Shown here: positions 1-64,000 of the stretch, in pieces
Position numbering within the stretch: position 1 is the first letter of the stretch
Layout: each line of letters opens with the position of its first letter
Assembly (NCBI GenBank): GCA_016783885.1
Contig: JADHVR010000007.1
Span: forward strand, 1 to 64,000
Source of the DNA: Bacteroidales bacterium
Lineage (GTDB): Bacteria; Bacteroidota; Bacteroidia; Bacteroidales; JAADJA01
Reading direction: 5' to 3'
Length of the DNA stretch: 64,000 nt
Position numbers and translations under genes: made by a program
The notes under the pieces: model-generated
Told to the model about the DNA's origin: nothing
Database searches by the model: none
Seen by the model: only the letters and a program-made list of their open reading frames with translations

Positions 1-425
1 AAGGTGTAACGTTAAGTCATATTGATAATGCGTGGAAGGAACATCTTCGTGAGCTGGACGACCTGAAACAATCGGTTCAGACAGCAACTTACGAACAGAA
101 AGACCCGCTATTGATTTATAAATTTGAATCGTTTGAGTTATTTAAAAGCATGGTTCAAAGCTCTAATAAAGAAATTGATTCATTTCTTATCAAAGGTAAT
201 TTACCGGGGCAGAAGGCTGATGTGCGTCAGGCGCAGGCACGTCGCAGAACTGATATGTCAAGGTACAAAGCCGAAAGAACAGATTTGCTTTCACAGGCTC
301 ATAGCGACACTCAGCAGGAACAAAAAACACAGCCAATTAAACGTGAGAAAAAGGTGGGAAGAAATGATCCGTGTCCGTGCGGCAGCGGAAAGAAATACAA
401 ACATTGTCATGGAAGAAATGCATAA
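1..425 (+). CDS. secA: Preprotein translocase SecA, C-terminal part (partial, 5' end outside window)
   Basis: Reading frame 3 is open from the left edge to a TAA at 423-425, so this is the last ~140 residues of a protein that starts before the window. SecA is the ATPase motor that pushes unfolded preproteins through SecYEG. The first visible residues ([18 protein letters not shown]) and the following [15 protein letters not shown] stretch match the SecA helical scaffold and wing domain. The end has a Lys/Glu/Gln-rich linker and then the zinc-binding SecB-contact motif [14 protein letters not shown], with three Cys and a terminal Cys-His pair. The stop is 31 bases before gldA on the same strand. 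Start and ATPase domains cannot be assessed here. Confidence 0.96.
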
Positions 426-456
426 ATAAAATAATAAATAACATTTAGCTTAATAA

Positions 457-1365
457 ATGTCCATCATCGTAAAAAATATAACCAAGATATATAGCAAGCA
501 AAAAGCACTGGATAATGTTTCTTTTCAGATAAATGCCGGCGAAGTGGTAGGATTACTTGGTCCGAATGGCGCAGGGAAATCCACAATAATGAAAATTATT
601 ACCTGCTTTATTCCGCCAACTTCAGGCGAAGTAACAGTTTATGGGTTCGATATTTTCGAACAATCGCTCAATGTTCGTAAGGCAGTTGGCTATTTACCTG
701 AAAATAATCCGCTGTATCCTGATTTATATGCAATTGAATACCTTGAATTTGTAGCAGGCATTTACAAACTTGAAAATAAAAGAAAAAGGATTGCCGAAAT
801 GATTGAATTAACCGGTCTTGAAACAGAGCAGAACAAAAAGATCGGGGAGCTGTCAAAAGGCTTCCGGCAAAGGGTGGGATTAGCCCAGGCATTAATCCAC
901 GATCCTGATGTTTTAATACTTGATGAACCTACTTCGGGACTTGATCCCAATCAGTTGCTTGAAATCCGAAATCTTATAAAGGAAATCGGCAAGCAAAAAA
1001 CAGTAATGCTTTCAACACATATCATGCAGGAAGTAGAAGCCGTTTGCGACAGGGCGATTATTATTGATAAAGGCAGGATAGTAGCTGACGACTCAACTAA
1101 AAACTTAGCCGGGAAATCTATAAATATTCAGGTTATTAAAGTTGAATTCAGTAAACCGGTTAAAAAGGAACTCTTATTATCAATCAAAGGGATAAAAAAA
1201 GTTAAGAACATAAGTGGCAACCATTGGGAAATACAAGCCGGCACAAGAAAAGACGTACGTTCTGATATTTTTGAATTTGCGGTTAAAAATGACCTGGCGG
1301 TTCTTTCCATGCAAAAGTCGGAGCAAAGCCTTGAAGATATTTTCCGGCAACTTACTAAAGGTTGA
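457..1365 (+). CDS. gldA: ABC transporter ATP-binding protein, GldA-like (gliding motility/T9SS-associated)
   Basis: 302-residue ABC ATPase. Walker A is GPNGAGKST (residues 35-43), the signature region is LSKGFRQRV (about 132-140), and Walker B is VLILDEPTSGLD (about 152-163), followed by an STHIMQEVEAVCD switch region. The N-terminus and the phrase GYLPENNPLYPDLY are typical of GldA, the nucleotide-binding subunit that works with membrane proteins GldF and GldG in gliding Bacteroidota. No GldF or GldG lies in the window. GldA homologues also occur in non-gliding Bacteroidota, so motility is not implied. It follows secA by 31 bases on the same strand and ends 5 bases from a convergent permease gene. 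The general ABC call is certain; the GldA subfamily is likely. Confidence 0.85.
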   Translation: MSIIVKNITKIYSKQKALDNVSFQINAGEVVGLLGPNGAGKSTIMKIITCFIPPTSGEVTVYGFDIFEQSLNVRKAVGYLPENNPLYPDLYAIEYLEFVAGIYKLENKRKRIAEMIELTGLETEQNKKIGELSKGFRQRVGLAQALIHDPDVLILDEPTSGLDPNQLLEIRNLIKEIGKQKTVMLSTHIMQEVEAVCDRAIIIDKGRIVADDSTKNLAGKSINIQVIKVEFSKPVKKELLLSIKGIKKVKNISGNHWEIQAGTRKDVRSDIFEFAVKNDLAVLSMQKSEQSLEDIFRQLTKG

Positions 1366-1370
1366 AAAGA

Positions 1371-2612
1371 TTACTCATACCTCAATGATTCAATCGGGTC
1401 GAGCCTGGCGGCTTTGGTAGCGGGAAAATAACCTGATATTACAGCGACTAAGAAGCAAAGCACAACACCCACAACTATCCATGCCCAGGGGACCATAAAG
1501 CTGCTGCCAATGATCATGGAAAGAATATTTCCGATGCCAATTCCAAAAATGATCCCGACGATTCCTCCTATTTGAGCTATGACGATAGCCTCTGCTAAAA
1601 ATTGATTTTTAATAGTTCGTTTTGTAGCTCCGGCAGCTTTTCTAATGCCGATCTCCCTTGTCCTTTCGGTTACCGATACAAGCATAATATTCATTAAACC
1701 TATTGCTGCACCAATTAAAGTAATAATGCCAATAAAAACTGCGGCATATCTGATATATTTCAGATTTTCCAAAAACATCTCCACTAATCTGTCGCTTTTG
1801 GTGATCTCAAAATCATTATCTTCACTTAAAGGAGTACCCCTGATAATACGGAACAAACCGGTGGCTTCACCAATGGCAGCATCCATCAATTCAGGATCCT
1901 TTGCCATCACATTAATTGTATAAGATCTGTTTGGTCTTGAAAAATACTGCCTGACATTGTTAATCGGGAGGATGCAACTCCTGTCGCCTGAAAATCCTAT
2001 ACTTGAGCCTTTTTCTTCCAAAACTCCTATTACCCTGTATTTCCCTGGCCCGATGGTGATAATTTTTCCTATTGGATTTATATCACTCTTAAAAAGTTTT
2101 TTTTCCAGTTCGCTTCCGATGATTGTTACATGAGCGCCATAATACACCTCATTGGGGGTGAAATTCCTGCCTCTTGAAAGTTCATTGCCGGAAGTAACAA
2201 GGAAATTTTCATCAGTACCAACTACAGCTATATTCGGATTAGTTTTCTCCGATTCATATTTTAAGGTAGCTATACTTGTTGCACGAGTATGTACTGAAGT
2301 ATGGGCGGGGAAATCAAATTGTTCTTTAAATGATACGGCTTCGTCATAGGATATAGGCTCATAATAACGTGCTCTGTGCACCTCGTTACCAATCTGTATC
2401 CTCATCGATCTGTTTTTAATAGTAAAGGTATTTGCTCCCATCATCGTAAAGTTCTCGGTAAGGTAGTATTCAATTGCATCAATGGAAGTCAATATTCCAA
2501 CTAATGCCATAATCCCAAAAGCAATTATAAGCACGGTAAGAATCGTCCTTAGTAAATGATTTTTAATGGATTCAAGGGATATCCGTATATTTTCAACTAT
2601 CAATCCTGTCAT
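1371..2612 (-). CDS. MacB/FtsX-family ABC transporter permease
   Basis: About 413 residues from the ATG at 2612; a TTG nine codons upstream is a weaker alternative start. One N-terminal membrane helix ([19 protein letters not shown]) is followed by a ~220-residue periplasmic MacB_PCD-type domain ([38 protein letters not shown]) and a C-terminal FtsX block of three helices containing the typical [16 protein letters not shown] loop. Family members act with a MacB/LolD-type ATPase in mechanotransmission-type export or lipoprotein release. No partner ATPase is adjacent: the neighbour is the convergent gldA, and the only LolD/MacB-like ATPase in the window is 47 kb away (49676). Substrate unknown. 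Confidence 0.9.
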
Positions 2613-2711
2613 ATAAATTAAATTGGATGAATATTTCAAACAAAGATATTAAATATTTAACAGAACATTTGATGTGAAATATTTATACGATGTAAAAATT
2701 ACACCCAAACA

Positions 2712-3218
2712 TTAGAAAAGAAAAAATACTGACGAAATAAAAAAAGACCACAAAACAAGCGAAATGCTCATATAAACCAGCATATTGTGTTTTTTTGAAT
2801 AGTATTTTTGAGCAAGGAAAGCTCCGATAGGAATTGATAGTAAAACCGGTGTAAGAATAATAATTCCGAAGAAACCGTATTTATTCCGTATTTTAATGAT
2901 CAATTTGTTTCGTCTTGTAAAAACTTTTTTTGCCTGGGGTACGTGGTTTAATTTTTTCTTTGCTGTTTCAACTTTTTCACCGGTGAAATAAGAAAAAACA
3001 ACCGGGCTATAATTATTATATTGTTTAATAATCCATTTACTCATGTAATAGAAAAACAGGAAACCCAGAATACCGCCAACTGTTGTAAAAATAACCGTTT
3101 GAAAATAGTTAAAACCATAGCCGATTGAGATCAGGGGAGCAAGAATAAATTTAATTCCACTCATAATTACTACCTGAATTAGTTTAAAAGCCGGTAATCC
3201 AACAAAAAATTCAATCAT
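2712..3218 (-). CDS. Small integral membrane protein (possible small multidrug-export-like family)
   Basis: 168 residues with four likely membrane segments: around residues 15-35, 38-60, 115-135 and 148-168. A basic cytoplasmic stretch (KKKLNHVPQAKKVFTRRNK) lies between helices two and three. The pairs GGILGFLFFYYMSKW and GFFGIIILTPVLLSIPIGAFLAQ resemble the half-repeats of small DedA-like or small multidrug-export (Sm_multidrug_ex) proteins, but this is by eye only. It starts at an ATG and stands alone, 99 bases from the permease start and about 300 bases from the next gene, all on the minus strand. Transport function is not demonstrated by any motif. Confidence 0.6.
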   Translation of the reverse strand: MIEFFVGLPAFKLIQVVIMSGIKFILAPLISIGYGFNYFQTVIFTTVGGILGFLFFYYMSKWIIKQYNNYSPVVFSYFTGEKVETAKKKLNHVPQAKKVFTRRNKLIIKIRNKYGFFGIIILTPVLLSIPIGAFLAQKYYSKKHNMLVYMSISLVLWSFFISSVFFLF

Positions 3219-3512
3219 AATTCTTCTTTGTTTTCCTTCAGTGTGAATTTGAAATTAATAACTGACATTCAGTTTAACAATGTTTGTACCAATTAATTGA
3301 ATTACAAATAATGAGTTGTTTAAGATTATTTATTATAAGAATGTTGTTGCTTTTATTATCCGATTCCGTATAATAAGAAGTCAATCTTAAATAGTATATT
3401 AAACTAACTAATAATTTCAGATAATTATTTTATAGACAATACAAAAAAATATAGGGTTGCAAGAGGAGATGTGTGTTTTACGGATATTGCTTTTAAATAT
3501 GCGAAGCTTTAA
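3219..3512. other. Intergenic region with no recognisable gene
   Basis: About 290 AT-rich bases between two minus-strand genes. I see no ORF with a start codon, no strong hairpin and no RNA gene. A plus-strand stretch of about 35 codons is open near 3400-3511 but lacks a start and resembles nothing I know. Confidence 0.6.
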
Positions 3513-4451
3513 TTATTTATTCCGAACCCATTTAATTAATTGAACTGTTAGCTTTGTAAATAAAGGAAGATTATTAATTTTAATATGCGGGTAGGTACAT
3601 TTTTTTGAACCGAAACTTTTGTAGAATCTTGCCAGGTTTAAGTCGTTCGACCCTTCAAAATCGAGTGTCAGGTTATGATGTGAATGCTCCTTTATGAAAG
3701 TGTCAATTAAAAACGCCATAGCATTTGTTGCCTTGCCTTCCTGTGTAAGCCCGGAAAAAAGGAAGATCATTTTGTTTTTACTTTTAAAAAAAATGGCTCC
3801 TGCGCATAGCTCATTATTTTTAGTAAAAGCACCGTAAGTCTCAACCAAGCCTTTATATATTCCTGTGTAAGATAATCGTCTTAATTTCAGATAATCTTCA
3901 TCCTTTAAAGTTTTAATTTGTTTACCACGGTTTTCCCTGAAGATCCGGATGATCTCATCTGGTTTTATATTTTTAGTAATTGTAATGCCTGATTTTTCAG
4001 CTTTTTTTAAGTTTCTTTTCAGATTGGTTGAATAATTCTTATATATCTGGTCGTAAGAATTGATTAGGTCCAATTCGTGATTAATCCACTGGAATATTTT
4101 ATATTTATTTGAATGAACCTTATTAAAAGTGTTCAGATTTATTTCAGCAAATCTGAATTTTCCCGGAATAGAATTAATAAACCTTTTAACAACATCTTCG
4201 GTAAGAAGGTTTTTGGAAAAAACTCCTAATTGCTGAGTGAATACTGGCTGAAATAGATATTCGATACCCCACTTTTTTCCGGGAATCATCGGGAAAACCC
4301 TTTCATAATCGTTTTCCACAAGGGTTTCCCAATCTTCCGTTACAATATCAAGATACCAGGAACTTGCATACACTATACCATTAAAAGAATCCTTAATGCA
4401 GGCATCCCATTTATTTTTATCAATTTCTTTATTGTTGAGGTATTTTATCAT
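3513..4451 (-). CDS. FemAB/GNAT-like acyltransferase
   Basis: 312 residues. The C-terminal half carries a GNAT fold of the Acetyltransf_6/FemAB-like type: AGAIFFKSKNKMIFLFSG, then KATNAMAFLIDTFIKEH, then the LDFEGSNDLNLARFYKSFG stretch in which family members bind the acyl donor and close the fold. The N-terminal half (WDACIKDSFNGIVYASSWYLDIV) is the usual start of this Bacteroidota family. Related proteins add amino acids or acyl groups to cell-wall or surface polysaccharide precursors. Its ATG overlaps the stop of the upstream deacetylase gene by 4 bases (ATGA), so translation is probably coupled and the two likely act on the same surface substrate. The exact substrate is unknown. Confidence 0.75.
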   Translation of the reverse strand: MIKYLNNKEIDKNKWDACIKDSFNGIVYASSWYLDIVTEDWETLVENDYERVFPMIPGKKWGIEYLFQPVFTQQLGVFSKNLLTEDVVKRFINSIPGKFRFAEINLNTFNKVHSNKYKIFQWINHELDLINSYDQIYKNYSTNLKRNLKKAEKSGITITKNIKPDEIIRIFRENRGKQIKTLKDEDYLKLRRLSYTGIYKGLVETYGAFTKNNELCAGAIFFKSKNKMIFLFSGLTQEGKATNAMAFLIDTFIKEHSHHNLTLDFEGSNDLNLARFYKSFGSKKCTYPHIKINNLPLFTKLTVQLIKWVRNK

Positions 4452-5755
4452 GGTAGCGCTTCTTTTATCATGTCTTCATAAACCTTATGCCAACCCACCC
4501 AGCGTTTGGCATTGCTCAACGATTCATTGTGCCATAATGAAATGAAAGTTCCGTTAGCTGCTTTAACCTCATTAATTAATGGCTTGATATATTGTAAGGC
4601 TTCATCGGCATTTACACCGAGATAATCTTTAAGTGTTCCTTCCATCAATATAAACGGATGTACCCTGAGTTTTGTTTCCGTATCCAAATCAAGGTCATAA
4701 AAATTGAATGAATTGCAAATGCCGGCTCTGAAACCCGGCTGAGCGGCAAATCCCATAGTATAATCATCAGTAATATCAAGGTTGATAAGGTTCCGGTAGG
4801 AAGTGGGCAATAACACTTTTAAAAAATGCTGCCGGCTTTTAGTGATCTCACTGTTCAGAACTTTCGAGAGTCGTTCAACTTCTGTTTTGAGTTTCTTCGG
4901 ATAAGAATTTGAGCCATAAGAAGGATGGATCCCAACCTCGGCATAATCAGCTAATGATTTGATCAATGTTTGAAATTTCCGGCTTTGAACGGGTATGTTT
5001 TTATCGTTGAACCCATAATCGGCAAACAGGATAAAATAAATGGGTTTTAAATTATATTTTTTATGAATTTCCAACTGAAAGCCAAAGGTGTCAAACGGAT
5101 CTTTTTGTAAGCCTGCCAGAACTTTAGTTCTTTCAACGATTTCTGCAAAATTGAATCCCGATAACGAATTGAAATAACCACCAATTATCCTGAACAATCC
5201 TTTCTGCCTGTATGCCCATGCTGCGTCAATATCAATGGTTGGAACAAACTTGTATTTTTTCCCGGGAAATGAAATTGACGGATATCTTTCTTTTATAATT
5301 TCTCCAATTTTGAGCGCCCAGATATTTACAAGAGGTTTTTGAAGAAATCCCTTTTTGTATGCAATGCTTTCCTTTGCATGGAATCGCCCATATTCATCCT
5401 TTCGGTAAGGCAAATATTCTTCATACCGTGATATCAGATAAAAACTTGCCGCAAAAGGATCGAAAGGCATTACGGATTCTTTCATGTAAACAGGGAAAAA
5501 TGCCGGCATACCTTCAAATTCAATAAATGATAGTTCAATATTTGTTATGCCTCTTTCGAACAATAAATTTCCGGCTGCAAAAAAAAGTTCATTATCGAGC
5601 GGTTGCTTAGCATAGCTGAATTTAATCCCTTCAAATGCAATAAAATCCTCCTTGTTTGAAGTCAGTTCAATATCAACATTTAAAAGCTCCCTGAAAATGA
5701 GATTAAAAATGTATTTAATACGGTTGGTGACTTTATTTGTATAGATTAAGATCAT
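4448..5755 (-). CDS. Polysaccharide deacetylase-family protein
   Basis: 435 residues. The N-terminal ~150 residues (RYEEYLPYRKDEYGRFHAKES) look like the Bacteroidota-specific domain that precedes a NodB-type barrel. The catalytic part begins at VPTIDIDAAW, where the Asp-Ile-Asp replaces the usual TFDDG first motif. It continues with GIHPSYGSN (metal-binding His) and SRQHFLKV, ending with the FISLWHNESL His motif. Such proteins remove N-acetyl groups from glycans or are inactive relatives. There is no signal peptide, so it is probably cytoplasmic or cofactor-coupled. It lies directly downstream of nadB (1-base gap) and overlaps the FemAB-like gene by 4 bases. Confidence 0.8.
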   Translation of the reverse strand: MILIYTNKVTNRIKYIFNLIFRELLNVDIELTSNKEDFIAFEGIKFSYAKQPLDNELFFAAGNLLFERGITNIELSFIEFEGMPAFFPVYMKESVMPFDPFAASFYLISRYEEYLPYRKDEYGRFHAKESIAYKKGFLQKPLVNIWALKIGEIIKERYPSISFPGKKYKFVPTIDIDAAWAYRQKGLFRIIGGYFNSLSGFNFAEIVERTKVLAGLQKDPFDTFGFQLEIHKKYNLKPIYFILFADYGFNDKNIPVQSRKFQTLIKSLADYAEVGIHPSYGSNSYPKKLKTEVERLSKVLNSEITKSRQHFLKVLLPTSYRNLINLDITDDYTMGFAAQPGFRAGICNSFNFYDLDLDTETKLRVHPFILMEGTLKDYLGVNADEALQYIKPLINEVKAANGTFISLWHNESLSNAKRWVGWHKVYEDMIKEALP

Positions 5756-5756
5756 T

Positions 5757-7346
5757 TTATCTTCTCGAATTCATTTTTATCGGAGCTTTCTCCGGATAGT
5801 CGATGGAATAATGCAATCCCCTGCTTTCCTTGCGTAATTGTGCCATTTTGATAACCAGGTAAGCTATGTTGATCATGTTTCTTAATTCACATATCTCAAC
5901 GCTGATAATGGATTTTTGATATAAATCCTCAGTTTCCCGGAAAATGATCTCCAGCCTGTCCAAAGCTCTTTTCAGTCGCAGGTTAGAGCGGACGATCCCA
6001 ACGTAATTCGACATGATAGACTGTAACTCTTTGGTTGTTTGGGTAATCAGGATCATTTCTTCATTAAGTACAAGTCCTTCCGCATCCCAGTCGGGGATAT
6101 GTTCGTAAAACTCAATTGATTTTATTTTACCAGCAGCGTCCATTGCTGCTCTGTGAGAGAAGACAGCCGATTCAAGGAGTGAATTGGAGGCTAACCTGTT
6201 TGCTCCATGCAATCCCGTTGAGGCACATTCACCAGTTGCATAAAGATTCCTTACCGTGCTTCTTCCGTATTCGTCAACTTTGATGCCGCCACACTGGTAA
6301 TGAGCTGCCGGAACTACCGGTATCATGTCTTTTGTAATATCAATACCAATACTGAGGCATTTGGCATAAATAGTCGGGAAATGTTCTATCAGGTCATTTT
6401 TGTCAATCTGGCGACAATCTAAGCATACATAGTCATCGCCACTAAGCTTCATTTCCGTATCAATGGCTCGGGCAACAATATCGCGAGGAGCCAGCGATTT
6501 ACGTTCATCGTATTTATGCATGAATTCCTCTCCCTCTAATGTTTTTAATACTGCCCCAAAGCCTCGCAATGCTTCGGTGATAAGAAATGATGGCTTGTCG
6601 TTCGGATTGTAAAGTGAAGTGGGATGGAACTGAACGAATTCCATATTCTCAATAGTTGCTTTTATACGATACGCCATAGCTGTGCCATCACCGGTAGCAA
6701 TTTCGGGATTGGTTGTTGTGCTATAAACGTTACCTGCTCCGCCCGTAGCAAGCAAAGTTGTTTTTGCCAGCAGGGTAATCACTTCCCCCGTTTCAGGACA
6801 TAAAACATAGGCGCCATAACATTGAATATCGGGCATACCTCTGGAAACACCTACCCCCAAATGGTGTTGAGAAAGCAAGTCAATTGTAAAATGATCTTCA
6901 AGTATCTCGATATTAGGGTGTTCTTTTGCTTTCTTAAGCAAAGCACGTATAATCTCATTACCTGTATTGTCTTTGTGATGCAATACCCTGTATTCCGAAT
7001 GTCCGCCTTCTTTACCGAGGTCATATCTGCCTGTTTTTGTCTTATCGAAATGGGCGCCCCACTCTATCAGTTCTTTCACTCTTTCCGTAGATTCGATGAT
7101 GGTAAGTCTTACGATGCTCTCATCGCTCAGGTCGTCACCGGCGATCATAGTATCGCGGATGTGCTTTTCATAAGTATCGGGCGAGTACATCACGGCTGCA
7201 ATTCCGCCTTGTGCATATTTTGTGGCTGTTTCTTCGGCTTTATCTTTAGTAACAATACAAACCTTACCATGATCCGCTACTTTAAGGGCATAGCTTAAGC
7301 CGGCAATGCCGGAACCTATAACGAGAAAATCAACTTTTTTTTGCAT
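5757..7346 (-). CDS. nadB: L-aspartate oxidase
   Basis: 529 residues, normal length for NadB. It oxidises L-aspartate to iminoaspartate, the first step of de novo NAD synthesis in the cytoplasm. The FAD dinucleotide motif is VIGSGIAGLSYAL (residues 9-21). Next comes the covalent-flavin-region-like KYAQGGIAAV, the substrate loop LHHKDNTGNEI, the active-site ALRGFGA and PRDIVARAID segments, and the flavin-contacting ATGECASTGLHGANRLASNS block. The C-terminal helical domain (RSNLRLKRALDRLEII) is present. Quinolinate synthase (nadA) and nadC are not adjacent. It is 11 bases downstream of the DUF2442 gene and 1 base upstream of the deacetylase gene. Confidence 0.96.
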   Translation of the reverse strand: MQKKVDFLVIGSGIAGLSYALKVADHGKVCIVTKDKAEETATKYAQGGIAAVMYSPDTYEKHIRDTMIAGDDLSDESIVRLTIIESTERVKELIEWGAHFDKTKTGRYDLGKEGGHSEYRVLHHKDNTGNEIIRALLKKAKEHPNIEILEDHFTIDLLSQHHLGVGVSRGMPDIQCYGAYVLCPETGEVITLLAKTTLLATGGAGNVYSTTTNPEIATGDGTAMAYRIKATIENMEFVQFHPTSLYNPNDKPSFLITEALRGFGAVLKTLEGEEFMHKYDERKSLAPRDIVARAIDTEMKLSGDDYVCLDCRQIDKNDLIEHFPTIYAKCLSIGIDITKDMIPVVPAAHYQCGGIKVDEYGRSTVRNLYATGECASTGLHGANRLASNSLLESAVFSHRAAMDAAGKIKSIEFYEHIPDWDAEGLVLNEEMILITQTTKELQSIMSNYVGIVRSNLRLKRALDRLEIIFRETEDLYQKSIISVEICELRNMINIAYLVIKMAQLRKESRGLHYSIDYPEKAPIKMNSRR

Positions 7347-7357
7347 TAGTAACTAAT

Positions 7358-7696
7358 TCAGACTGCTAATTTTTTATAATTATTTTGCAAATCCCGCAAC
7401 ATAGTATTTAGTGCAGAGGTTTTAATAAATCCTTTTACTGATAAATCTTCATTTAATTCTTCCCATGAAACGCCAATACCTCCGCTAATTAATTGCCAGG
7501 AATTTAGTTGATCTTTCGTTGCAGCTTTTAATTTGGGATAATTAGAAATTTTACATTCAAGAATTTTTCCTGTATTAAGAATAATTGCTATTAGATCAAG
7601 ATCTTTGTCAATAATTATATTTTTAATTCTTAACCCTTTTTCAAAAATCAAAATATCAATGGGGTCTTTTGCTTTATATTTGTTTAAAGTGTTCAT
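7358..7696 (-). CDS. DUF2442 domain protein
   Basis: 112 residues from the ATG at 7696; the frame opens further upstream only through a TTG, so the ATG is preferred. The core ISNYPKLKAATKDQLNSW followed by GGIGVSWEELNEDLSVKG is the conserved DUF2442 signature. The first ~7 codons overlap the end of the DUF4160 frame (stop 7674) on the same strand. DUF4160 and DUF2442 genes often sit side by side in this order and have been proposed as a toxin-antitoxin-like pair; that role is inference. Since its partner is interrupted, this may be the surviving half. The stop is 11 bases before nadB. Confidence 0.8.
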   Translation of the reverse strand: MNTLNKYKAKDPIDILIFEKGLRIKNIIIDKDLDLIAIILNTGKILECKISNYPKLKAATKDQLNSWQLISGGIGVSWEELNEDLSVKGFIKTSALNTMLRDLQNNYKKLAV

Positions 7697-7916
7697 TCCA
7701 ACTTGTCTTAATTTTATCAATATTTTTTATAATTATATCCACTATTTCTTTAATTTACTTACTTTTAAAACCGTAAAAATATTCAACTTGTATTTGTGGT
7801 TCTAACCATATTTTACCATTATTTTCAGCTTTATTAACATGAATATGCATCGGCTCCTCCCCTTCGTTGCTATAGAAATAGAACTTAAATCCTTTTATTC
7901 TTAGAATGACCGGCAT
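7674..7916 (-). pseudogene. DUF4160 protein gene interrupted by an in-frame TAA
   Basis: From the ATG at 7916 the frame reads MPVILRIKGFKFYFYSNEG, then EEPMHIHV, the DUF4160 hallmark (His-x-His after an N-E-G turn). It stops at TAA 7755-7757 after 53 codons. The same frame continues past the stop for 26 sense codons (IKEIVDIIIK ... SWNEHFKQI) to a second stop at 7674-7676. That restores the usual ~80-residue length and the conserved C-terminal helix ending in W-N-E-x-F. A single base change in one codon (for example GAA to TAA) explains the break, unless it is an assembly error. It precedes and overlaps the DUF2442 gene. Confidence 0.8.
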
Positions 7917-8080
7917 AATTAATACAAAGATAATAAATCTTTGATAAACAATAAAAGAAAAATAATCATATAATCTTAGACCCCCGGCAACACCTCCGCA
8001 ACTTCTTTCCCGCCAAATAACATCTTCATAAAATCTCCAAACATTTCCTTATCTTTACATTAAATTTAATAATATTATAT

Positions 8081-8455
8081 ATGTATAAATTTTTAGATAT
8101 ATTTTTTGTGGTTTTTCATACGGCTTTAATAATATTCAATCTATTCGGCTGGATATGGAAACCAACAAGGAGGTTGAATCTTATCACTCTTTTATTGACC
8201 GGAGCTTCGTGGTTTATTCTTGGAATTTTTTACGGAATAGGCTATTGCCCTTTAACCGACTGGCACTGGCAGGTTTTGCACAAACTCGGAATTTATGACG
8301 TGCCAAATTCGTATGTTCAGTATTTGATTAGGCGACTTACGGGAGTTGATTTGAATGCCGGATTAGTGGATGCACTGACAGTTTTCCTTTTTTTTATTGC
8401 TCTTACAATGTCGGTGATTTTCAATTTCCGCAACAGAATCTTCAAATCTTCATAA
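8081..8455 (+). CDS. DUF2784 family membrane protein
   Basis: 124 residues with three to four membrane helices: about residues 5-25, 38-55 and 98-120. Conserved features are the early FHTALIIFNLFGW segment and the CPLTDWHWQVLHKLG motif that typifies DUF2784. Function is unknown. The upstream sequence TATCTTTA at 8050-8057 resembles a Bacteroidota -7 element, but no -33 partner is visible. Its 3' end overlaps the convergent gene at 8442 by 14 bases. Confidence 0.85.
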   Translation: MYKFLDIFFVVFHTALIIFNLFGWIWKPTRRLNLITLLLTGASWFILGIFYGIGYCPLTDWHWQVLHKLGIYDVPNSYVQYLIRRLTGVDLNAGLVDALTVFLFFIALTMSVIFNFRNRIFKSS

Positions 8456-9716
8456 TCTTTCTTACGATCTGGTTTTGATCTTTATCAGAAATCAGTAGAA
8501 TATAAATCCCCGGCTTGAAATGTTCAAAAGGTATTTCAAAAGTTTTTGAACCTGGTAAAGAAATGATTTCAGAATAAATTCGTTGTCCCCAAACAGAATT
8601 TATCTGAACTTTATATTCCGCATTATTTTCAGCTTCTATTTTAAGAACTAATTTTTCACTTACCGGATTATTATAGTTTAAGCTGAAATTAATGCTTTCA
8701 TTATTTATACCGCCAACATTATTCCCCACAACGATATCCATTACAACAGGCAAATGGTCCGACATATCATAAAGAGCATCCAGGACATTGCCCGGGACAG
8801 TTGTATTTTGCGGAGAAGAGACAAGCGATTGGTTAAAATGTTGTCCGTCCTGCCCTATTGCTTTATATGACCCGTTCAGGTATTTTATTTTCTCGGTTCC
8901 GTTCAATACCTCATCTGAAACCAGGATAAAATCGAATCTGTCGTCCATACCACCTCCGGAAGGACAACCGCCGGAAATGTGTGTTGATTGTGTATGAACT
9001 GAGGCGAAATAGGAATTGTTATTCCAGGCTCCTAAAGAGTTTATGGGATCATAAAAACGAATATCCTGATTTTGGTAAAGGATAAGATTTTGAAAAGCTT
9101 GTTCGGCACTTGTATAAACGTTGAAATCGCCCATCATCAGATAATTTCCTGTAGCATTCGAGTTGCTGAGATAATTCATCAACTTATTGGTTTCATTAGC
9201 CCTTTCCACTTCATCTTCATAGCTTGTCCCAGCCTTTAGATGTGCTATAACACAGTTCAGATAAATAGTATCGTTTGTATATTTAAGATCCGGTGAATTA
9301 TAATATAATCTGAATATGTCAATATCCCTGTAATTAGTGGATATAGCGATATTTGAACACATTGTAAGTTTTTCCGAGTTATAGTATATCTGGTTTATTA
9401 TATATGAACCTGAATAATTGGGCGGGGAACCCATTTGATAATAATTTATACCATTAATATTTAAAACCGAATTTAATATATATTGTTGATATGTGAGTAT
9501 CTCCGAAATTTCGTTCACAGTAAAAATATCCGGTTTAACGTAATTAATTATTGTTTTAAGGTATTCATTTTTATCATCAATGTTGTTATTTGTACTATTA
9601 CAACCGTAATAATTATTTCCATACATAAGCAAATTGTAGTGCATCACTTTCAGAGTGTCCTGCGAATAAAGAGCAAGACCTGACAGAAGAAAGAAATATA
9701 TCAGAAGTTTCTTCAT
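8442..9716 (-). CDS. Secreted endonuclease/exonuclease/phosphatase-fold protein with T9SS sorting domain
   Basis: 424 residues. An N-terminal signal peptide (KKLLIYFFLLSGLALYSQ) is followed by an EEP-fold domain: MHYNLLMYGNN, PDIFTVNEIS (metal-binding Glu), MMGDFNVY (catalytic Asp-Asn) and MSDHLPVVMDI (terminal Asp-His). The last ~85 residues (LNYNNPVSEKLVLKIEA ... FKPGIYILLISDKD) form a type A T9SS C-terminal sorting domain. The protein should therefore be exported by Sec, moved across the outer membrane by T9SS and anchored or released. An extracellular nuclease or phosphodiesterase scavenging nucleic acids or phosphate is the natural reading; the substrate is not visible. Single gene, convergent with DUF2784. 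Confidence 0.85.
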   Translation of the reverse strand: MKKLLIYFFLLSGLALYSQDTLKVMHYNLLMYGNNYYGCNSTNNNIDDKNEYLKTIINYVKPDIFTVNEISEILTYQQYILNSVLNINGINYYQMGSPPNYSGSYIINQIYYNSEKLTMCSNIAISTNYRDIDIFRLYYNSPDLKYTNDTIYLNCVIAHLKAGTSYEDEVERANETNKLMNYLSNSNATGNYLMMGDFNVYTSAEQAFQNLILYQNQDIRFYDPINSLGAWNNNSYFASVHTQSTHISGGCPSGGGMDDRFDFILVSDEVLNGTEKIKYLNGSYKAIGQDGQHFNQSLVSSPQNTTVPGNVLDALYDMSDHLPVVMDIVVGNNVGGINNESINFSLNYNNPVSEKLVLKIEAENNAEYKVQINSVWGQRIYSEIISLPGSKTFEIPFEHFKPGIYILLISDKDQNQIVRKIMKI

Positions 9717-9844
9717 TACAATCTTAAGTTATTTTGCAAATATACAATAAACCTTAATTGTTCTGAAAATATTCTGTCAGATACGTCTCATACCAAAGTG
9801 GATAAGTTTTCGTTATTCCAACCAACCTGAATTTAATTTATTTA

Positions 9845-9852
9845 TATTTTTG
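9845..9852 (+). promoter_or_regulatory. Candidate -7 element upstream of parC
   Basis: TATTTTTG matches the Bacteroidota TAnnTTTG -7 consensus and lies 35 bases before the parC ATG. No convincing TTTG -33 box is seen about 20 bases upstream. Confidence 0.4.
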
Positions 9853-9887
9853 GCGAGCATTGAAAATTCATAAAGGACGAAGAATTA

Positions 9888-12632
9888 ATGAGCGAATTAG
9901 AAGAATTTGAACAGGAAAATCTATCTGAAGAGGAGGGACCGGAAGAATTATCAGGCGACCTGCACAAAACCATCCACCTGTCGGGGATGTACGAGAACTG
10001 GTTCCTGGATTATGCTTCGTATGTGATACTTGAAAGAGCTGTTCCCGACATTAAAGATGGTTTAAAGCCTGTCCAGAGAAGGATATTGCATGCTATGAAA
10101 AGCCTGGATGATGGCAGGTACAATAAAGTTGCAAACATCATCGGGCATACCATGCAGTATCATCCGCATGGTGATGCTTCTATCGGCGATGCTCTTGTTC
10201 AGTTGGGTCAGAAAGATATTTTAATTGATACACAGGGTAACTGGGGAAATGTTTTAACAGGTGATAGTGCTGCAGCTCCACGGTATATCGAAGCCAGGCT
10301 TTCCAAATTTGCAGGAGATGTAGTTTTTAATCCTAAAACAACTGCATGGAAGGCTTCTTACGACGGACGAAATAAAGAACCTGTTGTTTTACCGGTGAAG
10401 TTTCCCCTGCTTTTAGCTCAGGGCGTTGAAGGTATTGCCGTTGGACTTGCCTCGAAAATCCTCCCACATAATTTTAATGAATTAATCGATGCTTCAATAA
10501 ATATTTTACGGGAGAAGGATTTTGAAATTTATCCTGATTTTCCAACAGGCGGTTTTGCAGACGTTTCGAAATATAACAATGGATTAAGAGGCGGTCGTGT
10601 TAGGGTAAGGGCTAAGATAAGCCGGCTTGATAAAAAGATACTTGTTATAACGGAAGTTCCTTTTGGCACTACTACTACCAGTTTGATGGAGTCTATAGTT
10701 ACAGCCAATGAAAAAGGTAAGATAAAAATTAAGAAGATTGATGATAATACTGCTGAAAATGTTGAAATACTGATCCATCTTGCCCCTAATATTTCGCCTG
10801 ACCAAACAATAGATGCTTTATATGCTTTTACTAATTGTGAGGTCTCCATTTCACCAAATTCCTGTGTAATTGATGCAGGCAAGCCCGGTTTTATTGGAGT
10901 AAAAGAAATTCTGAAAGCTTCAACTGAAAATACGGTTACATTGCTGAAAAAGGAGTTGGAGATCAGAAAGGCAGAACTGTTAGAACAATGGCATTTTTCT
11001 TCACTCGAAAAAATATTTATCGAAGAACGTATTTACCGTGATATCGAGGAATGTGAAACCTGGGAATCGGTGATTGAAACTATTGACAAGGGATTAATGC
11101 CTTTCAGGAAAAAATTCCACAGGAACATCACAGAGGAAGATATTATCAAACTTACCGAGATCAAGATTAAACGCATTTCCAAATATAATTCCTTTAAGGC
11201 AGATGATCTGATAAATGGTATTGAACTGGAAATAGACGAGGTGAATAACCACCTGGAGCACCTTATTGATTATGTTGTGAATTATTTCAGGCAGATAAAG
11301 AAAAAGTACGGAAAAGGCAGGGAAAGAAAAACCGAACTCAGGAATTTTGATACAATCGAGGCAACCCGTGTGGCTGCTGCATCGCAAAAACTTTATATAA
11401 ATCGCGATGAAGGATTTGCCGGCACTTCTCTTAAGAAATTCGAATATGTTTGCGATTGTTCCGACATTGACGACATTATTGTTTTCAGGGCTGACGGTAC
11501 TTTTATTGTTACAAAAGTTTCTGCAAAAACATTTGTAGGGCATAATATTATTCACATCGACATATTTAAAAGGAACGACGACCGTACGATTTATAATATG
11601 ATTTTCAGAGATGGAAGAAGAGGAGCCTCTCGTGTGAAAAGATTTGCCATTACAGGTGCCACGCGCGACAAAGAATATAATATTACAAAGGGAGCGGAAG
11701 GTTCAAAAATTCTTTATTTTACGGCAAATCCGAACGGGGAAGCTGAAGTTGTAAAAATTTTTCTCAAACCAAAACCCAAATTACGCAAAACCTCTTTTGA
11801 ATTTGATTTCAGTGAATTGGCAATAAAAGGAAAAGGTTCGCAGGGAAACATCCTGACCAAACATGGAGTAAAGAGTATAGTGAAACGTGAAGAAGGTATT
11901 TCCACTCTCGGGGCAAGGGATATCTGGTACGACGATACGGTAAAACGATTGAATACTGACGAAAGAGGAAATTATCTCGGCGCTTTTAAATCGAATGAGA
12001 GGATTTTAACCATTCAGCAATCAGGATATTATAAGCTGATGACTTATGACCTGTCGAACCATTTCGAAGAAGACATGATCCTTATTGAAAAATTTAACCC
12101 GAAAAAGATAATTTCAGTTATTTATTATGAAGCGGCAGTTGAAAAATTTTACCTCAAGCGATTCCAAATAGAGACGAACAACAACATCAATAAAAAAAAT
12201 GATTTTATAGGCGAACATCCCGAAAATTATCTTGTTGGTATTAGTGAGAACCTGCTTCCCCAACTGAAAATAATATTTGATGCAAAAGCTAATAATAAGG
12301 AAATACCTGATAAAGTTATCAATGTTGAGGAATTTATAGGCGTAAAAAGTCCAAAGGCAAAAGGCAAAAGAATAACAACAAATGCTATTAAAAAAATAGA
12401 ATTTATCGAACCGCTGTCTTATGAAGAACCGGAAGCTGCCGGCTCAGAGGATGTTCAGGTAAGTGAAGAAAAAAATCTTGAAATTACAAGCCCGGAAATT
12501 GCGGAAAAGGTTTCTGAAACCGAACAAAAAGAGACTAAAGCAAAAAAATCGGGGAAAACTAAAGCGGCTAAAGATAAGCAGACAGGCAAAGGGGATGAAG
12601 ATACTGTACAACAGATGGAGTTGGATTTTTAA
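9888..12632 (+). CDS. parC: DNA topoisomerase IV subunit A (type IIA topoisomerase)
   Basis: 914 residues. It cuts and rejoins DNA as the A subunit of topoisomerase IV, decatenating chromosomes. The breakage-reunion domain opens with YASYVILERAVPDIKDGLKP, then HPHGDASIGDAL, and the catalytic Tyr in AAPRYIEARLS. A coiled-coil and tower region (about residues 330-480) precedes a degenerate C-terminal beta-pinwheel. The final ~70 residues are Lys/Glu-rich low complexity ending in VQQMELDF. At the position of the quinolone-contacting Ser of GyrA/ParC this protein has Ala (HGDAS), which I believe is usual for this Bacteroidota ParC clade. The ParE gene is not adjacent. An AAAGGACGAAG stretch just upstream could serve as a ribosome site. 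Confidence 0.93.
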   Translation: MSELEEFEQENLSEEEGPEELSGDLHKTIHLSGMYENWFLDYASYVILERAVPDIKDGLKPVQRRILHAMKSLDDGRYNKVANIIGHTMQYHPHGDASIGDALVQLGQKDILIDTQGNWGNVLTGDSAAAPRYIEARLSKFAGDVVFNPKTTAWKASYDGRNKEPVVLPVKFPLLLAQGVEGIAVGLASKILPHNFNELIDASINILREKDFEIYPDFPTGGFADVSKYNNGLRGGRVRVRAKISRLDKKILVITEVPFGTTTTSLMESIVTANEKGKIKIKKIDDNTAENVEILIHLAPNISPDQTIDALYAFTNCEVSISPNSCVIDAGKPGFIGVKEILKASTENTVTLLKKELEIRKAELLEQWHFSSLEKIFIEERIYRDIEECETWESVIETIDKGLMPFRKKFHRNITEEDIIKLTEIKIKRISKYNSFKADDLINGIELEIDEVNNHLEHLIDYVVNYFRQIKKKYGKGRERKTELRNFDTIEATRVAAASQKLYINRDEGFAGTSLKKFEYVCDCSDIDDIIVFRADGTFIVTKVSAKTFVGHNIIHIDIFKRNDDRTIYNMIFRDGRRGASRVKRFAITGATRDKEYNITKGAEGSKILYFTANPNGEAEVVKIFLKPKPKLRKTSFEFDFSELAIKGKGSQGNILTKHGVKSIVKREEGISTLGARDIWYDDTVKRLNTDERGNYLGAFKSNERILTIQQSGYYKLMTYDLSNHFEEDMILIEKFNPKKIISVIYYEAAVEKFYLKRFQIETNNNINKKNDFIGEHPENYLVGISENLLPQLKIIFDAKANNKEIPDKVINVEEFIGVKSPKAKGKRITTNAIKKIEFIEPLSYEEPEAAGSEDVQVSEEKNLEITSPEIAEKVSETEQKETKAKKSGKTKAAKDKQTGKGDEDTVQQMELDF

Positions 12633-12692
12633 ACTATTTCTACTTAGCACCTAAAAAATTTCTTATAAATAGAATTATTTTGAATTTAGAAA

Positions 12693-13412
12693 ATGACCCT
12701 CTACAAAAACAAATACCGTATTGAACCGGATCGGTGTCAATTTTGGGATTATTCATCGCCAGGATCGTATTTTATTACCGTTTGTGTACAAAACAAGGAA
12801 CATCTCTTAGGGAAAATCAAAAACGGGCAAATGATTTTATCAGACAAGGGTGAAATTGTTGCAGAATTTTTTTTACAATTACCATCCTGGCACAAACGTA
12901 TTATTTTGGATGAATGGATTGTTATGCCCAACCATTTCCATTGTCTGATTATATTGGGTGATTTCGATTTTGATAATGGCGGGGGTGTTGTTGATGTTTT
13001 TGTAGAGAAAATTCATGAATTTTCTCTACAAAAACATCAACAACGCCAACCCCAACAATCCATCACCCATGATACCCAATCCAGAATCCAGAATCCGATA
13101 ACTATGGGATTTCGAGGCGGGACGCAAAAACAAAAAATTTTAAACCATTATCGAAAAATTGACAATCCCACAATAACCTAAATTAAACAGTACCGGAAAT
13201 TACGTAGAAAGATGTTGATACCCAAAATTATAGGGAAATTCCAAATGCAAACATCCAAACACATAAACCTGTTGAACGACACACCCGGAAATAAAATCTG
13301 GCAAACTGGTTATCACGACCACATTATTAGAAACAACGATGAATACCAATGCATAAAATATTACATTAGGAATAATCCGAAGAATTGGGAAGAGGATACA
13401 TTTTACTCTTGA
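12693..13412 (+). pseudogene. REP-associated tyrosine transposase (RAYT, Y1/HUH family) interrupted by an in-frame stop
   Basis: The frame starts at ATG 12693 and reads NKYRIEPDRCQFWDYSSPG, then VMPNHFHCLIIL, which carries the HUH metal-binding His-x-His (residues 81 and 83). It hits TAA at 13179-13181 after 162 codons. The same frame continues as IKQYRKLRRKMLIPKIIGKF ... WQTGYHDHIIRNNDEYQ ... IRNNPKNW to TGA at 13412. This supplies the C-terminal half normally found in this transposase family, so a single nonsense change splits one ~240-codon gene. The stop lies just before the likely catalytic-Tyr segment. RAYTs nick and mobilise REP-type palindromes without terminal inverted repeats of their own. 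A perfect 58-bp palindrome sits inside the gene (12987-13044). Confidence 0.88.
12987..13044. repeat. 58-bp perfect palindrome inside the transposase gene
   Basis: Each 29-base arm (12987-13015 and 13016-13044) is the exact reverse complement of the other, with no loop. Allowing one G-T pair extends the arms to 32 bases. The outer part contains TTTTTGTAGAGA facing TCTCTACAAAAA, and the centre AAAATTCATGAATTTT encodes Lys-Ile-His-Glu-Phe. The palindrome stays in frame with the transposase. It looks like a REP-type unit captured by, or generated within, its own transposase gene. Confidence 0.9.
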
Positions 13413-13415
13413 TTC

Positions 13416-14258
13416 ATGAAAAAATTTTTATCTTACATATTACTACTCTTTATAGCAGTATCTTTTCTTGGTTTATCCTCTTGCTATCCCGAATGGAAGA
13501 TAGCGAAATCGTATATCGATTCGAAACCCGATCTGTCTGTTATGGTACTGCCGACCGATTATATCTTTAAAAATAATTTAAAGATTGATGAGGCAGGGGA
13601 TACAACTGAAATGACCGTGCGGGAACTGGATTCCGCACTAATTGCGGGCAGCTTATTCCTGAAAGATATTTCCGATTCGATTTTTTTAGAGACCTTTATA
13701 AACAGTATGATTGTAGAATTTGAAAAGTTAGGGTTCAAGGTTTATACCGAAAGCTCTTTAGACAGCTTTCTTTTTATCCGGTCAACGGCTTATATCTTAA
13801 ATATTGCTCAGTTAGAGGTTGAGGAACATTACTATGAATATGAAGATTCGGAGAATTTCGATGATTACGTGTATTATAAAACAATTGATTTGAATGCTTT
13901 AAGTTTCAATAACTGGTTCGAATTAACTAAGTTAAATCCTAAAGAAGAAGGAAGAAAAGTTTTTTATGCTACTGAAACGATAGCAGATCGTATTAACGGC
14001 TATTTTACAGAAAATATATTTACTGGTGAAGTAAAGTATAAGTATTACATAAGCGAGATAGATACTGATATTATTTACCGCTATTGTGAGATATTAGGCA
14101 GGCGTTATGCGGGTTATACCTACGATTATATTTTGAATGAATACATTGCTAAAAATTTTCCGGCAAATAAAAAAAGGCGGTATTACATGCGCTATAACCG
14201 TCAGAATAACTCACTGGATCCGGCTTCGAGGAACAGGTTTATTATTTTGGAGGATTGA
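13416..14258 (+). CDS. Hypothetical lipoprotein
   Basis: 280 residues. The signal peptide ends in a lipobox LSSC (Cys 23), so it should be lipid-anchored, probably in the outer membrane. The mature part (DLSVMVLPTDYIFKNNLKI, GSLFLKDISDSIFLETFINS, LFIRSTAYILNIAQLEVEEHYYEYED) has no motif I recognise. An acidic Tyr-rich segment lies near residues 130-155, and the C-terminus is basic and Arg-rich (NKKRRYYMRYNRQN). The phrase about a set of stored and recomputed values (FLETFINSMIVEFEKLGFKVYTE) loosely recalls GNA1162-like or CsgG-like lipoproteins, but not strongly enough to name. It begins 3 bases after the transposase remnant stops. Confidence 0.75.
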   Translation: MKKFLSYILLLFIAVSFLGLSSCYPEWKIAKSYIDSKPDLSVMVLPTDYIFKNNLKIDEAGDTTEMTVRELDSALIAGSLFLKDISDSIFLETFINSMIVEFEKLGFKVYTESSLDSFLFIRSTAYILNIAQLEVEEHYYEYEDSENFDDYVYYKTIDLNALSFNNWFELTKLNPKEEGRKVFYATETIADRINGYFTENIFTGEVKYKYYISEIDTDIIYRYCEILGRRYAGYTYDYILNEYIAKNFPANKKRRYYMRYNRQNNSLDPASRNRFIILED

Positions 14259-14280
14259 ATTGTTGAATTATTGAATTGTT
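14255..14280. repeat. Short TTGAATTGTT-type tandem repeat
   Basis: Three imperfect copies of a TTGAATTGT/ATTGAATT unit follow the lipoprotein stop. It is an AT-rich simple repeat between two 3' ends with no other visible role. Confidence 0.5.
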
Positions 14281-14312
14281 AAAGTGATGAGTTGTTGAAA
14301 TGCAGAATAACT

Positions 14313-15776
14313 CTATTGCTTAATCCATTTGCCTGATTTAACCTCTTTCCCAAATTGCTGAATTTTATATAAATAGATGCCCACTTGTAAATGTTGAGTG
14401 TTGATAGATGCAGATTTATCAAACTCTTTTTCCATAATTTGGTCTCCTTTAATATCAAACAATGTGAAAACAAGATTTTGTAAAGCGGTATTAATTTTTA
14501 TAAAGTCATTTCCAGGGTTTGGGTAAACAATTATATCCGTAACTTCAAAAGGTATATGTTCATCTAAATTGCTAATTAAACCGTTTTCATCCACTTTCAT
14601 AATTACAATATCGTGTTGTTTAGGATTGGGATAATTATAAAAATCCCAATATGTGCCCACCATTACGCAACCGCCATCATCTGTTGTAATTACTCTGTGT
14701 AAGGAATATTTCCCATGACCGCCATAATACCTGGTAAAAAATATGTCGCCATCGTAATTAGTTTTATACAAGGTAAACCAGGTATCAGCAGCTCCACAGG
14801 TATAATTTTTAGTACCACCAAAGAATAACGTATCAATATTAATAAAGTCAATATCGCCTTCCCTGTCATTGGTATCAAGTACACCGTAACTGTTTATAGT
14901 TTGGATGTTTGCATTTTCATCAATAACTAAAAACGCCATATCAAAATTTTCATTTATATATGGTGGCATCATGTTATCTATAGACCCAATAATAAAATAT
15001 TCGGAGTCGTTAATTTTTTTAGTACGATAACCCGTAAATTTTTCAACCTGCCATGATACAGCAGTATCATATTCCAGGTTATAATTAAAGTAAATAATTT
15101 TATTAACGGAAGTTACCTGGTATTTATCAATTCCTGTCATATCAGAAATACCAATAAAAATCGCAGAATGAATTGTATCTGTATTATAATTTATTTCATT
15201 GCCCTGGATATCAAATTCCCATAAAACATATTTGACTGAATCATATTTTTCTTGTTTTGATATGGGATATGAACGAAAAAAAACAATATTGTTATTATAT
15301 GTAACTGTGAAACCAGCCATGGCATCATTCCTATCAGGCAAACCATAAAGACTGTCTTTCAATATGTTTAGATCATAGTCTAACCATTGAAGGTATAATT
15401 GCTCATCATACGTGTTTGTATCCAAGGCTGTTCCCCATAATAAAATTTCATCAACATCCGTAATAATTACTTTTCCAGGAGTTATTAAATAACCTTCAAT
15501 ATTGTCAAGAAAAAGGCTGTCAAGAAAATTAAATTCATAATCTGTTATATGTATAATTTTATTATAATTGAAAAAAATATCATAATAACCTGGGTTTGAT
15601 GAGACAGTACCTTGTACTATAGATAATAAATACTGATTGTTACTATTTAATTTATAAATATCCCAGGGGATTTCATCTTTTGGAGAACTGATCCATTTAA
15701 TGAATGTGTTTTGAGATATAGCAATATTAGGTACAAACAGTAGTATAATAACAAGAGATTTTATTTGTCTTTTCAT
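14313..15776 (-). CDS. T9SS cargo protein, dispersed paralog 1 of 3
   Basis: 487 residues. A signal peptide (LVIILLFVPNIAISQ) is followed by FIKWISSPKDEIPWDIYKL and a repetitive beta-strand-rich body: WLDYDLNILKDSLYGLPDRND, VLWEFDIQGNEI, DTLFFGGTKNYTCG, DDGGCVMVGTYWDF. It reads like a multi-bladed propeller of unknown function. The C-terminus (DIIVYPNPGNDFIKINTA ... KSGKWIKQ) is a type A T9SS sorting domain. Two further copies of the family occur at 35802 and 55442. Copies 1 and 3 share an almost identical stretch from MKVDENGLI to SGKWIKQ, so they probably duplicated recently or exchange sequence. No enzymatic motif is visible. Confidence 0.88.
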   Translation of the reverse strand: MKRQIKSLVIILLFVPNIAISQNTFIKWISSPKDEIPWDIYKLNSNNQYLLSIVQGTVSSNPGYYDIFFNYNKIIHITDYEFNFLDSLFLDNIEGYLITPGKVIITDVDEILLWGTALDTNTYDEQLYLQWLDYDLNILKDSLYGLPDRNDAMAGFTVTYNNNIVFFRSYPISKQEKYDSVKYVLWEFDIQGNEINYNTDTIHSAIFIGISDMTGIDKYQVTSVNKIIYFNYNLEYDTAVSWQVEKFTGYRTKKINDSEYFIIGSIDNMMPPYINENFDMAFLVIDENANIQTINSYGVLDTNDREGDIDFINIDTLFFGGTKNYTCGAADTWFTLYKTNYDGDIFFTRYYGGHGKYSLHRVITTDDGGCVMVGTYWDFYNYPNPKQHDIVIMKVDENGLISNLDEHIPFEVTDIIVYPNPGNDFIKINTALQNLVFTLFDIKGDQIMEKEFDKSASINTQHLQVGIYLYKIQQFGKEVKSGKWIKQ

Positions 15777-15845
15777 TGAATAATAATGTTTGATAAAATT
15801 AAATTTATTAAATTAGTAACTTACATATTTTTTAAACAATAGAAC

Positions 15846-15873
15846 AGCAGTGCGATTAATTAATCGCACTGCT
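15846..15873 (-). terminator. Palindromic terminator-like hairpin after the 15883 lipoprotein gene
   Basis: A perfect 14-bp inverted repeat (AGCAGTGCGATTAA and its complement) begins 9 bases beyond the minus-strand stop at 15883. On the minus strand it is followed by an A/T-rich run rather than a clean U-tract. The likely role is a transcription terminator or an mRNA-stabilising stem. Confidence 0.6.
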
Positions 15874-15882
15874 ATTATCTTG

Positions 15883-16908
15883 TTAAGTATTTCCTCCAAC
15901 ATATGTAATTTGATAAATCCATAAACCAGGGTACTGCTGAAACCAAGGCAAAACTGATATATTACCTGCAGGAGTTTGTGTTCCAGGCTCATAGCATGCG
16001 GTATAAATATGAAAATATCCAATAATTAAATCGGGATTAGAGGGACGGGGATTAGCTTCATCAATTACTTCTTTCATATTATTTAACCAGTAATTTAGCT
16101 CATTAGTAGAAAGTGGATAAGTAGCTGGGTCACCATAATCCCATAGTAATCTATCTTCACCTCCATAAGGTGTTGTGGCATAATAATAATAAAATTCCAC
16201 AATATAATCGGAGCTAAGTGTAAAATAACCAGGTTGTCTTATTTTATTCCAATAATCGGACTCTGCGTTACACATATAATCACTACAATCTCCTGCATAA
16301 GTCCAATATCCCGATGGAAAAGGGTCAATAGGAGTACCAGGAAGCAAAGGCGTTATAATTCTACTTAAACCATCTCCCTCAGAGCCTCCTACATTAATCA
16401 TTTCTGCTTTTGTTTCGGTTGAGTTAATTTCCGTGATGTTTATTTTTGTAGCCCAGAACAAATCACCGACATTTGCATTTTGATTAATAGAATTTTCAAT
16501 ACCCTGATATGCATTTACTATTTCATTTCCATCAATAACCGGTATGCCTTCAGGAGTAAAGTATTTGTTTGTAAACACTATTTCTATGGTATCAACAAAT
16601 ACTTCTGCAATCGAATCACTCTTAAACCCTAACTCCGTATTGATAACTGCATCCAATAGCCACACAGCTTCGTCAACGGGTCTGTCAACAGGATCAATCG
16701 TTGTTTTATACGCAGTCTCTTTCATTTCTTTAATTTCCTTTTTGAAAGAATGATATACATCCGGTAAGTTTTGTTCATCCGGGCGATACTTGTTTAATTC
16801 TTCAAGATTCGCTTTAGCAAAATCTTTTTTCTTAACAGTTACCTGTTCCTTATTGCAACCAATAAGAAACACAACTGCAATCAGTGCTAAAATTAATAAA
16901 TTTTTCAT
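15883..16908 (-). CDS. Hypothetical lipoprotein
   Basis: 341 residues. The signal peptide ends in a lipobox LIGC (Cys 18). The mature protein starts Lys-rich, with an amphipathic region around residues 25-75 (DVYHSFKKEIKEMKETAYK). The body has GWFWATKINITEI-like strands and a Gly/Pro/Tyr-rich C-terminal third containing two close Cys (DCSDYMCNAESDYW) that may form a disulfide. I recognise no family. It is divergent from the small XRE regulator gene at 17017, with about 100 bases between them, so the regulator could control it. Confidence 0.75.
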   Translation of the reverse strand: MKNLLILALIAVVFLIGCNKEQVTVKKKDFAKANLEELNKYRPDEQNLPDVYHSFKKEIKEMKETAYKTTIDPVDRPVDEAVWLLDAVINTELGFKSDSIAEVFVDTIEIVFTNKYFTPEGIPVIDGNEIVNAYQGIENSINQNANVGDLFWATKINITEINSTETKAEMINVGGSEGDGLSRIITPLLPGTPIDPFPSGYWTYAGDCSDYMCNAESDYWNKIRQPGYFTLSSDYIVEFYYYYATTPYGGEDRLLWDYGDPATYPLSTNELNYWLNNMKEVIDEANPRPSNPDLIIGYFHIYTACYEPGTQTPAGNISVLPWFQQYPGLWIYQITYVGGNT

Positions 16909-16963
16909 AATGTAAATTTTTAATTGTTAATAATCATGTAAAATTAAATTAAATATTTTAAAA

Positions 16964-17025
16964 TGACAAATATGTCAGTAATAAATTTATAAAAAACTTT
17001 GACATTGTTGCCCATAATGGGGCAA
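16964..17025. promoter_or_regulatory. Two inverted repeats in front of and across the XRE gene start (candidate operator)
   Basis: TGACA-AATA-TGTCA lies at 16964-16977. TTGCCC-ATAATG-GGGCAA at 17008-17025 straddles the ATG codon at 17017. Such short dyads between a small XRE-type regulator and a divergent gene are typical operator positions, consistent with autoregulation. No binding evidence is available from sequence alone. Confidence 0.4.
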
Positions 17026-17247
17026 ATTCGAAATGATAAGTTGCTGAAATTAATTGCCTTAAAGATTAAGGAATTAAGAGCGGAGAACGAAATCTCGCAG
17101 GAAGATTTTTATAATGATACAAATATTCATATTGCTCGTATAGAAACAGGTAAAATTAACATTTCAGTCAGTACGCTTCACTCGATTTGCAGGTATTTCA
17201 ATATTTCACTATCGGATTTTTTTATGGATATCAATATAGTGAGTTAA
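17017..17247 (+). CDS. Small XRE-family (Cro/C1-type) DNA-binding protein
   Basis: About 76 residues from the ATG at 17017; a TTG six codons upstream also opens the frame. It is a single helix-turn-helix domain: ALKIKELRAENEISQEDFY, then IHIARIETGKINISVSTL, then the third-helix ICRYFNISLSDFF. There is no extra effector or protease domain. It is like the small Bacteroidota XRE proteins that repress neighbouring genes. It is divergent from the lipoprotein at 16908-15883 and is flanked downstream by a decayed gene remnant. Inverted repeats cover its start region. Confidence 0.85.
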   Translation: MGQIRNDKLLKLIALKIKELRAENEISQEDFYNDTNIHIARIETGKINISVSTLHSICRYFNISLSDFFMDINIVS

Positions 17248-17276
17248 ATAAATATAAACCGAATAGGATGTAAAAA

Positions 17277-17402
17277 TCAAAACATCTTCGCAAGAAATCC
17301 TTCCTGGTTAATTATACTGGAGCTTTTACCTGTGGCTCTTATCACAAATAATCCATTATTTTCTGCCATTTGTTCGGAACCTGCATCTGCCCCACGCACA
17401 TT
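17277..17402 (-). pseudogene. 3' remnant of a PD-(D/E)XK-nuclease-like (DUF3782-type) gene
   Basis: The minus-strand frame ending at TGA 17277-17279 reads EQMAENNGLFVIRATGKSSS, then IINQEGFLAKMF. This closely resembles the conserved end of uncharacterised PD-(D/E)XK-fold proteins, where a GLYVIRATGDSASI-like strand precedes a terminal F-x-P/A-K motif. The frame is closed by a stop about 40 codons upstream and has no start, so only the tail of the gene remains. Assignment is from memory of the family and is tentative. Confidence 0.5.
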
Positions 17403-17422
17403 TCAGTTTGTAACTGAAATGT
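17398..17422. repeat. 11-bp stem, 3-base loop hairpin
   Basis: ACATTTCAGTT and its exact complement flank a TGT loop. It lies downstream of queG on the minus strand but has no U-tract, so a terminator role is unproven. A second small palindrome, CAGACGTCTG, follows just to the right. Confidence 0.5.
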
Positions 17423-17473
17423 ATTCAGACGTCTGCAATTTGTAATTGTAATAAGTAATTTTTTCTTTTTTCC

Positions 17474-18424
17474 CTATTCCTGCACAAATTTGATATTTCT
17501 CATCAACCCCTTATACTTCGTCCTTTTTACCGGTGAATCCTTAAAGATTTTATCGAAATATTCTTCTGTCAGATTTTCCCAATCGGGTTTTCGCATTTTT
17601 AATAATTCGGCAGATGGTTCAAATTCAGGTTCATTATGAGGTTCGGAAAAGCGGTTCCACGGACACACATCCTGACAGATATCACAGCCGAAAATCCAGT
17701 CGCTGAATTTCCCTTTGAATGTATCTGGGATTTTATTTCCTTTGTATTCAATCGTTAAATATGAAATGCACTTGCGGGCATCCAGTTCGTAAGGTTTCAA
17801 TGCTTTGGTGGGACAGGCGTCGATGCAACGGGTACAGGTTCCACAGTAATTGGGTACGATTGGGTTATCATATTTAAGTTCCAGGTCGGTGATGATCTCC
17901 CCGATAAAAAAATATGAACCCTGCTCTCTATTAATCAGGTTAGTGTTTTTCCCAATCCAGCCTAATCCTGCCTTTGCAGCCCAAACACGGTCAAGCACCG
18001 GCGCAGAATCAACAAAAGCACGGGCATTTATCTCACCTGCCTCTTTTTTAAGAAATTTAATCAATTGTTCTAATTTTCTCTTTATGACGAAATGATAGTC
18101 CTTCCCATAAGCATATTTTGAAATTTTATAATTATTATCTTCGGGAATTTCATGCTTCGGGTAATAATTATACAGAACAGAAATAACCGATTTTGTTTTA
18201 TGAAATAATTTACGCGGGTCGGTTCTTTTATCGAAATAATTTTTCATATATCCCATTTCTCCATGAAGACCTTTTTTTAGCCAGCTTTCAAGCCTTTTTG
18301 TTTCTTCTTCAAGAAACTCAGCTTTTGAGATACCACAAGCAAAAAAACCCAATTCCTTTGCTTTCGATTTTATTAGTCGATTTATATGATCTTTCGATAG
18401 TTTATTTTTCTCTTTGGCAGTCAT
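17474..18424 (-). CDS. queG: Epoxyqueuosine reductase QueG
   Basis: 316 residues from the ATG at 18424; a TTG two codons upstream is the alternative. It catalyses the last step of queuosine synthesis, reducing epoxyqueuosine in tRNA with cobalamin and two [4Fe-4S] clusters. The N-terminal [16 protein letters not shown] and [20 protein letters not shown] are QueG signatures. The cluster motifs [16 protein letters not shown] and [11 protein letters not shown] give eight Cys in two ferredoxin-like sets. The protein is of the short type without a HEAT-repeat extension. It is the last gene of a tight minus-strand run ruvB - TPR protein - queG, 9 bases after the preceding stop. Confidence 0.95.
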
Positions 18425-18433
18425 TATCAAAAA

Positions 18434-20128
18434 TTATTCTCCTCCACAGTATTCTTTCACTAAAGTTTTTACTTCTTCCGTATCGGATTTTGCCAATCCT
18501 AAAGACAAAGCTTGTTTAAGGTCGTTGCAGGCTTCTTCGTAGTTCTCCATACAAATATACACTTCCCCTCTGTTTTTGTAAGCATCGGCATAACCGGGAT
18601 AAATTTCAATGGCTTTATTAAGATTTTCCATAGCTTCTTTATAATTGTCGAGATGTAAAAAAGCAAATCCCAGGCTGCAATAAGCGTAAGAACTTTCAGG
18701 GTTGAATTCAAGCGAACTTCTGAAGTCATCTATCGCCTTATTATATTTTTTTTGAACCAAATAAATAAAGCCCCGGTTTTCATAAGCATAATAATTGTTA
18801 TGATTAAGCCTAATAGATTCATTAAGATCGGAAAGGGCTGCTTTGTAATTCTGCTCCTCACGGTAAGCTATACCCCTTTTTAATAACGGGAAATAAGTTT
18901 TGCCTGTTATGTTTATTACATTATCCCAAAGTGTTAAACTGTTATTCCAGACTTTTGTTTGTTGAAAAGTTAATACACTAAGCAATAATATGTATAATGA
19001 AATAAAAACAAGTCCGGCAGTTTTGATTTTAGGATATTTTTTAAATAAATGATAAATGCCATAAGAAATAATCACAAAAAGTCCGATAGAAGGTATATAC
19101 GCATACCTGTCAGTAGCATAAACAGGAACACCTGCTGGTATCAGGAATAGAAAAATGTTTATCAGAAAAAATACTAATCCGAAAAAAACAACATTCAGTT
19201 TTTTATATAAAGACAGGATAATAGCTGTAAACAATACTAAATAGCTGAGAAGGAATAACAATATCAATGGTGTAAGATGTTCCGACAGATTTTGTGGCAT
19301 TGGATAGTAAGCAGATAGATTTAAAGGTATGAGTGTTTTTGTGATATAAAAAATTATGGCTTTACCTGTGACCAAAATCCGTATATAAAAAGGATATCCT
19401 GTGCTGTTTGCCAGTGCGCCATACTGGTGATGAGCATAGATTGTAGCCAAACCCAGGATGATTGAAAGCACAAAAAAGGGTATTTTTTCCAATAAAATTC
19501 CTTTGCCGAAAATATGCCTTTTATAAATATAGTCAACCAATATAAGAGCTAAAGGTAATGTAACAGCCGCTGCCTTTGACATTAAGGATAAAATAAAAAA
19601 AAACAGTGATAAAAAATAATATGAGGATTTCTTTTTGTGTAAATAAAACAGATAGGCTATAAGAGAGCTTAAAAAAAACAATGTGTATAGAACATTTTTT
19701 CTTTCTGTAATCCATGCAACCGATTCAACGTGCAAGGTATGTATTCCGAATAAAAATGAACTTAATAAGGCGATGAAAGGATTTTTGAAAAGTAAATCAA
19801 GAAAACGGAAAACCAGAAATGTATTTATAAGATGAAGAATTAAATTAGTTGTATGAAACACAAAAGGGTTTAACCCGTCAATAGAGTAATCGAGTGCAAA
19901 AGACAGAAGTATAAAGGGCTGGTATTGACCGACAAAGGGCTTTGTAAACCATCTGATTAAATTGTTTAGCGAGAATGAATGAATTAATTTATTTTCTGTA
20001 ACGAAAATATTATCATCCCAGTTAGTAAAATTATTTTCAAAAACAGGAAAATAAGCAAACGCAGTTACTATCAGGATGCCGGTAAGCCATAACCACTTTT
20101 TATTGATAGAAAAAGGAATAATACTCAT
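18434..20128 (-). CDS. Multi-pass membrane protein with C-terminal TPR repeats (TMTC-like)
   Basis: 564 residues. The first ~390 form about ten membrane helices with a glycosyltransferase-C-like start: the loop NWDDNIFVTENKLIHSF after helix one contains the Asp-Asp pair, and LLFGIHTLHVESVAWITERKN follows. This is the architecture of TMTC/PMT-type mannosyltransferases and related bacterial proteins. The C-terminal ~170 residues hold four TPR units (YKAALSDLNESIRLNHNNYY, YNKAIDDFRSSLEFNPESSY, YKEAMENLNKAIEIYPGYAD, YEEACNDLKQALSLG). Transfer of sugar to proteins is plausible but unproven. It lies 16 bases from ruvB and 9 bases from queG, consistent with co-transcription. Confidence 0.85.
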   Translation of the reverse strand: MSIIPFSINKKWLWLTGILIVTAFAYFPVFENNFTNWDDNIFVTENKLIHSFSLNNLIRWFTKPFVGQYQPFILLSFALDYSIDGLNPFVFHTTNLILHLINTFLVFRFLDLLFKNPFIALLSSFLFGIHTLHVESVAWITERKNVLYTLFFLSSLIAYLFYLHKKKSSYYFLSLFFFILSLMSKAAAVTLPLALILVDYIYKRHIFGKGILLEKIPFFVLSIILGLATIYAHHQYGALANSTGYPFYIRILVTGKAIIFYITKTLIPLNLSAYYPMPQNLSEHLTPLILLFLLSYLVLFTAIILSLYKKLNVVFFGLVFFLINIFLFLIPAGVPVYATDRYAYIPSIGLFVIISYGIYHLFKKYPKIKTAGLVFISLYILLLSVLTFQQTKVWNNSLTLWDNVINITGKTYFPLLKRGIAYREEQNYKAALSDLNESIRLNHNNYYAYENRGFIYLVQKKYNKAIDDFRSSLEFNPESSYAYCSLGFAFLHLDNYKEAMENLNKAIEIYPGYADAYKNRGEVYICMENYEEACNDLKQALSLGLAKSDTEEVKTLVKEYCGGE

Positions 20129-20144
20129 TAATCGTAATCATTAA

Positions 20145-21167
20145 TTAAAAGAGCTTAGCCTGTGAAGGTTTTTTTACTTTCCCCAAATGTTTATACGCCA
20201 GTTCAGTTGCTTCCCTTCCTCTTGGTGTCCTCATCAGGTAACCTTCCTGTATAAGAAAAGGTTCATAAACTTCTTCAATTGTTCCGCCCTCTTCTGCCAC
20301 TGCCGTTGCAATAGTTGTGAGACCAACAGGGCCTCCTTTAAATTTTTCAATAATTGTCGAAAGGATTTTGTTATCCATTTCATCCAGCCCGTGTTTATCA
20401 ACGTTAAGGGCAGAGAGTCCGTAGTGAGCAATATTAAGGTCAATTTTTCCATCACCTTTTATCTGGGCAAAATCCCTAACTCTTCTGAGCAGCAGGTTGG
20501 CAATTCGCGGAGTTCCTCGGCTCCTTCGCGATATTTCAGAGGCAGCCTCATTGCTGATTTCAACTTTCAGGATTTGTGCTGACCGGTTAATTATCTTCTT
20601 AATAATATTTGCCTCGTAGTACGAAAGTCTTGAATTTATTCCGAACCTTGACCTGAGAGGAGCCGTAAGTAAACCCGAACGGGTTGTTGCACCGATTAAT
20701 GTAAAAGGGCTTAACGTAATCTGAACGCTCCGTGCATTAGGTCCGGTTTCAATCATTATATCTATTTTGTAATCCTCCATTGCAGAGTAAAGATATTCCT
20801 CAACTACTGGGCTTAGCCGATGTATTTCATCAATGAAAAGGACATCATTCTCTTCTAAATTTGTCAGTAAGCCTGCAAGATCGCCGGGCTTATCCAAAAC
20901 AGGTCCCGATGATACTTTGATATTTACTCCCAGTTCATTGGCAATAATGTAAGATAAAGTCGTTTTTCCCAATCCCGGAGGCCCATGCAAAAGAACATGG
21001 TCGAGCGATTCATTACGCAACTTAGCAGCTTCAACAAATATTTTAAGATTATCAACAACATTTTTTTGTCCGGCAAAATCTTTAAAGTCGGAGGGGCGAA
21101 GAACTTTTTCGATTTCCAGTTCTGCCTTGGTAAGATGTAAACCGGTAGCATCCAGATTTTCGTTCAT
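20145..21167 (-). CDS. ruvB: Holliday junction branch migration ATPase RuvB
   Basis: 340 residues, normal length. RuvB forms the hexameric motor that migrates Holliday junctions with RuvA. The N-terminal [18 protein letters not shown] precedes Walker [10 protein letters not shown] (residues 62-70), Walker [11 protein letters not shown] (about 111-120), and sensor-I segment [22 protein letters not shown]. The C-terminal winged helix is present ([32 protein letters not shown]). A TACTTTTG -7-like box lies at 21184-21191 on the minus strand just upstream. RuvA and RuvC are not in the window. Confidence 0.97.
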
Positions 21168-21295
21168 TAATTGAAATTTTAAGCAAAAGTAATAAACTTA
21201 AAAACACATGAACACTTCAAACATTTTTTTCCTAATTCTTAATTCACACATAATTTTTTTTGTAATTTAGCACCTGAAAATAAAAGATCAAAAGC

Positions 21296-22144
21296 ATGAA
21301 ACAGATCATTGTAGCCATTGATTTTTCGAGATGTTCGGTTCACGCACTCGAATATGGTGTTAATTTAGCTAACAGAATTAAAGCTAATATCCTTATGGTT
21401 TGGGTGGATAATACCCAAAGTGCTGAATCGGTTTTTCCTGATTTAATGACAAAAAGCAGAAAAGAAATCACTACTAATTTTGATGAACTCATACAAAAAT
21501 ATGGCTCAAGTTTAAAAGAAGGAGAGATTACATATAAAATAAGAAAGGGCAAGGTACACCAGGAAATTGCCAATCAGGCAAAATACAGCGATGCCGAAAT
21601 AATTATTACCGGAACACATGGTGTTACGGGTTTTGAGGAGTTTTGGATTGGAAGCAATGCATACAGATTGGTAACCTATACGCCATGTCCTGTCATTACA
21701 ATCAGAACGGATTTTAAATTTAAAGAAACAATTAATAAAATTGTTTTACCAATTGACAGCTCGCTTGAGACCAGGCAAAAGTTACCTTATACTACTAAAC
21801 TGGCAAAGTATTTCGACTCTGAAATCCATATAGTATCACTGTATTCCACATCCATAAAAATTGTTAGGCAAAAGGTTGATAACTATACCTTACAGGTTAA
21901 AAAATATTTGGATGAAGAAAATGTTCCCTCCCAAGTAGAAGCTATTGATGCAGAAAATATTACAAATTCTACAATCGATTATGCGAAAAAAATTGATGCG
22001 GATATCATTGCAATAATGACTGAACAGGAAACCACAACATCTAATTTGTTTCTTGGAGCTTATGCCCAGCAGATGGTGAATCATTCTCCCATTCCGGTTT
22101 TAAACATTCATGCAAGAGAATATATAAGGATACAATCGAGGTAA
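21296..22144 (+). CDS. Universal stress protein with two Usp domains
   Basis: 282 residues in two tandem Usp folds. Domain one (residues 1-140) starts KQIIVAIDFSRCSVHALEYG and has the ATP-binding loop GTHGVTGFEEFWIGSNAYRL, matching G-2x-G-9x-G(S/N). Domain two (about 145-280; NKIVLPIDSSLETRQKLPYT) has lost the glycine motif at the corresponding TEQETTTSNLFLGAYAQQM site, so it probably does not bind ATP. Such tandem Usps respond to starvation and redox stress. It heads a plus-strand run with a SPOR protein, SixA-like phosphatase and polyphosphate kinase. Confidence 0.92.
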   Translation: MKQIIVAIDFSRCSVHALEYGVNLANRIKANILMVWVDNTQSAESVFPDLMTKSRKEITTNFDELIQKYGSSLKEGEITYKIRKGKVHQEIANQAKYSDAEIIITGTHGVTGFEEFWIGSNAYRLVTYTPCPVITIRTDFKFKETINKIVLPIDSSLETRQKLPYTTKLAKYFDSEIHIVSLYSTSIKIVRQKVDNYTLQVKKYLDEENVPSQVEAIDAENITNSTIDYAKKIDADIIAIMTEQETTTSNLFLGAYAQQMVNHSPIPVLNIHAREYIRIQSR

Positions 22145-22211
22145 TTTTGACCATCAAAAAAAAAAATAACAAATAGCAATCCCGAAATTTCCGGATCAAA
22201 TTATAAATAGG

Positions 22212-22622
22212 ATGAAAAAAACGATTTTATTTATAGCTTTATTAACATTTAGCTTTTCTTTGTTCTCACAGAATGACAGCATAGGTAAAGTTCAGATTAT
22301 ACAGGATGCAAGGGTTGATACCTTATTAGAAAAACATATTTACCTGAATGAACACAATCCCGGAATTGAAGGCTGGAGAATCCAGGTTTTTTTTGAAGCC
22401 GGCAATTACTCCAAACGGATGGCTATCGAAGAAAAGTCTGCGTTTGTTGAAAAACACCCTGATGTGCCTGCCTACCTGATTTTCCAGGAGCCTTATTATA
22501 AGGTGAGGGTTGGTGATTACCGGACAAAAATGGAAGCAGAGAAATTTTTAAAAAAAATCGAAAGAAAATATCCTAATGCATTTGTGGTGAAGGATGAGAT
22601 TAATTTTCCGAGTCTCAATTAA
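22212..22622 (+). CDS. Secreted SPOR-domain protein
   Basis: 136 residues. A signal peptide (TILFIALLTFSFSLFSQ) is followed by a short linker and a C-terminal SPOR domain: GWRIQVFFEAGNYSKRMA, then YYKVRVGDYRTKMEAEKFLKKI. SPOR domains bind septal peptidoglycan stripped of stem peptides, so a periplasmic role at the cell wall is likely. This short single-SPOR form is common in Bacteroidota. It is 67 bases after the Usp gene and 11 bases before the SixA-like gene. Confidence 0.85.
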   Translation: MKKTILFIALLTFSFSLFSQNDSIGKVQIIQDARVDTLLEKHIYLNEHNPGIEGWRIQVFFEAGNYSKRMAIEEKSAFVEKHPDVPAYLIFQEPYYKVRVGDYRTKMEAEKFLKKIERKYPNAFVVKDEINFPSLN

Positions 22623-22633
22623 AAATAAATCCT

Positions 22634-23134
22634 ATGAAAACACTCTACATCGTCCGTCATGCCAAATCCTCCTGGGATTACCCCGAATTATCAGACCATG
22701 AACGCCCTTTACTCGAAAAAGGTAAAAAGCGGACTAAACTTGTTGCCGGTTATTTACAGGAAAATAATATCCGGATCGACAGAATAATTTCAAGCCATGC
22801 AGTAAGGGCATTTGAAACGACAAAAATTATAGCAGCAGAAATTAATTATCCCGAAGATGAGATCCGAATTTCTGAGGATATTTATTATGGAGACGCTGAT
22901 AGTTTGTTTTATCATCTCTTTAAACTTCCTGAAAAAATTCAATCGGTAATGTTAGTAGGGCATAATCCGACATTCACCTATTTTGCTAATTCTTTCCTTA
23001 AAAAAGAGATTGAGTGGCTGCCTACATCAGGTATAGTTTGTATTGAATTTAAAACTGATAAATGGGAAAAACTGCATAATGCCAAAAAAACAGTTAAATT
23101 TGTAATCACCCCTAAAATGATGCACAATAATTAA
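22634..23134 (+). CDS. SixA-like phosphohistidine phosphatase (histidine phosphatase superfamily)
   Basis: 166 residues. The RHG-type active site is RHAKSSWD (Arg 8, His 9), followed by ISSHAVRAFETTKII (second Arg) and the late MLVGHNPTFTYFAN with the second catalytic His. This short form matches SixA, which removes phosphate from histidine residues. It lies between the SPOR gene and polyphosphate kinase with small gaps (11 and 22 bases), suggesting a single transcript. Direct action on PPK phosphohistidine is a speculation raised in findings. Confidence 0.9.
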   Translation: MKTLYIVRHAKSSWDYPELSDHERPLLEKGKKRTKLVAGYLQENNIRIDRIISSHAVRAFETTKIIAAEINYPEDEIRISEDIYYGDADSLFYHLFKLPEKIQSVMLVGHNPTFTYFANSFLKKEIEWLPTSGIVCIEFKTDKWEKLHNAKKTVKFVITPKMMHNN

Positions 23135-23156
23135 AAAACAAAAACTATTAATCTAA

Positions 23157-25238
23157 ATGATTGAAAAAACTGTCGTTCGAAATACAGCAAATTATATGAT
23201 CAACCGCGAAATAAGCTGGCTGCATTTTAATGCGCGTGTTTTACAGGAAGCCATTGATCCCTCCACTCCACTTATCGAACGAATAAAATTTCTTGGTATT
23301 TTTTCTAATAACAGGGATGAATTTTTCAGGGTTCGGGTAGCAACCCTGAGCAGGATAGTGAATGCAGAGAAGTATGGCGTAAAGTATAAAAAAGATGATC
23401 CAAAAGATGTCTTAGATGAGATTAAAAAAATAGTTATTCAGCAAGAAAAAGTCTTTACTGAAACATATTATCAAATTGTAAAAGAATTAGCTAACGAAGG
23501 GGTTTATATTCTGAATGAAAATGAACTGGACGAGGAGCAGGGAGAATTTGTAAAGCGGTTTTACCAGGAAACGCTCAGGCAATATTTATTCCCGGTGATG
23601 CTTGATGATTTCCGGAATATCACTTCTATTAAAGACGGATCAATTTACCTGGCAGTTAAGTTAAAAAGCTCGAAAAAAGTTTTAAACAACAATTATGCGC
23701 TTGTCAAGATTCCGCAAAAATCATTATCACGTTTTTTGATTCTTCCGGAGAAAGCCGGCAATCAATACATTGTGCTGATGGATGATGTGATCAGGTATTG
23801 CCTCGAAGACATCTTTGCTATATTCGGCTATGATACGTTTGATGCTTACACCATAAAAATGACCCGCGATGCCGAACTGGATATTGATGACGATATTTCT
23901 AAAAGTTTTTTAGAGAAGATGAGCGAAAGCATCAAACAGAGAAAAAGAGGAATCCCTGTAAGATTTGTATATGATGAAGAGATTCCGGAAAAGTATTTAA
24001 AAAAAATTACAGGGAAACTTAAGATATCTGATGAGGATAGACTGAGAGGCGGCGGACGCTACCACAACTTTAAGGATTTTATGTCTTTTCCGAAGATTGG
24101 CTCAGAAAAACTTTTATATCCTTCCTTCCCTCCGCTCAGGCATAAAGACCTGCTTCCAAACCAGAGCATTATTAAGATATTACAGGAAAAAGATATTATG
24201 CTTCACTTTCCTTACCAGTCTTTTCAGTATGTCATTGACCTGCTCAGGGAAGCTTCTATCGACCCGCAGGTAACAGATATAAAAATGACATTTTACAGGG
24301 CAGCAAAGTATTCCAATGTGGTGAACGCATTGGTAAATGCCGCACGGAATGGAAAAAAAGTTGCTGTTTTTCTTGAAATTCAGGCACGCTTTGATGAGGA
24401 GGCAAATATTGTTCTTGCAGGTAAGTTACATGACGAAGGCGTAAAGATTATCCCTACCATTCCCGGATATAAAGTGCATAGCAAACTTATCCTTATTAAA
24501 AGACAGGAAGATGGTCAATCGCGGTATTATGCAAATATAGGTACTGGTAATTTCAATGAATATACTGCAAAAGTGTATGCCGACGATAGTTTAATGACAG
24601 CTAACCAGGAAATTGCTTCCGAGGTTGATAATGTATTCCGGTTGTTTGAAACACGTTATACACATCCGGAATTTAAGACACTTATCGTTTCTCCGTTTTA
24701 TACAAGGAATTTATTTACAAATGCGCTTAATAATGAGATTCGAAATGTTAAAGCAGGTAAAGATGCCTGGGCAATTATTAAAATAAACAGCCTGGTTGAT
24801 AAAAAGATGGTTCGGAAACTTTATGAAGCAAGCAAAGCAGGAGTAAAGCTAAAGTTGATCATTAGGGGAATTTGTGTTTTAGTACCTGGAGTTAAAGGAT
24901 TAAGTGAAAATATTGAAGTAATCAGTATTGTGGACCGTTTTCTCGAACATTCGAGGGTGTTTATATTTTGCAACGATAACGATAACAGATATTATATAGG
25001 ATCTGCCGATTGGATGCCCCGCAACCTTGACCACAGGATTGAAGTTGTTACACCTGTTTATGATAAAGAGATACGGAAGGAATTATGGGATATGCTCCAA
25101 ATTCAGTTAAAAGATAACTGCAAAGCAAGGATCAGCGGTGAGAAATATATCAATAGATATCGCAGGATCAATTCGAAAAATAAGGTCAGGTCACAGTTTG
25201 AGATTTACGAGTATTATAAAAGGAAGATTGGGGAATAA
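23157..25238 (+). CDS. ppk1: Polyphosphate kinase 1
   Basis: 693 residues, normal length for PPK1. It polymerises the gamma-phosphate of ATP into polyphosphate through a phosphohistidine intermediate. The N domain starts REISWLHFNARVLQEA and IFSNNRDEFFRVRVATL. The catalytic C-terminal domains carry GYKVHSKLILIKR (autophosphorylated His) and FLEHSRVFIF (second catalytic His), as well as IGTGNFNEYTAKVYADDSL. The final segment IGSADWMPRNLDHRIEV is conserved. Last gene of the Usp-SPOR-SixA-ppk1 run. No exopolyphosphatase lies in the window. Confidence 0.97.
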   Translation: MIEKTVVRNTANYMINREISWLHFNARVLQEAIDPSTPLIERIKFLGIFSNNRDEFFRVRVATLSRIVNAEKYGVKYKKDDPKDVLDEIKKIVIQQEKVFTETYYQIVKELANEGVYILNENELDEEQGEFVKRFYQETLRQYLFPVMLDDFRNITSIKDGSIYLAVKLKSSKKVLNNNYALVKIPQKSLSRFLILPEKAGNQYIVLMDDVIRYCLEDIFAIFGYDTFDAYTIKMTRDAELDIDDDISKSFLEKMSESIKQRKRGIPVRFVYDEEIPEKYLKKITGKLKISDEDRLRGGGRYHNFKDFMSFPKIGSEKLLYPSFPPLRHKDLLPNQSIIKILQEKDIMLHFPYQSFQYVIDLLREASIDPQVTDIKMTFYRAAKYSNVVNALVNAARNGKKVAVFLEIQARFDEEANIVLAGKLHDEGVKIIPTIPGYKVHSKLILIKRQEDGQSRYYANIGTGNFNEYTAKVYADDSLMTANQEIASEVDNVFRLFETRYTHPEFKTLIVSPFYTRNLFTNALNNEIRNVKAGKDAWAIIKINSLVDKKMVRKLYEASKAGVKLKLIIRGICVLVPGVKGLSENIEVISIVDRFLEHSRVFIFCNDNDNRYYIGSADWMPRNLDHRIEVVTPVYDKEIRKELWDMLQIQLKDNCKARISGEKYINRYRRINSKNKVRSQFEIYEYYKRKIGE

Positions 25239-25243
25239 ATCTT

Positions 25244-25268
25244 CAGTTGGCAGTCCGCAGTCGGCAGT
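25244..25268. repeat. Tandem CAGTNGGCAGT-type short repeat
   Basis: Overlapping copies of CAGT/GGCAGT (CAGTTGGCAGT then CAGTCGGCAGT) lie just after ppk1. I recall similar CAGTCGGCAGT tracts scattered between genes in Bacteroidota; no function is evident. Confidence 0.5.
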
Positions 25269-25342
25269 GAAACGAAAATAAAGACTGAAAACATCCGAAC
25301 CAAAAATGATCCGGGGCTAAATATTTTTTACCCATTCCGCTT

Positions 25343-26614
25343 TTACTTGCTTCTCACTTTTAATTTCTTCACATAGTTTGTATCTTCTGTTTCAAAAATA
25401 ACGAAGTACAAACCGTCTTCAATACCTTTCAGGCTGATTTTTTGAACAAATTCGCCATTTGAATCGAATTGTTTCTCATAAACGGTAACCCCAAGTATAT
25501 TCACTACACTGATGGTTAAATGTCCTGATTTTGTAAACTCTACATTAAAATTACCATCCGATGGGTTAGGATAGATGCTGAAAGGATCAGTATTGAAGTT
25601 TTCATCTATACCCGTACAGCCATCCACAAGAATTGTCTCTTCTGCAAAGTTCTCACATCCGTTTGTATCGGTGTAAGTATAAGTTATTGTATGTGTACCT
25701 AATCCGGCATCATTTGGGTCGAACCAGCCGTTAGTTACCCCATTACCCGAATATTCACCACCTCCGGGTAGTCCGCCCGTTAATTCAAAAGGAGGATCGT
25801 AAATGCAAACATCGTCAAAAGGTTCCAAAGTAACTTCAGGCAAAGGATATATTATTATAATATCAAGACCGTAAAATGTATTTGAATTTGAACTGGTTGT
25901 TACTGTTAAAGTAACATCTTTATCTCCCGGATATTCGTAAAATACTAATGGATTTTGTTCTGTTGAAGTTAAAGGATCACCGCCTTCAAATTCCCATTCC
26001 CAGGAAATTATATTTCCAATAGATTCATCATAAAACTGAATAGAACTGCCAGCACAAACATCCCAGTTATCAACGGTAAACTGTGGTGTACATGGGCATT
26101 CCATCATCTGGCATCCTGCATTGAGAATAGGTGTGTTTATAGCGTTCACATTCGGAATTGGCCAAATATCCTGCTCGATAATGTCATGATTCGGAGCTAT
26201 TAATATTACAGTTGGATAAGCCGGGATCTGGTATGTATTATTAATTTGTGTGCCGCCTCCTTCCACGCCACTAATAGTTGGATATTCCACGCCATAGGTT
26301 TCATCAAATAGAATACAGGCTGCATTATCATCGCCAGTAGATATACTCATAAAAAATACATCACCGTAATTACAACCAAAATCATTGTACGATTGATTTA
26401 CAATTGGCGCTGTTTGCTGGCAAGGCCCGCAAGTCGTGAAGAAGAAATCGATGATCACATACTGGCCATTGTCGAGAATATCAAATAAATGGATTGTATC
26501 CCCGTAAATAGTCTCAGCAGTGAAATCAACTGCAACTGTTAAAGGGCATTGTGCTTTTGATGAATTAAAAGTTAAAAACCCGACAATTAGAAGTAAGAAT
26601 AAACTTTTTTTCAT
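25343..26614 (-). CDS. Secreted redoxin-PKD protein with T9SS sorting domain
   Basis: 423 residues. After a signal peptide (LFLLLIVGFLTFNSSKAQ) comes a thioredoxin/TlpA-like domain whose redox site is FFTTCGPCQQ (Cys 62 and Cys 65) and which continues to IPAYPTVILIAPNH with the cis-Pro. A CxC segment (MECPCTPQF) then leads to a PKD-like domain (ISWEWEFEGGDPLTSTEQNP) and a second Ig-like module. The end (YPNPSDGNFNVEF ... GLYFVIFETED) is a T9SS sorting domain. It should act outside the cell or on its surface, perhaps in disulfide exchange; the combination is unusual. Single gene, divergent from lipA. Confidence 0.85.
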   Translation of the reverse strand: MKKSLFLLLIVGFLTFNSSKAQCPLTVAVDFTAETIYGDTIHLFDILDNGQYVIIDFFFTTCGPCQQTAPIVNQSYNDFGCNYGDVFFMSISTGDDNAACILFDETYGVEYPTISGVEGGGTQINNTYQIPAYPTVILIAPNHDIIEQDIWPIPNVNAINTPILNAGCQMMECPCTPQFTVDNWDVCAGSSIQFYDESIGNIISWEWEFEGGDPLTSTEQNPLVFYEYPGDKDVTLTVTTSSNSNTFYGLDIIIIYPLPEVTLEPFDDVCIYDPPFELTGGLPGGGEYSGNGVTNGWFDPNDAGLGTHTITYTYTDTNGCENFAEETILVDGCTGIDENFNTDPFSIYPNPSDGNFNVEFTKSGHLTISVVNILGVTVYEKQFDSNGEFVQKISLKGIEDGLYFVIFETEDTNYVKKLKVRSK

Positions 26615-26695
26615 AATATTTTTAATTTATTTTCTGTGAATAATTTTTTGAATAGAAGATTATTTACTAAAAGGACAGCGTATATATTTAATAAG

Positions 26696-26724
26696 TTGCC
26701 TCATACTCAAAATTAATAACTTTG
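26696..26724 (+). promoter_or_regulatory. lipA promoter (Bacteroidota type)
   Basis: TAACTTTG at 26717-26724 matches TAnnTTTG, and TTG at 26696-26698 lies 18 bases upstream. The lipA ATG follows 25 bases later. Confidence 0.6.
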
Positions 26725-26749
26725 CCGAAGGATTAATGAAGAAACGGAA

Positions 26750-27601
26750 ATGAGAGAAATAAAAGTTAGAAAACCGGCATGGCTCAAGACGAAAGTCCCG
26801 ATAGGAAAAAATTATTTAAACGTCAGGGAAATCGTTGAAAAGAATAAGCTTAACACTATATGTACCAGCGGTTTTTGCCCGAATATTGCTGATTGCTGGG
26901 GCAGAGGTACAGCAACCTTGATGATATTAGGTGATATCTGCACCCGCTCCTGTAAGTTTTGTAATGTAAAAACCGGCAGACCCGAACCGGTTGATTGGTA
27001 TGAACCCGACCGTGTGGCAAAGTCAGTAAAGCTAATGGGGGTAAAACATTGCGTCCTGACTTCGGTTGACCGTGATGACCTGGAAGATGGCGGTGCAGAA
27101 ATCTGGGCAGAGACAATCCGCAAGATAAAGGAATTGAACCCTGAAACTACCATTGAGGCATTGATTCCGGATTTTGACGGACGAAAACAACTAATTCAAA
27201 AAGTGATCGAAACCAAACCGGAAGTCATATCGCATAACCTTGAAACTGTAAGAAGGCTTACCCCTATTATAAGAAGTAAGGCGAAATACAAACTGAGTTT
27301 GAAGGTAGTAAAATATATATCTTCATCGGAGGTGCGGTCAAAATCGGGGATAATGGTTGGACTGGGAGAAACAGGGGAAGAAGTATATGAAACCATGGAT
27401 GATCTCCGATCAGTCGGCTGTGAGGTATTAACCATCGGTCAGTACCTTCAACCTACAAAATACCACTTACCTGTAAAGGAGTTTGTAACTCCTAAAATGT
27501 TTGAAAAATACAGGAAAACCGGATTAAAAAAAGGATTCAGGTATGTGGAAAGCAGCCCTTTGGTCAGGTCGTCGTATCATGCGGAGAAACATGTGAAATA
27601 A
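26750..27601 (+). CDS. lipA: Lipoyl synthase LipA
   Basis: 283 residues. This radical-SAM enzyme inserts two sulfurs into protein-bound octanoyl groups to make lipoate. The auxiliary-cluster Cys are in TICTSGFCPNIADCWG (Cys 38, 43, 49), and the SAM cluster motif is CTRSCKFC (Cys 64, 68, 71). LTSVDRDDLEDGGAEIWAET and GQYLQPTKYHLPV are invariant family blocks. The C-terminal SSPLVRSSYHAEKH contains the conserved Arg-Ser-Ser. It is about 110 bases upstream of lipB on the same strand, so the two steps of the endogenous lipoylation pathway are encoded together. Confidence 0.97.
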   Translation: MREIKVRKPAWLKTKVPIGKNYLNVREIVEKNKLNTICTSGFCPNIADCWGRGTATLMILGDICTRSCKFCNVKTGRPEPVDWYEPDRVAKSVKLMGVKHCVLTSVDRDDLEDGGAEIWAETIRKIKELNPETTIEALIPDFDGRKQLIQKVIETKPEVISHNLETVRRLTPIIRSKAKYKLSLKVVKYISSSEVRSKSGIMVGLGETGEEVYETMDDLRSVGCEVLTIGQYLQPTKYHLPVKEFVTPKMFEKYRKTGLKKGFRYVESSPLVRSSYHAEKHVK

Positions 27602-27645
27602 ACTAAAATTATAAATGACTAATCCCGTCCCGAAACTTTGGGATT

Positions 27646-27686
27646 GAATGACAATAAATGACAGCGGAGCGAATGACAATAAATGA
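27646..27686. repeat. 16-bp direct repeat between lipA and lipB
   Basis: GAATGACAATAAATGA occurs twice (27646-27661 and 27671-27686, starts 25 bases apart), with a degenerate AATGACATT at about 27695. It could be a decayed repeat tract or part of the lipB leader. Confidence 0.55.
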
Positions 27687-27710
27687 TGCGAAGCAAATGA
27701 CATTTTATAA

Positions 27711-28427
27711 ATGAAGAACAAAATAATTTATAAGGATTTTGGATTGACCGGATTTAAAGAAGCATGGGATTATCAGAAAGATTTATTCAATCAGATTCTG
27801 GAAATAAAAAAAAACAACAGGGGGCTTCCTTTGTGTGAGCAGAAAGTTAATTATGATTACCTGTTATTCTGTGAACACCCTCATGTTTACACGCTTGGGA
27901 AAAGTGGCTCTGAAAGTAATTTGCTGATTAATCATAAATTATTAAAAGAAAAAGGCGCTGAGTTTTACAAAATTGACCGTGGAGGTGATATCACTTATCA
28001 TGGTCCCGGGCAAATTGTCGGTTATCCTGTTATTGACCTGGAAAATTATGGCATTGGAATTAAGGATTATATCCGCAATATTGAAGAGGTAATCATCCAA
28101 ACTCTAAAAAAATATTCTATTCGGGCAGGCAGACTTAAAGGTGCTGCGGGTGTTTGGCTTGACCCTGAGGATAACAAAAAAGCCAGAAAAATTTGTGCCA
28201 TTGGTGTTAAATCGAGCAGATTTGTTACTATGCACGGTTTTGCTTTTAATGTAAATACAAATCTCGATTATTATAATTATATAAATCCATGTGGTTTTAT
28301 TGATAAAGGAGTTACATCCCTTCGGAAGGAATTAAACCGAGAGCTTGAAATACCTGAAGTTAAAGAACATTTGAAGAAATATTTTGAAAAAGTATTCGGG
28401 GTTGAATTAGATCAACAAAACTTTTAA
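27711..28427 (+). CDS. lipB: Octanoyltransferase LipB
   Basis: 238 residues. It moves octanoate from acyl carrier protein to lipoyl domains, the step before LipA. The signature RGGDITYHGPGQIVGYPVID (about residues 90-109) is intact. The catalytic Lys is in AIGVKSSRFVTMHG (Lys 167) and the catalytic Cys in INPCGF (Cys 194). The N-terminus carries an extra ~15 residues before the core that is common in Bacteroidota. Its 3' end overlaps the convergent YfhO-like gene by 4 bases. Confidence 0.96.
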   Translation: MKNKIIYKDFGLTGFKEAWDYQKDLFNQILEIKKNNRGLPLCEQKVNYDYLLFCEHPHVYTLGKSGSESNLLINHKLLKEKGAEFYKIDRGGDITYHGPGQIVGYPVIDLENYGIGIKDYIRNIEEVIIQTLKKYSIRAGRLKGAAGVWLDPEDNKKARKICAIGVKSSRFVTMHGFAFNVNTNLDYYNYINPCGFIDKGVTSLRKELNRELEIPEVKEHLKKYFEKVFGVELDQQNF

Positions 28428-30634
28428 TTCAGGAAAAATTGTGAGTGTTTCCTTATAGCCTGGATAATTAAAACAAGCAAACTAATTGTTAGCGAAATTA
28501 AAGAAATATAAAATCCTGCAATGATAAGTTTCGGCTTGTATTTTAATGTAACCGTATGGATTCCTGCGGGAGCTACAACTGCCATAAAACTGAGATTGGC
28601 TGTATAAACAGGAACTTTCTTATCATTAATGCTGGCTTCCCATCCGTAATAATTATTTTGTATAAAAGTTAAAAGCCTATTACTGTAACAATGAGTTTTC
28701 AAGATTATTTTTGTTGGAGAAAAATTCAAAAACCAAACTGAATCTTCTTTGCCCTGATTTTGATCTTGTAATTTAACTTTATTAAAATCATCTCTATGAA
28801 GAAACACATTGTCGGGTGTAAAAGCATTCTCTTTAAAATAATTTTTTATAGAATCGTTGACAATAATATTTTTTGCAAAAAAAACAGGCTGATTTTTAAT
28901 TGTTGCCGATAACAGGTCGGGTAGTGAATCGCTGAGGTATTCATAGTTTTTCAATTTTAACGGGTTATAGCCATCATAGGCAATTTGTTTGTGAAAAATA
29001 TTCAGGTTTTTCCATAACGGACCAAAAGAAAGGGAAGATCTGTCATAATTCTCTGTTATCTGTTTATTTGATGGTAATGGAAAATCTTTGGGGAGTTGAT
29101 TAGTAAATTCAAGTATAGATTTCTGAGTATTTTGTTCGTAATAAACTGAATAAGGGGCATTAAGCTGCAACGCAAGTAAAAGATCAATCGCAGATGCTAG
29201 GATAAGCAGCTTAAATAGCTTTATTTTATTTTTTATTTTAAAAAGCAGGAAAGCAATAATCAGTAAGAAAACGAATTGAATTATTCCATGAAAAAAAATT
29301 TGTTGTGGAAGAGTGGAGGTTTTAGAAAAAGTAAATAATCCTCCACCTGAAATATATCCGCCGAGATGAAGGAATTTTCCATGAATATTTATCGCCACAA
29401 TAGTAATGAGCATAATAAAGATGCCTGCAATAGAATATCTTAGCAGTTTTGTCGTACGGATTTTATTTTCAAAATAACTATTTAGTGCAAAACCGCTAAC
29501 AATTATAAAACTGATAAGGACAAAAATCCTGAGCAGGCTGGGAAATCTGAAAAATTTAAAAAAAGGCAGGTAATGATACAGAAATTCCCGTACAGGCAGG
29601 TATTTGCCAACTGCCGCTGTAAGCATGAAGATTCCCCAGTATAGAAATATTTTTATAATAATCGGTTTTTTTATAAATAATCCTAATATTAAGAAAACCA
29701 TCAGTACTATTCCGAAATAAATATTGGTCATAGTCAGGTCGGTGTCGAATTGTGACATGTCGTGATTTATTGCTCCGAAAGGTAAAATAAATGAGATCAG
29801 GCTTTTCGGCGAAAGCGGTCCGTAAAATGCCTGGACAAGGGGTACACCCTCAGCTCGTAAAATATTTGGTAACAATTTATATATGGAAGTCAGCATTACC
29901 GAAGTATTAAGTATAGATAATACCAGAACAATGGCATTTAGCCTGACAAACTTCAGATAAGATCTCAGGCTTTCATATTTAATGATTTCAACCGAAAAGA
30001 AGACGAAGAGAATAACAAGAAGATAAAGTAAAGTCATTGTAAACGCCGGATAACCCCCTGTAACGATCATGAACATAAAAAGGCTGAAAATGACTGCCTG
30101 ACGGATTTTTCTTTTGTTGTACAAGTCGATATAAGCTCCTATAATAAAAGGCAGCCACGTGCCACTTATAATCCACATAAAGTGCTGGGCGTTACCGACA
30201 AAAAATCCACTGAACATATAACCAATGCCCATCAGTAATGAAACACTTTGGCTGAAACCCAGCTTTTTACCAAGCAAAAACATTCCAACACCGGCAAGAA
30301 AGATATGCAGGACAAAATCGAGGGAAAGCGTATAAATATTGTACCCCCAAAAATATCCGATAATCCACACTACCGGATACCATGCTGAACTTTGTGGGTC
30401 GGCGTGAATGGGATAACCGCAGTGCTGGTATGGGTTCCACAATGGAAGAAGATGGTTTTGCAGGCACTCACCTATTAAATATTTCCATGGATATGCCTGG
30501 TCGATCAGGTCCCATTTAAGCGGATGTTGCAATAAAGCTACCTGCCAGTAACCCAAAATGGAAAGAAGCAACAGCAGGGCAAAAGGATAAAATAATTTAA
30601 TGCTCCGGTAAAATAATGACTGACTTTGAATCAT
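28424..30634 (-). CDS. YfhO-family membrane protein
   Basis: 736 residues from the ATG at 30634; a TTG three codons upstream also opens the frame. About 12-13 membrane helices occupy residues 15-470, then a large extracytoplasmic domain, and one last helix near the C-terminus (LIIAGFYISLISLTISLLVL). Segments such as DQAYPWKYLIGECLQNHLLPLWNPY and HADPQSSAWYPVVW, and the late NYYGWEASINDKKVPVY, GIHTVTLKYKP, are typical of YfhO, a GT-C-type protein linked in Firmicutes to glycosylation of teichoic acids. The Bacteroidota substrate is unknown. It lies 30 bases downstream of recO. Confidence 0.88.
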   Translation of the reverse strand: MIQSQSLFYRSIKLFYPFALLLLLSILGYWQVALLQHPLKWDLIDQAYPWKYLIGECLQNHLLPLWNPYQHCGYPIHADPQSSAWYPVVWIIGYFWGYNIYTLSLDFVLHIFLAGVGMFLLGKKLGFSQSVSLLMGIGYMFSGFFVGNAQHFMWIISGTWLPFIIGAYIDLYNKRKIRQAVIFSLFMFMIVTGGYPAFTMTLLYLLVILFVFFSVEIIKYESLRSYLKFVRLNAIVLVLSILNTSVMLTSIYKLLPNILRAEGVPLVQAFYGPLSPKSLISFILPFGAINHDMSQFDTDLTMTNIYFGIVLMVFLILGLFIKKPIIIKIFLYWGIFMLTAAVGKYLPVREFLYHYLPFFKFFRFPSLLRIFVLISFIIVSGFALNSYFENKIRTTKLLRYSIAGIFIMLITIVAINIHGKFLHLGGYISGGGLFTFSKTSTLPQQIFFHGIIQFVFLLIIAFLLFKIKNKIKLFKLLILASAIDLLLALQLNAPYSVYYEQNTQKSILEFTNQLPKDFPLPSNKQITENYDRSSLSFGPLWKNLNIFHKQIAYDGYNPLKLKNYEYLSDSLPDLLSATIKNQPVFFAKNIIVNDSIKNYFKENAFTPDNVFLHRDDFNKVKLQDQNQGKEDSVWFLNFSPTKIILKTHCYSNRLLTFIQNNYYGWEASINDKKVPVYTANLSFMAVVAPAGIHTVTLKYKPKLIIAGFYISLISLTISLLVLIIQAIRKHSQFFLN

Positions 30635-30673
30635 TTTTAACAATTAAATGGCTAAAATATTAAAAAAAGGAAA

Positions 30674-31402
30674 TTACTCATTAAAAACTGTTTGAAGAAC
30701 CTGATACGATTTGATCGAACTGAAACCAGGCAGGTGCAGCCGGTAATATTTCAGGATTGTAATTAGAAGCTCATTGCGATATTTTGGCAGTATTAATAAA
30801 GATCCTAAATCCTCAAACGAGGAATTTGTCAAATCGAACAAGTATTTACTAAAAGGCATGCCTATTAAATATTCTGTTGTGATTTCAGATTTGATAAAAA
30901 TTCCTTCCTGTAAGTCGAATGTTATATTTTCATTTGAGAAATTACCCTTTGGAAAAAATCCCAGAAATTTGGTTAACTGAATAAGGAAAAGCAGATGAAA
31001 GTTTGAAACCCTGTTTTTTTTTAAATCCAGTATCTGAATGGAATTAAATAAAAAATTAAAAAGTTCGGTGTTTGCTTCCTCTTCCTTTATCGATTTATAA
31101 AGGATTTCATTAAGAAAAATTACAATTGCACTTTTTTTTATGTCGAAAGGTATCGAATTGAACTGGCAGGCACTTATAATTTCTTTAATATGCTGGATGT
31201 CTTTTCTTTCCTTATGATAAACAACAAGGTCAACAAGAGAAAGATGTTGTAATAATGCTGGTTTGATCTTCGATTTTTTATTTCTTACACCCCTGATCAA
31301 ATATGATTGCAGCCCGAAAAGTTCAGTATATATTTTTGCAATAACACTTGTTTCGGAATATTTAATCTGATTGAAAACTATGCCACGGGTTTTGTGGAGC
31401 AT
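30674..31402 (-). CDS. recO: DNA repair protein RecO
   Basis: 242 residues. RecO works with RecR and RecF to load RecA on gapped DNA. The N-terminal OB-fold begins MLHKTRGIVFNQIKYSETS and YLIRGVRNKKSKIKPALLQH, with the expected basic DNA-binding loop. The helical C-terminal part (ELFNFLFNSIQILDLKK, NFHLLFLIQLTKFLGFFP) lacks the zinc-finger Cys found in some RecO proteins, as is common in Bacteroidota. Its ATG abuts the porZ stop with zero gap, so translation of the two is probably coupled. Confidence 0.9.
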   Translation of the reverse strand: MLHKTRGIVFNQIKYSETSVIAKIYTELFGLQSYLIRGVRNKKSKIKPALLQHLSLVDLVVYHKERKDIQHIKEIISACQFNSIPFDIKKSAIVIFLNEILYKSIKEEEANTELFNFLFNSIQILDLKKNRVSNFHLLFLIQLTKFLGFFPKGNFSNENITFDLQEGIFIKSEITTEYLIGMPFSKYLFDLTNSSFEDLGSLLILPKYRNELLITILKYYRLHLPGFSSIKSYQVLQTVFNE

Positions 31403-33760
31403 TTAATTAATAAAAAGGATTTTAGTAACAAGTTTTTCAGTGCCATCATCATTAGTAATAAAAACCATATACACACCTGATTGAGCCTTTCGTCCATTAT
31501 AATTTCTCCCATCCCAGACAGCCTGCCCTCCTTCGGCTCTGCCTGCGTATATCAATGTCCCGCTAATATCTGTTATTTTAAAATCTGCATTACTTACCAG
31601 CCCTTTAATAGCAATTGGTCCGTTATAACCGGGTCTTACAGGGTTAGGATAAGCATATACATCATTGTTTTCTTCACCTCCACCGGTAGCTGTGGTTTTA
31701 TATGAGATGATCCCTTTGGCTGTGCCGAAAAATACCTCGCCGGTTTCATCATTTATAGCAATACAAATTATATTGTTAGAGAAAAGGGGACTGTTTTTCT
31801 CAGTAAAATGATGTAACTCTTTTTGTCCGTCGGGTGATAAATGAAATACACCGGAACGGTCGGTACCAATCCATTTATCATTTGCACCGTCAACGGCAAT
31901 CGCAGTTATCGCTTCATTTTCAAGAAGTATATCAGCTAAACCCGAACCATCGTTTCGTGGAACTAATATTTGTTGTGCATCAAAATCATAATTCGTAAAA
32001 ACGTTTTCAGGGGAATAAAAAACAGCAACTCCTTTATCAGTTCCAATCCAAACTTCACCATCTTTATCGTTGGCTATACTAAATACATTATTCCCTGGTA
32101 TATTTCCATTTCCTACGGCTGATGTCAGCATTTTATATTGATCATCCGAATCATTGGTTATAGTTCCGTTATCTGTGAAAACAAGAATTGAATGGTTACG
32201 CATTAACATCCACTTTTGCCCATACGAATCGATAATCATCTGCCCCATATCCTCACCACTCGACGATGAACCTAAATAAAACGACTTCCAGTTTCCATCA
32301 GCGGTTCCGTCAGGTATTCTGACAGAGAGTACGTTGTTGGCGCCTGAGTTGGCTGCCCATAAATTCCCGGATTGGTCAAAGGCAAGACCTCCAATCTTAA
32401 TGACGGGACTTCCCTCGTAAATATTGAATTCTAATGAACTGTTCTGGTCATTATATACATTTATTAACTCTCCGTTGTTGAATTCAATTATTCCCCTGTT
32501 CCATGATCCTGCAAAAACATTGTTATAACTATAAGGGTTTACAGCAACACATACTAAATCCAATATCGTGTCTAATGATGTAGTATTAGTGTTGTCATAA
32601 GTATTCCATTCATTGCTAATAAAATATGAAGCACTTCCATGTTTCCACAGGTTTCCCCAGCTTAAATTCCTTCCGCCTGCAACTATCCATAAGTTATTTC
32701 CTTCGGCTGACATGTCGTAAACATCAGCATTTTTAGGTCCGTTTGGGTAAATAGATGTAAAATCATAATCGCTGTTCTGGCGTACCAAACCATTGCGGTT
32801 ATCGGCTATCCATAAAATATTATTATCAACAGTAACATCTCTTGGGTTTGAACCGCCCAGGTCTCCATAATAACTCCAAACAGTAAATATTTTGTCTAAG
32901 TTTTCGTCATATCCGTATATGAAATATCTATATACAACATAAAGAATATTATTAAAAGATTTCAGACCGAAAACATCAGAATTACTGAATGCTTCATTGC
33001 AGTAATGCCATTGAGAATTGTCGAAATACATGATCGTATCATTATCCCAATCCGGACTATATTTATTTACAAAATTTTTCCCGGCATAATGCGTAATATA
33101 ATTATAAGTGGCATCAGGGAAAGGGAGTGTTTCATCTTTCGACCATGATTCATAGTAAGCAAGGTTGGGGTTATTAATATCAGCAAAATAAATTCCGTTT
33201 TCAGTTGCTGCAAAAAAGCAAGTATCGTTATACATAAAATCAAAAACTTCTAAATGACTGCCATCAGGACCGATATAATAGGTGTCTGTAATTTCTTCGT
33301 TTTTAACGTCAAGTACTACAATCCCGAAACCACAGGACAAGTATGCAAGATTATCAATAAAAAGAAGATTATTGATGGTTTTTTCTTCAGGAGTTACTGC
33401 ATCACTTTGAAGTATATCGGACATATTAATAATAGTATTTCCTTTAACCAGATCAATATTTGTGTTACTGTAAGCAATCAGCAATGTATTATATTGTTTA
33501 TTGAAACCTATTCTTGCTACGCCCATATCGCTTAAACCGGATACACTTGTAAAACGATTTACACTGTTGTCGTCTTTATTAAAATAAAAAAGACAATATG
33601 GGGTGGCACAATATATTTTATTATTACTTGCCGCAACTGATACCGTACTGCTGTATGGTAAATGGTCTCTCCATTGGCCGATACCTACTTCCTGTGCAAA
33701 TAAAACCGGTGTTAGTGCCAAATAAATAAATAGTGCTTTTATTAGATATCTGTAAAACAT
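31403..33760 (-). CDS. porZ: PorZ-like T9SS protein (propeller-domain surface protein)
   Basis: 785 residues. After a signal peptide (LFIYLALTPVLFAQ) the protein opens with IGQWRDHLPYSSTVSVA, which I associate with PorZ. This continues as two beta-propellers (two-component-regulator-propeller repeats such as VFDFMYNDTCFFAATENGIY and EVWIGTDKGVAVF). It ends in a T9SS C-terminal sorting domain (YAYPNPVRPGYNGPIAIKG ... GVYMVFITNDDG). In Porphyromonas, PorZ belongs to the attachment complex that modifies cargo with A-LPS. The subfamily call rests on N-terminal and propeller features, so a related propeller is possible. It abuts recO and precedes yfhO. Confidence 0.78.
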   Translation of the reverse strand: MFYRYLIKALFIYLALTPVLFAQEVGIGQWRDHLPYSSTVSVAASNNKIYCATPYCLFYFNKDDNSVNRFTSVSGLSDMGVARIGFNKQYNTLLIAYSNTNIDLVKGNTIINMSDILQSDAVTPEEKTINNLLFIDNLAYLSCGFGIVVLDVKNEEITDTYYIGPDGSHLEVFDFMYNDTCFFAATENGIYFADINNPNLAYYESWSKDETLPFPDATYNYITHYAGKNFVNKYSPDWDNDTIMYFDNSQWHYCNEAFSNSDVFGLKSFNNILYVVYRYFIYGYDENLDKIFTVWSYYGDLGGSNPRDVTVDNNILWIADNRNGLVRQNSDYDFTSIYPNGPKNADVYDMSAEGNNLWIVAGGRNLSWGNLWKHGSASYFISNEWNTYDNTNTTSLDTILDLVCVAVNPYSYNNVFAGSWNRGIIEFNNGELINVYNDQNSSLEFNIYEGSPVIKIGGLAFDQSGNLWAANSGANNVLSVRIPDGTADGNWKSFYLGSSSSGEDMGQMIIDSYGQKWMLMRNHSILVFTDNGTITNDSDDQYKMLTSAVGNGNIPGNNVFSIANDKDGEVWIGTDKGVAVFYSPENVFTNYDFDAQQILVPRNDGSGLADILLENEAITAIAVDGANDKWIGTDRSGVFHLSPDGQKELHHFTEKNSPLFSNNIICIAINDETGEVFFGTAKGIISYKTTATGGGEENNDVYAYPNPVRPGYNGPIAIKGLVSNADFKITDISGTLIYAGRAEGGQAVWDGRNYNGRKAQSGVYMVFITNDDGTEKLVTKILFIN

Positions 33761-33908
33761 ATTATATCTGATTTAATATAAAACACGGATTGGATTAAAC
33801 AAATTAACTTTTTTTTCTTTACAATATTGTATTATGATGTTTTTTAGCCGGGAAAAAAATATCATTATTCGATTATTATAACATTACAAATTTTTATGCT
33901 GATTATAA

Positions 33909-35690
33909 TCAGTCAATCCAATTCCCATCAGCTTTGATAATAATTATTAATTCGTCAACAGCATTCTTTTCATTGACGTTTTTCTTAACAATCCGGTTGC
34001 GTTTGTACAGAGTAATTTTACCCGGTACTGAACCGACATACCCGTAATCTGCATCCGCCATTTCGCCCGGCCCGTTGACAATGCAACCCATTACTCCTAT
34101 TTTTAATCCCTTTTGGTGCTTTGTCTTTGCTTTGATCTTTTGAAGGGTGTCCTGTATATTAAACAATGTTCTTCCGCATGACGGACAAGCGATATATTCG
34201 GTTTTGGAAATCCTTGAACCTGTCGCCTGAAGTATGCCGAAAGCGATCTGACAGATGTCTTCTAAATCAATTCCTTCTGCATCTATCCATATCCCGTCGA
34301 GAAGTCCGTCAACGAGCAGAAATGAAAAATCAGGTGATGCAGTTAATTGTAATTCTTCCAGAGAAATATTTGCATATTTCCGTTTTAAAATTACCGGATT
34401 ATTTATTTCGTTTTTTATAAGATTGAAAATCATTTCTCTGATCTGCCGAACCGGCTCATCATACCCCGATTCAATCACAACAACTGAGGATAGGTTTTGT
34501 TTTATGCTTTCACTGATTTTTTCAATTTCTGAACCAGGGTTAATGTAAATAAACTCGATTTTATTTCCGGGATATTCTGATTCGCCAGATAGTTGTTCCC
34601 GATCAGAAACGATAGAATTTTTTGTATTACAGATAAAATCGGGAAAAATTTCGCCTTTGAATTTATGAATATCTTCCGCAGGATTACCGGAACTGATAAT
34701 CACTACCGGAACCTGGCTTCCGCCTATGTTATGGACTTTCCTTGTTTTTCTTCTGGTATATGAGAAAGGATTAATGGCAATATGGTTTTGATCTTTAATG
34801 AGTGATCGCCTGTCTTTTCTTTGAGAAAATTTTCCGGTAATGATTTTCGCCACAGGAATTTCAAATTCAGGGTCTTCTGTTAAAGAAACACGGATAGTAT
34901 CTCCAATTCCGTCTTCAAGCAAGGGGCCTATTCCGGCGGCAGACTTTATCCTGCCGTCTTCTGCATCGCCTGCTTCTGTTACACCAAGATGTATCGGGTA
35001 ATTCATGCCTTCTTCCATCATCCTGTGAACCAACAACCTTGTTGCCTGAATCATTACTTTTACATTGCTGGCTTTCATTGACAGAACAAGGCTGTGGTAA
35101 TTAAAATCTTCGCAAATCCTTACAAATTCCAAAGCCGATTCCGCCATTCCTTCAGGTGTATCTCCATAACGACAAAGGATTCTTTCGGAAAGAGAACCGT
35201 GGTTACTGCCGATTCGCATTGCAGTCCCACACTTTTTACAAATATTAATAAGAGGTTTTATCCTTGTCCTTATCTTGTAGATTTCTTCGTTGTATTCAGC
35301 ATCCGAATAATCAACTTTTCCACGATTTCTGTCAATGTAATTTCCAGGGTTTATCCTGATTTTCTCTACAATTCCTGCCGCCACTTCTGCTGCCTTCGGG
35401 TTGAAATGAATATCAGCGATCAAGGGTGTGTTATAACCTCGTTTCTTAAGTTCTATTTTTATAACCGCTAAGTGTTCGGCTTCTTTAATTCCCGGAGCGG
35501 TAATCCTTACAAATTCACAGCCGGCATCTATCATCCGTATTGATTGGTCAACGGTAGCTTTAGTATCCATGGTATTTGTAGAGGTCATGGATTGGATACG
35601 GACGGGATTAGAACCACCTAAGGGAACATCGCCAATAAGCACAACCCTCGAATGAAAATTACCTATACTGACCTGTTGAAATTGTACCAT
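33909..35690 (-). CDS. ispG: 4-hydroxy-3-methylbut-2-en-1-yl diphosphate synthase IspG
   Basis: 593 residues, the long form with an internal insertion of about 200 residues also found in plants and chlamydiae. It converts MEcPP to HMBPP in the MEP isoprenoid pathway using a [4Fe-4S] cluster. The TIM barrel starts VLIGDVPLGGSNPVRIQSMTST and PLIADIHFNPKAAEVAAGIV. Cluster Cys are in ACPSCGRT and MGCIVNGPGEMADADYGYVG. Residues 270-470 are the insertion. Upstream the gene starts about 110 bases from the divergent paralog 2 promoter. Other MEP genes are not in the window. Confidence 0.96.
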   Translation of the reverse strand: MVQFQQVSIGNFHSRVVLIGDVPLGGSNPVRIQSMTSTNTMDTKATVDQSIRMIDAGCEFVRITAPGIKEAEHLAVIKIELKKRGYNTPLIADIHFNPKAAEVAAGIVEKIRINPGNYIDRNRGKVDYSDAEYNEEIYKIRTRIKPLINICKKCGTAMRIGSNHGSLSERILCRYGDTPEGMAESALEFVRICEDFNYHSLVLSMKASNVKVMIQATRLLVHRMMEEGMNYPIHLGVTEAGDAEDGRIKSAAGIGPLLEDGIGDTIRVSLTEDPEFEIPVAKIITGKFSQRKDRRSLIKDQNHIAINPFSYTRRKTRKVHNIGGSQVPVVIISSGNPAEDIHKFKGEIFPDFICNTKNSIVSDREQLSGESEYPGNKIEFIYINPGSEIEKISESIKQNLSSVVVIESGYDEPVRQIREMIFNLIKNEINNPVILKRKYANISLEELQLTASPDFSFLLVDGLLDGIWIDAEGIDLEDICQIAFGILQATGSRISKTEYIACPSCGRTLFNIQDTLQKIKAKTKHQKGLKIGVMGCIVNGPGEMADADYGYVGSVPGKITLYKRNRIVKKNVNEKNAVDELIIIIKADGNWID

Positions 35691-35746
35691 GCCTGAACCT
35701 GTATCAGGTTACAAAGCTAATACTTTATAATAATTCGATTCATAAT

Positions 35747-35778
35747 TTTGATAATAAACAAAACATAAGTTATATTTG
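35747..35778 (+). promoter_or_regulatory. Promoter of T9SS cargo paralog 2
   Basis: TTTG at 35747-35750 and TATATTTG at 35771-35778, spaced by 20 bases, fit the Bacteroidota -33/-7 consensus. The ATG follows 24 bases later. Confidence 0.65.
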
Positions 35779-35801
35779 TAATTTGTAATTATATTCGATA
35801 T

Positions 35802-37247
35802 ATGAAAAATCGTTTTATTCTGCTAATAACCGGCATCTTACTTACAGTAAGCGCAATTTGCCAATCTTATTATGAAAAATGGATCAGCACTCCTTTGGAC
35901 GACTATCCCGAAAAAGTATCCTGGCTCAATGGAGATAATATTTTATTGATAACACATCAAGGAATATATTCAGATAATTATTATGAAAAATTCGATTATA
36001 CAAATGTTCTTTACAAAACAGATTATGAACTTAATTTTAATGATAGTACAACAATCGATTCGATTGGCAACTATAAGCTATTAATTAAAGATGTAATTAA
36101 ATCGGATGACGATGGTATGTTGTTATGGGCAAAAGCGTTGCATAGTCAAACACAGGACGAACAATTGTGTTTATTGTGGATGAATAATGACTTAAATATA
36201 ATTAATGACAGCATTTACGGTTTGCCTGATGTTGCAGAAGTTATTTCCGGTTTTATAGTGAACCAGGAAGGAAATTTGATTTTTACCGGCGCTACAAGCT
36301 TCGAACCAATTGCTGGAGATTATATTCTGTGGGAATTTGATATTAACGGACAAGAATTGAATAAAGTAATGCATCAGGGTGATATGCAGGAATTGCCAAC
36401 AATTATCGAAGTGCCGGGAACGCAAAAATATCATGTATGCTCAAGATTTGAAACATTACAATTTGACTACAATCTGAATTTTGACACCCTTTATTATTTT
36501 AACGATACCCTCGGTATGATCCCAAACGGTTATAATAAAAAAGTAAACGATTTTCAATACCTGAGAACCGGTTTGTATTTAACACCGCCCGTTCCCGGCT
36601 CGCCATGGCAATTTGAAATGGCATTTGCTTTAGTTGATGAAAATACTGCCGTTTTAGATTTTCATACTTTCGGAACACAGGATACCATTGATAATCCAGG
36701 AATACTTGATTTTATCACAACGGATACAATATATTTCGGAGGAACAAATAACCTGATATTCAATCCTCCGGAAAACTCATGGGTATTGCTATATAAAACT
36801 AATATGGAAGGTGAAATACTGGAAAATATATATTGGGGAGGTGGAGGACAATATGAATTTGCTGATATTCTGGCATTGAATGAAGGCGGGTATTTAATGA
36901 CCGCTACCCGGTGGGACTTTAATAATTTCCCTGCCGATTACAAAAGAGATATAATGATTGTTACAGAAAACTACGGCGCTTTCGTTACGGGAGTTAATAA
37001 CAAAAAACGCCCTGAAATAAAAAATATCTTTGTATATCCTAACCCCGGGAATGATGTATTAAAAATAAGTTCTGCAAAAAACAACCTGCTGTTTCAATTA
37101 TTTGATTTCACCGGAAAAACTGTTATTGAGCAGCATTTCGATAAATATATCAAAATAAATACGCAAAGATTACCTGCCGGAATGTATTTCTTCAATATCA
37201 TTCAAAACAGTAAGGTGATAACGAGTGGTAAGTGGGTGAAGGAATAA
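35802..37247 (+). CDS. T9SS cargo protein, dispersed paralog 2 of 3
   Basis: 481 residues. The same architecture as the proteins at 14313 and 55442: signal peptide (LLITGILLTVSAICQ), then KWISTPLDDYPEKVSWLN, a propeller-like body (LLWMNNDLNIINDSIYGLPD, LWEFDINGQELN, DTIYFGGTNNLIF), and a type A T9SS domain (FVYPNPGNDVLKISSAKNN ... SGKWVKE). It is the most divergent of the three, with different wording throughout the middle. A clear promoter lies upstream. Function unknown; the conserved start and repeats are the only handles. Its stop lies 2 bases from the convergent protease gene. Confidence 0.88.
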   Translation: MKNRFILLITGILLTVSAICQSYYEKWISTPLDDYPEKVSWLNGDNILLITHQGIYSDNYYEKFDYTNVLYKTDYELNFNDSTTIDSIGNYKLLIKDVIKSDDDGMLLWAKALHSQTQDEQLCLLWMNNDLNIINDSIYGLPDVAEVISGFIVNQEGNLIFTGATSFEPIAGDYILWEFDINGQELNKVMHQGDMQELPTIIEVPGTQKYHVCSRFETLQFDYNLNFDTLYYFNDTLGMIPNGYNKKVNDFQYLRTGLYLTPPVPGSPWQFEMAFALVDENTAVLDFHTFGTQDTIDNPGILDFITTDTIYFGGTNNLIFNPPENSWVLLYKTNMEGEILENIYWGGGGQYEFADILALNEGGYLMTATRWDFNNFPADYKRDIMIVTENYGAFVTGVNNKKRPEIKNIFVYPNPGNDVLKISSAKNNLLFQLFDFTGKTVIEQHFDKYIKINTQRLPAGMYFFNIIQNSKVITSGKWVKE

Positions 37248-37249
37248 TC

Positions 37250-39598
37250 TTACGGCACCTGGCTTCCCATACCGTTATTAGGCAGCCAAACATCATTTTT
37301 ATCTTTATTGTCCGATTCACTATCAAGGTTATAGTCGCTCGGAAGATAACCTCTAATGCCTGCCTCGTTTTCCCACAATGGTGATTTATCAGTTATACCT
37401 ATCTGTCCGTTGCGGTCGCCGTCGCCGCCTGCCATTCCCCAAATACCGGGAGCTATCTCATTATGTGCACTTGCTCCGCCATGAGCTTGTCCAACACCGG
37501 TCGAAAAATTATAAGTATATACACCTCCTGCCTGGGTTAATCCGGTTGCTGAAATAACTGAGAGATGATTTCTTTGATGTACTACTACGAACAGACTATC
37601 GGAAAATGTAGCAGTATAATTCAACACAGGATTTCCATTTATATTTACTACCCTGCCGTCGTTTCTCAGGAAAGCCGCCTGCCTGCCTATTATGGTTGCA
37701 CTTGTAGCCTGTCCTGCCGAAACAGCATCTCTTAATCCGATCAGTACCCATTCCACAATATCAGCACCGGGGATAGCAGCTACACTTTCGGTGCCGGTAT
37801 AATTCCACGGAAAGGTATTAAATGGCTGAGATAATGGTAAAAACGGATTAAGTCCGGTATCCATAGAAGTGCCGTTAAACGGGCCTTCTAAGAAAACAGT
37901 TATGTCAACATCTATTTCGGGATCCGGTACACTTATATAATCCGTTTTTGTTTCAGTATCGCTTCCTCCACTATTTGTTGCAGTCAATTCAACAGTGTAA
38001 TTCCCTGCCGAATCAAATTGTACTTGTGGATTTTGTGAACCTGATGTTGTACTACCAACATAAGTTACAGTTGAAGGAGTAAATGACCATGCCCAGGATG
38101 TCGGTGTATTGGTTGATAGGTCGGTAAAATAAACTGTTTGACCAACACCGGGGTTTGTATTATCAGCAGTAAAGTCTGCTACCGGCGGATTAACAGCATT
38201 AGGATCATAACCGTTTAAATAAGTAACCCCCGAATTATTCGGGTCGAGCCAGGGTTTTAACTGTACCGAAGAGCTGCTGCCATTTGACTGCCAGTGATAA
38301 GAAAATTTACCATATAAATCAGGCCAGGTTGGGTGGTTGCAACTGGATGAACCACCTGTTAAAGTTCCGAGCACTCTGCCTGAACTATTGAAAATAGGAG
38401 AACCTGATGATCCTCCTTCATTCACACCATGACCATTGGCAGTAGCGCTCCAATACGCACGCCAGTGGGCATTGTATGCACCTACATATCCACTGCCAAT
38501 CCAGGTTGTGGATGTCAATGTTGAGGTGTAAGTCGATATTTTTTTAATATCTCCTGCGGGATGATGTATAGCAACACCGCTCGAACTCGAAGAACCTGAC
38601 CTGTCCCAGCCGTTGTAATAAACATTATAGTAAGATGGTGGTGTGCTATTTAACTGAACTAATTGAAAGTCGGAACCACCGTCAATATCTCCTCTCGATT
38701 TTAATGTTGCCCCGTAAATAGAGTTATATCCCGGTGAACTTCCCGGGTTTGAGCAGCCGGAAGATTCAAAATTAAAATAAAATATCCATTGATTCCTGTC
38801 GCTCGCTGATGCCGTGCCTCCACAATGATCGGCAGTTAAAAAATACGGTGTGCCATTAACAAGGGTATTATTAACAAGTGATCCCGTGCACCAATACCAA
38901 TAGTAACCTTCCTTAAAAAGTATTCGTGCTACGCCTCTTTTTTCATCCTGCCAGTTATCACCCTCAGGGGAACAATTTACATTTACTTCGCACCATTCGG
39001 AGTCGCCAAAATCTTCTGTGTTTTGAAAAACATAAGAAACATTACGGTAAGCATAAGCAATATCCGATATACTTAATTCAACAAGTTCTGTTATTTTTTC
39101 CGGTTCATAATATTCAATTGTTACTTCATCTCCTTCAATAAGTTCGGTGGAAAATAAACCTGATTCATTGTTATTGACGGTTGTATATGCACCTAATATT
39201 TGTGTTTTGTCATGATTATAAAGATATACTTTCCCTCCATCGGGCAAATAAAATTGATCAAACTGAACATTAAGGGCAAGAGCGCCTTCACAAATTAATT
39301 TTACTCTCCATATTTTGCCTCCTGTTTTAAGATTCTCCCAGTTTCCCGAATTATGAATATCAATAAATACAGGAACGTTGGTTGCGATACGCTGTGGAAA
39401 ATTATTTTTATCATTGTCTTCATCTTCCGCTTGTAACTGCGCAATATCAGGCGCCGGTAAATCTATCACTTCAAAACTCTCCGATAATATATTTGATGAA
39501 AAACCTGGTGGAGTTCCACCCTGGTTGATCTGGCTATATCCTGTAAAAGTAAACAAGGATAAAGTAATTAATAAACTTAAAAAGTAATTTGTTTTCAT
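37250..39598 (-). CDS. Secreted trypsin-like serine protease with PKD domain
   Basis: 782 residues with a signal peptide. A ~180-residue prodomain precedes a lysyl-endopeptidase-like catalytic domain: GTPYFLTADHCGG gives His 258, GGSDFQLVQL gives Asp 310, GGSSGSPIF gives Ser 398. Several Cys pairs are present (WCEVNVNCS, CSNPGS, CNHPTW), as in Achromobacter-type lysyl endopeptidases. A PKD domain follows (VYFTDLSTNTPTSWAW). The C-terminal module ends in GDRNGQIGITDKSPLW and YNLDSESDNKDKNDVW, a dockerin-like calcium pattern found at the end of some Bacteroidota adhesin proteins rather than a normal T9SS sorting domain. It is divergent from a truncated gene at 39667. Confidence 0.87.
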   Translation of the reverse strand: MKTNYFLSLLITLSLFTFTGYSQINQGGTPPGFSSNILSESFEVIDLPAPDIAQLQAEDEDNDKNNFPQRIATNVPVFIDIHNSGNWENLKTGGKIWRVKLICEGALALNVQFDQFYLPDGGKVYLYNHDKTQILGAYTTVNNNESGLFSTELIEGDEVTIEYYEPEKITELVELSISDIAYAYRNVSYVFQNTEDFGDSEWCEVNVNCSPEGDNWQDEKRGVARILFKEGYYWYWCTGSLVNNTLVNGTPYFLTADHCGGTASASDRNQWIFYFNFESSGCSNPGSSPGYNSIYGATLKSRGDIDGGSDFQLVQLNSTPPSYYNVYYNGWDRSGSSSSSGVAIHHPAGDIKKISTYTSTLTSTTWIGSGYVGAYNAHWRAYWSATANGHGVNEGGSSGSPIFNSSGRVLGTLTGGSSSCNHPTWPDLYGKFSYHWQSNGSSSSVQLKPWLDPNNSGVTYLNGYDPNAVNPPVADFTADNTNPGVGQTVYFTDLSTNTPTSWAWSFTPSTVTYVGSTTSGSQNPQVQFDSAGNYTVELTATNSGGSDTETKTDYISVPDPEIDVDITVFLEGPFNGTSMDTGLNPFLPLSQPFNTFPWNYTGTESVAAIPGADIVEWVLIGLRDAVSAGQATSATIIGRQAAFLRNDGRVVNINGNPVLNYTATFSDSLFVVVHQRNHLSVISATGLTQAGGVYTYNFSTGVGQAHGGASAHNEIAPGIWGMAGGDGDRNGQIGITDKSPLWENEAGIRGYLPSDYNLDSESDNKDKNDVWLPNNGMGSQVP

Positions 39599-39666
39599 GA
39601 TGTTTTATATTTAGGTTATTTATACAAAGAATTATGGCAGATTCTTTACCGAATGCGAAAAATTAA

Positions 39667-40380
39667 CACAGGGTATTAATTGAATTAATAATTTCAGATG
39701 GCAAAATAAGTATAATAAAACAATATATAGAGGAAAAAAATCAAAAAATAAAGAAATCATTTCTTAATGCGCATAACATAGAATTTGGTATAATTTTCTT
39801 CGATACTTATTATGATAGTCAGTATTGGCAGCCCGATGAGTATAACGATAGTACATATTACGCCGGAACTATGAATTGGGTCAATTTTGTCCACGATGCA
39901 AATCTGAAGCCGGACCACAACATTTTCCAAAGCTGGGTGTTTCCATACTACACTACGGGAATTGGACCCAATGAGATTCCTGTCAATCTCCCTGAGGATG
40001 ATATCTCTATTTATAGCCACACACGTTTAATCAACGAGGGATACGATATTCTTAATTCGCCTCCCGTGGGATTGTCCGATCCACCGACAGCTTTATCGAA
40101 AAAATTTGTGCTTCATCAAAATTATCCTAATCCATTCAATTCTGAAACTACGATTCCCTATTCATTGGAAAATGCAACTCATGTGCAAATTAAAATATAC
40201 AACATCTTTGAACTACTTATTCACACGCTGATAGATGAGCAAAAGGCAGCAGGAAAGCATCAAGTTGCTTGGAATGGTCAGGATGCAAATGGTCTAAGTG
40301 CGTCTGGTGGAATATATATTTGTAGCATGAGCGTATGCGGACAGACTCTTGTGAGGCGCTTTGTGTTCTTGCGTAAATAA
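39667..40380 (+). pseudogene. 5'-truncated T9SS-type protein fragment
   Basis: The frame is open from a stop at 39664-39666 to TAA at 40380 but has no start codon before the internal ATG at 39871. Coding character is visible well upstream of that ATG (IIFFDTYYDSQYWQPDEYN), so this is the C-terminal third of a larger protein. The end, FVLHQNYPNPFNSETTIPYS and GGIYICSMSVCGQTLVRRF, is a FlgD-Ig-like/T9SS sorting domain in the LHQNYPNPFN style. That style is most typical of Ignavibacteria and related phyla and differs from the other cargo proteins here. A horizontally acquired fragment is plausible. The 169-residue ORF from 39871 could still be expressed, but likely without a signal peptide. Confidence 0.7.
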
Positions 40381-40453
40381 GCAATAAACGGTTAGCGGAT
40401 TGCACACCGTGCTTCAATTTCTTGCAAATAAACTTGTTGAAGCTCAAAATAAT

Positions 40454-40495
40454 TATATTTGGAGCTTACTATTGTTAAAAAATGAGCTATATTTG
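40454..40495 (+). promoter_or_regulatory. Two tandem -7-like elements upstream of the Fic gene
   Basis: TATATTTG occurs at 40454-40461 and again at 40488-40495. Both match TAnnTTTG. The second lies 38 bases before the ATG at 40533. TTG partners at about 18-20 bases are weak. Confidence 0.45.
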
Positions 40496-40532
40496 CATGG
40501 AACTTAAGTTGTAAATGCAATATTGACGTAAT

Positions 40533-41573
40533 ATGTTAGTCGATAAGAAGAAAAAAATACTAGAATTTGTCAGGGAAAACACCTTGTTTTCTTCGAAAGA
40601 AATTTATGCTGGAATAACCTCTGAAATTGGATATTCCACAGTTAAAAGGATACTATCACAACTGATTTCCGAAAATCTCATAATACCTAAGGGTAAAGGT
40701 AAAGCAAGAAAATATGCTATATCTCCAATGTATGAATTAGTTTATCCAATTGACGTTAAATTATACTTTGAAAAAGAAATTGATGAACGAATAATTAAAG
40801 ATAGTTTTAATCTGTCCTTGATAAAGGATGTTTTAAGTAAAGTAAAACTGTTTACAGCAGAAGAATTACAAAAATTGACGAATCTTCAAAAGCAATTCAA
40901 AACAAATATTTCTGAGCTATCAGAATCTGAATATACAAAAGAGTTAGAACGTCTATCAATTGACTTAAGTTGGAAGTCCTCTCAGATTGAAGGAAATACG
41001 TATTCTCTTCTTGAGACTGAACGATTATTGAAAGAAAAGGAAACAGCTGAGGGAAAAGCAAAAGATGATGCTGTTATGCTACTTAACCATAAAGAAGCAA
41101 TAGATTTCATATTTGAAACCAGGGATTATCTTACACCACTGACAATATCCGGAATTGAAGATATTCATAGTTTGTTGGTTAAAGACTTAGGGGTTGACCG
41201 AAATATTCGGAAAAGGAGAGTTGGTATTTCCGGAACTAACTTTAAACCTTTGGACAATGAACATCAAATCAAAGAAGCTTTGAGGGATATGTGTGAACTG
41301 GTTAATAATCGAGATTGTATTTTTGAAAAAGCATTACTCGCTCTGGTTCTATTGTCCTATATTCAGGCATTTGGAGATGGAAATAAAAGGACTGCAAGAA
41401 TAATAAGCAATGCCTTGTTGATGGCTAATGGATATTGTCCTATTTCATTTAGAACAATTGACTCTGTTGAATATAAAAAAGCAATACTGATATTCTATGA
41501 GCAGAATAACATGAACGCATTTAAAGAGATTTTTATAAATCAGTTTGAATTTGCGGTCAAGACATATTTTTAA
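40533..41573 (+). CDS. Fic-family protein with N-terminal winged helix and degenerate active site
   Basis: 346 residues. Residues 1-65 form a winged-helix DNA-binding domain (ILEFVRENTLFSSKEIYAGI, VKRILSQLISENLI). A Fic_N-type region carries the inhibitory helix motif SSQIEGN (Ser 149, Glu 153, Gly 154), and the Fic core follows. The active-site loop reads IQAFGDGNKRTAR (277-289), where the catalytic His of HPFxxGNGR is Gln 278 and the second Gly is Lys. I recall YIQPFADGNKRTAR in relatives, so this is probably a subfamily trait rather than a local mutation. AMP transfer needs that His, so this may be a regulator or have another activity. It lies alone next to truncated genes. Confidence 0.85.
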   Translation: MLVDKKKKILEFVRENTLFSSKEIYAGITSEIGYSTVKRILSQLISENLIIPKGKGKARKYAISPMYELVYPIDVKLYFEKEIDERIIKDSFNLSLIKDVLSKVKLFTAEELQKLTNLQKQFKTNISELSESEYTKELERLSIDLSWKSSQIEGNTYSLLETERLLKEKETAEGKAKDDAVMLLNHKEAIDFIFETRDYLTPLTISGIEDIHSLLVKDLGVDRNIRKRRVGISGTNFKPLDNEHQIKEALRDMCELVNNRDCIFEKALLALVLLSYIQAFGDGNKRTARIISNALLMANGYCPISFRTIDSVEYKKAILIFYEQNNMNAFKEIFINQFEFAVKTYF

Positions 41574-41588
41574 TTGATTGGAAGATGA

Positions 41589-41915
41589 AAAGAAAAATTT
41601 TCAGAGTTTTCGGATAATGATATAAATAGACTTATTACTCTTAATTTACATTCACAACTTCTTTTGACAAAGAAATTAGTACCTATGTTATTGAAAAGTA
41701 AAAACCCACATATTGTTTTTATGTCTTCAATGTCAGCAAAAAATCGAATTGTAGGAGAATCTGTTTATGCAGCAACAAAGGCAGGTATAATGCAATTTGC
41801 CCATGTATTACGCAATGAACTTGCTGGTAAAATAAGAGTTTCAACAATTCATTCATGGGGAGTAAATACTTGAGGTGATAATGAAAACGCTTCAATTCTG
41901 GTTCCGGAAAATATT
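41589..41915 (+). pseudogene. SDR-family oxidoreductase remnant with in-frame TGA
   Basis: The frame opens after a stop at 41586-41588 without a start codon and reads NDINRLITLNLHSQLLLTKK, then HIVFMSSMSAKNRIVGESVYAATKAG, the classic short-chain dehydrogenase catalytic Ser and Tyr-x-x-x-Lys motif. It ends at TGA 41871-41873 just after STIHSWGVNT. Past the stop the same frame continues as GDNENASILVPENILL, matching the usual SDR continuation, until it runs into the convergent O-antigen ligase gene. The Rossmann glycine motif at the N-terminus is gone. It is therefore a fragment truncated at both ends. Confidence 0.8.
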
Positions 41916-43178
41916 TTATTGGTCTTTATTATCAGAAGTAAAATAAAACAGGAAAACATTAAAAAAGGCATAAAACACAACACCTGCCTGCCGTTCAAGC
42001 ATCGACTCTACAAGTAAGTGAAATCCAATCATACTAAGGAAAAGGAAATAAAGTAAATTTTTGTACCTTATGGCATAAATAGCCGGTAAAATAATGCTGG
42101 AAATCAATAGCAAAAACCCGATAAATCCGATAGCAATAAAGGTTTGCAGGTATTGATCATGGGCATTCAGATGTTCTTCAAGGGCTAATTCGATATGTTT
42201 TTCTTTATATTTTTTTAATAAGCTTTGCTTTACGTCACCCGTCCCAACGCCAAACAGGAAATTTTCTTTTATGATCTCTATCGACGATTCCCAGATAAAA
42301 ACTCTTGCTACCGAACCGTCTCTTGTGGATGCCGGTAATTGTTCTTCAGTTTCTAATGCTTGTCTTGCCGTAAATATCCTGTTGTAGGAATATGGAAAAA
42401 AAAGTAAAAGAATAATAAATGAAGCAGTTAAAGAGGCTGAAATGATAAAAGTATAAAGGCTGAATTTCTTTTGTCTGACAATAATAAAAAATATAGCAAG
42501 AATATATATTAATATTAATCCGATAATCCCTGCTTTGGAACTTAAAAGAATAATAAACACCTGGAAGTATAGGATCAAAACAACAGCAAGAAGTTTTTTT
42601 GAAGTTTTCCTTTGCTGCTTTTTTATAAGCCGGTTCAAAATAATTGCAATGGCAAATGAATAATACAATGCTAAATAACCGGGATGAAAAAACATAGAAA
42701 GATCAGTATAGTAAAATTGCGTTACATTATTATCTGTAACGTACCTGAAAACTGCGTTGATAAACAAAAATATAGTGCTGATAATACAACCGGCAATAAA
42801 TGCTTTTTGAACCATACTGAAAAAATCTTTTCTGAAACCTGAAAAGTCAATTGTGGAAAAGAAAATCGGAAACAGCAGCATGGAGAGCTTTACCTCAAGG
42901 TCGAAAAAAGCGCCTTCCATTCCGTATAGTTGGTTTGAATAAAAAGTGCCGATAATATAAAAAACATAAAGGAGTCCAAATGATATTATATACCTGCTTT
43001 TAATAGAATTTTTTATACGCAGGAATTTTTCCTTAAAATTAAATTCAAGCAGCCAGGATAAGCCTATGAGTGCAATTACAGGAGGTATTAATTTCCCATG
43101 AATAGGTATGGCAAAGGCCAATGCCAGGAATAAGCAATAATAAACCAGGTTACGAATATTTGGTTTTATCAAACTCAT
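41916..43178 (-). CDS. O-antigen ligase-like membrane protein (Wzy_C family)
   Basis: 420 residues, about 11 membrane helices. The large periplasmic loop near residues 270-320 carries the RDGSVARVFIWESSIEIIKEN and GVGTGDVKQSLLKKY features of the Wzy/WaaL superfamily, and the following EEHLNAHDQYLQTFIAIG has the conserved His-x-x-x-Leu-like block. Members either polymerise O-units or ligate the finished chain to lipid A-core; the two are hard to separate by sequence. It is the last gene of the seven-gene minus-strand polysaccharide operon starting at 48720. Gap to the upstream methyltransferase is 2 bases. Confidence 0.85.
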   Translation of the reverse strand: MSLIKPNIRNLVYYCLFLALAFAIPIHGKLIPPVIALIGLSWLLEFNFKEKFLRIKNSIKSRYIISFGLLYVFYIIGTFYSNQLYGMEGAFFDLEVKLSMLLFPIFFSTIDFSGFRKDFFSMVQKAFIAGCIISTIFLFINAVFRYVTDNNVTQFYYTDLSMFFHPGYLALYYSFAIAIILNRLIKKQQRKTSKKLLAVVLILYFQVFIILLSSKAGIIGLILIYILAIFFIIVRQKKFSLYTFIISASLTASFIILLLFFPYSYNRIFTARQALETEEQLPASTRDGSVARVFIWESSIEIIKENFLFGVGTGDVKQSLLKKYKEKHIELALEEHLNAHDQYLQTFIAIGFIGFLLLISSIILPAIYAIRYKNLLYFLFLSMIGFHLLVESMLERQAGVVFYAFFNVFLFYFTSDNKDQ

Positions 43179-43180
43179 TT

Positions 43181-43855
43181 TTACTTGTTTATTACAGCAA
43201 TTACATGAGTTCGGAGAAATGGGAAAACTGTATTCACAATATTATAAAATCCTTTAATTCTTCGTCCGATTGGAGGCGCTAATGTTACTTTATAAAACCT
43301 GATTTGCTTTGCTCCGTAAAAAAGACTTCTGATTTCTTTTTTGCCTATTCCTTTAACGTCTTTGTTTTTAGGGTTATCAAACATAAAGTCGTACCACAGA
43401 ATAATTCCTGAAGGTTTTGTCATTTCAAACATCTTCTCAGCTAATTTTTGCTTAAAGTTCGAATCTAAAATTGAAGTAAAAACCGTGGATTGAAATACAA
43501 TGTCGAATTCATTTTTATAATTTAACTTTGATGCATCCCCCATATCAAGATTTATTCCCGGAAAATTCTTCTTTAATTTTGAAAATCTGTCTGCAAGGAG
43601 TTCGTTTGCCCAGATATTCTCCAGTGCAAAACCATATCTGGCAAAAAAATATAAGTTGTCACCTGTTCCTGCACCTATTTCCATTATTTTCAAATCCGAC
43701 CAGTTATTGCCAAATTTTTTGCGCAGCAATTCCGCAAAAAGCAGTTCTCTTTCGGCCTGCATATACCACGAAAAATAAAAAACATTGTCTGAAGCAGGTT
43801 CAATCCTGTTTTTACGTGTTTCGTACCTTTTTTTTATTTCATCAATTTCGCTCAT
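43181..43855 (-). CDS. Class I SAM-dependent methyltransferase
   Basis: 224 residues. The glycine motif is IMEIGAGTGDNLYFFARYG, followed by motif II acidic ANELLADRF and the DMGDASKLNYKNEFDIVFQS motif with post-IV Phe. C-terminal segment PFLRTHVIAVINK is hydrophobic. It probably methylates a sugar or terminal residue of the surface polysaccharide, as expected from its position. The ATG overlaps the stop of the upstream GT2 gene by 1 base, and it lies 2 bases before the ligase gene. Confidence 0.85.
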   Translation of the reverse strand: MSEIDEIKKRYETRKNRIEPASDNVFYFSWYMQAERELLFAELLRKKFGNNWSDLKIMEIGAGTGDNLYFFARYGFALENIWANELLADRFSKLKKNFPGINLDMGDASKLNYKNEFDIVFQSTVFTSILDSNFKQKLAEKMFEMTKPSGIILWYDFMFDNPKNKDVKGIGKKEIRSLFYGAKQIRFYKVTLAPPIGRRIKGFYNIVNTVFPFLRTHVIAVINK

Positions 43856-44607
43856 TATAAATAATGCTTTTTAAATGCGTTAAATGCATAATTTCCAAAA
43901 TAAAACACTGATTTAAAAAATCCAAGTTTTTCAATGTGGTAATACAAATTCCAGGTCTTTTTGGCGGCATATAGCTTGTTTGATGATATAGATTTATTAT
44001 GAACACGGTAAATCATTAAAACTTCATTGAGGCCGTAAGCAACAAAGCCTTTTTTCAACAAACTGATCCAGACCTGTGTGTCGACCCGTATGCGGATATC
44101 GGCAATTTGGAAATTTCCTGTTAGTTTTAAATCTATCATCGAACTTGAATACCCTATAATGGTATTTTTTAAGTATTGGTGTAGATTTACACTTTTCACC
44201 GCCCGTATAACCCTGTCTAAATCTTTCCCATTTTCATCAATCAATTTATAGGAAGTAAAGCTAATGGGGCAGTTATTTTCGGTCATAAACCGAATTTGCT
44301 TTTCAAGTTTTTCAGGCATCCACATATCATCGCTATCCAGAAAGGCTACAAACCTTCCTTTGGCATTTTGAAGTGCAATATTCCTGGCTTTTCCTGTTCC
44401 CGAATTTTCTTCAAATTCAATCAAATGGATTCGGCTGTCTTTCTCAGCAAATTCCTTGATTATCTCCCTGCTATTATCCGTAGAACAATCATCCACAATA
44501 ATCATTTCCCAATCAGAATAGGTTTGTGCCAAAACAGATTCAATGGTTTCGGCAATGTATTTTTCCGAATTATAAACAGGGGTTATTATGGAAATTAATT
44601 CTGCCAT
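43855..44607 (-). CDS. Family 2 glycosyltransferase (GT-A fold)
   Basis: 250 residues. Starts ISIITPVYNSEKYIAETIES and WEMIIVDDCSTDNSREII, has the DxD-type metal site FLDSDDMWMPEKLE and a VDTQVWISLLKKG segment near the end of the domain. It should transfer one sugar residue from a nucleotide-sugar to a lipid-linked chain on the cytoplasmic face. Acceptors cannot be told from sequence. It lies between a GT4 gene (48-base gap) and the methyltransferase (1-base overlap) in the polysaccharide operon. Confidence 0.92.
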   Translation of the reverse strand: MAELISIITPVYNSEKYIAETIESVLAQTYSDWEMIIVDDCSTDNSREIIKEFAEKDSRIHLIEFEENSGTGKARNIALQNAKGRFVAFLDSDDMWMPEKLEKQIRFMTENNCPISFTSYKLIDENGKDLDRVIRAVKSVNLHQYLKNTIIGYSSSMIDLKLTGNFQIADIRIRVDTQVWISLLKKGFVAYGLNEVLMIYRVHNKSISSNKLYAAKKTWNLYYHIEKLGFFKSVFYFGNYAFNAFKKHYL

Positions 44608-44655
44608 TTGTTTTATACCAATTTGCCATTTATTTAAGGAAATATATAAATTACA

Positions 44656-45753
44656 TTAAATCAGATCTGTATAAATTGAAACCAATTTCTTTTTTTCAAT
44701 TTCCCAATTGTACTTTTCTTTAACTATTCTCAACCCATTTCTACCCATTTCTTCAGCTTGCTGCGGGTTTTCAACAATAGAATTGATTGCTCTGGCAATT
44801 TGATCCGGCTTAAAAGGATCAATACAAATCCCGCAGTTATTGTCTTCCACAATTTCTTTCCACAAGGGAAAATTTGAAGCAATTACAGGAACTCCTGCTT
44901 CCATATATTCAAACATTTTTACCGGAAGAGAATCAATATAATTGATGATTGGGTGCAAATTAACCATGCCGGCAACTGATCTTGCCATTATTTCATCGGC
45001 GGTCTTCCTGTTAACGAATCCATATTCGGTCACCCTATCCCATCCTTCGGTTTTTATTATTTCATTCCGATATTCTTCCGGTGAAAAAGTGCCACCAAGT
45101 TCCAGGGTGACTCCTTCGATATATGATAAAGATTTCACCAATTCTGTTATCCCCCTTACTTTTGTTAGGCTGCCAATATAACAGACTTTATTTTCTCTAC
45201 AACTCCAATCCGGCAATTCTTTTTCAAAATCCAACACAGGGAAATTATTAATATCAAGTACATTTGGATTGATGTTTATAAAACGATTCCTGATAAACGG
45301 TGTGGCAGTAATTATAAAATCAAGCTTTTTGCAAACGGAATTTTCAAAACGCTCGGTAGCTGAAGAAATAATTTTTCGAATATTTTTATTGATCCAATAT
45401 TTACTTAAAATCTGTCTTGGTAAATCCTCGTGCACATCATAAATAACTTTCTTTCCTTTTCTTTTTAATTTATTGGCATAAGGTAAAAACTCGGGATCGT
45501 GAAAATGGTAAATACCGGCATCAACTTGTAGCGCCTTTCGATAAGCAGCTTTGGGTGCTTTTAGGAAACGCTGTAGTCTCCCGGAATAATTGCATGGAAC
45601 ACCTATTACTTCTACACCGTCTTCTGTAAAACTTTTGCCGTTTATAACAATAAGTTTTACCTCAAAACCATGCTTTGCTAATGATTTACATTCTTTATAA
45701 AAAATTCTGACATCCTTTTCGGGATGAACAGTGGTTATATGACAAACCTTCAT
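44656..45753 (-). CDS. Family 4 glycosyltransferase (GT-B fold)
   Basis: 365 residues. N-terminal CHITTVHPEKDVRIFYKECK and VIYDVHEDLPRQIL, then the GT4 donor-binding region VCYIGSLTKVRGITELVKSL and PVKMFEYMEAGVPVIASNFP with the E-x7-E motif nearby. The first Glu of that motif lies in the MFEYMEAG segment. It should add a sugar during chain growth. Its ATG overlaps the stop of the upstream GT4 gene by 4 bases, showing translational coupling in the operon. Confidence 0.9.
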   Translation of the reverse strand: MKVCHITTVHPEKDVRIFYKECKSLAKHGFEVKLIVINGKSFTEDGVEVIGVPCNYSGRLQRFLKAPKAAYRKALQVDAGIYHFHDPEFLPYANKLKRKGKKVIYDVHEDLPRQILSKYWINKNIRKIISSATERFENSVCKKLDFIITATPFIRNRFININPNVLDINNFPVLDFEKELPDWSCRENKVCYIGSLTKVRGITELVKSLSYIEGVTLELGGTFSPEEYRNEIIKTEGWDRVTEYGFVNRKTADEIMARSVAGMVNLHPIINYIDSLPVKMFEYMEAGVPVIASNFPLWKEIVEDNNCGICIDPFKPDQIARAINSIVENPQQAEEMGRNGLRIVKEKYNWEIEKKKLVSIYTDLI

Positions 45754-46796
45754 AATTTCTCCGATAGAATTTTTTTGTATAGGTCAATGAATTTCTTTCT
45801 GTTAACTTCTTTTGTGCCATGCCGGCTTATAATGTCTTTATTGATCTCTGCTGTCTTTTGTAAATCCGGATCTAATGCATTTTGTAAAAAATTTTTATTC
45901 AAATCCTTAACAATTATTCCATTTTCCCTATCAGTTATCCATTCCTTATTAGCCGGAAGATCAGAAACCACAGGGATACATCCTGCTGACATTGCCTCGA
46001 GCAAACTAATAGCTGTTGCATCCGATTCGGGAATGGAAACGAAAATTTTTGCAATGTTATAGTATTTATAATTGGCTTCTTTATTGAGCCAGCCGGCAAA
46101 TTCAACTTTATCGGAAATTTCTAATTCCCGTGCCAGCGCTTTCAAATTATCGGTTTCCTCTCCTTCGGCTGCAATAACTAATTTCCATTCTTCAGCCTTG
46201 TCCTTGATAAATCGGGAGAATGCCTTTAAAACAAAACTGATCCTGTAAAGTTTATTGTGCAAGCGGTTTGAATATATTATATTTTCTTTAGGTACATTTT
46301 TATAAAAATTCTCAACTCCGAAATTCGCAATTACTATTTCATTTTTTGTTTTTCCAACTCGTTCGACTATTTTGTCAGCAACATGCTTTGCATCAGCAGT
46401 TATATAATCAGCATTTTTTAAATTATAAATTATCATTCTGTTTATCAGCCTGCTTTGTTCAGGGGTAATAAGAACATCGCTTCCCCATGTTGTTACTATA
46501 GTTGGGATACCGGTTTTTTTTGCAGCTTTTAAAGATAAATAAGAAGTTGAATTTGCCTGATGTATATGAATAATATCAGGATTGAATTGCCTGATTTTTT
46601 TCTTTAGAAAAAGATAGTTTTTATATGCTTTAATCGGGTTACGTATAGAAAAATCACCTTTGACAGGAGTGATTGAATCAAATTCAGGGCGGATAACATC
46701 AGTAATTAGCAAAATCTCATCAAAATAACTTTCGATAAGTTTATAATAATTATATGTATGTACACTGCCAGACCCTATGAGAAGAAGTTTGTTCAT
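45750..46796 (-). CDS. Family 4 glycosyltransferase (GT-B fold)
   Basis: 348 residues. The N-terminal domain has LLIGSGSVHTYNYYKL and DIIHIHQANSTSYLSLKAAK. The C-terminal domain has YNIAKIFVSIPESDATAISLLE, AMSAGCIPVVSDLPANKEW, with the typical E-x7-E (S-D-A-T-A-I-S-L-L-E-A-M). It is a retaining GT4 of the polysaccharide pathway. Starts 52 bases downstream of the acyltransferase gene and overlaps the next GT4 gene by 4 bases. Confidence 0.9.
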   Translation of the reverse strand: MNKLLLIGSGSVHTYNYYKLIESYFDEILLITDVIRPEFDSITPVKGDFSIRNPIKAYKNYLFLKKKIRQFNPDIIHIHQANSTSYLSLKAAKKTGIPTIVTTWGSDVLITPEQSRLINRMIIYNLKNADYITADAKHVADKIVERVGKTKNEIVIANFGVENFYKNVPKENIIYSNRLHNKLYRISFVLKAFSRFIKDKAEEWKLVIAAEGEETDNLKALARELEISDKVEFAGWLNKEANYKYYNIAKIFVSIPESDATAISLLEAMSAGCIPVVSDLPANKEWITDRENGIIVKDLNKNFLQNALDPDLQKTAEINKDIISRHGTKEVNRKKFIDLYKKILSEKL

Positions 46797-46847
46797 TAAG
46801 AATTTATTGCTCTTTTAATAAAGCTTTAAAAAAATTATTACCTTTAT

Positions 46848-47420
46848 TTATGGCTTCTCAGCCCATTCATTATAAAAATCCTTCAATTCCGGATTTTGTT
46901 TCAGATATTTTGAATCCAGATTACGTGTATCGCCAACAACTTTTGCAGGATTTCCTTTGATAATTGAAAAATCAGGGAAACGACCCTGAACATTACTATA
47001 TGCTACCACAATTGACCCTTTACCGATAATAGTATCGGGCATAATTACGCAATGAGGCCCCACAAAAGTATATTTACCGATTATAACAGAACCCTTTATA
47101 TATCCTTTATGGCTTTCAAAATCAACATAATGCTTACCATACAGTCTGATAGAAAAATGACTGGAATGAGAAGTAATGGAAATAAAGTTGGTAATCTGGC
47201 ATCCCTCTTTTATACTAATTCCATTACTCGCTTCGATATAATTGAAATGCCCGATAAATACGTGGTCTTCAATTTTTAACTTATCAGGATTATCAATAAA
47301 AGTTGTATTACTTATTCTTGTATTTTTTAAATAAATACCGTCATATCTTTTATAACCCCAGATCATTCTGGGCTGAGTTAAAAATGCAAACTTCTTCCAA
47401 ATCCTGTATTTAATACTCAT
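46848..47420 (-). CDS. Left-handed beta-helix acyltransferase (hexapeptide family)
   Basis: 190 residues. Hexapeptide repeats run through NTRISNTTFIDNPDKLKIED, IGHFNYIEASNGISIKEGC, IIGKYTFVGPHCVIMPDT, then IGKGSIVVAYSNVQGRFPD, and IIKGNPAKVVGDTR. The active-site His usually lies near SSHFSIRLYG. Such enzymes acetylate sugars from acetyl-CoA. Gap to the flippase gene is 25 bases and to the following GT4 gene 51 bases, both on the minus strand. Confidence 0.88.
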   Translation of the reverse strand: MSIKYRIWKKFAFLTQPRMIWGYKRYDGIYLKNTRISNTTFIDNPDKLKIEDHVFIGHFNYIEASNGISIKEGCQITNFISITSHSSHFSIRLYGKHYVDFESHKGYIKGSVIIGKYTFVGPHCVIMPDTIIGKGSIVVAYSNVQGRFPDFSIIKGNPAKVVGDTRNLDSKYLKQNPELKDFYNEWAEKP

Positions 47421-47445
47421 TTTTCCGGTTTATCAAATTTTAACT

Positions 47446-48720
47446 TTAATAAGTTTTTGCAGATTCTGTTTTTGCAATTTTATAATACCAAAACAAAGCA
47501 AATATAAGCAATGAACTGCACAAAACGCTCATTATAATGAATGCTAATTTAAAATCATTACTTATCCCGCCAATTACTATTGCTATTACTTTAAAAGTAA
47601 TATCTGCAAAGGTAATAAACATTGCTTCTCTTTGCTTATTCATTATAATAGCTATACATGAAACAGGACTGGCAATAAAGTTCAAAAATAACCAGGGTAT
47701 TAAAATTTGTGCTATCTCACCTGAAATTTTCCATTCTTCTCCAAAAACAAAAGTAAAAACAGGTCGTGCGAAAAGAAACAAAAGAAAAAATACCGGAAAT
47801 CCGATCAAAAACAGGTTTCTGTAAATTCTCCTTACTAAAGTTTGTATTTCTCTTCCTTCTTTTAATGCTTCGGTAGCTTTTTGATAAAAGACCTGGTATA
47901 TGGCATTACCAATCAATCCCACAGGAGCTTTTAAAATCCTGAAAGCAAACGAGTATGAACCCAAAATGAGTTTTGAAAAAAAGAACATTATCAAATAAAT
48001 AATTCCATTATTCTGTAATGAATCCAAAAAAGCATGTGGGGTATTTATTTTTAGAAAATTCTTATACTTTTTAGCATTCTCAATTATTTCTTTCCGTGTT
48101 ATCTCTTTTCTGATTTCTTTCAGATGTATTAATGTTTGCCAGCCTAAGACTAATGCTGCAACTACCTGTCCGAGGATATAACCGAGTATCAAACCGGAAG
48201 AGCCTGCCTTTGCAACTCCCATTCCTAAGTTTGTAGCAGACATAACCGTTGACTGGGAAACCCTGCCGGCAGCATTTCTTTTAAATGTTTTGTGTCTTGT
48301 TGACCAATAGTTAAAAGCCTGGTACATCCCTGCAAACAACACAACAATGGGCAAAAAATAAAGCCAGGGTTCTATTCCCGGTTCTTCAAAAAAAATAGCA
48401 ACAGGCTTTTTAAATATAACAACCAGAATGAATGTAAAAACAGAAACTATAAATGTAAATAGCAGCGATAGAGCCAAAACGTTATATGCATCCCTTTTCT
48501 TTTCGGGTAGCATTATAGCTAATTCATATCGTCCGGTAGCAATTACGCTTATAACCGCAGCAATTGACATAAATAGCGCCAGGACGCCAAAGTCTTCAGG
48601 GGTATATAACCGGCTTAAGATGGGAGAGATCAATACGGGAATTGCCTGTGCAATGGCAGTTCCGCTCATTAGAGTAATAACATTTTTCAAAAATTCTGAT
48701 TGAAGAAGTTTTTTTTTCAT
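47446..48720 (-). CDS. Wzx-type polysaccharide flippase (MOP superfamily)
   Basis: 424 residues, twelve predicted membrane helices. Opens FLKNVITLMSGTAIAQAIPV and LYTPEDFGVLALFMSIAAV, both typical of Wzx-type translocases. The middle part NYWSTRHKTFKRNAAGRVSQ and ILGYILGQVVAALVLGWQT is conserved in Bacteroidota members. It flips undecaprenyl-linked oligosaccharide across the inner membrane. First gene of the operon, divergent from the 48851 methyltransferase with a ~130-base gap that should hold the operon promoter. Confidence 0.92.
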   Translation of the reverse strand: MKKKLLQSEFLKNVITLMSGTAIAQAIPVLISPILSRLYTPEDFGVLALFMSIAAVISVIATGRYELAIMLPEKKRDAYNVLALSLLFTFIVSVFTFILVVIFKKPVAIFFEEPGIEPWLYFLPIVVLFAGMYQAFNYWSTRHKTFKRNAAGRVSQSTVMSATNLGMGVAKAGSSGLILGYILGQVVAALVLGWQTLIHLKEIRKEITRKEIIENAKKYKNFLKINTPHAFLDSLQNNGIIYLIMFFFSKLILGSYSFAFRILKAPVGLIGNAIYQVFYQKATEALKEGREIQTLVRRIYRNLFLIGFPVFFLLFLFARPVFTFVFGEEWKISGEIAQILIPWLFLNFIASPVSCIAIIMNKQREAMFITFADITFKVIAIVIGGISNDFKLAFIIMSVLCSSLLIFALFWYYKIAKTESAKTY

Positions 48721-48850
48721 CTAAAATTTACCCACCTGTTATAAGGCTCAAAAGTACGAACTTTTATATAACAGGTAAACCTGCAATGTCTTTTAGATCT
48801 TACAAGTTTTTTTGAAATCGCAAGATGAATAATTTAGTTAATTTTGCTTT

Positions 48851-49636
48851 ATGCAAAATTTTAGTTTCATCGGAAAATACTTAGCATATCGTTTTTTTTC
48901 ACAAACCAAGCATGATGTCCACCCCCCCTTTCTTTTTGATCTGATTACCAGGGTTTTTGAAGACAAATCGAAAATCTCTGATTATATAAAAGTCGAAAAT
49001 CTTAAAAAAGAACTTTTAGGGAATAATAAAACTATAAATGTAGAAGATTATGGAGCTGGGTCCAGCGTTAATAAAGGAAATCAAAGAACCATCGGACAAA
49101 TTGCAAAAAATTCTTCCAAACCGGTTAAATACGGCAGATTGCTTTACAGGCTGGTAAAATATTTTAACACCCATACAATTCTTGAACTTGGTACATCGTT
49201 AGGTTTAAGTTCTGCTTATATGACGCTGGCAAACCCTGACGGGAAAGTGATAACGATAGAGGGATGTCCGAATATTTCTTCTGTTGCTACTGAAAATTTC
49301 AAAAAACTTAATATTAAAAATATAGAATTAATAACCGGAAAATTTGATAATGAACTCACAAAAGTTATTAATAAAACCGATAAGATAGATTTCATTTTTA
49401 TTGATGGGAACCACAGGAAGGAACCGACGATTAAATATTTTGAACAAATACTGCAAAAAACAAATAACGATTCTGTTTTAATCTTCGATGATATTCATTG
49501 GTCAAAGGGAATGGAAGCTGCCTGGAAGTATGTTAAAAATCATACTTCAGTAACATTAACCGTAGATATTTTTTTTATGGGATTGGTTTTTTTGAAAAAA
49601 GAATTAAGTAAAGAAAATTTTATTATCAGGTTTTGA
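48851..49636 (+). CDS. Class I SAM methyltransferase (CmcI/O-methyltransferase-like)
   Basis: 261 residues. N-terminal HDVHPPFLFDLITRVFED is characteristic of this Bacteroidota family. The SAM site is TILELGTSLGLSSAYMTLAN, then VITIEGCPNISSVATENF, then DKIDFIFIDGNHRKEPTIKY with the metal- or substrate-contacting Asp-Gly-Asn-His. Similar proteins are annotated as O-methyltransferases; the substrate is unknown. It is divergent from the polysaccharide operon and 40 bases upstream of the ABC ATPase gene, so a link to surface glycans is only positional. Confidence 0.85.
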   Translation: MQNFSFIGKYLAYRFFSQTKHDVHPPFLFDLITRVFEDKSKISDYIKVENLKKELLGNNKTINVEDYGAGSSVNKGNQRTIGQIAKNSSKPVKYGRLLYRLVKYFNTHTILELGTSLGLSSAYMTLANPDGKVITIEGCPNISSVATENFKKLNIKNIELITGKFDNELTKVINKTDKIDFIFIDGNHRKEPTIKYFEQILQKTNNDSVLIFDDIHWSKGMEAAWKYVKNHTSVTLTVDIFFMGLVFLKKELSKENFIIRF

Positions 49637-49646
49637 TAATAGTTTC

Positions 49647-49654
49647 TATATTTG
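49647..49654 (+). promoter_or_regulatory. -7-like element in front of the LolD/MacB-type ATPase gene
   Basis: TATATTTG matches TAnnTTTG and ends 21 bases before the ATG at 49676. This supports that ATG over the upstream TTG as the start. No clear -33 box at the right distance. Confidence 0.45.
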
Positions 49655-49675
49655 CTCATAACAAAATTAGTTAAT

Positions 49676-50407
49676 ATGAATGAAGAAATTATTAAGCTTG
49701 TCGATATAAAGAGATACTTTAAAGTCGGCACAGAAGTCGTAAAGGCTTTGCGTTCGATTTCGATGACTGTAAACAAAAATGAGTTTGTAGCTTTAATGGG
49801 TGCCTCAGGTTCCGGAAAGTCAACGTTGATGAATATTTTAGGATGTCTCGACACTCCCACCAGTGGGCAATACATTTTAAACGGCAAAGATGTAAGTAAG
49901 TTAGACGATAACCATTTGGCTGAAATCAGGAATAAGGAGATTGGTTTTGTTTTTCAGACATTTAATCTCCTTCCTCGTTCCACAGCGCTTGAAAATGTTA
50001 TACTTCCCCTTATCTATGCAGGCTTTAATAAAAAAAACCGTATTCAAAGGGCTGAAGAAGTTCTTGGAGATGTTAATTTGTCTGACCGTATGGAGCATAA
50101 ACCGAACGAATTATCCGGCGGTCAAAGGCAAAGGGTGGCTGTTGCAAGGGCTTTGGTTAATCATCCGTCTATTATCCTGGCAGATGAACTTACCGGTAAC
50201 CTCGATTCGAAAACCTCTATTGAGATAATGGGTTTGCTTGAAAAAATTCATAAAGCCGGAAATACAATTATTGTCGTAACTCACGAGGAAGATATTGCAC
50301 AACATGCTCATCGAATAATCAGGCTGATTGATGGAGAGATAGAATCGGATGAAGTGAATGAAAATCCCAGAACAATGGAGTATTACCAGCTTGAAGAAGT
50401 GGAGTAA
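49676..50407 (+). CDS. ABC transporter ATP-binding protein, LolD/MacB type
   Basis: 243 residues from the ATG at 49676. Walker A is [20 protein letters not shown], the Q-loop [18 protein letters not shown], the signature [19 protein letters not shown], Walker [17 protein letters not shown] and the H-loop [13 protein letters not shown]. The spacing and the DxPTSGQYI start mark the lipoprotein-release (LolD) and MacB subfamily. It needs a FtsX/MacB-type permease; none is adjacent. The one in the window (1371-2612) is far away, so the pairing is untested. The start codon is supported by a -7-like box 21 bases upstream. Confidence 0.92.
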
Positions 50408-50454
50408 TTTTATAAGAAACAAGATATAACCCCTAAGTTTCGGGAAAGAAGCAA

Positions 50455-50479
50455 GTTATTAGTTATTTGTTATTAGTTA
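50455..50479. repeat. GTTATTAGTTA direct repeat
   Basis: GTTATTAGTTA occurs at 50455-50465 and 50469-50479 between two plus-strand genes. A similar GTTATATGTT pair lies at 60801-60831. Simple AT-rich tracts, function unknown. Confidence 0.5.
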
Positions 50480-50528
50480 AACAGAGGGGTTCCGAAGGTA
50501 AGCATAAAGAAGCCAAAAGCCAAAATTA

Positions 50529-51083
50529 ATGAGCAAAGAATTTAAAATATATACAAAAAGAGGTGACAAAGGTGAAACTTCTTTGTTGGGAGGAGCAAGG
50601 GTTCCAAAATACCACAAAAAGATCGAAGCTTATGGTACGGTTGATGAACTGACTTCGTTTATAGGTTTGATCCGCTGCCAGAATATAAACCCGCATTATA
50701 AAGATGTATTAATTAAAATACAGGAAAGGCTTTTTATTGCAGGTTCGCACCTTGCTGCTGATAAACCGGAAAACACAGCTAATCTTCCCGGAATTTCAGA
50801 TGAGGATATTTCTTTCCTTGAAAATGAAATTGACAAAATGAATAAGGAACTTCCGGAACTAAAAAAATTTATCCTTCCCGGCGGTCATTCTACTATATCT
50901 TATTGTCATATTGCACGTGCAATTTGCAGAAGATCCGAACGGTTAACGATTAAATTAAGTAAAAAATACAAAATTGAAAAAACTATCGTTAAGTACCTGA
51001 ATCGGCTGTCGGATTATCTGTTTGTATTGGCAAGAAAACTGTCGAAAGATCTCAGTGTTGAAGAAACTCTTTGGAAGCCCTAA
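50529..51083 (+). CDS. Cob(I)yrinic acid a,c-diamide adenosyltransferase, PduO type
   Basis: 184 residues. The start KIYTKRGDKGETSLLGGARV and KKIEAYGTVDELTSFIGLIR are the PduO-type ATP and corrin sites. Later CHIARAICRRSERLTIKLS and NRLSDYLFVLARK complete the fold. It adds the adenosyl group to cob(I)alamin, making coenzyme B12. QueG, also a cobalamin enzyme, is elsewhere in the window. No other B12 synthesis genes are adjacent, so salvage is likely. A strong terminator follows at 51091. Confidence 0.93.
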   Translation: MSKEFKIYTKRGDKGETSLLGGARVPKYHKKIEAYGTVDELTSFIGLIRCQNINPHYKDVLIKIQERLFIAGSHLAADKPENTANLPGISDEDISFLENEIDKMNKELPELKKFILPGGHSTISYCHIARAICRRSERLTIKLSKKYKIEKTIVKYLNRLSDYLFVLARKLSKDLSVEETLWKP

Positions 51084-51090
51084 AAATCAG

Positions 51091-51128
51091 GGCTGTTCAA
51101 TTCTATATAGAAATAGAATTGAACAGCC
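51091..51128 (+). terminator. Strong terminator after the adenosyltransferase gene
   Basis: A perfect 16-bp stem (GGCTGTTCAATTCTAT and complement) with a 6-base loop starts 8 bases after the stop and is followed by AAGCAATTTTTATT. It should insulate the DUF2795 gene downstream. Confidence 0.8.
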
Positions 51129-51149
51129 AAGCAATTTTTATTAATTTTC

Positions 51150-51179
51150 TTTGTTTTTTTCTAAAAAAAATTACTTTTG
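51150..51179 (+). promoter_or_regulatory. Promoter of the DUF2795 gene
   Basis: TTTG at 51150-51153 and TACTTTTG at 51172-51179, separated by 18 bases, fit the Bacteroidota -33/-7 pattern. The ATG follows 31 bases later. Confidence 0.7.
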
Positions 51180-51209
51180 CAAAAAATTTAATCGCTAAAA
51201 TATCAGGAA

Positions 51210-51431
51210 ATGTACTGGACACTTGAATTAGCTTCTAAATTGGAGGATGCACCTTGGCCTGCTACTAAAGACGAGTTGATAGATTTTTCAATCAGGTCCG
51301 GCGCTCCAATGGAAGTTATTGAAAATCTCAGGGAGATTGAAGATGAAGGCGAGGTTTACGATAGAATTGAAGACATCTGGCCTGATTATCCAACACGTGA
51401 AGATTTTTTCTTCCACGAAGATGAGTATTAA
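51210..51431 (+). CDS. DUF2795 domain protein
   Basis: 73 residues. The whole protein (YWTLELASKLEDAPWPATKD, IDFSIRSGAPMEVIENLREI, YDRIEDIWPDYPTREDFFF) is the acidic DUF2795 module found in many Bacteroidota. Function is unknown. It forms its own transcription unit: strong terminators on both sides (51091-51128 and 51452-51485) and a good promoter at 51150. Confidence 0.9.
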   Translation: MYWTLELASKLEDAPWPATKDELIDFSIRSGAPMEVIENLREIEDEGEVYDRIEDIWPDYPTREDFFFHEDEY

Positions 51432-51451
51432 AAAATGTAATAATTAAATAT

Positions 51452-51485
51452 AAAGAACGGCTGACTATAAGATCAGCCGTTCTTT
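51452..51485. terminator. Bidirectional terminator between DUF2795 and the coiled-coil lipoprotein gene
   Basis: Perfect 13-bp arms AAAGAACGGCTGA and complement flank an 8-base loop. T-rich flanks lie on both sides, so it can stop transcripts from the convergent genes at 51431 and 51509. Confidence 0.75.
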
Positions 51486-51508
51486 GTTTATTTCATCAAA
51501 CGCTTTTC

Positions 51509-52381
51509 TTAATCGTTGATTATAACCAGATACTTGGATGATTTCCAAAACTTATCATAATCCAGAATTTCTAAAATACGGTTTTCATCTTCTCCCGAAA
51601 TCTTATATGATTCAGTGGGATGATTGGTTACTATTTTAACTTTTTTACCCGGGAGCGGAATTTCTTTTGTTTCCCTGATGTCAATCTTTGTGAAAAAATC
51701 TTCATTGAAATCTTGTTTTAATTTTTTATTTGCCCCAATTCCAACGAATCCTCCTTCTTTAGTGATGACATTGTTTTCTTTCAGCGTTTTTTTAGTTCCA
51801 ACTGCATAAAAGGCTGCATTCAATTCTATTGTTTTGGTTTTTATTTCATCTGTCTGGTCTTTAATAACGGCAGCTTTCTCCTTGTTTTGTTCTTTTAAGT
51901 CACCGACGTCTTTCGTAAGTTTGGTAACTTTAATATTCAGGTGTTCAAGGTCAAATCGTAATGTTTCAATTTCTATGTCTTTTTCTTCCAATTGTTTAGT
52001 AAGATAAGCCACCATTTTCTCTAATTCCTGAACCTGGTAATTTGCTTTGCCTAACTTTTTTCTTAAACCGGCTAATTTTTCTTTGTTGTCAGTTAAAAGT
52101 TGGTAAATAGTATTAATATCGTCATTGATTTGATCCTTTGCTTTTTTCTTTAGTTCAGTTTTTCCTTTTGTTGTTTCGGTAATGATCATTTCTTTAACTT
52201 TTATTGAATCCAGATTATCCTGAATATCATTAAAAGCCGTAAGAAACTCTGTAATAGATTGATCTTTAAAGTTTGCTTGTTGAACCAAACTGTCGTTTTT
52301 TGATTCCAGTTGCTCGATTTTTTTCTTGTTACAGCTTATAGCAAAAGGAATAATTAATAAAATCCAAATTAGCTTTTTCAT
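51509..52381 (-). CDS. Coiled-coil lipoprotein of unknown function
   Basis: 290 residues. The signal peptide ends in lipobox AISC (Cys 17). Residues 20-195 are a long heptad-rich coiled coil (IEQLESKNDSLVQQ, LRKKLGKANYQVQELEKMVA, LKEQNKEKAAVIKDQTDEI). The C-terminal globular part (AAFYAVGTKKTLKENNVI, GFVGIGANKKLKQDFNEDFF, GKKVKIVTNHPTESYKISG) is a conserved Bacteroidota-specific domain with no known function. It should be anchored to the membrane facing the periplasm. Single gene, with a terminator downstream. Confidence 0.8.
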   Translation of the reverse strand: MKKLIWILLIIPFAISCNKKKIEQLESKNDSLVQQANFKDQSITEFLTAFNDIQDNLDSIKVKEMIITETTKGKTELKKKAKDQINDDINTIYQLLTDNKEKLAGLRKKLGKANYQVQELEKMVAYLTKQLEEKDIEIETLRFDLEHLNIKVTKLTKDVGDLKEQNKEKAAVIKDQTDEIKTKTIELNAAFYAVGTKKTLKENNVITKEGGFVGIGANKKLKQDFNEDFFTKIDIRETKEIPLPGKKVKIVTNHPTESYKISGEDENRILEILDYDKFWKSSKYLVIIND

Positions 52382-52493
52382 TTTGAAATGTTTTTAATGT
52401 TTATAACCTGAAAAATAAAAGGCGTAAAATGTAGATTTTTTTATAATTAACGAGATAAATAGGATAAAATTTTGTTAATCAGTGAAAAAAAAA

Positions 52494-52877
52494 TTAAAAT
52501 CTCGGTTTTTTCAGCCTCTCGATCAGTCTTCTTTCTTTTTTAGTAGGTCTGCCAAATCCTCTTTGCCTGTGTTCGTAATTTGTTTCTTTCTTTATTTTTA
52601 GTTTGTCATATTCTTCTTTGGGAGTTAGGTCAGCAAGGTAGTTTACGGCAAATTTAGCGGCTACACGATTTTTAAGTAATTCAGTAACCTGCACGGTTTT
52701 GGTTAATTGCTTGAGCCGAATGGTTATAATATCGTCTAATTTCACCTCTCTTGATGGTTTTACAGGAATATCATTTATCATCACCTTGCCCGATTTACAC
52801 GCTTCACCAGCCTGGCTGCGGGTTTTGAAAATCCTCACTGCCCATAACCATTTATCTATCCTTATTCCTTCTGACAT
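52494..52877 (-). CDS. hslR: RNA-binding S4 domain protein, Hsp15 (HslR) type
   Basis: 127 residues. The S4 fold IRIDKWLWAVRIFKTRSQAG, then ACKSGKVMINDIPVKPSREV and LDDIITIRLKQLTK, matches Hsp15, which binds 50S subunits carrying stalled peptidyl-tRNA. The C-terminal basic tail (RQRGFGRPTKKERRLIERLK) is typical. It follows der by 2 bases on the same strand, so a short der-hslR operon is likely. Confidence 0.88.
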   Translation of the reverse strand: MSEGIRIDKWLWAVRIFKTRSQAGEACKSGKVMINDIPVKPSREVKLDDIITIRLKQLTKTVQVTELLKNRVAAKFAVNYLADLTPKEEYDKLKIKKETNYEHRQRGFGRPTKKERRLIERLKKPRF

Positions 52878-52879
52878 AT

Positions 52880-54184
52880 TTATTTCTTCCGAAAATATAT
52901 TTGAACAGGCGCACCCGTAAATTCAAAGTGTTTCCTTAGCTGATTTTCTACAAATCTTTTATATGGGTCTTTAACGTATTGTGGGAAATTACAGAAAAAG
53001 ACAAAAGCCGGAAAAGCTGTTTTTAGTTGTGTAATATATTTTATCTTTATGTATTTCCCTTTTACTGATGGTGGTGGCTTTTTTTCGATGATAGGTAACA
53101 GTAATTCATTCAGCTTTGATGTAGAAATTCTGTTGCTTCTGTTTTTGTACACCTCGGCGCCTATTTCGAGCGCTTTATAAATTCTTTGTTTTTTAGGAAT
53201 CGAAGTAAAAACAACCGATACATCAGAAAAAGGAGCAATTTTTTCCCTTATCTTGTTTTCAAATTCCAGATGAGTATTTGATGCTTTTTCAATCAAGTCC
53301 CATTTGTTGACCACAATAACAACTCCCTTACGATTTCTTTCTACTAAGCGAAAAATATTCAGGTCTTGCGCTTCGAATCCTTCTTTAGCATCTACCATGA
53401 GAAAGCATATATCACTGTTCTCAATCGCCCTGATGGAACGCATTACCGAATAAAACTCAATATTTTCATGTACTTTTCCTTTTTTTCTGAGACCGGCAGT
53501 GTCAACAAGCAAAAAATCAAAACCGAAGCTGTTGTACCTGGTATAAACAGAATCCCTTGTCGTACCGGCAACCGGGGTTACAATATTTCGCTCATCTCCC
53601 AAAAATGCATTGACAAGAGATGACTTCCCAACATTAGGGCGCCCTATTATTGCAAACTTTGGAACATCCGGCAATTCATCGATTTTCTTCACATCAAACA
53701 CTTTGACGATCTCATCCAGTAAATCTCCGGTGCCACTTCCATTAATAGAAGAAATACTAAAAACATTTCCCAATCCCAATTCATAAAATTCCCCTGCTTC
53801 ATTGATCCTGTCAGGATTGTCAACTTTATTGGCAACTAAAAAAATATCCTTTTTTGTTTTTCGCAAAACGTTTGCAACGTCTTCATCCATTCCCATCAAA
53901 CCGGCTTTTACATCAACCATAAAAACAATTGCATCGGCTTCGTCAATGGCAAGTTGAACTTGTTTCCTGATCTCTTCTTCGAAAACATCATCGGAGTTAA
54001 CTACATAACCGCCTGTATCAATAACGGAAAACTCAACGCCGTTCCAGTCGGCTTTTCCGTAATGCCTGTCGCGCGTTACTCCACTTGTTTCCTCAACAAT
54101 GGCTTGCCTTGTTTCAGTCAGCCGGTTGAAAAAGGTTGATTTCCCTACATTGGGCCTGCCAACAATTGCAAGTATATTAGACAT
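52880..54184 (-). CDS. der: Ribosome biogenesis GTPase Der (EngA)
   Basis: 434 residues with two tandem GTPase domains. First: [14 protein letters not shown] (residues 8-21), [18 protein letters not shown]. Second: [27 protein letters not shown] and [10 protein letters not shown]-terminal KH-like domain ([38 protein letters not shown]) completes it. Der is essential for 50S assembly. It lies about 47 bases downstream of era and 2 bases upstream of hslR. Confidence 0.96.
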
Positions 54185-54230
54185 ATCTATTTATGATTTT
54201 CTATAACATATTAACATTTAACAACATCAC

Positions 54231-55109
54231 CTATATTTCATACCCAAACCGTTTCAATTGCCTTTCATTATCACGCCAGTCCTTGCTGACTTTGACCGTT
54301 AGTTCAAGATAAACTTTTTTACCCACCATCTCCTCTATATCCTTGCGTGCCTCGATTCCAACTTTTTTTATTGCCTTGCCTTTATGCCCTAAAATAATCA
54401 TCTTCTGTGATTCTCTGATAACAAAAATATAAGCAGATATCCTTATAATATCACTACTCTCCTTATATGATTCAACAGCTACTTCAACGGAATACGGAAC
54501 TTCCTGCTTATAGTTCAGAAGGATTTTCTCACGTATGATCTCCGAAATAAAAAACCGCATGCTTTTATCGGTTATTTCATCCTTAGGATAATATGGAGGA
54601 TTTTCAGGTAATAGTTTTATAATTTGTTTTAAAACCAGATCCGTATTGAATTTTAGCAGTGCAGAGATAGGAATTACAATAGCGTTTGTAAAAATACCTG
54701 CCCAGTATTCAACCTGCTGCTCTACAACTTCCTGGTTTGAAAGATCGATTTTATTAATTAGTACAATAAGCGGGACACCCGATTTTTTAATCTGATTAAT
54801 AATTTTTTCATTGAAATTTTTTTCTCCAGCCTCTACCATGTAAAGAAATACATCTGCATCTTTTAAAGCATTTTCGATGAATTTCATCATTTTTTCCTGG
54901 AGTTTATAATTAGGAGAAAGTATTCCGGGCAGGTCGGAATATATGATCTGGAAATTTTCACCGTTCACTATACCCATGATTCTATGCCTGGTTGTCTGGG
55001 CTTTCGGAGTGATTATAGAAAGCTTTTCGCCAACAAGTGCGTTCATCAATGTTGACTTACCAACGTTCGGATTTCCGAGAATATTAACAAAACCGGCTTT
55101 GTGTTTCAT
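54231..55109 (-). CDS. era: GTPase Era
   Basis: 292 residues from the ATG at 55109. The frame runs further upstream to 55166, but that stretch carries the tRNA promoter and lacks Era character. G1 is ILGNPNVGKSTLMN (Gly 12 to Thr 20 region), G3 SDLPGIL, G4 LINKIDLS. The C-terminal KH domain (KMIILGHKGKAIKKVGIEAR) binds the 3' end of 16S rRNA. Era is needed for 30S maturation. It is divergent from the initiator tRNA gene, sharing the 55110-55197 promoter region. Confidence 0.96.
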   Translation of the reverse strand: MKHKAGFVNILGNPNVGKSTLMNALVGEKLSIITPKAQTTRHRIMGIVNGENFQIIYSDLPGILSPNYKLQEKMMKFIENALKDADVFLYMVEAGEKNFNEKIINQIKKSGVPLIVLINKIDLSNQEVVEQQVEYWAGIFTNAIVIPISALLKFNTDLVLKQIIKLLPENPPYYPKDEITDKSMRFFISEIIREKILLNYKQEVPYSVEVAVESYKESSDIIRISAYIFVIRESQKMIILGHKGKAIKKVGIEARKDIEEMVGKKVYLELTVKVSKDWRDNERQLKRFGYEI

Positions 55110-55125
55110 GAAAAATAAAAATTTA

Positions 55126-55157
55126 TTTGGCAGACAAAAAAACAAGTTGTATCTTTG
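55126..55157 (+). promoter_or_regulatory. Promoter of the initiator tRNA gene
   Basis: TTTG at 55126-55129 and TATCTTTG at 55150-55157, exactly 20 bases apart, give a near-ideal Bacteroidota promoter. The mature tRNA begins 41 bases after the -7 element. Confidence 0.75.
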
Positions 55158-55176
55158 CACCCGCAAAAAACGATTG

Positions 55177-55184
55177 CAAAGATA
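55177..55184 (-). promoter_or_regulatory. Candidate -7 element of era, mirror image of the tRNA -7 element
   Basis: On the minus strand 55184-55177 reads TATCTTTG. It forms an 11-bp perfect inverted repeat with the tRNA promoter -7 region (55149-55159 and 55175-55185). No clear -33 box is seen for the minus direction. Confidence 0.5.
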
Positions 55185-55197
55185 CTATAAAATATAT

Positions 55198-55269
<72 letters not shown>

Positions 55270-55274
55270 CTAAG

Positions 55275-55296
55275 AAAGCCCGCATGGGCTTTTTTC
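55275..55296 (+). terminator. Terminator after the initiator tRNA
   Basis: AAAGCCC-GCAT-GGGCTTT hairpin followed by a T-run, 5 bases after the mature tRNA end. Confidence 0.8.
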
Positions 55297-55406
55297 ATTT
55301 ATGACCAATTTCGTATTATCATGTATTTCGTTTATATCCTCTATTCTCTGAAAGGTCAGGGTACTATGTATTATTAAATTCCTCTTTATTTTTAAATAGA
55401 ATATTT

Positions 55407-55414
55407 TATCTTTG
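55407..55414 (+). promoter_or_regulatory. -7 element of T9SS cargo paralog 3
   Basis: TATCTTTG lies 27 bases before the ATG at 55442. No good -33 TTTG is visible at 20 bases. Confidence 0.5.
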
Positions 55415-55441
55415 TATTAAAATATAATTAAGAATCTTAAA

Positions 55442-56914
55442 ATGATATTTACTAAAAATAATCTTCTTTTATTTTTATTATTAATTTTAGTAGTTAAGGC
55501 AAATGGTCAAAACTCTTGGATTAAATGGATCAGTACCCCTTTAAATGAGAGTATTAGTCATATTACAAAGTTAGAAAACAGTGATAATTATTTGTTTAGT
55601 ATTAGCCAGGGAAAACCTTTTCCGTCAAATCCAACTTTATTTACATATTTTAAGTCGTATTATCAATTACTATATAAAACTGACAATGGATTTAATATTA
55701 TTGACAGCATAAAGATAAAAAGTGCAGATGGTTACGAATTATTTCTATACCATTTTCTAACACCAGGAAATGATACAATAATAATTTCGGGTATGGCTTA
55801 TGATACCATTTCAAATGATTTTCAAGTGTGTATGATATGGCTGGATGAAGATTTGAATATTTTAAAAGATACACTCTATGGCTTACCCGGCAGAAATGAA
55901 TTCCCGCAGGAAATAATTTTAAACCACTACGGCAATCTTGTTTGCCATGGGCTAATAAACCCTGATATCTCCGATTCAAAAACAGAGGATGAATATATTC
56001 AGTTTTTCTGGGAAATTGATTTAAAAGGCAATGAACTTCAATTTGTTACCGATACTTCAGATAGCGGAATGGGGGGGCTTATTTCAGTGTCTGCAGGTAA
56101 ATACCATATTTTCAAGTATCAACAAATACTACAGCTAAATTGTGACTTTAGCATCGATACTGTTTATGATTTTGTTGTGGACAATTTTACAGGTTTTAAA
56201 AACAAACAGTACATAAACAACCAATATATTATTTCCGGTGAATATTTTCAGGGACAAAACCCTCCCAATCCTAATGCTGATATGGATATTTCTTTCTTAA
56301 TAATAGATGAAACAGCTAACGTTCTAAACTTAAATATTTTTGGAACAATTGACACACTTGACCGTTATGGTGATTTTGATTTTAATGACCCTGATACGAT
56401 TTTTATTGGAGGCTCAAAAAATTATATCTCTGGCTTTAATGATACATGGTTTTCAATATATAAAACAAACCTTAACGGTGAAATATTATTCGAAAAGTAT
56501 TATGGTGGATATGGAAAATATGGTCTGACACGAGTTAAAGCCACAAATGATGGCGGTTGCATTATAGCAGGTAACTGGTGGGATTTTTATAATTATCCCG
56601 ATAGTATTCAACATGATGTTGTCATTATGAAAGTGGATGAAAATGGTTTAATTAACAATTTAGATGAACATATTCCTTTTGAAGTTACGGATATAATTAT
56701 TTACCCAAATCCTGGAAATGACTTTATAAAAATTAATACCGCTTTAAAAAATCTGAATTTTTATTTGTTCGATATTAAAGGAGACCAAATTATGGAAAAA
56801 GAGTTTGATAAATCCGTATCTATCAGCACATCGCATTTGTCATCAGGAATTTATTTTTACAGTATTTGGCGGAATGGAAAAGAGATTAAATCGGGGAAAT
56901 GGATCAAGCAATAG
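55442..56914 (+). CDS. T9SS cargo protein, dispersed paralog 3 of 3
   Basis: 490 residues. Signal peptide (LLLFLLLILVVKANGQ), then WIKWISTPLNESISHITKL and the same propeller-like body as the 14313 protein: WLDEDLNILKDTLYGLPGRN, FWEIDLKGNELQ, DTIFIGGSKNYISGFNDTWF, NDGGCIIAGNWWDFYNYPD. The C-terminal T9SS domain (DIIIYPNPGNDFIKINTA ... KSGKWIKQ) is nearly identical to that of paralog 1. The gene is preceded by a -7 element and ends 9 bases from the convergent aconitase-family gene. Function unknown. Confidence 0.88.
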   Translation: MIFTKNNLLLFLLLILVVKANGQNSWIKWISTPLNESISHITKLENSDNYLFSISQGKPFPSNPTLFTYFKSYYQLLYKTDNGFNIIDSIKIKSADGYELFLYHFLTPGNDTIIISGMAYDTISNDFQVCMIWLDEDLNILKDTLYGLPGRNEFPQEIILNHYGNLVCHGLINPDISDSKTEDEYIQFFWEIDLKGNELQFVTDTSDSGMGGLISVSAGKYHIFKYQQILQLNCDFSIDTVYDFVVDNFTGFKNKQYINNQYIISGEYFQGQNPPNPNADMDISFLIIDETANVLNLNIFGTIDTLDRYGDFDFNDPDTIFIGGSKNYISGFNDTWFSIYKTNLNGEILFEKYYGGYGKYGLTRVKATNDGGCIIAGNWWDFYNYPDSIQHDVVIMKVDENGLINNLDEHIPFEVTDIIIYPNPGNDFIKINTALKNLNFYLFDIKGDQIMEKEFDKSVSISTSHLSSGIYFYSIWRNGKEIKSGKWIKQ

Positions 56915-56923
56915 AGTTATAAA

Positions 56924-58729
56924 TCAAAACAGTCCACCATTCTGATAAATTTCCAGTTGCACTTCTGAAAATTTCTCGCCCTTGACAGTTTTATTATTTT
57001 TCAGATTTGTGATCTCACCTGTTTCAAAATTTACCCGAATTTTATCACCATCTTCAAGTTCCAGTTCATCTACTGATTCATAAGTTACAATGGGGAAAGC
57101 AGCGTTGATTGCATTTCTTTCGTAAATAGCGCCAAACGATTCGGCAAGTATAGCCTGAACACCGAGAGATTTAAAGCAATCCACTGCCTGTTGCCGTGAA
57201 CTGCCGCTGCCGAAATTCTTTTGAACTATGACAATATCGCCGGGCTTCGCCTTTTTTGCAAAATTTTCATAACCTTTTAGATTATCGAAAGTATATTGCC
57301 CCATTTCATTAATGTCGGTAATAGTAAGATAACGGTTATGGAATATCATATCCGTGTCAATATTATCTTCTTTGATGTACCACACCCTTCCTTCAACTGC
57401 CGTAGGTTTTTTATCAATATGAATTTCCTTTTTTACAATCTTTTCAATTCTTTCCGATTTTTCCTCCATATCAAAAACAGCAGGCTTATCAGGAATATCA
57501 TCATAAGTTGTAATGTATCCTGCCACTGCTGAAGCAGCAACTGTTGCCGGAGATGCGAGATAAACATCACCTTTACCCTGTTTACCGGGGAAATTTCTAT
57601 TGCCGGTACTTATCGTAACTTCACCAGCACCGTTTTGCCCAACCTGTCCGGCGGCACATCCGGCACATCCGGCATTAGAAACCAGGGCGCCTGCATTTTT
57701 AAATATTTCAATTATTCCTTCATCCATACATTCCTTCCACACCTCATCAGTTGCAGGAACAATTTTCAACACCACTCCCGGAGCAATTTTCTTGCCTTTC
57801 AGAATATTCGCTGTAGCTCTCATGTCCTCAATCCTGCCATTTGTACAGCTTCCGATAAAACCTGAATCGATCTTAGTTTTCTTAGCTTCTTCAACAGCAA
57901 CAGTATCATGTGGTGCTCCCGGCTGTGAAACCCGCTGTACAAATTTGCTCATGTCAATATTATAAACCTTTTCATATTCGGCATTATCATCGGCTTTCAC
58001 CAGGTCAATTCGCCTGCCTGCTCTTTCTGAGCTGTATTGTAAAATTTCTTCATTTGGAGTAAAAAAAATGATTATTGCTCCCATTTCCGTACCCATTGAG
58101 GCAATTGTAATTCTTTCGTCAAGAGTAAAGTTGTTAACTTCTTCTCCATAAATTTCAACGGAAAAACCAAGTAAAGTATTAGCGCCGAAAAGGTTTAACA
58201 GGTTTAAAACTATGTCTTTGGCAGTAACACCTTCCGGTCGTTTCCCATTCAGGTTTATCCTAACTGATTTTGGAACTTTAAACCAGACTTTCCCTTTGCT
58301 CCAGGCAGCAGCAATATCTTTATCGCCCATTCCCTGTCCGAAAGCTCCAACAGCCCCCAGAATGTTTGCATGTGAATCGGTTGTAACTGCTGTTGAACCT
58401 GAACATGCCAGCCCTTCATGGATCAATGTGTGCGTTCCTATTCCATTGTCGATGTCATACACTTTAACGCCTCGTTTTCTGGCAAAGATCCTGCATATTT
58501 GCTGGTTAACGGCATATTTCTGATCTGAGCCTGTCGGGTTGCAATCAAAAGTGAAAAACGTTTTTAAAGGATTTTCAATATCAAGATTATTATCTTGTAT
58601 GTTTTTTACAACATTAGCTCCTCCAAAATCACGGGCAGCTCTGACATCAATTTCAATGTCAACAATGTCACCGGGCTTAACCGTATCGAATTTTGAGTGG
58701 TTTGCGATTATTTTTTCTATTAGTGTCAT
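56924..58729 (-). CDS. Aconitase-superfamily hydratase, fused large and small (swivel) domains
   Basis: 601 residues. The large part has IGTHTLIHEGLACSGSTAVT, then DSHANILGAVGAFGQGMGDK, then GFIGSCTNGRIEDMRAT and SNAGCAGCAAGQVG, giving the three Cys of the [4Fe-4S] cluster. From about residue 440 a LeuD/AcnA-like swivel domain follows (GRVWYIKEDNIDTDMIFHNR, KNFGSGSSRQQAVDCFKSLG). LeuC and LeuD are usually separate, so the fusion matters. With the adjacent NAD(P) isocitrate-type dehydrogenase, citrate to 2-oxoglutarate is the likely use, but homoaconitase or isopropylmalate dehydratase cannot be excluded. Upstream HD gene lies 85 bases away across an inverted repeat. Confidence 0.85.
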   Translation of the reverse strand: MTLIEKIIANHSKFDTVKPGDIVDIEIDVRAARDFGGANVVKNIQDNNLDIENPLKTFFTFDCNPTGSDQKYAVNQQICRIFARKRGVKVYDIDNGIGTHTLIHEGLACSGSTAVTTDSHANILGAVGAFGQGMGDKDIAAAWSKGKVWFKVPKSVRINLNGKRPEGVTAKDIVLNLLNLFGANTLLGFSVEIYGEEVNNFTLDERITIASMGTEMGAIIIFFTPNEEILQYSSERAGRRIDLVKADDNAEYEKVYNIDMSKFVQRVSQPGAPHDTVAVEEAKKTKIDSGFIGSCTNGRIEDMRATANILKGKKIAPGVVLKIVPATDEVWKECMDEGIIEIFKNAGALVSNAGCAGCAAGQVGQNGAGEVTISTGNRNFPGKQGKGDVYLASPATVAASAVAGYITTYDDIPDKPAVFDMEEKSERIEKIVKKEIHIDKKPTAVEGRVWYIKEDNIDTDMIFHNRYLTITDINEMGQYTFDNLKGYENFAKKAKPGDIVIVQKNFGSGSSRQQAVDCFKSLGVQAILAESFGAIYERNAINAAFPIVTYESVDELELEDGDKIRVNFETGEITNLKNNKTVKGEKFSEVQLEIYQNGGLF

Positions 58730-58750
58730 ATCTGTAATTTTTTATTTGCG

Positions 58751-58810
58751 ACTTTGCGTCTTTGCGAGACCTCTTTTTTTATTTCACGCAAAGGCGCAAA
58801 GACGCAAAGT
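58751..58810. repeat. TTTGCGTCTTTGCG inverted repeat between the HD and aconitase-type genes
   Basis: 16-bp arms ACTTTGCGTCTTTGCG (58751-58766) and its exact complement (58795-58810) enclose a 28-base T-rich spacer. A closely similar element is, as I recall, common between genes in Bacteroidota. It could be an mRNA stem separating the two cistrons. Confidence 0.7.
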
Positions 58811-58814
58811 TCTT

Positions 58815-59366
58815 CTAAACAATAAGCCTTTCTTTAAATGGCAAAAAGGTCATAAAATCAGCATGATGGACCACGTATGCTTCTGTTGTTCTTTTCACCA
58901 TATTTCCTTCCCCGGCATGAGTAGCGATGATATGGCATACTTCGGCGGGAATATCACATTCTTCCGCCAATGAAACTCCTGAGAATGGATGACGCAGGTA
59001 TTTTCCATAGGTTCCCTGAACAGCTTTTCCATTTTCTTCGAGCACATATTCCAGCAGCTTACCCACATCCGCAAGGATAGCACCTGCAATCAGAACATCC
59101 ATGTTCACCGTAAGTTCGCCGTTATACATATCATTGATCTTTTGTCCGGCATCACGGGCAATATGAACTACCGACCGTTTGTGATCCATAAATGTTACTT
59201 TCAGATCCGGTCCGCAAAGCAAAGTGAACGGAATCCTGTTTAAATCTTCGGGTGTTAAAACACTTCTTTCCAAAGCCAGCTCCCATGTTCCGGCTGTTTT
59301 TTCTCTGAGGTCTTCATCCTGAATCCATTCTAATTCAGGCCAGAGTTCCAATACTTTATTTGTCAT
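58815..59366 (-). CDS. HD-domain phosphohydrolase-like protein with degenerate HD motif
   Basis: 183 residues. The helical fold follows the HD pattern with VVHIARDAGQKIND (His 68), then VLIAGAILADVGKLLEYV, RHPFSGVSLAE, CHIIATHAGEG (His 150) and YVVHHADFMTF. The canonical HD doublet, which supplies a metal-binding His, is Ala 99-Asp 100 here. Such a change can abolish or alter metal-dependent hydrolysis. It lies between an isocitrate-dehydrogenase-type gene (85 bases upstream) and the aconitase-family gene (85 bases downstream) on the same strand. The conserved neighbourhood suggests a job in this pathway, perhaps nucleotide- or signal-linked. Confidence 0.8.
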   Translation of the reverse strand: MTNKVLELWPELEWIQDEDLREKTAGTWELALERSVLTPEDLNRIPFTLLCGPDLKVTFMDHKRSVVHIARDAGQKINDMYNGELTVNMDVLIAGAILADVGKLLEYVLEENGKAVQGTYGKYLRHPFSGVSLAEECDIPAEVCHIIATHAGEGNMVKRTTEAYVVHHADFMTFLPFKERLIV

Positions 59367-59451
59367 AATTATATTTTTTACAAGTTATTATTGCCTTTTG
59401 ATTTTTTTATTGATCCTTCACATTTCACTAATCACCATTCACTATTCAATT

Positions 59452-60648
59452 TTATAGCTTCGCTATAATCGCATCAGTCATGTGCTGAGTTGAAGCAGCG
59501 CCTTTTTCAATCACATCCGGTCTGCCGCTCATCTTCATCATATCATACGTACGAACCTTTCCTTCAGCAATAACTTCAGCAACAGCTTTACGGATTTTGG
59601 CTGCAATCTCATTCTCATCGATAAAATCGAGCATCATACAAGCTGATTCGATCATGGCAATAGGATTTACTATTGAAACATCATAATCAGCATATTTTGG
59701 TGCAGAACCGTGTGTAGGTTCAAACACACCTATACCTGAATCAGGATTAAACTGGGCACTGCATGCAAATCCCAACCCTCCGATCAATCCGGCGAAACCG
59801 TCGGAAACAATATCACCGAACATATTACCGGCGACGATCACACCGTAAGTTTCAGGATTTTTTGTCAGCCACATCATTTGCGCATCAATATTAGTGTTCC
59901 AGAGTTGGATGTCGGGATAATCAGCTTTTTGGATTTCCATTGCCATTTTATACATCATACCTGATGTCTCGCGGATAACATTTGGTTTTTCACAAAGTGT
60001 AACGGACTTGTATCCGTATTTTTTCGCATGATCAAAAGCTGCACGTAAAATTCGTTCCGTAGCTTTTTTTGTGAAAATTCTTGTTGACACAGAAAGTTCT
60101 TCTCTCGGAACATTTCCGAAATTCTTTACAAACCTGGGGTGCGTCATTAATGCGTTGTAAACCTCATCAGGAGGATTGCTCCACTCAACACCACCGTATA
60201 AACCTTCGGTATTCTGACGGAAGATGATCACATCAACTTCAGGTTCTTCAATTGTTCCACCCTGACCTCTTCTGACAAAATTCAAAGGATTTCCTTTATA
60301 GGAATGACACGGTCGCATGCAGATATCTAATCCGAAATGCTGGCGCAGCCCGACAATAGGACTTGAATAAACCAAACCTTTTTCCTTCAGTTCGGGTGCT
60401 AATTCCTCAAAAGCTGCATCTTTGGGTTTGGATGTAATAGCCCCAAATAAACCAATTTTATGCTCTTCAATCAGTTTGATGGTTCTGTCAGGAAGCGGAT
60501 TTCCTTCGTTGCACCAAAATTCCCAGCCAATGTCGCCTTCAATATAATCTGCTTCAAAACCGGCAGTATCCAATACACGGATTGCTTCTTCCAGAACGGT
60601 TTTCCCGATGCCGTCGCCCGGTAACTTAACGATTGTTCTTTTTGTCAT
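59452..60648 (-). CDS. Isocitrate/isopropylmalate-family dehydrogenase (isocitrate-type)
   Basis: 398 residues. The start RTIVKLPGDGIGKTVLEEAI is typical. The substrate loop reads IIFRQNTEGLYGGVEW; the NTE-x-x-Y pattern resembles NAD-dependent isocitrate dehydrogenase rather than the ELTGG of isopropylmalate dehydrogenase. Other blocks: NVIRETSGMMYKMA, NTNIDAQMMWLTKNP, NMFGDIVSDGFAGLIGGLGF, GVFEPTHGSAPKYA. It oxidatively decarboxylates a 2-hydroxyacid to a 2-oxoacid with NAD(P). It heads the operon with the HD and aconitase-family genes, consistent with isocitrate to 2-oxoglutarate. Homoisocitrate is the main alternative. Confidence 0.85.
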   Translation of the reverse strand: MTKRTIVKLPGDGIGKTVLEEAIRVLDTAGFEADYIEGDIGWEFWCNEGNPLPDRTIKLIEEHKIGLFGAITSKPKDAAFEELAPELKEKGLVYSSPIVGLRQHFGLDICMRPCHSYKGNPLNFVRRGQGGTIEEPEVDVIIFRQNTEGLYGGVEWSNPPDEVYNALMTHPRFVKNFGNVPREELSVSTRIFTKKATERILRAAFDHAKKYGYKSVTLCEKPNVIRETSGMMYKMAMEIQKADYPDIQLWNTNIDAQMMWLTKNPETYGVIVAGNMFGDIVSDGFAGLIGGLGFACSAQFNPDSGIGVFEPTHGSAPKYADYDVSIVNPIAMIESACMMLDFIDENEIAAKIRKAVAEVIAEGKVRTYDMMKMSGRPDVIEKGAASTQHMTDAIIAKL

Positions 60649-60800
60649 ATCTAATTCTTTTTAAAACATTTATAACGTATTTTTTTTATTAAATAAAGGC
60701 GACAAATTTACAATTTTAAAAATATTAACAAGATTAAAAGATATTTTTTTTATCAGACTGAAATTTTTTGAATACATCATAACCTGGACAAGCCAGAAAA

Positions 60801-60831
60801 GTTATATGTTATTAGTTACATGTTATATGTT
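60801..60831. repeat. GTTATATGTT direct repeat
   Basis: GTTATATGTT at 60801-60810 and 60822-60831 within an otherwise featureless ~290-base AT-rich gap (60649-60936) between divergent genes. Simple sequence. Confidence 0.5.
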
Positions 60832-60936
60832 TTTTGTTGCCATAAAAACTTATAATTGTTTGTCATTAATAAAATACAAAACCTGGCTCGTTTAATCAGA
60901 TTTTACTATTTTTATCCCTGTATTTCAAATTAAAAT

Positions 60937-62172
60937 ATGAAATCTTTATCGAGAAGAAAATTTCTTAATCAATCTTTAAAAGGGTTATCAACAGTAATTT
61001 TATCCTCAGCGGTAGCAGGCACTTCAGGATCATTCCTGACATTTTTGAATAGTTGTAAATCGAAAGGAGCAATAACCAGATACATTCCCGAAACAGACAA
61101 ATCTTTCCCTTTGCTTGAAGTAACAGGCAGCTATTACGAAATCGGATACGCTATCGGCAGTTTTTCTAAAAAAGAAATTAATGATGTATTTAATAAGAGG
61201 AAAGATTGGTTTAACGGATTGAAAGAAACGGTAAAAAAAGATAACAAAGAGTTATACGATGGCTTGCTTTTGAAAACACGACAGTATTTCCCTCATTTAA
61301 TTGAAGAAATAAAGGGCATGTCGGAAGGAGCCGGTATTGCTTTCGATGATATGTTCTTAATGAATATAAAGGCTGAAACTGGAGCGCTCAGAGCAAATCA
61401 AAAAGAAGAAACGCCCGGTTGTTCCACGATTTATTATGCAGATAATAATAAAATGTATTGGGTACACAATGAGGATGGCAATGAAGCTAACCGTGGAAAT
61501 ATGTTTGTTGTTAAAGCAACCCCGCCCTCCGGTATTACTTTTATTGTTCTCACTTATCCGGGAATCATTATGGGCAATGGTCCTGGGTTTAATGAGCATG
61601 GAATTGTCCAGGCAACAAATTATATAGCTTCTGCCAGATGGAATATTGGCATTCCAAGATATATATTAGGAAGGGCAGTTCTGGAGGCAAAATCAATTAA
61701 TGAAGCTATAAATATATGTACTCATCCTGAACGTGCATTTGCTTATCACCATAATTTGGCATCAATAAATGATAAGAAGTTTTACTCTGTTGAAGTAACA
61801 CCTGAAAATTATCAAATCTTTGAACCAAATGGGATTTATTTTCACACAAATCATCTGGTATTAAGTAAAACCAAAGATTTTCCGCAAGACAAAGAATATG
61901 TAAACTCATCTTCTCTTTCAAGATATTCGGTAATAAAGGAAAGTATTTCTGATATATCAGGGTTAGACATGATTAATGAACAGGAAATTTTCAGTATTCT
62001 TTCGAGCCATCAAAATAAACCTTTTTCGCCCTGCCGGCATCCCGAAGGAAAGGTGACGGGCAGAACTCTCGCAACTGCATTTTTTAACATTAATGAAGGC
62101 TCGCTTAGGCTATACAAAGGAAATCCCTGCATCTCCTATCCTTCAGAAAAATATCAGACATTCATGTTCTAA
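60937..62172 (+). CDS. C45-family peptidase/acyltransferase (Ntn hydrolase) with Tat-like lipoprotein signal
   Basis: 411 residues. The N-terminus SRRKFLNQSLKGLST has a twin-arginine-like motif (Arg 6-Arg 7), a hydrophobic stretch and a lipobox FLNSC (Cys 40). The fold is that of acyl-CoA:6-aminopenicillanate acyltransferase and phospholipase B-like hydrolases. It contains EETPGCSTIYYADNN, whose Gly-Cys is the likely autocleavage site and N-terminal nucleophile (Cys 162), and YWVHNEDGNEANRGN. Downstream LTYPGIIMGNGPGFNEHGIV and HHNLASINDKKFYSVEV follow. It probably hydrolyses amide bonds at the cell envelope. Substrate unknown. Monocistronic. Confidence 0.85.
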   Translation: MKSLSRRKFLNQSLKGLSTVILSSAVAGTSGSFLTFLNSCKSKGAITRYIPETDKSFPLLEVTGSYYEIGYAIGSFSKKEINDVFNKRKDWFNGLKETVKKDNKELYDGLLLKTRQYFPHLIEEIKGMSEGAGIAFDDMFLMNIKAETGALRANQKEETPGCSTIYYADNNKMYWVHNEDGNEANRGNMFVVKATPPSGITFIVLTYPGIIMGNGPGFNEHGIVQATNYIASARWNIGIPRYILGRAVLEAKSINEAINICTHPERAFAYHHNLASINDKKFYSVEVTPENYQIFEPNGIYFHTNHLVLSKTKDFPQDKEYVNSSSLSRYSVIKESISDISGLDMINEQEIFSILSSHQNKPFSPCRHPEGKVTGRTLATAFFNINEGSLRLYKGNPCISYPSEKYQTFMF

Positions 62173-62483
62173 CTGCTTAACCCCAGTATCGGATCTTCCT
62201 GTAACCGATAACTGATTTTTTTCTACCGTTAACTGATTGTAACTTGTTTTTTCTAAAAATTCTTTTATTTTTGTATAGTCGTAATAAATACCGCTATATC
62301 AGGGCAATATGATGGAATAAAATAAAATAATCATTATTCGGGATTCTTTAAGTAAAAATAATTTTAAATTTGTCGAAATTTTTTTTAATAAAAACATACT
62401 TGCAAATAAATAAAAAAGGTGTAACTTGTGCCACTCTTTTTGAAAAGGTATTTCAACAAAAAAAATAATCAAATAATACTGAT
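62173..62483. other. 311-base intergenic region with a candidate promoter
   Basis: Between two plus-strand genes. It holds a short direct repeat (ACCGATAACTGATT then ACCGTTAACTGATT near 62200-62240) and one promoter-like pair, listed separately. Otherwise I see no gene, hairpin or RNA. Confidence 0.6.
62243..62273 (+). promoter_or_regulatory. Candidate promoter for the 62484 gene
   Basis: CTTG at 62243-62246 and TATTTTTG at 62266-62273, 19 bases apart, match the Bacteroidota pattern. The start codon is 211 bases downstream, implying a long leader if used. Confidence 0.5.
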
Positions 62484-64000
62484 ATGAAAAAAAGAATTTT
62501 ACCTATTGTGTTTTTTTCGTTATTAATTGCTGGTTTAACTGCTTTTTCCCTAATTTTTGCTAACCTTAACAATAGCGATGGGAAAAAAGGAATGGTTCTG
62601 GATAATCGAGGAAACCAGAGCATTATCAAAGCGAAGGAATATCTCGCTAAGTTAAGAAACAACCAGCATACCGGATTACTCGATCCACATGATGTAATAA
62701 AAGCAAGGCAGCAGATTGAAGCACAGGCAAATTATAAATCCGGCGCTGCTATCGATTTAGACTGGATTGAAATGGGCCCCGATAATATTGGAGGAAGAAC
62801 AAGGGCTCTCATTTTCGACAATCGCGATCAAAACGGTAACACAATTTATGCAGCAAGTGTTACCGGTGGTGTTTTTAAAACTACTAATCTGGGTACTATA
62901 TGGAATAAAATCAATTTATCAAATGGTACGGCTAACTTAAATGTATCCTGCATGGCACAAACTGATAACGGTACCATCTATGCAGGAACGGGTGAAGGTT
63001 TTAATACCCAGAATTATACAGCTTTAGGAAATATGGGATATGAAGGAGGATTCGTAGGAAAAGGTATTTTTTATTCAGATGGTAACGATGACTTCCATCT
63101 GGTAGAAGGCACACAACCAACCACACACGGCGACACAATTGAATGGGCATACATAAATGAAATTGCTCTTGATACCAAAAACAACAGGCTGTTTGCAGCT
63201 ACTTACAATAGTCTGAAATATGCCGATTTTCCTGACCTGAACAACTGGCAATCTGATTGTAAACATTCGTTGGATAGTATTATCTTTTCCCGCGACATGG
63301 AAATTGATTCTATAATTACCTGCGACACTTTTTGGTTTGAAAATGATCATTTGGTATTTGTTAATCCTATCTATGATATTGACACTACAAAAAATGATAC
63401 AACAAATACCGACCTTGACAGGAAATATATCCCATTTGAAGAATATGGAAATTGTTATGATGTAAAAGTCAGTCCTGATGGATGGATTATTACTGAATTT
63501 AACAATTTAATATATGTTTCCGAAAGCGGGAGTACAAATGAATTTGTAAATCGTTCGACATATCCGGATAATCCTGATGCATTCGGAAAGGATATAATAA
63601 GCCTTAAAACAAATATAACAGTGCTCGATACCTTAGGAAATGTACGTTATGAAGAAACAAATAATTACACGGAAACAGGAGACTGGGCAAATGTTGTAAC
63701 CAACGACAATGGTTATCCATCAAATGAAGATATTGGCAGGGTAGAATTTGCTATTGCTCCTTCCGATCCGAATATTGTTTATGCAATGGCTGCCAGGTCA
63801 TCGTTTCCGAATCCAAATAGTTTACAAAATATATATTTGTCCGAAGATAAAGGTCAAACATGGAGAGTTGTTGCTCCGGGAGGTTCAGAGAGTTTAAATA
63901 TTTTAGGATCAACTTATGGAAACAATTCCTTTTATTATCAGGGCGACTATGACAACACACTTGTTGTTTTCCCGGATGATCCTTACCGGATATTAGCCGG
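62484..64000 (+). CDS. Secreted propeller (VPS10/sortilin-like) protein, partial at 3' end
   Basis: The frame is open from ATG 62484 to the window edge (about 505 codons, no stop). A signal peptide (ILPIVFFSLLIAGLTAFSL) is followed by a helical prosegment and WIEMGPDNIGGRTRALIFDN, then GNTIYAASVTGGVFKTTNLG, the BNR/sortilin-type propeller repeats of Bacteroidota T9SS proteins. Later blades read DIGRVEFAIAPSDPNIVYAM and LSEDKGQTWRVVAPGG. The C-terminus, where a sorting domain would be, is outside the window. Such proteins often bind or degrade extracellular polymers; here no catalytic motif is visible. A promoter-like pair lies at 62243. Confidence 0.85.
   Translation, partial: MKKRILPIVFFSLLIAGLTAFSLIFANLNNSDGKKGMVLDNRGNQSIIKAKEYLAKLRNNQHTGLLDPHDVIKARQQIEAQANYKSGAAIDLDWIEMGPDNIGGRTRALIFDNRDQNGNTIYAASVTGGVFKTTNLGTIWNKINLSNGTANLNVSCMAQTDNGTIYAGTGEGFNTQNYTALGNMGYEGGFVGKGIFYSDGNDDFHLVEGTQPTTHGDTIEWAYINEIALDTKNNRLFAATYNSLKYADFPDLNNWQSDCKHSLDSIIFSRDMEIDSIITCDTFWFENDHLVFVNPIYDIDTTKNDTTNTDLDRKYIPFEEYGNCYDVKVSPDGWIITEFNNLIYVSESGSTNEFVNRSTYPDNPDAFGKDIISLKTNITVLDTLGNVRYEETNNYTETGDWANVVTNDNGYPSNEDIGRVEFAIAPSDPNIVYAMAARSSFPNPNSLQNIYLSEDKGQTWRVVAPGGSESLNILGSTYGNNSFYYQGDYDNTLVVFPDDPYRILA

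Follow-up and report, generated by a model that had tools for sequence, protein, structure and literature searches.

What does a long, perfect palindrome mean within the coding sequence of a transposase, and how did it come to lie there in frame? REP-associated tyrosine transposases (RAYTs, or TnpA_REP) are usually viewed as domesticated transposases, and the REPs they mobilise as dispersed over other parts of the genome. In the 64,000-nt stretch of Bacteroidales DNA analysed here (the window), positions 12987–13044, within a plus-strand RAYT gene, form a perfect, loop-free palindrome of 58 bp (29-nt arms), correctly described and placed by the initial annotation. No other zero-loop palindrome in the window is as long (the halves of the runner-up measure 14 nt); this one continues imperfectly to 12977–13054 (39-nt arms, 90% complementary) and begins in codon phase 0 of the open reading frame at 12693–13181, where it encodes amino acids 99–118 (translation VVDVFVEKIHEFSLQKHQQ). 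Its core (13002–13029; GTAGAGAAAATTCATGAATTTTCTCTAC) is a 28-bp double-foot REP, GTAGAGA-AAATTCATGAATTT-TCTCTAC, read in frame as VEKIHEFSL: a perfect hairpin with GTAG at one end and CTAC at the other, matching the 5′ GTRG and 3′ CYAC that characterize such REPs. Symmetry additional to the REP is provided by the outer 15 bp on each side, which lie in a left extension outside the foot (12977–13001; 15 bp perfect, then imperfect) and a right one (13030–13054); palindrome, REP and extensions are listed without a strand.

Repeats of other kinds occur nearby. A 13-mer at the start of the RAYT gene (CTCTACAAAAACA; 12699–12711) recurs at 13024–13036, where it spans the right foot of the palindrome and its flank; the repetition may be due to chance or may be a trace of strand exchange. 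Another perfect palindrome, 28 bp long (15846–15873; AGCAGTGCGATTAATTAATCGCACTGCT), lies between two minus-strand genes, is single-copy in the genome at up to three mismatches and is perhaps a terminator or an operator.

The subclass 2.4-like RAYT gene (12693–13412, plus strand) is interrupted by an in-frame stop. Its translation and a comparison with near-invariant NH.H columns place the HuH motif codons N-H-F-H at 12930–12941 (plus strand; residues 80–83 of the open reading frame), and the frame goes on to include WQ and YIRNNP motifs. A TAA at codon 163 (13179–13181, plus strand), where the closest homologues have an aspartate, lies downstream of the palindrome but ahead of the W and Tyr motifs, and the product as written therefore lacks the catalytic tyrosine; unless assembly introduced the TAA in error, the gene is probably a pseudogene. 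The two gene halves split by the stop both match NCBIfam NF047646 (REP_Tyr_transpos), at 30.7 and 33.9 bits against a cut-off of 80, a value that two intact homologues scored on the same model (60.9 and 63.0 bits) also fail to reach, and Pfam Y1_Tnp weakly matches the C-terminal half. In a structural model of the intact homologue L038 (mean pLDDT 77), the best fold match is the E. coli RAYT–REP complex (4er8), followed by the ISDra2 and IS608 transposases; together with the in-frame HuH and Tyr motifs, this bears out the original identification of the gene as a RAYT, which had overlooked the stop codon. The segment of the model equivalent to the palindrome is a low-confidence loop (93–118) between a core strand and the next helix, a predicted arrangement that fits a tolerated insertion.

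Internal palindromes, defined as lying between the HuH block and the C-terminal end and having arms of 10 nt or more, were surveyed in 94 distinct RAYT homologues with both conserved ends, assembled from a scan of the genome collection and a protein search of 99 relatives. They are present in 60 of the 94 genes, compared with 1 of 1880 shuffles of the same regions; among the 83 homologues with an unbroken frame, 52 have one and 31 do not. The GTRG foot, where it can be placed in intact genes, is in codon phase 0 (26 genes) or phase 1 (7 genes), and in none of them in the phase that reads TAG. Homology with the relatives starts about 2–10 nt upstream of the ATG and stops at the last codons, so that no left or right element end common to the relatives was found.

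The internal core matches a flanking REP (at least 80%) in 26 of the 31 loci that have both, versus 3.0 matches on average and at most 9 in 2000 permutations of the loci; the permutation overstates independence, the loci being related by descent, yet the difference is still large. Because internal and flanking cores match far beyond the permutation, the internal palindrome is, on sequence grounds, the REP type belonging to its gene. For the window gene itself this assignment comes from relatives, since the genome holds no second copy and the gene no flanking REP: the closest homologous RAYTs have the same core within and next to them, and many relatives have internal and external REPs that share the GTAGAGA/TCTCTAC ends. 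By the same comparison, the Lys-Ile-His-Glu-Phe encoded at the centre of the palindrome loses the status of conserved transposase motif that it had been given. KIHEF occurs in no more than 4 of the 94 homologues, precisely the ones with a REP core that encodes it, and most of the others have VET.....SL at this position; it is the translation of one REP core and not a family motif.

The assembly of the window genome (G000; 4.15 Mb in 155 contigs, 89.65% complete) contains no second copy of the 58-mer or of its core. The search for copies that the initial annotation proposed hence returned nothing for the single-copy 58-mer, and for its GTAGAGA ends only one other palindrome, differing in its centre and located within the one further RAYT of the genome (contig C67). 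A high copy number, as looked for in a double-foot REP, is not seen: there is one copy of this type in 4.15 Mb. Around the gene, neither a REP-like palindrome (within about 800 bp on either side), nor a palindrome with 10-nt arms in the upstream segment 12630–12692, nor a terminator-like site in 12500–13500 was found, whereas REPs do lie near the gene in relatives L038, L043 and L145. Of the two observations that the first reading had set against itself, the absence of other copies in the genome is borne out for this sequence, and homologues devoid of symmetry are clearly not what the survey found.

Beyond this genome, GTAGAGA...TCTCTAC pairs occur in 50 of the 99 relatives, many of which far exceed a reversed-pattern control, and REPs of this 28-bp architecture but with different centres are common in the order. 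The core AAAATTCAYGAATTTT itself is present in and around the closest RAYT homologues (six copies in G091, eight in G072 around two tandem RAYTs and one weaker copy in G098), as well as in G032 and G020 and, at three mismatches, in G088 and G063, all members of the order; up to two mismatches, it was not detected among 394 further genomes sampled from the class. A search of plasmid proteins yielded two distant RAYTs only.

Several of these related loci have features of their own. The tandem RAYT genes L043 and L097 (G072:C89) are set amid many copies of the same REP, some of them arranged as 42-nt tandem repeats. L139 and L179 (G098:C246) and L096 (G091:C150) are decayed RAYTs; their remains include a same-core REP fused directly to the C-terminal tail of a RAYT, and a RAYT from which an internal stretch between similar KQY motifs has been deleted. 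In L038 (G091:C25, minus strand), the internal REP and a REP upstream of the gene share an extra half-arm (ATGAATTTTATTTAC), as if one REP had been copied to the other.

The best explanation of the locus as a whole, to which we assign a probability of roughly 85%, is that the palindrome represents the RAYT's own REP type, residing in frame in the flexible loop that leads from the HuH motif to the Tyr helix, as is the habit of subclass 2.4. The transposase would nick and copy single-stranded REP hairpins, and REPs landing in the HuH–Tyr loop would persist there, given the disorder of the loop and the lack of stops in two of the three REP reading frames. As to function, the best-supported reading is likewise that of a cognate REP which its own transposase tolerates in a disordered loop. 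Rickettsia palindromic elements offer a parallel, being palindromic repeats found in frame at tolerant sites of protein genes; they differ in that they occur in unrelated genes and are not linked to a dedicated transposase gene.

Such an arrangement has been on record since 2018, when Quentin et al. (PMC6006769) described REPs lying in frame between HuH and Tyr motifs as a hallmark of TnpA_REP subclass 2.4, in a study that also describes double-foot REPs. Subclass 2.4 is there defined by the motifs NH[IFV]H, WQ and YIxNNP (Table 1 of PMC6006769), which the window gene reproduces as NHFH, WQ and YIRNNP, and it shares with the subclass the variable HuH–Tyr insertion, here occupied in phase 0 by a double-foot REP that leaves the frame undisrupted. 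It departs from subclass 2.4 in lacking a flanking REP, whereas the large majority of the published genes, although not all, have REPs within 1000 nt (PMC6006769), and also in the 15-bp symmetry beyond each foot, the premature stop and the existence of an empty site in a sister genome. With the GTAG-tagged REPs and REPtrons of Di Nocera et al. (2013; PMC3733652), which include REPs inside ORFs and within longer palindromes, the locus has in common a hairpin beside or within coding regions, association with a RAYT and, for some members, inclusion in a longer palindrome; it differs from them by having a foot at both ends and a REP type with one genome copy. The E. coli TnpA_REP with its REP (4er8) and the S. 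maltophilia REPtron (PMC8266576) resemble it in fold, as judged from the homologue model, in the GTAG foot and in the CT found at the empty site described below, but they belong to a different subclass, and a bulged stem is a feature of the E. coli REP. In the RAYT/REP literature compared, we found no published case of a subclass 2.4 enzyme acting on a double-foot REP, long and perfect or otherwise.

The history of the gene can be followed in a sister genome, G013. A block of exactly 780 bp (12629–13408, plus strand, with equivalent placements up to 12631–13410) is missing from G013, which aligns to the window without gaps on both sides (95.9% identity over 2749 bp and 93.6% over 859 bp) and has the empty site GGATTTCTGATTCATG, with no clear target duplication. 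The block contains the RAYT with its internal REP and is devoid of flanking REPs. On its left is a DNA topoisomerase IV subunit A-like gene (9888–12632, plus strand), which we take from its sequence to be parC and whose stop codon is TAA in the window and TGA in G013; on its right is a predicted lipoprotein gene (13416–14258, plus strand) that is present in 16 of the 17 genomes of the genus. The RAYT frame terminates at the TGA of the old junction. In eleven other, more distant genomes of the genus, examined with longer flanks, a different stretch of about 1 kb separates the same two genes, and no RAYT lies between them. Because the block is absent from so close a genome, the parC/lipoprotein junction probably received the RAYT recently, with the internal REP as its only one; with the direction judged from one close genome and eleven more distant ones, a recent gain in the window lineage is the simplest reading and a clean loss in G013 a possible one. 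The equivalent placements of the insertion bracket a CT dinucleotide at the empty site (GGATTTCTGATTC), and CT is the published cleavage dinucleotide of the E. coli and S. maltophilia TnpA_REP (PMC8266576), a coincidence that is no more than suggestive.

The REP accounts for the central 28 bp of the palindrome, and its outer arms call for an explanation of their own. Among 89 distinct double-foot REPs of the fetched loci, symmetry beyond the foot amounts to 0–2 bp in 75 and at least 4 bp in 14, compared with about 0.35 expected by chance for the latter class (89 × 4^-4), and the longest extension is that of the window copy, with 15 perfect bp. Extended copies are found both inside and outside RAYT genes and, in L117, part of the extension is common to an internal and an external REP, which suggests, from the sequences, that some extensions travel with the REP. 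Most likely, the outer 15 bp per side would be a secondary lengthening, in which a template switch during replication at the hairpin copied one flank onto the other; alternatively, they may have been inherited from a longer REP variant. The arms could instead be older than the REP, which would then have inserted at the tip of a pre-existing 30-bp palindrome. Such a palindrome does remain once the 28-mer is removed, and REPs inserted within longer palindromes are described in Anabaena variabilis and other species (Di Nocera et al., PMC3733652); however, the flanks of the closest homologues lack a palindrome of this kind, and the shared partial extension of L117 suggests that an extension can be part of the copied unit, which leaves this order of events a doubtful proposal. 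All three origins are possible, whether template switching, insertion into a pre-existing palindrome or a longer inherited REP unit.

Compatible with a tolerated cognate REP, and adding a function to it, is the idea that the in-gene substrate accompanies the transposase gene, so that a RAYT entering a new genome can found a REP population there. The 780-bp insert brought one REP inside its RAYT and none beside it, both GTAGAGA palindromes of the window genome sit in its two RAYTs, and in the four genomes of the same genus with a single GTAGAGA palindrome (G003, G007, G009 and G015) that copy is within a RAYT. On the other hand, the internal palindrome is missing from 31 of the 83 intact homologues, REPs outside RAYTs are numerous in several genomes, and no spread from the internal copy is seen in the window genome, so that the suggestion of the initial annotation that such a gene is the source from which REPs spread finds no support here, there being no other copy of this REP in the assembly. 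A role of this sort is attractive, but at present we consider it doubtful. Somewhat more speculative still is a fuller version, in which the internal REP would make the RAYT self-contained: a 780-bp block without terminal REPs would have moved to the parC/lipoprotein junction, and an in-gene substrate could keep enzyme and REP linked through transfer and re-seed a REP population.

Self-regulation, also raised at the outset, would have the in-gene hairpin, as mRNA or DNA, lower expression of the transposase or attract the enzyme to its own gene. Folding of the mRNA does predict a very stable hairpin (−50.3 kcal/mol for the palindrome region as single-stranded RNA, versus −16.5 ± 2.9 for shuffles; z = −11.8), the corresponding value for the 58-mer as DNA being −27.1. 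This stability needs no genic explanation, however, because equally perfect palindromes with the same core occur outside genes; moreover, the internal copy is missing from many homologues and the window gene is interrupted by a premature stop, which makes a regulatory role improbable. Even less likely is that the extended symmetry or the TAA was created by metagenome assembly: the source genome is indeed a 155-contig assembly, but the palindrome lies deep inside an 85.5-kb contig, its flanks align without gaps to the sister genome, and extended REPs of the same class are present in other assemblies. Finally, chance or protein-level conservation of KIHEF can be dismissed as the origin of the symmetry, as no half-length above 12 was reached in 50 first-order Markov simulations of the window, against the 29 observed, and KIHEF is confined to the four homologues that share the REP core.

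In summary, as in-frame REPs of RAYT genes were already known, what is gained here is detail and quantification, and this copy is notable mainly for its length, for a sister genome that suggests recent arrival and for the gene's probable inactivation by a stop codon. A REP inside the coding sequence ties enzyme and substrate together, and the empty site in the sister genome provides an example of such a gene apparently arriving with its internal REP only, which allows one to ask whether internal REPs are tolerated insertions or copies that travel with the gene.
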